Origin: an archaeon | GTDB taxonomy: Archaea; EX4484-52; B79-G9 | Reading direction: 5' to 3' | DNA length: 17,760 nucleotides | Assembly: GCA_030630425.1 (NCBI GenBank) | Contig: DAOVNB010000004.1 | Span: 1-17,760 of the forward strand | Shown: positions 1 through 17,760 of the stretch, in pieces | Layout: the number at the start of each line of letters is the position of its first letter | Position numbering within the stretch: position 1 is the first letter of the stretch | Position numbers and translations under genes: made by a program | The notes under the pieces: model-generated | Database searches by the model: none | Told to the model about the DNA's origin: nothing | Seen by the model: the letters and a program-made list of their open reading frames with translations, nothing else

Positions 1-1
1 A

Positions 2-199
2 ACTGAAAAAATCCTTGCAGACCGTGCAGGGCTTGTTCTTGCCATGCAGACCTCTTCTGTTACTGTTGCGGGGACAACAATTATAAGTACCTTATCTCTT
101 GGAGCCTGCGGCATTAACACAGTTTCTCTTGTAAGAAAAAAGTGCATGATATATCACACACGGAACCCAAAAGACCTTTTGCTTAATATGTGGGCGTAA
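2..199 (+). CDS. C-terminal fragment of an unrecognised protein
   Basis: An open frame enters from the left edge and ends at TAA 197-199, giving 65 visible residues that begin TEKILADRAGLVLAMQ and end DLLLNMWA. The fragment mixes a hydrophobic stretch rich in Thr, Ser, Ile and Leu with a basic segment (VRKKCMIYHTRNPKD). Two cysteines are visible, with no recognisable metal or nucleotide motif. It ends 6 bases before the convergent gene on the other strand. I cannot name the family from this tail. The sustained frame to a clean stop at a compact convergent junction is the only support for coding. Confidence 0.6.
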   Translation, partial: TEKILADRAGLVLAMQTSSVTVAGTTIISTLSLGACGINTVSLVRKKCMIYHTRNPKDLLLNMWA

Positions 200-205
200 G
201 ACAGT

Positions 206-664
206 TTAGTTTTTTAATGGTTCTATATAATATGCAGGTATATTACATGTGGACATTAAATGAGATATTATTTGTCCTTTCTCTATTCTTGTTATTTTAA
301 TGCCTAATTCATCTAATATGTCATTTAAATATTCAGGAATGCCATCTTCTTTTTCAAGTTCTACCATGATTCCGTTATGAGGTACAAAACAATGGTTTAT
401 TTTTGAAAAAAATGCGTCTTTTGTTGCAATCAAATGGCTGGAGTATGGAATTGTATTCAAACAATATAGTAAATCTGCTGTATGCCACATTGAGGTTGAC
501 AATTTTTCTGGATTTTCTATCATATCACGAGTTACAAAAGCATAACGCAGTATATGTTCATTCGGAGTTGCACTGGCAAGATACCATTTTCCTTTACTTT
601 TAGGCAGAATATTTTCGATGCGTTTTGTTAGTTCACAAGGAGCAACATAATCTTCCATAATCAT
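206..664 (-). CDS. Hypothetical protein, about 152 aa
   Basis: This soluble protein of about 152 residues has no signal peptide or membrane segment and no motif I recognise. The sequence has an aromatic-rich middle (SMWHTADLLYCLN, FFSKINHCFVPHNG) and an acidic C-terminal half (ELEKEDGIPEYLNDILDELGI). Three starts are possible: TTG at 673, ATG at 664 and ATG at 658. I chose 664 because a TATA-like ATTTAAAAC (complement of 689-697) is centred 29 bases upstream, matching the leaderless spacing of its neighbours. The 658 start would instead have an AGGT 7 bases upstream. It is convergent with the fragment ending at 199. Base composition is somewhat more AT-rich than the core genes nearby, so it may be a lineage-specific gene. 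Confidence 0.7.
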   Translation of the reverse strand: MIMEDYVAPCELTKRIENILPKSKGKWYLASATPNEHILRYAFVTRDMIENPEKLSTSMWHTADLLYCLNTIPYSSHLIATKDAFFSKINHCFVPHNGIMVELEKEDGIPEYLNDILDELGIKITRIEKGQIISHLMSTCNIPAYYIEPLKN

Positions 665-729
665 TACCTGCAAACTAGTTCTCAGGTTGTTTTAAATTTC
701 TTTCTTTACTGTGCAGTTTAGATATTTTT

Positions 730-1107
730 TCAGAAGAATCGCTCAATAGCCAGATAAATCATTGGTTCTTTATCGTCATTTATAAATTCATGGTCTGGTG
801 AATCTGAATCAAGCATCGGCGAGAATTTTCCGGGTTCTAATCGTATTCTTTCTTTTATTGAGCCGTCATTATTGTAGATTACACACCAACCGGTTCCGGA
901 AATTATCTGGTGCCATTCCTGCATGTTCTGTCCTTTGTGATTGTGCTTTCCTGCATGGATTCCCGGCTCAAGCTTGACGAATTTGTATTTCATGCTGCCA
1001 ATCTGTATTGGCGGGTCGCTGTAATATTTTCCTTCAACAAACATTTTTGGCGGCGGCGAGACCCAATTGAGTTTTAAATTCCCTGCGATTATTTCATCCG
1101 ATGACAT
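730..1107 (-). CDS. Small cupin-fold protein
   Basis: The 125-residue length fits a single-domain cupin. The likely metal-site region is GKHNHKGQNMQEWHQIISGTG, with His55, His57, Glu64 and His66. The second cupin motif is PDHEFIN, with His106 and Asn110. Spacing in motif 1 is longer than the classical HxH(X)3-4E, so the metal ligands are an inference. Single-domain cupins of this kind include sugar-binding, dioxygenase-like and regulatory proteins, and no substrate can be assigned. The ATG at 1107 is supported by a TATA-like TTTTTATATG on this strand (complement of 1128-1137), centred about 25 bases upstream. The same AT-rich block appears to serve the divergent HD-domain gene. The C-terminus (PMIYLAIERFF) is the expected last beta-strand. 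Confidence 0.75.
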   Translation of the reverse strand: MSSDEIIAGNLKLNWVSPPPKMFVEGKYYSDPPIQIGSMKYKFVKLEPGIHAGKHNHKGQNMQEWHQIISGTGWCVIYNNDGSIKERIRLEPGKFSPMLDSDSPDHEFINDDKEPMIYLAIERFF

Positions 1108-1126
1108 AAAACATATTTATCAGAAT

Positions 1127-1137
1127 CATATAAAAAC
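1127..1137. promoter_or_regulatory. Shared TATA element for divergent genes
   Basis: The block ATATAAAAA is centred 28 bases before the plus-strand ATG at 1160 and about 25 bases before the minus-strand ATG at 1107. Both distances fit a TATA box driving leaderless transcripts. No other good TATA box lies in the 52-base intergenic region at suitable spacing. Bidirectional use is an inference. Confidence 0.5.
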
Positions 1138-1159
1138 CTTTCCTGCCTAAAAATAACAC

Positions 1160-1726
1160 ATGGATTCAATTGGTGAAATAAAAAATATGATTCTTGCGCT
1201 ATGTGAGAAGAAAGGGTGGATATGGAAAACACACATAGAACTGGTTGTCAAATATTCAACAGAGCTTGCAGAAGAACTTAAGGCCGACAAGGAAGTTGTA
1301 GAGCTTGCTTCCTGGCTTCATGACATAGAAAAGCTTGAAGGAAAAAGAGAAAACCACCACATTACCGGGGCAAAAAGAGCAGAAGAGATACTTAAAAATA
1401 TGAATTATCCCGAAGAAACAATAGAAAAAATCAAGCACTGTATCCTGACGCACTCAACAGATAAAAATTATCCTCCAAAAACAAAAGAAGCAAAAATTGT
1501 GGCGAGCGCAGATGGGCTTTCTCATTTTGACAACTTTCTTGCTTTGGCGCACAGTTGCGCTGTTCGGGGAGAAACTATAGAAGAAACAAAACATACTTTG
1601 TCTCGAAAATATGAATCTTGCTGGGATAAACTAATGCCTGAAGCTAAAATTATGGCTGATGCTAAATACAATGCAATAAAGCTTATTCTTGGAGAAAAAC
1701 AGGCAGTAAATAAGAGAAGATTATAA
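1160..1726 (+). CDS. HD-domain phosphohydrolase
   Basis: The protein is 188 aa and carries the HD-superfamily metal ligands in order. His25 lies in KTHIELV, His54-Asp55 in SWLHDIEK, His93 and His98 in KHCILTHS, and Asp118 in ASADGLSHFD. Members hydrolyse phosphate esters, often of nucleotides. The substrate here cannot be told. The start at ATG 1160 is leaderless by its TATA box at 1129-1136. The last codons (TTA TAA) overlap the TATA box of the next gene, so the two genes are closely packed but separately promoted. The C-terminus is basic (KQAVNKRRL). Confidence 0.87.
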   Translation: MDSIGEIKNMILALCEKKGWIWKTHIELVVKYSTELAEELKADKEVVELASWLHDIEKLEGKRENHHITGAKRAEEILKNMNYPEETIEKIKHCILTHSTDKNYPPKTKEAKIVASADGLSHFDNFLALAHSCAVRGETIEETKHTLSRKYESCWDKLMPEAKIMADAKYNAIKLILGEKQAVNKRRL

Positions 1727-1728
1727 AA
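1722..1728 (+). promoter_or_regulatory. TATA box of the DRG GTPase gene
   Basis: TATAAAA at 1722-1728 is centred 27 bases before ATG 1752 and overlaps the stop codon of the upstream HD gene (1724-1726). It is followed by TGCCTAAA at 1736-1743, the same word in the same register (-16 to -9) as in the HD gene promoter. The mRNA is predicted to be leaderless, since no ribosome binding site is visible. Confidence 0.6.
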
Positions 1729-1751
1729 CCTATTGTGCCTAAATGTAACCT

Positions 1752-2855
1752 ATGTCCTCAATTGAAGAGAAAATACAGGATGTAATAGACGAGATTGCAA
1801 AGACCCCGTCAAACAAGGCAACACAAGGGCATTTGGGGCGCCTGAAGGCAAAGCTCGCGAAATTTGAAGAGCAGAAGGACTTGGAAAAATCAAAGAAATC
1901 AGGCACATCTGAGCATGGTTATTCTGTAAAAAAGACCGGCGATGCATCATGCGTTTTTGTAGGATTCCCATCTGTTGGCAAATCAACGCTTCTGAACAAA
2001 ATCACAAACGCAGAGTCGCGCGTCGGGTCTTATGAATTTACAACGCTTACAGTTGTTCCGGGTGTTCTTGACTATGGAGGGGCCAAGATACAGGTTTTGG
2101 ATATCCCGGGAATAATTGAGAATGCGGCAGCTGGAAAAGGGCGCGGCCGCGAGATTCTTTCGGTTTCAAGAATAGCTGATGTCGTTATTATTATGATTGA
2201 TGTAAAGCGGCCGCACGCACTTGAAATTCTTAAAAAGGAACTTTACAAGATTGGCTTGAGGCTGAACCAAAGCCCGCCGGATGTCACAATTAAAAAGAAG
2301 GACCGTGGCGGGATTATTCTTCGCTCAATTGCAAAGCAGGAGCTTTCACAAGATACAATAAAAGGCATATTGAATGAGTCGGGAATAATAAATGCGGATG
2401 TCATATTAAGGGAAAAACTTTCAGTTGAAAGGCTTATTGACGCTGTGTCTAAAAACAGGATATATGTGCCTATGATTGTTCTTCTAAATAAAACTGACCT
2501 TGTGTCAAAAGAGGAAACAGATTCAATTCGTTCGAAAATAAAAGAACCTGTAATCATGATTTCTGCAGAAAAAAACCAGAATCTTGATGAGTTTAAAAAA
2601 GACCTTTTTTACAAAATCGGGCTTCTTCGAATCTATATGAAACAGCCTGGGAAGGAAACTGATTTCAAAGAGCCGCTCATAATAAAAAAAGGCTCAACAG
2701 TGCATGATGTTGCAAGAAAGATACACAAGGAATTCGCGAAGTATCTTATCTACGCGAAGGTTACAGGAAAAAGTGCAAAATTCGAAGGCCAGAAGCTTGG
2801 CGGCGACCATGTCTTAAAAGACAAGGATGTTGTTGAGATGTTTTTCCAGAAATGA
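1752..2855 (+). CDS. DRG/OBG-family GTPase with TGS domain
   Basis: At 367 aa this is the usual length for an archaeal DRG protein. Visible parts are a helical basic N-terminus (about residues 1-60), the P-loop GFPSVGKST (71-79), the switch-II DIPG motif (117-120), NKTD (246-249) and a G5 SAEK. An insertion of about 170-230 sits between G3 and G4, where DRGs carry the S5D2L subdomain. A C-terminal TGS domain (about 287-366) ends VEMFFQK. DRG GTPases associate with ribosomes and are found in nearly all archaea and eukaryotes; DRG1 in eukaryotes acts in translation. It has its own leaderless promoter and ends 4 bases from the convergent orphan gene, so its terminator must lie inside that gene or in the AT-rich junction. 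Confidence 0.95.
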   Translation: MSSIEEKIQDVIDEIAKTPSNKATQGHLGRLKAKLAKFEEQKDLEKSKKSGTSEHGYSVKKTGDASCVFVGFPSVGKSTLLNKITNAESRVGSYEFTTLTVVPGVLDYGGAKIQVLDIPGIIENAAAGKGRGREILSVSRIADVVIIMIDVKRPHALEILKKELYKIGLRLNQSPPDVTIKKKDRGGIILRSIAKQELSQDTIKGILNESGIINADVILREKLSVERLIDAVSKNRIYVPMIVLLNKTDLVSKEETDSIRSKIKEPVIMISAEKNQNLDEFKKDLFYKIGLLRIYMKQPGKETDFKEPLIIKKGSTVHDVARKIHKEFAKYLIYAKVTGKSAKFEGQKLGGDHVLKDKDVVEMFFQK

Positions 2856-2859
2856 ATTA

Positions 2860-3615
2860 TTATTTAATTATTATTCTGATACCGGGATTTTGAATATCTG
2901 TCCAATGGGGTTTTTTGTCGTTCCATTTCTTGTGTGGGTTTTCATCACGGGGCTGATGTTTATGGGGTTTTGGAACATTTCGTTTTTTCCGTTCCTCATC
3001 TTTTTGTTTTTCTATGGCTCGTTGTTTTAGATAAGTTGTAATCTGAGTTTCCCCTATTTCGGTTAGTCTGTATGCCATATTATCTTCTCTTATGATATAT
3101 TTCATACTTTTTGCTTCTTCAATTATAGCTAATAGTGTGGATCTATCCATACCTGAAGTGGGTAGAGTTTTTTCATCAAATTCTTCTAAAAAGGGATATA
3201 GGTTTTCTTTTTTATGGTAGATTGTTATTGTCTCTAGAAGCGCCAGTACATTAGTGCTTGGTTCGCCGGATAGAATATATTTTTCATTTCTTTCTCCCAC
3301 ACTTCCGTTTATTAGCGCTCTATATGTTTCGAGTTCATCGTATTCTAAAAGCACTTTTTTTAATATTTCTCCAATGCCTGTAAGTCCGCTGGCTTTTATA
3401 AAACCATTATTTAGGTAATAATCAGGGGCTTTTTTTCCGTTTTTGTTTTGTATATATTTCATGAAGTTTGCAGTTTCCGGATGAATGGTTCTTTCATTGT
3501 CTTTGTTTGTTATACATAATGGAATTTGCGGGCCAATTCCCGCGATATTTAAGTAAAATCCTTCAGAGGTTTTAAGAATTGAAACTTCATATTTATTGTT
3601 AGTGATGTCATCCAT
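2860..3615 (-). CDS. Hypothetical protein with basic, His-rich tail
   Basis: This 251-residue protein has no recognised catalytic motif. The N-terminal part (1-100) is mixed alpha/beta. Residues of about 100-195 are helical and read like a winged-helix segment, with a typical last part MKYIIREDNMAYRLTEIGE (short wing, then 'LTEIG'), as in archaeal HTH proteins. From about 197 to the end the chain is low-complexity, charged and His/Pro/Lys-rich (KQKDEERKKRNVPKPHKHQ), which suggests nucleic-acid contact. A regulator or RNA/DNA-associated protein is therefore possible, as an inference. A TATA-like TTATAAAC sits at 3649-3656, and a GTGA lies about 10 bases before ATG 3615. It faces pus10 divergently. 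Confidence 0.72.
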   Translation of the reverse strand: MDDITNNKYEVSILKTSEGFYLNIAGIGPQIPLCITNKDNERTIHPETANFMKYIQNKNGKKAPDYYLNNGFIKASGLTGIGEILKKVLLEYDELETYRALINGSVGERNEKYILSGEPSTNVLALLETITIYHKKENLYPFLEEFDEKTLPTSGMDRSTLLAIIEEAKSMKYIIREDNMAYRLTEIGETQITTYLKQRAIEKQKDEERKKRNVPKPHKHQPRDENPHKKWNDKKPHWTDIQNPGIRIIIK

Positions 3616-3689
3616 AAAAAATCACAAAAACAAATAACTTTCAAATACTTATAAACATTTACTTCGCATGCGGTGTAAAAATTGCGATA

Positions 3690-3699
3690 CTTTAAAAAA
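3690..3699 (+). promoter_or_regulatory. Putative TATA box of pus10
   Basis: An A/T run (CTTTAAAAAA) is centred about 26 bases before ATG 3721. An AAAGGT at 3705-3710 lies 10 bases before the start, so the gene may have either a leaderless or a very short leader. An out-of-frame ATG at 3711 runs into TAG after one codon. Confidence 0.4.
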
Positions 3700-3720
3700 C
3701 TATCAAAGGTATGAATTAGT

Positions 3721-4995
3721 ATGGTATCAAAAGCAGGTGTCTTAGATAAGGCAAGAATTGTTCTTAGCACAGGCTGTGTGTGCGACAATTGCCTGGGCCG
3801 TCAGTTCGCCCAGCTTTTAACCGGATTCAGCAACAAAGAGCGGGGAGAAACATTAAGAAGGGCGCTTGCGTTTGAGCAGGAATTGAAGGAAAACAAGAAA
3901 ATAGATAAAAGCAATTTTCATGATTTTAAGTTCAGGCATGCCAAAATAAAAGATTCTAAGAAAAAAACCTGTCATGTATGCGAAGGTATCTTTGAAAAAA
4001 TAGGCGTAATTGTTGATAAATGTGTTTTTGAGCTTAAAGGGCTTGAATTTGACACATTCCATGTGGGTGCAACACCCACAAAAGAACTTCTTGAAAACGA
4101 GGAAACTTTATGGGAAGACGCAGGAATTGATTTTGTTGAATCCCTAAAAACAGAAATTTCAAGAGAAGTAGGCAAGAAACTGCAAAAAATATTGAAAAAA
4201 GAAGTTGACTTGAAACAGCCGGATGTTGTAATTCTTGTAAATTTGGAGAAAAATGCAATTGAGCTTACTATAAATCCAATATATATTTACGGCAAATACA
4301 AAAAGCTAAAGCCAATGCCGCAGACTAAATGGCACTGTTATGAATGCAGGGGGCTTGGCTGTAAAGTGTGCAATTACACCGGACGAAAATATGACACAAG
4401 TGTCCAGGAAAAAATAGGGGACTTGATACTTAAAAAAACAGAAGGTGTCGATACCAAATTTCACGGTGCGGGAAGAGAGGATGTTGATGTTTTATGCAAA
4501 ACACTAAGAGAATTTGTGCTTGAGGTATTGCAGCCAAGAAAAAGGGTAATTGACTTAAAGAAAATGGAGAGCGCCATAAACAAGAAATACAAAGGCGAGG
4601 TTGAGGTAAAATACCTTAAGATTGTTGAAAAGCCAAAAGTTCAGGAAGTAAAGGAAAGCAGAAAAGAAAAGACATACAAAGTCATTGTTTCTCTTGAGGA
4701 TGAAATAAAAAAAGACGACCTAAAAACTATTGATGGGCTTTTAGGCACTATAAACCAACAAACTCCTGAAAGGGTGGCGCACAGGCGGGCCGATATAATA
4801 AGAAAAAGAAAGGTTCTTTCTATAACTTCTAAATTCATCGATAAGCGAAAAATAGAACTTGAAATAACAACTGAGGCGGGAATGTACATAAAAGAGCTTA
4901 TTTCAGGCGACAATGGTCGAACAAGACCTTCTGTTTCAAGTGTCATGAACACAAAGGCAAAAGTGGAAAAGCTTGTCGTTGTTGATATTGCGTGA
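3721..4995 (+). CDS. pus10: tRNA pseudouridine synthase Pus10
   Basis: Pus10 makes pseudouridine 54 and/or 55 in the tRNA T-loop of archaea. The 424-aa length is usual. The N-terminus has the zinc-binding cysteines CVCDNCLGRQF and CHVC, followed by a THUMP-like region and a cysteine cluster CYECRGLGCKVCNYTGRKYD near 205-222. The catalytic motif is GREDVDV at 251-257, with Asp254 expected to be the nucleophile by alignment with GRTD motifs of other synthases. Late conserved blocks are TPERVAHRRAD and the GMYIKELISGDNGRTRPS segment. One oddity is that the stretch after the catalytic motif, usually LGxGRPF, reads LCKTLREF here. Gene order pus10, rpl21e, rpoF is seen in other archaea and supports the call. 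Confidence 0.95.
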   Translation: MVSKAGVLDKARIVLSTGCVCDNCLGRQFAQLLTGFSNKERGETLRRALAFEQELKENKKIDKSNFHDFKFRHAKIKDSKKKTCHVCEGIFEKIGVIVDKCVFELKGLEFDTFHVGATPTKELLENEETLWEDAGIDFVESLKTEISREVGKKLQKILKKEVDLKQPDVVILVNLEKNAIELTINPIYIYGKYKKLKPMPQTKWHCYECRGLGCKVCNYTGRKYDTSVQEKIGDLILKKTEGVDTKFHGAGREDVDVLCKTLREFVLEVLQPRKRVIDLKKMESAINKKYKGEVEVKYLKIVEKPKVQEVKESRKEKTYKVIVSLEDEIKKDDLKTIDGLLGTINQQTPERVAHRRADIIRKRKVLSITSKFIDKRKIELEITTEAGMYIKELISGDNGRTRPSVSSVMNTKAKVEKLVVVDIA

Positions 4996-5009
4996 TTCCC
5001 GCAAACAAA

Positions 5010-5018
5010 TATATAAAG
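5010..5018 (+). promoter_or_regulatory. TATA box of the rpl21e-rpoF operon
   Basis: TATATAAA lies 15 bases after the pus10 stop codon, with its centre near 5014. A start of transcription about 27 bases on would fall near 5038-5042, which leaves a leader of roughly 110 bases before the L21e ATG at 5151. That is unlike the other genes here, which are mostly leaderless. Confidence 0.6.
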
Positions 5019-5039
5019 ATTCCCGGATTAAATTCTTCT

Positions 5040-5150
5040 GAATGAACTAGGTTATGCCTAGAGTTAATTATCTTAAGGTATGTTTCCATTAAAAAAGGAA
5101 ACTCGCTGAATGCCTTCAAGATAATCCGTAAAAACTAATGGTGATTGAAT
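5040..5150 (+). ncRNA. Structured 5' leader of rpl21e (candidate cis-regulatory RNA)
   Basis: The leader contains two hairpins. The first is CTAGG-TTATG-CCTAG (5047-5061). The second pairs 5067-5081 with 5110-5125, about 15 bp with one bulged C and one G-U, and is capped by GTTTCC/GGAAAC (5082-5087 with 5097-5102) and a 9-base A-rich loop. A 7-base asymmetric loop (5103-5109) separates the two helices. GGTGA at 5140-5144 gives a Shine-Dalgarno site 6 bases before ATG 5151. Short upstream frames begin at ATG 5042, 5054, 5080 and 5110. Helix pairing is seen directly; a regulatory role, for example autoregulation by a ribosomal protein, is an inference. Confidence 0.6.
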
Positions 5151-5441
5151 ATGAGAAGATCAAGAGGATTTCGAAATAAGACACGAAATATCCTAAAAAA
5201 GACAGGCAAAAGGCTTACAATAACAGAAAAATTAAAGACATTTGAAATCGGCGACAGTGTAATTATAAAGCTTGAGCCCTCAAAGCAGGACGGAATGCCG
5301 CACCCAAGATATCACGGAACTTACGGCAAAGTGTCTGAAAAAAGGGGTCGAGGCTATGTGGTTGACATAAAAGACAAAAAAATGCCAAAAAAGCTTATTT
5401 CAGCTCCTGAGCATATGAAAAAAGTGACTGAGGGATTATGA
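5151..5441 (+). CDS. rpl21e: 50S ribosomal protein L21e
   Basis: The 96-residue protein starts MRRSRGFRNKTRN, the typical L21e N-terminus. It contains the SH3-like core (EIGDSVIIKLEPS, GMPHPRYHGTYGKVSEKRGRGYVVDI) that contacts 23S/5S rRNA in the large subunit. A TTG at 5145 in the same frame is less likely as start, because GGTGA at 5140-5144 is well spaced for ATG 5151 and family members begin at this Met. The stop TGA (5439-5441) overlaps the ATG of rpoF, so the two are translated together. It is the first gene after the structured leader. Confidence 0.96.
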   Translation: MRRSRGFRNKTRNILKKTGKRLTITEKLKTFEIGDSVIIKLEPSKQDGMPHPRYHGTYGKVSEKRGRGYVVDIKDKKMPKKLISAPEHMKKVTEGL

Positions 5442-5842
5442 TGAAAATACTTGAGACAAAAACAGCCACAATGGCAGAAGCGCTAGACATACTGAAAAAT
5501 GAAAATGAAGAAAATTTAGGGTATGAACAAAAGATAACTTTAGAATACCTTCACAGGCATACACTTCTTTCAAAAAAAGATGTTGTATCGGCAAGAGAAG
5601 CGCTTGAAAAAATAGAAGGCCTAAAAGAGCATCAAATAACTGCTCTTCTTGACCTTTTGCCTGAAAAAGAAGATGATGTAAAGATAATCTTTATGAAGGA
5701 AAGAATAACTCTTGAAGCGGCTCAAATAAAAAAAGTGCTTGAAGTTATTGACAAGATTCGACCGGACAAAAAGAAAATAAAAGCAAAAAGAACGCCGATA
5801 AAGAAAAAAGAAGAACCAAAAGAAGCAGAAGAAGAAAAATAA
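5438..5842 (+). CDS. rpoF: DNA-directed RNA polymerase subunit Rpo4 (RpoF)
   Basis: Rpo4 pairs with Rpo7 to form the stalk of archaeal RNA polymerase. The 134-aa protein shows the Rpb4-type helical pattern: LGYEQKITLEYLHRHTLLSKKDVVSAREALEKIEGLKEHQITALLDLLPEKEDDVKIIFMKERITLEAAQIKKVLEVIDKIRP, with the conserved 'LP..EDDVK.IF.KER' block near 75-90. The C-terminal roughly 25 residues form a low-complexity Lys/Glu tail that is longer than in many homologues. The ATG overlaps the L21e stop by ATGA. In many archaea a DUF655 gene and a KsgA methyltransferase follow; here the operon stops and a hairpin-rich element begins 21 bases later. Confidence 0.93.
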   Translation: MMKILETKTATMAEALDILKNENEENLGYEQKITLEYLHRHTLLSKKDVVSAREALEKIEGLKEHQITALLDLLPEKEDDVKIIFMKERITLEAAQIKKVLEVIDKIRPDKKKIKAKRTPIKKKEEPKEAEEEK

Positions 5843-5863
5843 GGCCCAACTGTTTGAAAGAAC

Positions 5864-5976
5864 ATCATGAAACCTCTATGCGACCCTGAAGTCGCTGTCG
5901 CTCCAACATCCTGAAAAGCATAGCTTTTCAAGACGCCCTAAAGGACGGGGTTTGTTTGGTTCGGTTTCAAGCTTTT
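5864..5976 (+). repeat. Structured palindromic element, copy 1 (3' of rpoF)
   Basis: The element begins ATCATGAAAC (5864-5873) and ends GGTTTCAAGCTTTT (5963-5976). Its ends can pair, TGAAACC (5868-5874) with GGTTTCA (5963-5969). Between them are three hairpins. These are GCGAC/GTCGC (5880-5895), TGAAAAGC/GCTTTTCA (5912-5930) and an imperfect CGCCCT/AGGACG (5934-5947). The reverse complement is collinear with 16453-16561: the same ends, the same order of hairpins, and different hairpin sequences. In both copies it reads in sense just after an upstream gene. No coding frame is evident. It may be a 3'-UTR RNA, a terminator or a mobile palindromic repeat. Confidence 0.65.
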
Positions 5977-6028
5977 AAAGTCGCAGAAAACCAAGCACTT
6001 CAGTGCATGGATGAATGCGACTTTAAAA
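5973..6028. repeat. Perfect 13-bp inverted repeat with nested hairpin
   Basis: TTTTAAAGTCGCA at 5973-5985 is perfectly inverted at 6016-6028. Inside, CCA-A-GCACT / AGTGC-A-TGG (5991-6010) forms a second stem with a short TC loop (or a C-UUCA-G tetraloop). It overlaps the last bases of copy 1 and ends 3 bases before the stop codon of the minus-strand gene at 6032. Placed between convergent genes, it could act as a bidirectional terminator or RNA-processing site. Confidence 0.65.
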
Positions 6029-6031
6029 TAA

Positions 6032-6649
6032 TTAGTAGTTTGGCGTTTCAATAGCAGTTGGATTTGGTCCACCAAGATTAACCGGTTTTATGGTTTTTTT
6101 TAATTCCCTGATTAATGTGGTGTATGGGTCTTCTGTTTTTGTTATGCGATGTTTTAATTTTTTAGGAAGATAAAATAAAATATGTGAGACTTCGGGAATC
6201 ATGAGATTTTTTTCTGTCAGATGACCACAAATATTTTGTAATAATATATCTGAATTGTTGCCTAAACCAATAGGTTCGTCTCCTTGCAGGTAGTTTATTG
6301 CTTCAGATATGGCGGCTCTTTCTTCTTTATTTATTACCGGATATGCAATTATTTCACTTCGAAAATCATCCGGAAGCGCTGCTAATATCCTGTTGATTGT
6401 TGGAAGTTCTTTATACTTCAATACTTTGGAAGCTGCTTCCTGTAGCTGCATTATGTCTATTAGCCCTCCATTATCTTGGGCATGTTTATAGAATTCTTGA
6501 TAAATTATTGTTGCTTTAAATAAATTTTTTCCAGTTTTGTCTCTGTGTTTTCTGTTAGTTTCTTTTACTTTGCCGCATTGTGTTTTTTCTGGCCACATCA
6601 TACCAAGAAATAATGAACACCATAAACTTTTAAAACCATAGCAAGTCAT
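6032..6649 (-). CDS. Hypothetical helical protein
   Basis: This is a soluble protein of 189-205 aa with no family I recognise. After a basic stretch (QCGKVKETNRKHRDKTGKN) it is mostly predicted helix, with hydrophobic repeats such as TINRILAALPDDFRSEIIAYPVINKEE and EVSHILFYLPKKLKHRITKTEDP. These two 'ILxxLPxxxxxxI' segments resemble each other and may be a repeat unit. The start is uncertain. The longest frame begins at ATG 6649, but its first 16 residues are odd, and a TATA-like TTTTAAAA (complement of 6628-6635) about 30 bases before ATG 6601 would make 6601 or 6598 the true start. Confidence 0.68.
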   Translation of the reverse strand: MTCYGFKSLWCSLFLGMMWPEKTQCGKVKETNRKHRDKTGKNLFKATIIYQEFYKHAQDNGGLIDIMQLQEAASKVLKYKELPTINRILAALPDDFRSEIIAYPVINKEERAAISEAINYLQGDEPIGLGNNSDILLQNICGHLTEKNLMIPEVSHILFYLPKKLKHRITKTEDPYTTLIRELKKTIKPVNLGGPNPTAIETPNY

Positions 6650-6674
6650 AGAAAAGAATGTTTAAGAAAGTATT

Positions 6675-6680
6675 AAAAAA
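6675..6680 (-). terminator. T-tract terminator of fttA
   Basis: On the minus strand a run of six T residues begins 7 bases after the fttA stop codon. Archaeal termination occurs at short U-rich tracts, either intrinsically or with aCPSF1/FttA itself. The call rests on position and base content only. Confidence 0.4.
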
Positions 6681-6687
6681 TTAGTTG

Positions 6688-8577
6688 TTATTTTAATCGT
6701 AAAGCATCCAAATTCTGGGGGACGCTTGTTTCTTTTTTGTAAATCTTGTGCAGGGTTGATGCCAGGTTTATGGATTTAGATGCTTCGCCGTGGTTTAATA
6801 TTATGTGGTCTGGCTTTGACTGCAGGTTTCCTACATAGCTTATAAGCTGGTTTCTGTCAGAGTGTCCTGAAAATCCTTCAACAGTCCTTATTTCTACTTC
6901 CATTTTTATCATTGTTGTGCCACCAGTTTTATTTGCCAGAGGAATGTCGCGCCATCCTTTTTGTATTCTGGAACCTAAAGTGCCTTGCGCTTGGTAGCCT
7001 ATAAATATTAACATATTTTTTTTGTTGCTTGAAAGATGTTTCAGATATTCCATTATGGGCCCGCCGGTAATCATGCCGGATGTTGTGATTATGATTGAAG
7101 GGTCTTTTTCGTCAATTATTTTCTTTCTTTCAGTTTGGCTTTTGACTTCATTGAAAAGGTCTGATGTGAACGGGTTGTTGTTGTAGTGGAAAATCTGCCT
7201 TTGAAGATTTCTTGACAGGAATTCAGGGTATGTTGTATGTATTGCTGTTGCATCCCAAATCATGCCGTCAAGGTATATCGGAAAATTGAAATCAGGATTT
7301 CTTCGTGCATATTCTGCCAAAACAACCATTACTTCCTGCGCCCGGCCTACAGAAAATGCAGGAATTATTACTTTTCCTTTTCGCTTTATTGTTTCAGTTA
7401 TTGCGGCTATAAGATTTGCGTCTGCTTCTTTTTTGGCAGGTATGAAGTCCTGCGGGCCGCCGTATGTTGATTCCATAAGAAGGGTTTCTACTCGTGAGAA
7501 TCGTGTATATGCCGGTTCCAATAGTTTTGTGGGTCCAAATTTTAAGTCGCCCGTATAAAGGAGGTTGTGAAGGCCTTCGCCAATGTGGATGTGTGATAGG
7601 GCCGATCCTAAGATGTGCCCGGCATTCTGGAAAGTGAGACGCATATCCGGCGTAAGGTCACAAACTTCACCGAATTCAGGACTTATTGAATGCTTGATTG
7701 CGCTTTTTATGCCTTTTGAAGTGTAAGGCGCTTTTCCGGATTCTCTTTGAAGCACATCTATGTAGTCAAGTGTAAGCATGGCCATCAAGTCTCTTGTCGG
7801 TTTTGTTGTGTAAAGCGGTCCCGTATATCCGTATTCGTAAAGATAAGGCACAAAGCCGGAGTGGTCAAGGTGCGCGTGGGATACAACAACCGCATCAAGA
7901 GCGTCAAGATCGAATTCAGGAGCGTCAATGAACGGGTTTGTTCCCCCATTGCCTGAACCTACAGCAACACCGCAGTCAAGAAGAACTTTTGAGTCTTTTG
8001 TCTGTAAAAGTATGCATGAGCGGCCGACTTCCCTGAAGCTTCCAAGAGCAGAAATCCTGACCCAACCTTCTTTTGAGCCTTTGGATAGCTGTATTTTTTC
8101 GCCAATCCGGTTTAAGAACTGTTTTCTGTATGCTGCTTCTTCATGGACAATTTCTCTTGCTTTATTTACTATATCTGAGCTGTATGTAGGGATTCTTCTT
8201 ATTTCCGGACCCCAATAGGTCTTTGACTTTATTTCCCTTAAGGTCTCACCATTTTTGCCTATCACAAGGCCTGGTTTTTTTGCGAAAATTAAAACGCGCC
8301 CAAATTCCGGCTCAAATATGATATCGCCTACTTCTGCCTCTTTAGGGATTATTTCCTCTATTTTCGCTTTGGCATCTTCAGCTTTGATTGTTATTGCAGC
8401 ATCAGGCCTTATAGTTATTCTTTTTTTGTATTCTGCTACAAGGTCTTTTATGTCCTTAGAGCCGTTTAGGAAGCAATCCTTGCTTTTTGTGTAAAACACA
8501 ATGTTTGAGCCCTCATAAAGGGCTTTTGTTATGTTTGTGGTTTTAGGCAATTTGTTCTTTAAGTCTTCAAGATTCAT
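6688..8577 (-). CDS. fttA: KH-domain beta-CASP ribonuclease aCPSF1 (transcription termination factor FttA)
   Basis: The 629-residue protein has the full aCPSF1 layout. N-terminal KH domains run to about 140, with GLVIGKNG near 103-110. The metallo-beta-lactamase core has HAHLDH (His234, His236, Asp238, His239), AGHILGSA (His321) and GDLKFG (Asp344). The beta-CASP insert includes MESTYGG and IPAFSVGRAQE, followed by SGMITGGP, GFSGHSD (His572) and LNHGE (His596). All zinc ligands are present. In archaea this enzyme cleaves nascent RNA after U-rich sites and ends transcription by RNA polymerase, acting with Spt4/5 and the Rpo4/7 stalk. It lies downstream of psmB on the same strand with a 56-base gap, so co-transcription is possible. 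The start at ATG 8577 (MNLEDLKNKLP) is conserved-looking, though its own TATA box is weak. Confidence 0.96.
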   Translation of the reverse strand: MNLEDLKNKLPKTTNITKALYEGSNIVFYTKSKDCFLNGSKDIKDLVAEYKKRITIRPDAAITIKAEDAKAKIEEIIPKEAEVGDIIFEPEFGRVLIFAKKPGLVIGKNGETLREIKSKTYWGPEIRRIPTYSSDIVNKAREIVHEEAAYRKQFLNRIGEKIQLSKGSKEGWVRISALGSFREVGRSCILLQTKDSKVLLDCGVAVGSGNGGTNPFIDAPEFDLDALDAVVVSHAHLDHSGFVPYLYEYGYTGPLYTTKPTRDLMAMLTLDYIDVLQRESGKAPYTSKGIKSAIKHSISPEFGEVCDLTPDMRLTFQNAGHILGSALSHIHIGEGLHNLLYTGDLKFGPTKLLEPAYTRFSRVETLLMESTYGGPQDFIPAKKEADANLIAAITETIKRKGKVIIPAFSVGRAQEVMVVLAEYARRNPDFNFPIYLDGMIWDATAIHTTYPEFLSRNLQRQIFHYNNNPFTSDLFNEVKSQTERKKIIDEKDPSIIITTSGMITGGPIMEYLKHLSSNKKNMLIFIGYQAQGTLGSRIQKGWRDIPLANKTGGTTMIKMEVEIRTVEGFSGHSDRNQLISYVGNLQSKPDHIILNHGEASKSINLASTLHKIYKKETSVPQNLDALRLK

Positions 8578-8633
8578 ATTTATTTACTTCCGGTTATATG
8601 ATTTTTCAAACAGAATTGTTTGTTGCAATATGT

Positions 8634-9272
8634 TTAGGTTACTTGTATCATTTTCTTTATTTTTTCTTTTTCAATCCATTCAATGCCTTTTTCTGTAATT
8701 ACAGCAACATCCATGAGGGTTCCGCCGGAAAACACATCCCGTTCTCTTGCGGCTTTTATGGCTCTTAAGAGAAGACTAACCCCTTCTGTTGCAGTCATGT
8801 TTTTTTTGTAGCTGTCTTCAAGAACACCTACAGCGATAACAGATCCTGAGCCGCTGAATGCGTAGTCAGTTTCTTCGGAAAGCCCGCCTGCAGCGTCAAT
8901 TGAATACAGTTGAGCCCCTCTTGCATCGTATCCTCCAAGAACCAACTGAACCATTTCAGGTACATATGATTTGTATGCGCCTCTTAAGATGTTTGATAAT
9001 AGAGTTGCTGCTGCTTTTGTTGTGGTTGCTTTTTCCTGAGGCTCGTATAGCTGCATCTCTGCTTTCAAAATCCGTATAAGTGCCTGTGCATCGCCAACAG
9101 AGCCTGCAATTGTCATTGCCATCTTGTCTGTTATCTCATGCACTTTTTTAGCGTTTTTTGACGCAACCAAATGTCCCATGGTTGCTTTTTGGTCTGCTGC
9201 AAGAACAATTCCGTCTTTGCATACAAGCGCTACTGTTGTGGTTCCTGTCTTCAACTTTTCCGTAGTTATCAC
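8634..9272 (-). CDS. psmB: 20S proteasome beta subunit
   Basis: This is the proteolytic subunit of the archaeal 20S core. The 212-aa precursor has a short propeptide (MITTEKLKTG) ending at the Gly10/Thr11 autocleavage site. Thr11 becomes the N-terminal nucleophile, with Asp27 and Lys43 as its usual partners (Asp17 and Lys33 of the mature chain). The GSGS motif (SGSGSVIAVG) and the DVFSGGTLMDVAVIT block are present. The start is GTG at 9272, because no ATG precedes Thr11 in frame. A weak A/T box (9292-9302) would make it leaderless, while a better TATA box at 9377-9385 would give an 80-base leader. The alpha subunit gene is not in this window. Confidence 0.96.
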   Translation of the reverse strand: MITTEKLKTGTTTVALVCKDGIVLAADQKATMGHLVASKNAKKVHEITDKMAMTIAGSVGDAQALIRILKAEMQLYEPQEKATTTKAAATLLSNILRGAYKSYVPEMVQLVLGGYDARGAQLYSIDAAGGLSEETDYAFSGSGSVIAVGVLEDSYKKNMTATEGVSLLLRAIKAARERDVFSGGTLMDVAVITEKGIEWIEKEKIKKMIQVT

Positions 9273-9352
9273 CTTTTAATTTTATGGGTTGAATTAATTT
9301 TTGTCCCTTTTTTACCTGTAAACACCTAAGAATGTTTAACCCACCAGAATCA

Positions 9353-9385
9353 GATACCTATGTATCCGTGTAAATCTTTATATGT
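9353..9385 (-). promoter_or_regulatory. Candidate psmB promoter with operator-like palindrome
   Basis: On the minus strand CATATAAAG (complement of 9377-9385) is a good TATA box. The predicted transcription start, about 27 bases on near 9354, falls inside the palindrome GATAC-CTAT-GTATC (9353-9366). A palindrome at the start site is the usual place for an archaeal repressor. Farther down the leader a second inverted repeat, TAAACA-N8-TGTTTA, occupies 9319-9338. The proximity is seen; regulation is inferred. Confidence 0.35.
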
Positions 9386-9418
9386 GTTTCGGAGAAATCG
9401 GGTTTTAGAGTAATTTAT

Positions 9419-11599
9419 TCAATATTCAAAATATTTTGGGTATGTTTCGCTTACAGGAAGCTCAATGGCCTTTATTTCGCTTAGGTCATTAAGGTCATTT
9501 GCCTTTACCATGCCGTCTGATACAGTATATAGCGTATCATCCATGTATAGAGAGCGTTTTACAGAGTATTTTGAGCCATAATAGTACCAGCCGCTTTTTA
9601 ATAGCGAGTCGTCATCCTCGTTTGCATGCGTTATTTTTCCTTTAAGCTCTATTCCATTGCTTGTGTCTATATTAAATACGAATGCGCCCTGCCAGACATA
9701 TTCGCCGTATGCCCATTCAGGCAGTTCGTCCGCGTATTTGGACTCGTCCATCTCTGCCAGAAGAATTGGAATTACAAGCAAATTCCTGTCTTTGCTGAAA
9801 AGGAATGCCTTGTGGTCGTGAAGCGCATAGGAATCTGTTCCCCTATCGCCTATAACATATGTTGATAATTCTTTTGGATTTTCAACATCAGTTACATCAA
9901 ATAGCGCAAGCTTCACTCCCTGTTGCCAGACAAAATTCTTGGTTTCGGCCATCTCTGTTTCTTTTCCTATGCCGATTATATGGTTCTCATCATACGGGTG
10001 CAGGTAATCCGAATACCCGGGTATCTTGAGTTTCCCCAGGACTTTGGGGTTTTTGGGATTTGAAAGGTCTATCACAAAAAGAGGGTCTATTTTGACAAAA
10101 GTAACCATATATGCCCGCTTGCCCATAAAACGCGCAGAATATATAGTCTCCCCAGGCGCCAGGTCCTCAAGCGCACCCACCTGCTTAAGCTCGCTGTCAA
10201 GCACATATATGTGGTTCGCGGATGTCTGTGCGCCCATCCTTGTTATACGGCCTGTTGTTGTCGCAATCCTGAAATGATTGTCATATTCATCCATTGAAAA
10301 TTGGTTTAATACATGCCCGGGCACAGTCCCTGTTGCCTTGTAGTTTATTTTGCCGTCTTTTATTGCTATTTTGTGCACAATTGTCTTTTCGCTCTCCTTT
10401 GCTATTTCGCGCTGCAACCCCTCCATTTTCTCTTCAACTTTTATCTCCAGCTCTCTTTCCTGCTCAGGCGTCAATGACTCTATGTATTCTACAAACACAC
10501 CCCCTACAGCATCCATTTTTTCCGATGATGATGCATCTGACTCCTGTATCTGCGTCATTTCCCTTGAAACCGTTGCAGAAACAAGCGGGGTTATGACTGT
10601 ATCAACCATACGCTCATAGAAATAAATTTCAGGAATCCTTTTCTGGTAGGTTATATAGATGTTGTCTTGCGACACATACATGTTCCGTGTTGCGCCCAAA
10701 AGATATATTTTACCCTCAACATCCTCTTTCTCATTTTGCGTGTTTACAGAAACTATGCTTGTGAATGAATATGATGTGTCCGGCATATCGAAATAATACA
10801 CTTCAGGCGTTTTGTTCACAGTTGCGCCCCCAGCAGAGGTCATAATTCTGGGGACTATTATGCCGTCATCATAGTAAGATGTATACTGTGTCGCAATAAT
10901 GTAAACCTCTTCGCCAATCATTCGCGAATCAAAGTAATTTCCGTCAACTGAGACAGTTTTTATGTTTTTTGGATTTTTTTTATCTGTTATGTCATACGAT
11001 TCTGCAAAAGCATATGTTGATGAGCGCCTTTGAGGCATCATTTCTTTTGCAATGCCTATATCATTTTCAGGAGATACAGGGACTATATGATGCGTATATT
11101 TATTTCCAAGAACAACCAGCGTATTGTCATTGATATATAATTCCTGGGGGTTTCCGTCAATTGTGATATTTGAAATGAGTTTTGCGTTATCTGCGGGATA
11201 TGCGTCAACAATTGAAAGTGTGTTTCCGGAAAGCGTGTATATGTATTTGCCGTCGTTTTTTACAATGTCTGCCTCATCTACACCTTCTACTTGTATATTT
11301 GTTGTTGAGAAGTCCCCTGCGCTTTGTGATGCCTCTGGCGCACTGCCTGCTGTATCGGACATTGATTTTGAGACCGTCATATCTGTTGTTGTTTCCATCA
11401 TAATGTCGCCACGCCAATAATTGGTTTGTGTATTTTCTTTTAGAAATGTTTTTATCTCATCGTAAGAATTGAATTTCTTGATTCCGTCCTGCGTTTGTAC
11501 GGGTGTAAAGTCCTCAGGATAAAATGTGACAACCGAAAGGAGCAGCAATGCCGCAACCCCTCCAAGCACAATTGCTGTTTGCACAGATTCAGATACCAT
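9419..11599 (-). CDS. Membrane-anchored extracellular beta-propeller protein
   Basis: This large protein (726 aa from ATG 11599) matches the archaeal and bacterial secreted 'beta-propeller domain' family. It has the signature block FSTTNIQVEGVDEADIVKND followed by GKYIYTLSGNTLSIVDAYP, and later the typical QFSMDEYDNHFRIATTTG and LGKLKIPGYSDYLHPYDENH segments. An uncleaved signal anchor (about residues 8-26, AIVLGGVAALLLLSVV) places the rest outside the cell. A charged helical insertion near 370-425 (LTPEQERELEIKVEEKMEG) interrupts the blades. The frame extends to an ATG at 11635, but a TATA box (CTATATATAC, complement of 11622-11631) lies inside that extension, 28 bases before ATG 11599, so I take 11599. 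The function is unknown. Confidence 0.88.
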   Translation of the reverse strand: MVSESVQTAIVLGGVAALLLLSVVTFYPEDFTPVQTQDGIKKFNSYDEIKTFLKENTQTNYWRGDIMMETTTDMTVSKSMSDTAGSAPEASQSAGDFSTTNIQVEGVDEADIVKNDGKYIYTLSGNTLSIVDAYPADNAKLISNITIDGNPQELYINDNTLVVLGNKYTHHIVPVSPENDIGIAKEMMPQRRSSTYAFAESYDITDKKNPKNIKTVSVDGNYFDSRMIGEEVYIIATQYTSYYDDGIIVPRIMTSAGGATVNKTPEVYYFDMPDTSYSFTSIVSVNTQNEKEDVEGKIYLLGATRNMYVSQDNIYITYQKRIPEIYFYERMVDTVITPLVSATVSREMTQIQESDASSSEKMDAVGGVFVEYIESLTPEQERELEIKVEEKMEGLQREIAKESEKTIVHKIAIKDGKINYKATGTVPGHVLNQFSMDEYDNHFRIATTTGRITRMGAQTSANHIYVLDSELKQVGALEDLAPGETIYSARFMGKRAYMVTFVKIDPLFVIDLSNPKNPKVLGKLKIPGYSDYLHPYDENHIIGIGKETEMAETKNFVWQQGVKLALFDVTDVENPKELSTYVIGDRGTDSYALHDHKAFLFSKDRNLLVIPILLAEMDESKYADELPEWAYGEYVWQGAFVFNIDTSNGIELKGKITHANEDDDSLLKSGWYYYGSKYSVKRSLYMDDTLYTVSDGMVKANDLNDLSEIKAIELPVSETYPKYFEY

Positions 11600-11621
11600 A
11601 GCATAAATATTGTGTTTTTTA

Positions 11622-11631
11622 GTATATATAG
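11622..11631 (-). promoter_or_regulatory. TATA box of the beta-propeller gene
   Basis: CTATATATAC on the minus strand is centred 28 bases before ATG 11599. It overlaps codons 2-5 of the longer open frame and therefore decides the start in favour of 11599, with a leaderless mRNA. Confidence 0.55.
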
Positions 11632-11674
11632 GCATCTATTTGTTCGGGTGTTTGACCGCACAAGCAAACGAAAC

Positions 11675-11721
11675 AAATATAAGTTATACATACCAACAAA
11701 ACACGCGAATTTAAGAGGTGA
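11675..11721 (+). promoter_or_regulatory. Promoter and Shine-Dalgarno site of the CBS gene
   Basis: A/T boxes AAATATAAG (11675-11683) and TTATACATA (11684-11692) would start transcription near 11706-11715. A strong GAGGTGA at 11715-11721 lies 5 bases before ATG 11727. This gene thus uses a short leader with a clear ribosome binding site, unlike the leaderless genes around it. Confidence 0.55.
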
Positions 11722-11726
11722 AATAA

Positions 11727-12293
11727 ATGCTTGCAGAAGAAAGGAAAATATTTGAAATCATGTCAAAGCCGGTTATTGTTATAGAGGAAGACAAAACAAT
11801 ACAGGAATCGGCATTCCTATTGCGTAAACACAACATAAGAGGCCTTGTTGTCGTGCGCGGCCATGATGCGCAGGGAATAATAACCGACAGGGACATAGTA
11901 TCAAAAGTCGTGGCTGAGAATCTTGATCCGCGTAATGTTGCTGTAAAAGAGATAATGGTGCCTAAAATGATAACCGCAAAGCCCGACGAACTTATCAATG
12001 ATGTTGCAAAAAAGATGTGCGCGAATAAGGTCGGCAGGATCCCTATTGTTGATGATGATGGAAATATTGTGGGTGTTGTAACTGAAACAGACATAACGAA
12101 ATTATACCCTGCAATGATTGATGTGCTGTATGAAAGGACAAGCATTGAAGAGACGCCGGTTGTTCCTGAAAGAAAGCTTATGCAGGGGCGTTGCGAAGAA
12201 TGCGACAACACCTACGATGATCTGGTGGAGGTGAATGGGCGCTGGCTTTGCAGGTCATGTTCTGAGAAGCACACAATTATCGGAACAAAATGA
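11727..12293 (+). CDS. CBS-domain pair protein with C-terminal zinc ribbon
   Basis: The 188-aa protein has two CBS motifs, about 9-65 (SKPVIVIEEDKTIQESAFLL to GIITDRDIVSKV) and about 73-127 (MVPKMITAKPDELINDVAKK to GVVTETDITKLY). A four-cysteine ribbon follows (Cys156, Cys159, Cys175, Cys178; RCEECDNTYDD to RWLCRSC). CBS pairs bind adenine nucleotides such as AMP, ATP or S-adenosylmethionine and act as energy or ligand sensors. The zinc ribbon suggests contact with nucleic acid or a partner protein. This combination is widespread in archaea, with no settled role. It is divergent from the beta-propeller gene and 41 bases upstream of a small membrane protein. Confidence 0.9.
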   Translation: MLAEERKIFEIMSKPVIVIEEDKTIQESAFLLRKHNIRGLVVVRGHDAQGIITDRDIVSKVVAENLDPRNVAVKEIMVPKMITAKPDELINDVAKKMCANKVGRIPIVDDDGNIVGVVTETDITKLYPAMIDVLYERTSIEETPVVPERKLMQGRCEECDNTYDDLVEVNGRWLCRSCSEKHTIIGTK

Positions 12294-12303
12294 TGTCGGT
12301 TTA

Positions 12304-12313
12304 GGTTTATATG
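12304..12313 (+). promoter_or_regulatory. TATA box of the small membrane protein gene
   Basis: GGTTTATATG is centred 26 bases before ATG 12335. It includes the earlier in-frame ATG at 12311, so that codon is unlikely to be the start. TGCCCTAAA follows at 12319-12327, in the same register as in two other promoters of this window. Confidence 0.55.
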
Positions 12314-12334
12314 CTTCTTGCCCTAAATATTTTT

Positions 12335-12592
12335 ATGATAGATGTTATTGTTTTTGGTATTTTGGGAATGGCGCTTATACTTATAGCGTTTGTTCTTAAT
12401 GAAATCGGCGGGCGTATAAGCAGGGATTCTGTAGAATACAATGCGCTTAATATATTTGGTGCCCTGTTTCTTTCATATTATGCATGTTCTATTGGGAGCA
12501 TTCCATTTCTTATCTTGAATTCGGTATGGTTTTTGGTTGCCGCAATAAAACTTGGGAAACTATCAAAGGACATCATACACAAAGGCGCTTGA
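12335..12592 (+). CDS. Small integral membrane protein (CBU_0592-like)
   Basis: The 85-aa protein has three hydrophobic segments: VIVFGILGMALILIAFVL, ALNIFGALFLSYYAC and IPFLILNSVWFLVAAIKL. A polar loop GGRISRDSVEYNA lies between the first two. The order 'GM.LIL.AF.L...G.ISRDS..YN.LN..GA' and the last Trp-containing helix resemble the CBU_0592-like small membrane domain, whose function is unknown. The upstream ATG at 12311 lies in the TATA box, so the start is 12335 (MIDVIVFG). Its 3' end overlaps the end of the convergent kinase gene by 30 bases. Confidence 0.75.
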   Translation: MIDVIVFGILGMALILIAFVLNEIGGRISRDSVEYNALNIFGALFLSYYACSIGSIPFLILNSVWFLVAAIKLGKLSKDIIHKGA

Positions 12593-13933
12593 GGACACAA
12601 CATCGCCAAGCCCAACTGTACTTTTTAATTTTTTTGATATTTTTGTAGGCACTGCGATTAAAAAATGATCCCCCATATCACATATGCCTGTTTCCAAAAA
12701 GCCATCACAAAGGCCTAATTCTTTTCGGGTTCTTGTAAGTTCTTTTATGCCTTGTTCGTTTAATTCTGTTTTTACTTTTTTTATGTCTGTAATTGAACCT
12801 ACTGAACCGTTTGATGCTTTTACAGCGGCGCAAAGAAGCGCGAACAAAAGCCCGTCACGCATTTTTTCAGGGCTTGTCCCGTAATCTTTTGACAATAAAA
12901 CCATGCAGTAATTGTATGTGTGCATATGAAGCCGTTGCAATTTCATTTTTTCAAAAAGTTCTTTTGCACCCATGTAGCATTCCAAAAGGGAATAGCTGCT
13001 TTTTTCTATTGCGCTCGCTTTTTTGCTTTTGCCTGTGGCTGAAAGTGTTTTTGCAAGCTCGACTTCATTTAAGCCCATACTGTGGACATGCCTTACAACA
13101 AAATCAAGAATCTCATCGGATACCTGGCGGTCTGTTACATATGCTTCCTCAACATGGATTTTAAGCTCGGGATTTACCTTTTTTATTTTTTCAATTTGTT
13201 TGTGCGCTTTTTCAAAGTCATTTTTATCATGGGCGCCAAGTGCCTGGAACCCTGAAATAATGGCGCGGTCCACAAGCTCGAAAAATGAAAGAAATTCATA
13301 GGTTGCGTTGTTGTGAAATCTTGGCTCTACGCCCTTTGGTCTTGTCGCAAGGATGAACCTGTCAGCACGCGGTGTTTTTTTGTTGAATAATGATGTGCCT
13401 TTTTTGTATTCAAAAATGTAGTTTGTTTTGGTCTCTTCTGTTTTTTTTGCATCTTTTAGTTTTTTAAGCCCGTCAGTGTTTGGCACAATCAATGTTTTTG
13501 GAAGAAGAAGCGCCATTTTTTCTGAAAGTTTTGGTGTTGAGAACACAACTCTTAAGCCCAGATTATCGAGGAACTTGGACATTATGCCCGCCTGCCCGCC
13601 TATGCGGTATTCGCAGATATTGAATGTGTTTTCAATCCACTGTGTCAGTTTTTTGTTGTTTGCTGCGAGTTCCATCTCTTTTGAATCCATTATGCTTTTT
13701 GCAAGAACCTGCAAGAATTCTTTTTGCGTGTTTATGTTTTTTGGCTCTTTTTTTAGGAGATTGTCTTTTGTTATGTTGTTTTCTGCAAGAATTTTTTCAA
13801 ATGTTTCGTCAATGTATATTATTGCATCAATGTTTGCGTTGAAGCCCACAAATACATTTGACGGATGGATTACCCTGTCTTTTCTTGCTATCCGCGCATA
13901 ATGTCTTTTCCATGATTCTTTTGTGTTATTCAT
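12563..13933 (-). CDS. ADP-dependent phosphofructokinase/glucokinase
   Basis: The 456-aa protein belongs to the ADP-dependent kinase family of archaea (ribokinase fold), which phosphorylates glucose or fructose-6-phosphate with ADP in the modified glycolytic pathway. Supporting motifs are FVGFNANIDAI (sugar-binding lobe), YRIGGQAGIMSKFL, the NEVE form of the NXXE Mg-binding motif (GLNEVELAKTL) and the catalytic loop STVGLGDVVSSSAF, with Asp444 as expected base. Length fits the family. Whether it prefers glucose or fructose-6-phosphate cannot be read safely. Its ATG overlaps the stop of the Nudix gene by ATGA, so they are translated together. Its last 30 bases overlap the convergent membrane protein gene. 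Confidence 0.9.
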   Translation of the reverse strand: MNNTKESWKRHYARIARKDRVIHPSNVFVGFNANIDAIIYIDETFEKILAENNITKDNLLKKEPKNINTQKEFLQVLAKSIMDSKEMELAANNKKLTQWIENTFNICEYRIGGQAGIMSKFLDNLGLRVVFSTPKLSEKMALLLPKTLIVPNTDGLKKLKDAKKTEETKTNYIFEYKKGTSLFNKKTPRADRFILATRPKGVEPRFHNNATYEFLSFFELVDRAIISGFQALGAHDKNDFEKAHKQIEKIKKVNPELKIHVEEAYVTDRQVSDEILDFVVRHVHSMGLNEVELAKTLSATGKSKKASAIEKSSYSLLECYMGAKELFEKMKLQRLHMHTYNYCMVLLSKDYGTSPEKMRDGLLFALLCAAVKASNGSVGSITDIKKVKTELNEQGIKELTRTRKELGLCDGFLETGICDMGDHFLIAVPTKISKKLKSTVGLGDVVSSSAFVYDVL

Positions 13934-14352
13934 TGTGTTTTCCTCTTTAGGTATTCTTCAATAAATATTTTCGTGCTTTTGTTAAGATTGAGTTTATGGG
14001 CATCTTCTGGCGCAATCCATACGAACTCTTCTGCCTCGCGCGCCTCAAGTATGACTTTGCCGGGGTTTGCCTTGCAGATAAAATCAATGAATATGAAGTG
14101 CTTTTCAGTGTTGAATCCTGTATCTTTCATGTTTGTTCCTTCCTGTATCATGAAAAATTCTATGTCTTTGATATCTAAGTTTGTCTCTTCCTTTATTTCC
14201 CGCTTTAATGCTTCCTCCATAGTCTCGCCTATTTCAATATGCCCCCCGGGCACGATATATTTTCCATTGAACTTAGGGGATTTTATAAGAAGGATTTCGT
14301 TGTTGTCATTGAAAATGAGGGGACCAACAACCGGCTCGGGATATTGTTTCAT
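13930..14352 (-). CDS. Nudix hydrolase
   Basis: The 140-aa protein has the Nudix box at 36-61 (GGHIEIGETMEEALKREIKEETNLDI), with Glu52, Glu55 and Glu56 as likely metal ligands. The usual Gly near its end is Asn58. Nudix enzymes split nucleoside diphosphates linked to another group; candidates include NTPs, ADP-ribose and sugar nucleotides. The N-terminus PVVGPLIFNDNNEILLIKSPKFNGKY is typical of ADP-ribose/NTP-type members, without settling the substrate. It is first in an operon with the ADP-dependent kinase (4-base overlap), which hints at adenine nucleotide handling. A TATA box (complement of 14375-14382) is centred 26 bases upstream, so the mRNA is leaderless. Confidence 0.92.
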   Translation of the reverse strand: MKQYPEPVVGPLIFNDNNEILLIKSPKFNGKYIVPGGHIEIGETMEEALKREIKEETNLDIKDIEFFMIQEGTNMKDTGFNTEKHFIFIDFICKANPGKVILEAREAEEFVWIAPEDAHKLNLNKSTKIFIEEYLKRKTQ

Positions 14353-14374
14353 GATAATGATTTGGGTCTTGGGG

Positions 14375-14393
14375 TATATAAAATTATATAAAA
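14375..14393. promoter_or_regulatory. Back-to-back divergent TATA boxes
   Basis: TATATAAA at 14375-14382, read on the minus strand, is centred 26 bases before the Nudix ATG at 14352. TATATAAAA at 14385-14393 is centred 27 bases before the plus-strand ATG at 14416. Both distances fit leaderless transcription. The two promoters abut, so factors bound at them could compete. Confidence 0.6.
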
Positions 14394-14415
14394 CACAAAG
14401 GATAGAAGAATATCT

Positions 14416-14592
14416 ATGGCGCTTCGAGGACCAATACGGGATATATTATCAATTTATCTTGGATACAAAGTCATTGCGATGTGGGCCTTTAAGGCAGAGA
14501 TGACGACAAACACAGGCATTGCAGCGATTCTTTTGCTTCTGCTATCCATCTGGTTTGTATGCGAACGGGTAGGGATTTTGCCTAAGTTATAG
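14416..14592 (+). CDS. Small single-pass membrane protein, 58 aa
   Basis: ATG 14416 to TAG 14590-14592 encodes 58 residues that start MALRGPIRDILSIYLGYKV and end ERVGILPKL. A hydrophobic helix (about residues 34-52, GIAAILLLLLSIWFVCERV) could span the membrane, after an amphipathic N-terminal half. Coding is supported by the well-placed TATA box (centre 27 bases upstream, the leaderless rule of this window) and by the fact that the frame fills the gap between two minus-strand operons. I do not recognise a family. Its size makes it easy to miss. Confidence 0.6.
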   Translation: MALRGPIRDILSIYLGYKVIAMWAFKAEMTTNTGIAAILLLLLSIWFVCERVGILPKL

Positions 14593-14650
14593 GGCTTTGA
14601 AATAAACGCAATTTTTGTATCTGCAAGACCAGTTTCTAATAATAAATAAT

Positions 14651-15595
14651 TTACTTTTTTGTAGGATAAAGCAGGCGCTCTATTGGTGTGACGATCATAT
14701 CCCCACCACCCAATATATTTAATTCCGGACTTATTTCTTTTATTTCGCTTTCAGGCAAAACTACATATACATCTGATCCGCCTGAAGCGAGAGGGGCAAT
14801 TGATGGGTCATAGCCATTATTTTCAAGAAAGAACACAAGGGGATCAATTTTTTCAGGTTCAATAACATTTATCTTAAGTTCTTTAAGTGAGTCGTTGTGA
14901 TTTTCTGCCATTACGACACCTTTAAATTGTTCTAAAAGGTCGTTGATTTCAGTCTTGTGGCTTAGGTATTTGTCTGAATTTACAATAACAATCTGTTGTG
15001 ATGTCATTAGAGTTTCTATTGTTTTGCAGCCATTTGCTTCTAATGTTTCGCCGGTTTCTACTGTTTCTACGATAAGGTCCGCTTCCGGTCTCTCACCAAC
15101 AAGCAATGCTTCTGTTTTTCCTGCGGGTTTATATACATCAACAGTTAATCCAAAATTATCAAATATGTACTGTTTTGTTATTTCAGGATATTCTGATGCT
15201 ATCCGCGCACTAATATTTCCATCAACTTCAAAGAAATCAACAAGTGTAGTTACATCCGGATATCTTTCATTCGACACAACTGCTTCAAGTTTGGTTGGTC
15301 TGCCATCAAAAGTATAAATACTGGATACATCCCTGTTTTTTGAGGGGTATTTTAACATAAATTCTTTAAATATGTCCTGACCTACAATTCCCATATCGCC
15401 GTATCCTTCTGCTATTTTAAGTGGTTGGTCTTGCGGGCGAATTTGCTTAAAGTCCCATAACTTTGAATTTGTTTTAATTTCATATCCTCTTTCAGATTTA
15501 ACAGGATTGAAACCAGCACCCTTAAGAAGATTAAGAACAACTTTTTCAGAATGCCCATCGGCTACATACATCAAGTTTTTTGAATTATCAGTCAT
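14651..15595 (-). CDS. hisG: ATP phosphoribosyltransferase HisG, long form
   Basis: HisG joins ATP and PRPP in the first step of histidine synthesis. The chain (314 aa from ATG 15595) has the periplasmic-binding-protein-like core: AEGYGDMGIVGQDIF, ARIASEYPEITKQYIFDNFG, GKTEALL and the PRPP-loop region ADLIVETVETGETLEANG, followed by TSQQIVIVNSDKY. Residues of about 240-314 (LKINVIEPEKIDPLV to GGGDMIVTPIERLLYP) match the regulatory domain of the long form, which binds histidine. A TTG at 15604 opens the frame earlier, but ATG 15595 fits the A/T box at 15623-15633 better. No other his gene is visible in this window, so it is either a lone his gene or a paralogue. Confidence 0.82.
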   Translation of the reverse strand: MTDNSKNLMYVADGHSEKVVLNLLKGAGFNPVKSERGYEIKTNSKLWDFKQIRPQDQPLKIAEGYGDMGIVGQDIFKEFMLKYPSKNRDVSSIYTFDGRPTKLEAVVSNERYPDVTTLVDFFEVDGNISARIASEYPEITKQYIFDNFGLTVDVYKPAGKTEALLVGERPEADLIVETVETGETLEANGCKTIETLMTSQQIVIVNSDKYLSHKTEINDLLEQFKGVVMAENHNDSLKELKINVIEPEKIDPLVFFLENNGYDPSIAPLASGGSDVYVVLPESEIKEISPELNILGGGDMIVTPIERLLYPTKK

Positions 15596-15657
15596 TTCTA
15601 TCAAGTAGTTAATATAAGCAAAATTATTTAAATGTTCTGTTTGGCAATCTAGAAAAA

Positions 15658-16233
15658 TTATTTTTCGACTTTAAACATCTTCCCGTGCCCCGGGATGACC
15701 CAATCCGCAATATTAAGAATCTTTTTCCTGCTTTCAATCAGTTGGTTCATATCTCCTGAGTGCGCAGGATCTTCCTTGTTAATATCGATAACCTGCTCTT
15801 CATCATCCACCCACCAGAAGACATCGCCTGCAATAACATATATGCCTTCATCGGTCTTTACAACAAGAGCGCAGTGCTCGGGCGTGTGCCCCGGGACCTG
15901 GATTATTTCAAGGTCAGTTTCTGGAATCCTGTTGCCATGTTCAACCTGGTGGTCGCCAGTGTATATTTCATCGGTTGTGATTACTTTCGCGTTTTCAAAA
16001 ATACTTGTTAAAAGCGTGTGGTCTGTGTGGTTGTGGGTGTTTAATACAAAATCAATATCCCCTGTTTTTAATTTGTGTTTTTCAAGAGCATCAAGAAGTA
16101 GTTTCCTGTTACATCCTGGGTCAACTATTATGTTTTTGCTGTTGCTTGTAACAAGTGTTACATTCGAGCTTGCATTCCAGCCGTTTTCAATTTTTTTTGC
16201 GTATCCTTCAACAAGAATTTCTATTTTTGTCAT
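15658..16233 (-). CDS. MBL-fold metallohydrolase, MBLAC1-like
   Basis: The 191-aa protein has the metallo-beta-lactamase metal sites in order: NTHNHTDH near 65-72 (His-x-His-x-Asp-His), VPGHTPEHCALV, AGDVFWW and a C-terminal PGHG. The short single domain and the 'GHTPEHC' and 'GDVFWWVDD' blocks resemble MBLAC1-type hydrolases, a family that includes nucleases and thioester or other hydrolases. The substrate is unknown. It lies 62 bases upstream of hisG on the same strand, so they may share a transcript. Start ATG 16233 is leaderless from the TATA box at 16255-16264. Confidence 0.87.
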   Translation of the reverse strand: MTKIEILVEGYAKKIENGWNASSNVTLVTSNSKNIIVDPGCNRKLLLDALEKHKLKTGDIDFVLNTHNHTDHTLLTSIFENAKVITTDEIYTGDHQVEHGNRIPETDLEIIQVPGHTPEHCALVVKTDEGIYVIAGDVFWWVDDEEQVIDINKEDPAHSGDMNQLIESRKKILNIADWVIPGHGKMFKVEK

Positions 16234-16234
16234 G

Positions 16235-16264
16235 GGTTTATATTTTAGAATAATGGTTTATATT
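16235..16264 (-). promoter_or_regulatory. Tandem TATA-like repeats, 20 bp apart
   Basis: The 10-base AATATAAACC (minus strand) occurs at 16255-16264 and again at 16235-16244, exactly two helical turns apart. The distal copy is centred 27 bases before ATG 16233. The proximal one would start transcription inside the gene. It may be a promoter duplication or a decoy. Confidence 0.45.
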
Positions 16265-16283
16265 GCTTTCTATTATTTTCAAT

Positions 16284-16452
16284 CACCGGAAACTGCCGGC
16301 TTAAGCCGGCATAAGGAGGCGTTGAAATTTCGGAAATGCATAACGCATTTCCTGCATTTCAGAAACCCTTAAAATTCCTTTTGAATTTTAGGGTCCCGAA
16401 AATCCTTTTTAGGATTTTCAAGGATACAGGAAATTTGCGAAGCAAATTTCTG
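16284..16452. repeat. Array of five consecutive hairpins
   Basis: Five separate stems follow each other: TGCCGGC/GCCGGCA (16294-16311), GGAAATGC/GCATTTCC (16332-16352), CCCTTAAAATTC/GAATTTTAGGG with one bulge (16366-16393), GAAAATCCT/AGGATTTTC (16398-16419) and GAAATTTGC/GCAAATTTC (16430-16450). Loops are 3-5 bases and the stems differ in sequence. The array runs directly into copy 2 of the structured element. I see no credible gene in it. Confidence 0.75.
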
Positions 16453-16561
16453 AAAAGCTTGAAACTTAAACCAAGCAAATCATTTTCAGCCGCAGGCTGA
16501 AAAGCTTCGAACGAAGTGAGATGACCGACTGAAGTCGGTGGTCTCCCTGAAGTTTCATGAT
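16453..16561 (-). repeat. Structured palindromic element, copy 2 (3' end of the SCP2 gene)
   Basis: Read on the plus strand it opens AAAAGCTTGAAAC and closes GTTTCATGAT, the same ends as the reverse complement of copy 1. TGAAACTT (16460-16467) can pair with AAGTTTCA (16550-16557). Inside are three hairpins: TTTTCAGCC/GGCTGAAAA (16483-16503), CTTCG/CGAAG (16505-16516) and GAGATGACCGACT/AGTCGGTGGTCTC (16518-16545, one mismatch). Relative to copy 1 the closing stem has a T-A to C-G compensatory change. The conserved GTTTCATGAT contains the stop codon of the SCP2-like gene (16555-16557), so the element supplies or overlaps that gene's end. Confidence 0.65.
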
Positions 16562-17088
16562 CCTTCCATAAATTTCGGCCCTATGGTGGTTGCAAGAAAA
16601 CCGATTATTTTGTATTTGATTGAGCTAAAAAAACCAATACCTTTGTATGTTATATTTCCATTCTTTAGTGCCTCAAATGGGTCTAACTTGTTTTCTGCCA
16701 GGTTTTTTACAGTTTCAAAATCTGTTGAAATTTCAAGTGTTGGTTTCTCATTTTTGCCTTCGCCAATGCTTTTTAAAGAACCGTCGTTAAGTTCGATTTT
16801 GTAGTCGCCAAAATCCTCTATTCTGATATTCACCCGCTCGTTTCCAAAGAGCTTTTTTATCACTGGCTCTTCGGCCATTACAGCCTCAATAGCTTTTTTG
16901 GTATCGTTCCCATATTCAAGAATCATCAGGTTCATTGATTCTTTTAAGAAATCGGCGTCGTAATTTTCTAAAGTCTTTGCATCTTCAATGTCGAATTGCG
17001 AAATATTTTCTGTCTGCTGTGCATGTGCAAAAGAAGAGATTACAATAAATGCAAATGTAAAAAACAATAAACTGTGTTTGATGTTCAT
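16555..17088 (-). CDS. Secreted SCP2-like (sterol carrier fold) protein
   Basis: The 177-aa protein has a classic signal peptide (MNIKHSLLFFTFAFIVISSF, then AHA, cleaved before QQ). The mature C-terminal part resembles the SCP2/sterol-transfer fold: an acidic beta-sheet (RIEDFGDYKIELNDGSLK), then TLEISTDFETVKNLAENKLDPFEALKNGNITYKG, the 'D...L..G.LDP..A...G.I.' pattern of that family, and a hydrophobic last helix (IIGFLATTIGP). It probably binds a hydrophobic ligand outside the cytoplasm, as an inference. The ATG overlaps the stop of the antiporter gene (ATGA), so the two are coupled. Its stop codon falls in the conserved end of the structured element. Confidence 0.78.
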   Translation of the reverse strand: MNIKHSLLFFTFAFIVISSFAHAQQTENISQFDIEDAKTLENYDADFLKESMNLMILEYGNDTKKAIEAVMAEEPVIKKLFGNERVNIRIEDFGDYKIELNDGSLKSIGEGKNEKPTLEISTDFETVKNLAENKLDPFEALKNGNITYKGIGFFSSIKYKIIGFLATTIGPKFMEGS

Positions 17089-17760
17089 GTTTGGATATTT
17101 GGTTCTTCGGGCTTATATGTTTTACTGGTTTCATTTTTGTTTTTTTCCCTGTACTGCCTGTATTTTTCAATCACCCATGTTATAAGCTCATTTAATGATG
17201 TGAATTTGTCCCTGTCAATCAAAAGAACAAGAATTGAGGAAACAAGAATGCTTGAGAATATCCCGCCCACAACAATGTTTGTGAAAATCACGAGATTTGT
17301 TGTTTCTGTAAATGCGATGTTTGCTCCTACAACAGAGAGCATTACTGTTGGGGTAAGCCCTTTGGCGCACATAGCGTCAAGAATATATGTGTCTTTTTTG
17401 GTCATTTCCCCGTTTTTGACAATTCTTCTTACAAATGTTCTTGTAATGTATGCGATGATGAAAAACACGGTTCCGTATAATAGGTATGTCCACTGGCTGA
17501 AATCAACAAGTATGCCTAGATATACGAAAAGGAATGTGCGTATAAGAAAACTAATGTCTTTGAAAAAGTGCTTTGTCTCTAATCCCATGAGGCTTACGGT
17601 TTCTTTTTGTTCTTTGTAAAGGAGCCGGCTCCAGATTGTGACATTTCCAAGCATTATTGAGAACACAAATATTGTTATGACTCCGTTTGCATTGACATAT
17701 TCCGCAAACGCGTAGAGTGTTACTAAAAGCGCCATAGTTGCTATAGGCGCGCTGCTGTAG
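17085..17760 (-). CDS. Na+/H+ antiporter, CPA family (C-terminal part)
   Basis: The frame runs off the right edge; 224 residues are visible. It shows about six hydrophobic helices, with signatures of cation/proton antiporters: LYAFAEYVNANGVITIFVFS-IMLGN, FFKDISFLIRTFLFVYLGILVDFS, and the later AKGLTPTVMLSVVGANIAF and LVIFTNIVVGGIFSSILVSS. A hydrophilic cytoplasmic tail ends KPEEPNIQT. Such proteins swap Na+ or K+ for H+ across the membrane. An internal ATG at 17735 is not the start, because the frame stays open with family-like sequence upstream. It is followed without a gap by the secreted SCP2-like gene. Confidence 0.87.
   Translation of the reverse strand, partial: YSSAPIATMALLVTLYAFAEYVNANGVITIFVFSIMLGNVTIWSRLLYKEQKETVSLMGLETKHFFKDISFLIRTFLFVYLGILVDFSQWTYLLYGTVFFIIAYITRTFVRRIVKNGEMTKKDTYILDAMCAKGLTPTVMLSVVGANIAFTETTNLVIFTNIVVGGIFSSILVSSILVLLIDRDKFTSLNELITWVIEKYRQYREKNKNETSKTYKPEEPNIQT

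Follow-up and report, generated by a model that had tools for sequence, protein, structure and literature searches.

Two segments of the window analysed here, a stretch of archaeal DNA of 17,760 nt, are probably copies of a small mobile DNA element that is non-autonomous and consists of one hairpin after another, both with a large internal loop, and we regard membership in such an element family as the best explanation overall. The mobility of the element itself was shown by its precise in-frame insertion into genes, empty sites in relatives, nesting, and near-identical copies elsewhere. The draft genome to which the window belongs (G000) comprises 973 kb in 191 contigs, of which the window is C30, and the gene content of this contig is archaeal, with genes for ribosomal protein L21e, the RNA polymerase subunit Rpb4 (rpoF), Pus10 and FttA. 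The first-pass annotation had marked one pair of structured segments and offered, among other readings, a dispersed palindromic repeat; this alternative was right, as the covariance model recovered many further copies. The same annotation had suggested a search of the genome and its relatives with such a model, and the copies found there retain the end helix through compensatory changes.

Architecture of the element and the two copies in the window

From the comparison of copies without inserts, the complete unit was read as about 106–118 nt, consisting of hairpin A (TTTT...AAAA), GCTT, hairpin B and a terminal ATGA. Hairpin A starts with TTTT or CTTT (TTTA and TCTA in other genomes) and ends with AAAA or AAAG, and its interior comprises a stem, in several subtypes an internal loop like GAAAA/ATGAA, an upper stem and a loop. 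Hairpin B is ordered as closing helix, loop with conserved GAACCAAnCAAA, GC-rich inner hairpin, second loop and closing helix, followed by ATGA. In minimum-energy RNA folds, 13 of 16 compact copies (110–118 nt) form hairpin A and then the closing helix of hairpin B, two adjacent hairpins making up the whole unit, which lends no support to the four-way junction proposed earlier. In the other three (L017, L059 and L090), hairpin B was predicted to pair otherwise and the closing helix was not formed. The folding energies of the 16 copies ranged from −37 to −56 kcal/mol. Thirty-two compact copies of 106–118 nt have the size expected of many-copy palindromic repeats (100–150 bp), and many copies are decayed.

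In the window (Table 1), alignment bore out the collinearity of 16453–16561 with the reverse complement of 5864–5976, and in each copy the outer ends base-pair, also at the position where C-G in one copy is T-A in the other. The segment first marked corresponds approximately to hairpin B, but the unit is longer, with hairpin A preceding hairpin B. The pair singled out there as compensatory is, however, the weakest of the helix, unpaired in 35 of the 88 scorable sequences, whereas five neighbouring pairs are changed on both sides in 5–18 sequences. The inner hairpins, thought to keep their order and position, are in fact unlike modules that interrupt the inner stem of hairpin B at unlike places; copy 1 carries N5 and copy 2 carries N3.

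Copy 1 lies between the convergent rpoF (plus strand, ending at 5842) and an ORF at 6032–6649 (minus strand). Its hairpin A is inverted relative to hairpin B, unlike in other copies of the same subtype, an assignment based on the hairpin-A motif being on the strand opposite to hairpin B in L001/L100. For copy 2, the automatic call of the left end (16357) fell inside a nested module, and 16276 was set by reading the sequence. The SCP2-like ORF at 16555–17088 (minus strand) has its stop codon (16555–16557) within the right end of copy 2, and the C-terminus of its protein may have been changed by the insertion.

Table 1. Positions of the two element copies and their parts in the window.
Feature	Position	Strand	Remarks
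Copy 1, whole element, 164 nt	5865..6028	-	Target junction A|T; single-stranded DNA fold z -5.1
Hairpin A of copy 1 (TTTT...AAAA; internal loop AGAAAA/ATGAAT)	5973..6028	-	
Hairpin B of copy 1 (GCTTGAAACC ... GGTTTCATGA)	5865..5972	-	Model score 59.9 bits
Inserted module N5 of copy 1, 47 nt, 3' arm of hairpin B inner stem	5887..5933	-	Comparison with copies without N5; N5 motif
Copy 2, whole element and nested inserts, 285 nt	16276..16560	+	Single-stranded DNA fold z -7.6
Hairpin A of copy 2, subtype b; last base is 16456, past insert N1	16276..16327	+	
Module N1 (TTTCGGAAA ... TTTCTGAAA), hairpin A/hairpin B junction	16328..16455	+	Comparison with copies without N1 and with other N1 copies
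Module N2 (two hairpins) within N1	16366..16423	+	Comparison with N1 without N2 in L070/L173 and L076/L165
Hairpin B of copy 2 (GCTTGAAACTT ... AAGTTTCATGA)	16457..16560	+	Model score 40.3 bits
Module N3, 42 nt (TTTTCAGCC..GGCTGAAAA GCTTCGAAC GAAGTGAGATGA), 5' arm of hairpin B inner stem	16483..16524	+	Sequence comparison; N3 motif

Distribution of the family and covariation of hairpin B

The covariance model was built on hairpin B only, because the hairpin-A subtypes are misaligned in the whole-element alignment (A2), of which RNAalifold resolved the left half poorly. The training set was 25 copies, with those of the window left out, and the model, run with large-search filters that lose weak matches, gave 85 matches (E ≤ 0.001) spread over 11 of the 121 genomes. 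The window's own genome holds 21 of them, a lower bound, since four more sites with a short hairpin B score 20–29 bits. One archaeal family accounts for 81 of the 85 matches. The matched genomes are nine of the 11 that were searched from the window's family, counting its own, plus a single genome in each of two other families of that order, and G000, G001, G003, G004 and G006 together contain 75 of the 85 matches. The end motif GGTTTCATGAT, with at most one mismatch, occurs 45 times in the own genome, compared with three for the reversed control; together with the model scores of the window copies, this count indicates that the element is not a chance pattern. With each window segment as query, some 20 additional sites (E < 0.05) were recovered from the own genome, most of them as partial matches.

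When named genomes were scanned for the left motif, 35 records were obtained, of which 21 were archaeal drafts (Nanohalarchaeota, Nanohaloarchaea, Aenigmatarchaeota, or simply archaeon). The 14 bacterial records were taken as chance: only three, from Pedobacter, pass the scan with a one-mismatch right motif in a 272-nt stretch. Viral spread was rejected as well, the left motif occurring on six viral contigs, none with the right motif within 260 nt, which we also took as chance.

Several loci merit separate description. Four sites of the own genome (L249, L250, L251 and L252, on G000:C58, C53, C97 and C165, respectively) form a further subfamily in which hairpin B is short and an N3-like module is present, with TTTTTATTGC and GCAATAAAAA as boundaries. 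L130 (G000:C7:122-238) and L140 (G000:C178:83-199) are near-identical copies with common flanks within one assembly, and would represent a segmental duplication or strain variants. A copy with a shortened hairpin A and matching flanks occupies the same site in two genera (L185, G004:C183:8645-8702; L138, G005:C121:3086-3145), and represents an old insertion, perhaps retained for use.

The closing helix of hairpin B is almost invariant in the 25-sequence training alignment, but across all 95 matches (89 distinct) it reads ACCRC/GYGGT in some copies and GAAAC/GTTTC in others. At five of its pairs, 18, 13, 12, 5 and 7 sequences, respectively, are changed on both sides. Cells with both sides changed number 168 against a mean of 41 in shuffles, and the covariation score is 0.366 against 0.138 in shuffles and at most 0.089 with the partners slid by 1–3 columns; the shuffle statistics are inflated by related sequences, and the alignment, being fitted to the model, leans towards the structure. 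Pairing in this helix has been preserved through compensatory change.

Insertion into genes, target sites and nested modules

Two in-frame insertions lie in conserved genes and are absent from relatives. PheRS-beta of G004 carries 37 extra residues exactly at an antisense element, and this insert is absent in all five aligned homologues (chosen from 120 listed), three of which are 89–92% identical. The solved PheRS-beta chain 2cxi aligns on both sides of the insertion point and has a short connection there. The U32 peptidase of G000 and G003 has 38 extra residues from a sense-oriented element; among nine aligned rows covering the site, the insert is present in two and absent in seven, including the same-genus G002 (ten loci could be aligned, all but one of them across the site, with several more divergent matches left out). 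A radical-SAM gene and an open frame that has at least 405 codons and no Pfam match also contain in-frame copies; for the radical-SAM copy the automatic left end lies within the element, and the open frame was traced separately through the whole element. An M24 peptidase gene probably carries another in-frame copy close to its start, although an alternative start is possible there. Gene-internal copies occur in both orientations. In addition, two copies in G004 are 98.2% identical and have unrelated flanks.

For boundary finding, the 95 model matches were reduced to 90 by removing five duplicates from overlapping loci, and to 86 by removing four partial matches; a left end was assigned in 62 and not assigned in 24. 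A frame of at least 80 codons spans 20 of the 62 joined sites. Five of these frames read through the element and 15 meet a stop, which we take to be chance frames or non-coding flanks. Some insertions in genes may be tolerated as 37–52 extra residues, because the common lengths are multiples of three (19 of the 32 compact copies) and one antisense frame is often stop-free (24 of 32), counts in which the copies share ancestry. In L141, L129 (two copies) and L182, the antisense frame gives a recurring peptide, HETSVRPRPKGRGLIGSVSS and close variants, in four genes, that of L182 being more diverged.

The target site was characterized in 40 copies with a compact hairpin A, a set in which one or more of the left ends come from a nested module and three or more pairs count a single insertion twice. 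Reading the element's first base, the final base of hairpin A and the base that follows ATGA in this order, the combination was T/A/T in 28, T/G/T in two, C/G/C in nine and T/A/C in one. In 39 of 40 copies the element thus begins with the base that also follows ATGA (Fisher p 3.7e-8, relatedness ignored), and the last base of hairpin A is able to pair with the latter. In the flanks, T is found at −3 in 28 copies and C or T at −2 in 31. The A before the element and its first four bases (from a fixed list) were imposed by the boundary search, which left free the flank positions −3 and −2, the final base of hairpin A and the base that follows ATGA. Because the net gain in PheRS-beta and in the U32 peptidase, exactly 37 and 38 residues, equals the length of the element, the base after ATGA was already in the target. 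Two readings fit equally, namely that the insertion point must match the element, or that an AT or AC dinucleotide is duplicated. The insertions show no target duplication, or at most that of such an AY dinucleotide. Against a strict matching rule, module N3 begins with T and the base after the module is C.

Small palindromic repeats have also inserted into the palindromes of other elements. Copy 2 is nested three deep: N1 occupies the hairpin junction and itself contains N2, whereas the inner stem of hairpin B harbours N3, a 42-nt miniature of the whole plan (TTTT..AAAA GCTT..ATGA). Within the zone of a model match lie eight of 10 places of N3, eight of nine of N4, three of six of N5 and both of N6, as counted in about 208 kb of loci chosen for element content, with one N4 place counted on both strands. 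The DNA searches identified element sequence in the loci of all remaining places of N3, N4 and N5, except L210, where only the N5 part of the query matched and N5 may be a free module. Five more N3-like places were found in the own genome outside those loci (C58, C53, C97, C165 and C167), the first four within element copies with a short hairpin B. At the fifth (L253, G000:C167:884-901), the N3-like module adjoins an apparent tRNA gene and has no surrounding element. The N1 pattern occurs outside the zones of model matches in 4 of 26 places, and the N2 pattern, which is too loose to judge, in 27 of 50. The occurrence of N5 at one position in copies from different sites implies that an element carrying an insert can still spread, and that of N3 at several positions implies repeated insertion.

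Possible modes of movement and comparison with known systems

Considering the above results, we propose that a folded single strand would be the form that is recognised, because the stems are kept by compensatory change and the loops and end motifs keep their sequence. The element inserts cleanly between an A and a following pyrimidine (TYA|Y), with no gain beyond its own length, and other hairpin modules enter its stems and junction to give composites that still spread. Movement would take place as folded single-stranded DNA, by a nuclease acting in trans.

The same covariation and conserved loop nucleotides, together with the copy kept at one site in two genera (L185 and L138), could also be expected of a structured non-coding RNA family (3'-UTR, terminator or regulatory), duplicated and kept for an RNA function. 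The first-pass annotation had named a new 3'-UTR RNA family as one possibility, placing both copies in sense just after rpoF and the SCP2-like gene, but each copy is on the strand opposite that gene; copy 1 does follow the minus-strand ORF at 6032–6649, and copy 2 contains the stop of the SCP2-like ORF. In a simple ORF survey of 82 copies, a gene was called on both sides of 57; of these, 24 share the strand of their upstream gene and 33 do not, which shows no bias towards that strand. Copies lie within genes in both orientations, the sites differ between related genomes, and the window has no Rfam match at gathering scores. We consider an RNA family quite unlikely.

The identity of the mover was approached through the proteins encoded by the genomes. 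Y1 transposase was found in none of 13 genomes (59–96% complete) and reverse transcriptase (PF00078) in none of 15. IS110 was present in two of 15 genomes, only G007 and G009, neither of which has an element match, and in none of G000–G006. Serine recombinase was detected in one of 15, G002, which has two matches; this sole gene (L248, G002:C41:2831-3247) shares its genome with one TnpB gene and few element copies. None of these four classes was found in the drafts of G000, G001, G003, G004 and G006, which are incomplete, and neither tnpA nor tnpB was detected in the element-rich genomes. The joint absence from the element-rich genomes of the four mover classes sought is notable.

These results bear on two other routes. 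In one, the folded RNA would be copied back into DNA or reverse-spliced; the stable RNA folds, and the lack in element-rich genomes of a DNA transposase of the classes sought, are in line with it, but the 15 genomes contain no reverse transcriptase of PF00078, and the inverted hairpin A of copy 1 is a DNA-type rearrangement, which makes this route the least probable of those weighed. In the other, site-specific recombination in the style of a serine recombinase or the bridge RNA of IS110 would match an A|Y core between a circle junction and the target. Clean insertion and the agreement of the base after ATGA with the first base in 39 of 40 copies would follow from such a mechanism, and two hairpins with internal loops recall a bridge RNA. 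However, IS110 occurs only in the two genomes without element matches and serine recombinase only in the one with two, and the first base of N3 differs from the base that follows the module, so we judge this mechanism very unlikely.

Returning to the mobile DNA element, its hairpin A may link it to TnpB elements. The hairpin-A motif (stem, GAANA, stem, ATGAA, stem) was found only in element copies and upstream of tnpB, once in L127 and once in L128, in 1.53 Mb of redundant locus sequence searched on both strands, from loci mostly chosen for element content and with a motif defined after both sequences were seen. These two loci, in G002 and G007, respectively, are the only TnpB matches among eleven genomes of the window's family. 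The motif was absent from the 12 other loci of the TnpB search, five of them below the family cut-off and some truncated where their contig stops, and it was likewise missing when 150 loci were shuffled in a simple manner. At its right end, the L128 locus bears no resemblance to hairpin B, and the L127 locus runs to the contig end. The internal loop common to hairpin A and the hairpin upstream of the TnpB genes suggests ends of the IS200/IS605 type, and such a system may tentatively be named as the likeliest source. That the elements and their nested modules spread as orphan hairpins without a resident transposase of a known class, with the target base matched to the closing pair of hairpin A, seems to us rather doubtful.

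Compared with the left end of IS200/IS605 elements (IS1341-type, TnpB), hairpin A has the same internal loop, AGAANA/ATGAAT, as the hairpin upstream of tnpB in L127 and L128; the right end differs, and the element-rich genomes lack detectable tnpA and tnpB, as noted above. IS200/IS605 ends normally carry unpaired sequence between the cut site and the hairpin, whereas hairpin A starts at the boundary. Among the papers listed in a non-exhaustive search of open-licence PMC literature, we recognised none that describes the present elements. Coding palindromic repeats of Methanocaldococcus jannaschii were reportedly described by Suyama et al. in 2005. To our knowledge, Rickettsia provides the best-known case of in-frame palindromic insertion, and the mover has not been found there.

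The Rickettsia palindromic elements (RPE) and the WPE of Wolbachia are palindromic repeats of about 100–150 bp, located between genes and in frame in conserved genes; RPE-7 also occurs in PheRS-beta, and RPE-4, RPE-6 and RPE-7 are rich in ATGAC (PMC3767692, PMC10969869, PMC2229807). Our elements resemble them as palindromic repeats found both between genes and in frame within genes, PheRS-beta being a host in each case. In contrast to the single long stem-loop of an RPE, they have an archaeal host, two hairpins, ends of TTTT/CTTT..ATGA, a TYA|Y target and nested modules, and we liken the two by description without claiming relatedness. The work of Suyama et al. is cited in PMC2229807 for archaeal repeats with open frames that are fused into protein genes. 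The PATEs of Haloquadratum are transposase-free palindromic elements of an archaeon, some of them derived from IS605-type transposons, and SMR-A repeats insert into PATE palindromes with no target duplication, their mobilisation being called enigmatic (PMC3119063). Transposase-free palindromes, targeted by other small repeats without duplication and with an enigmatic mover, are features common to that system and ours, a likeness by description that implies no membership; PATE palindromes are near-terminal, with 20–50 bp of variable end sequence, whereas here the hairpin begins at the boundary. The double-hairpin elements of fungal mitochondria are small, potentially mobile and made of two hairpins (PMC10085805). 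They are likened to our elements by description as well, being there GC-rich and mitochondrial, and here residents of archaeal genomes.

The elements thus represent an archaeal counterpart of the Rickettsia palindromes, with sharply defined ends, stems that covary, sites that are empty in close relatives, a base that apparently matches the target and a possible structural link to TnpB ends, and they give testable clues to the movement of transposase-less palindromes. The comparison suggests that proteins of small genomes acquire insertions by similar means in both domains.
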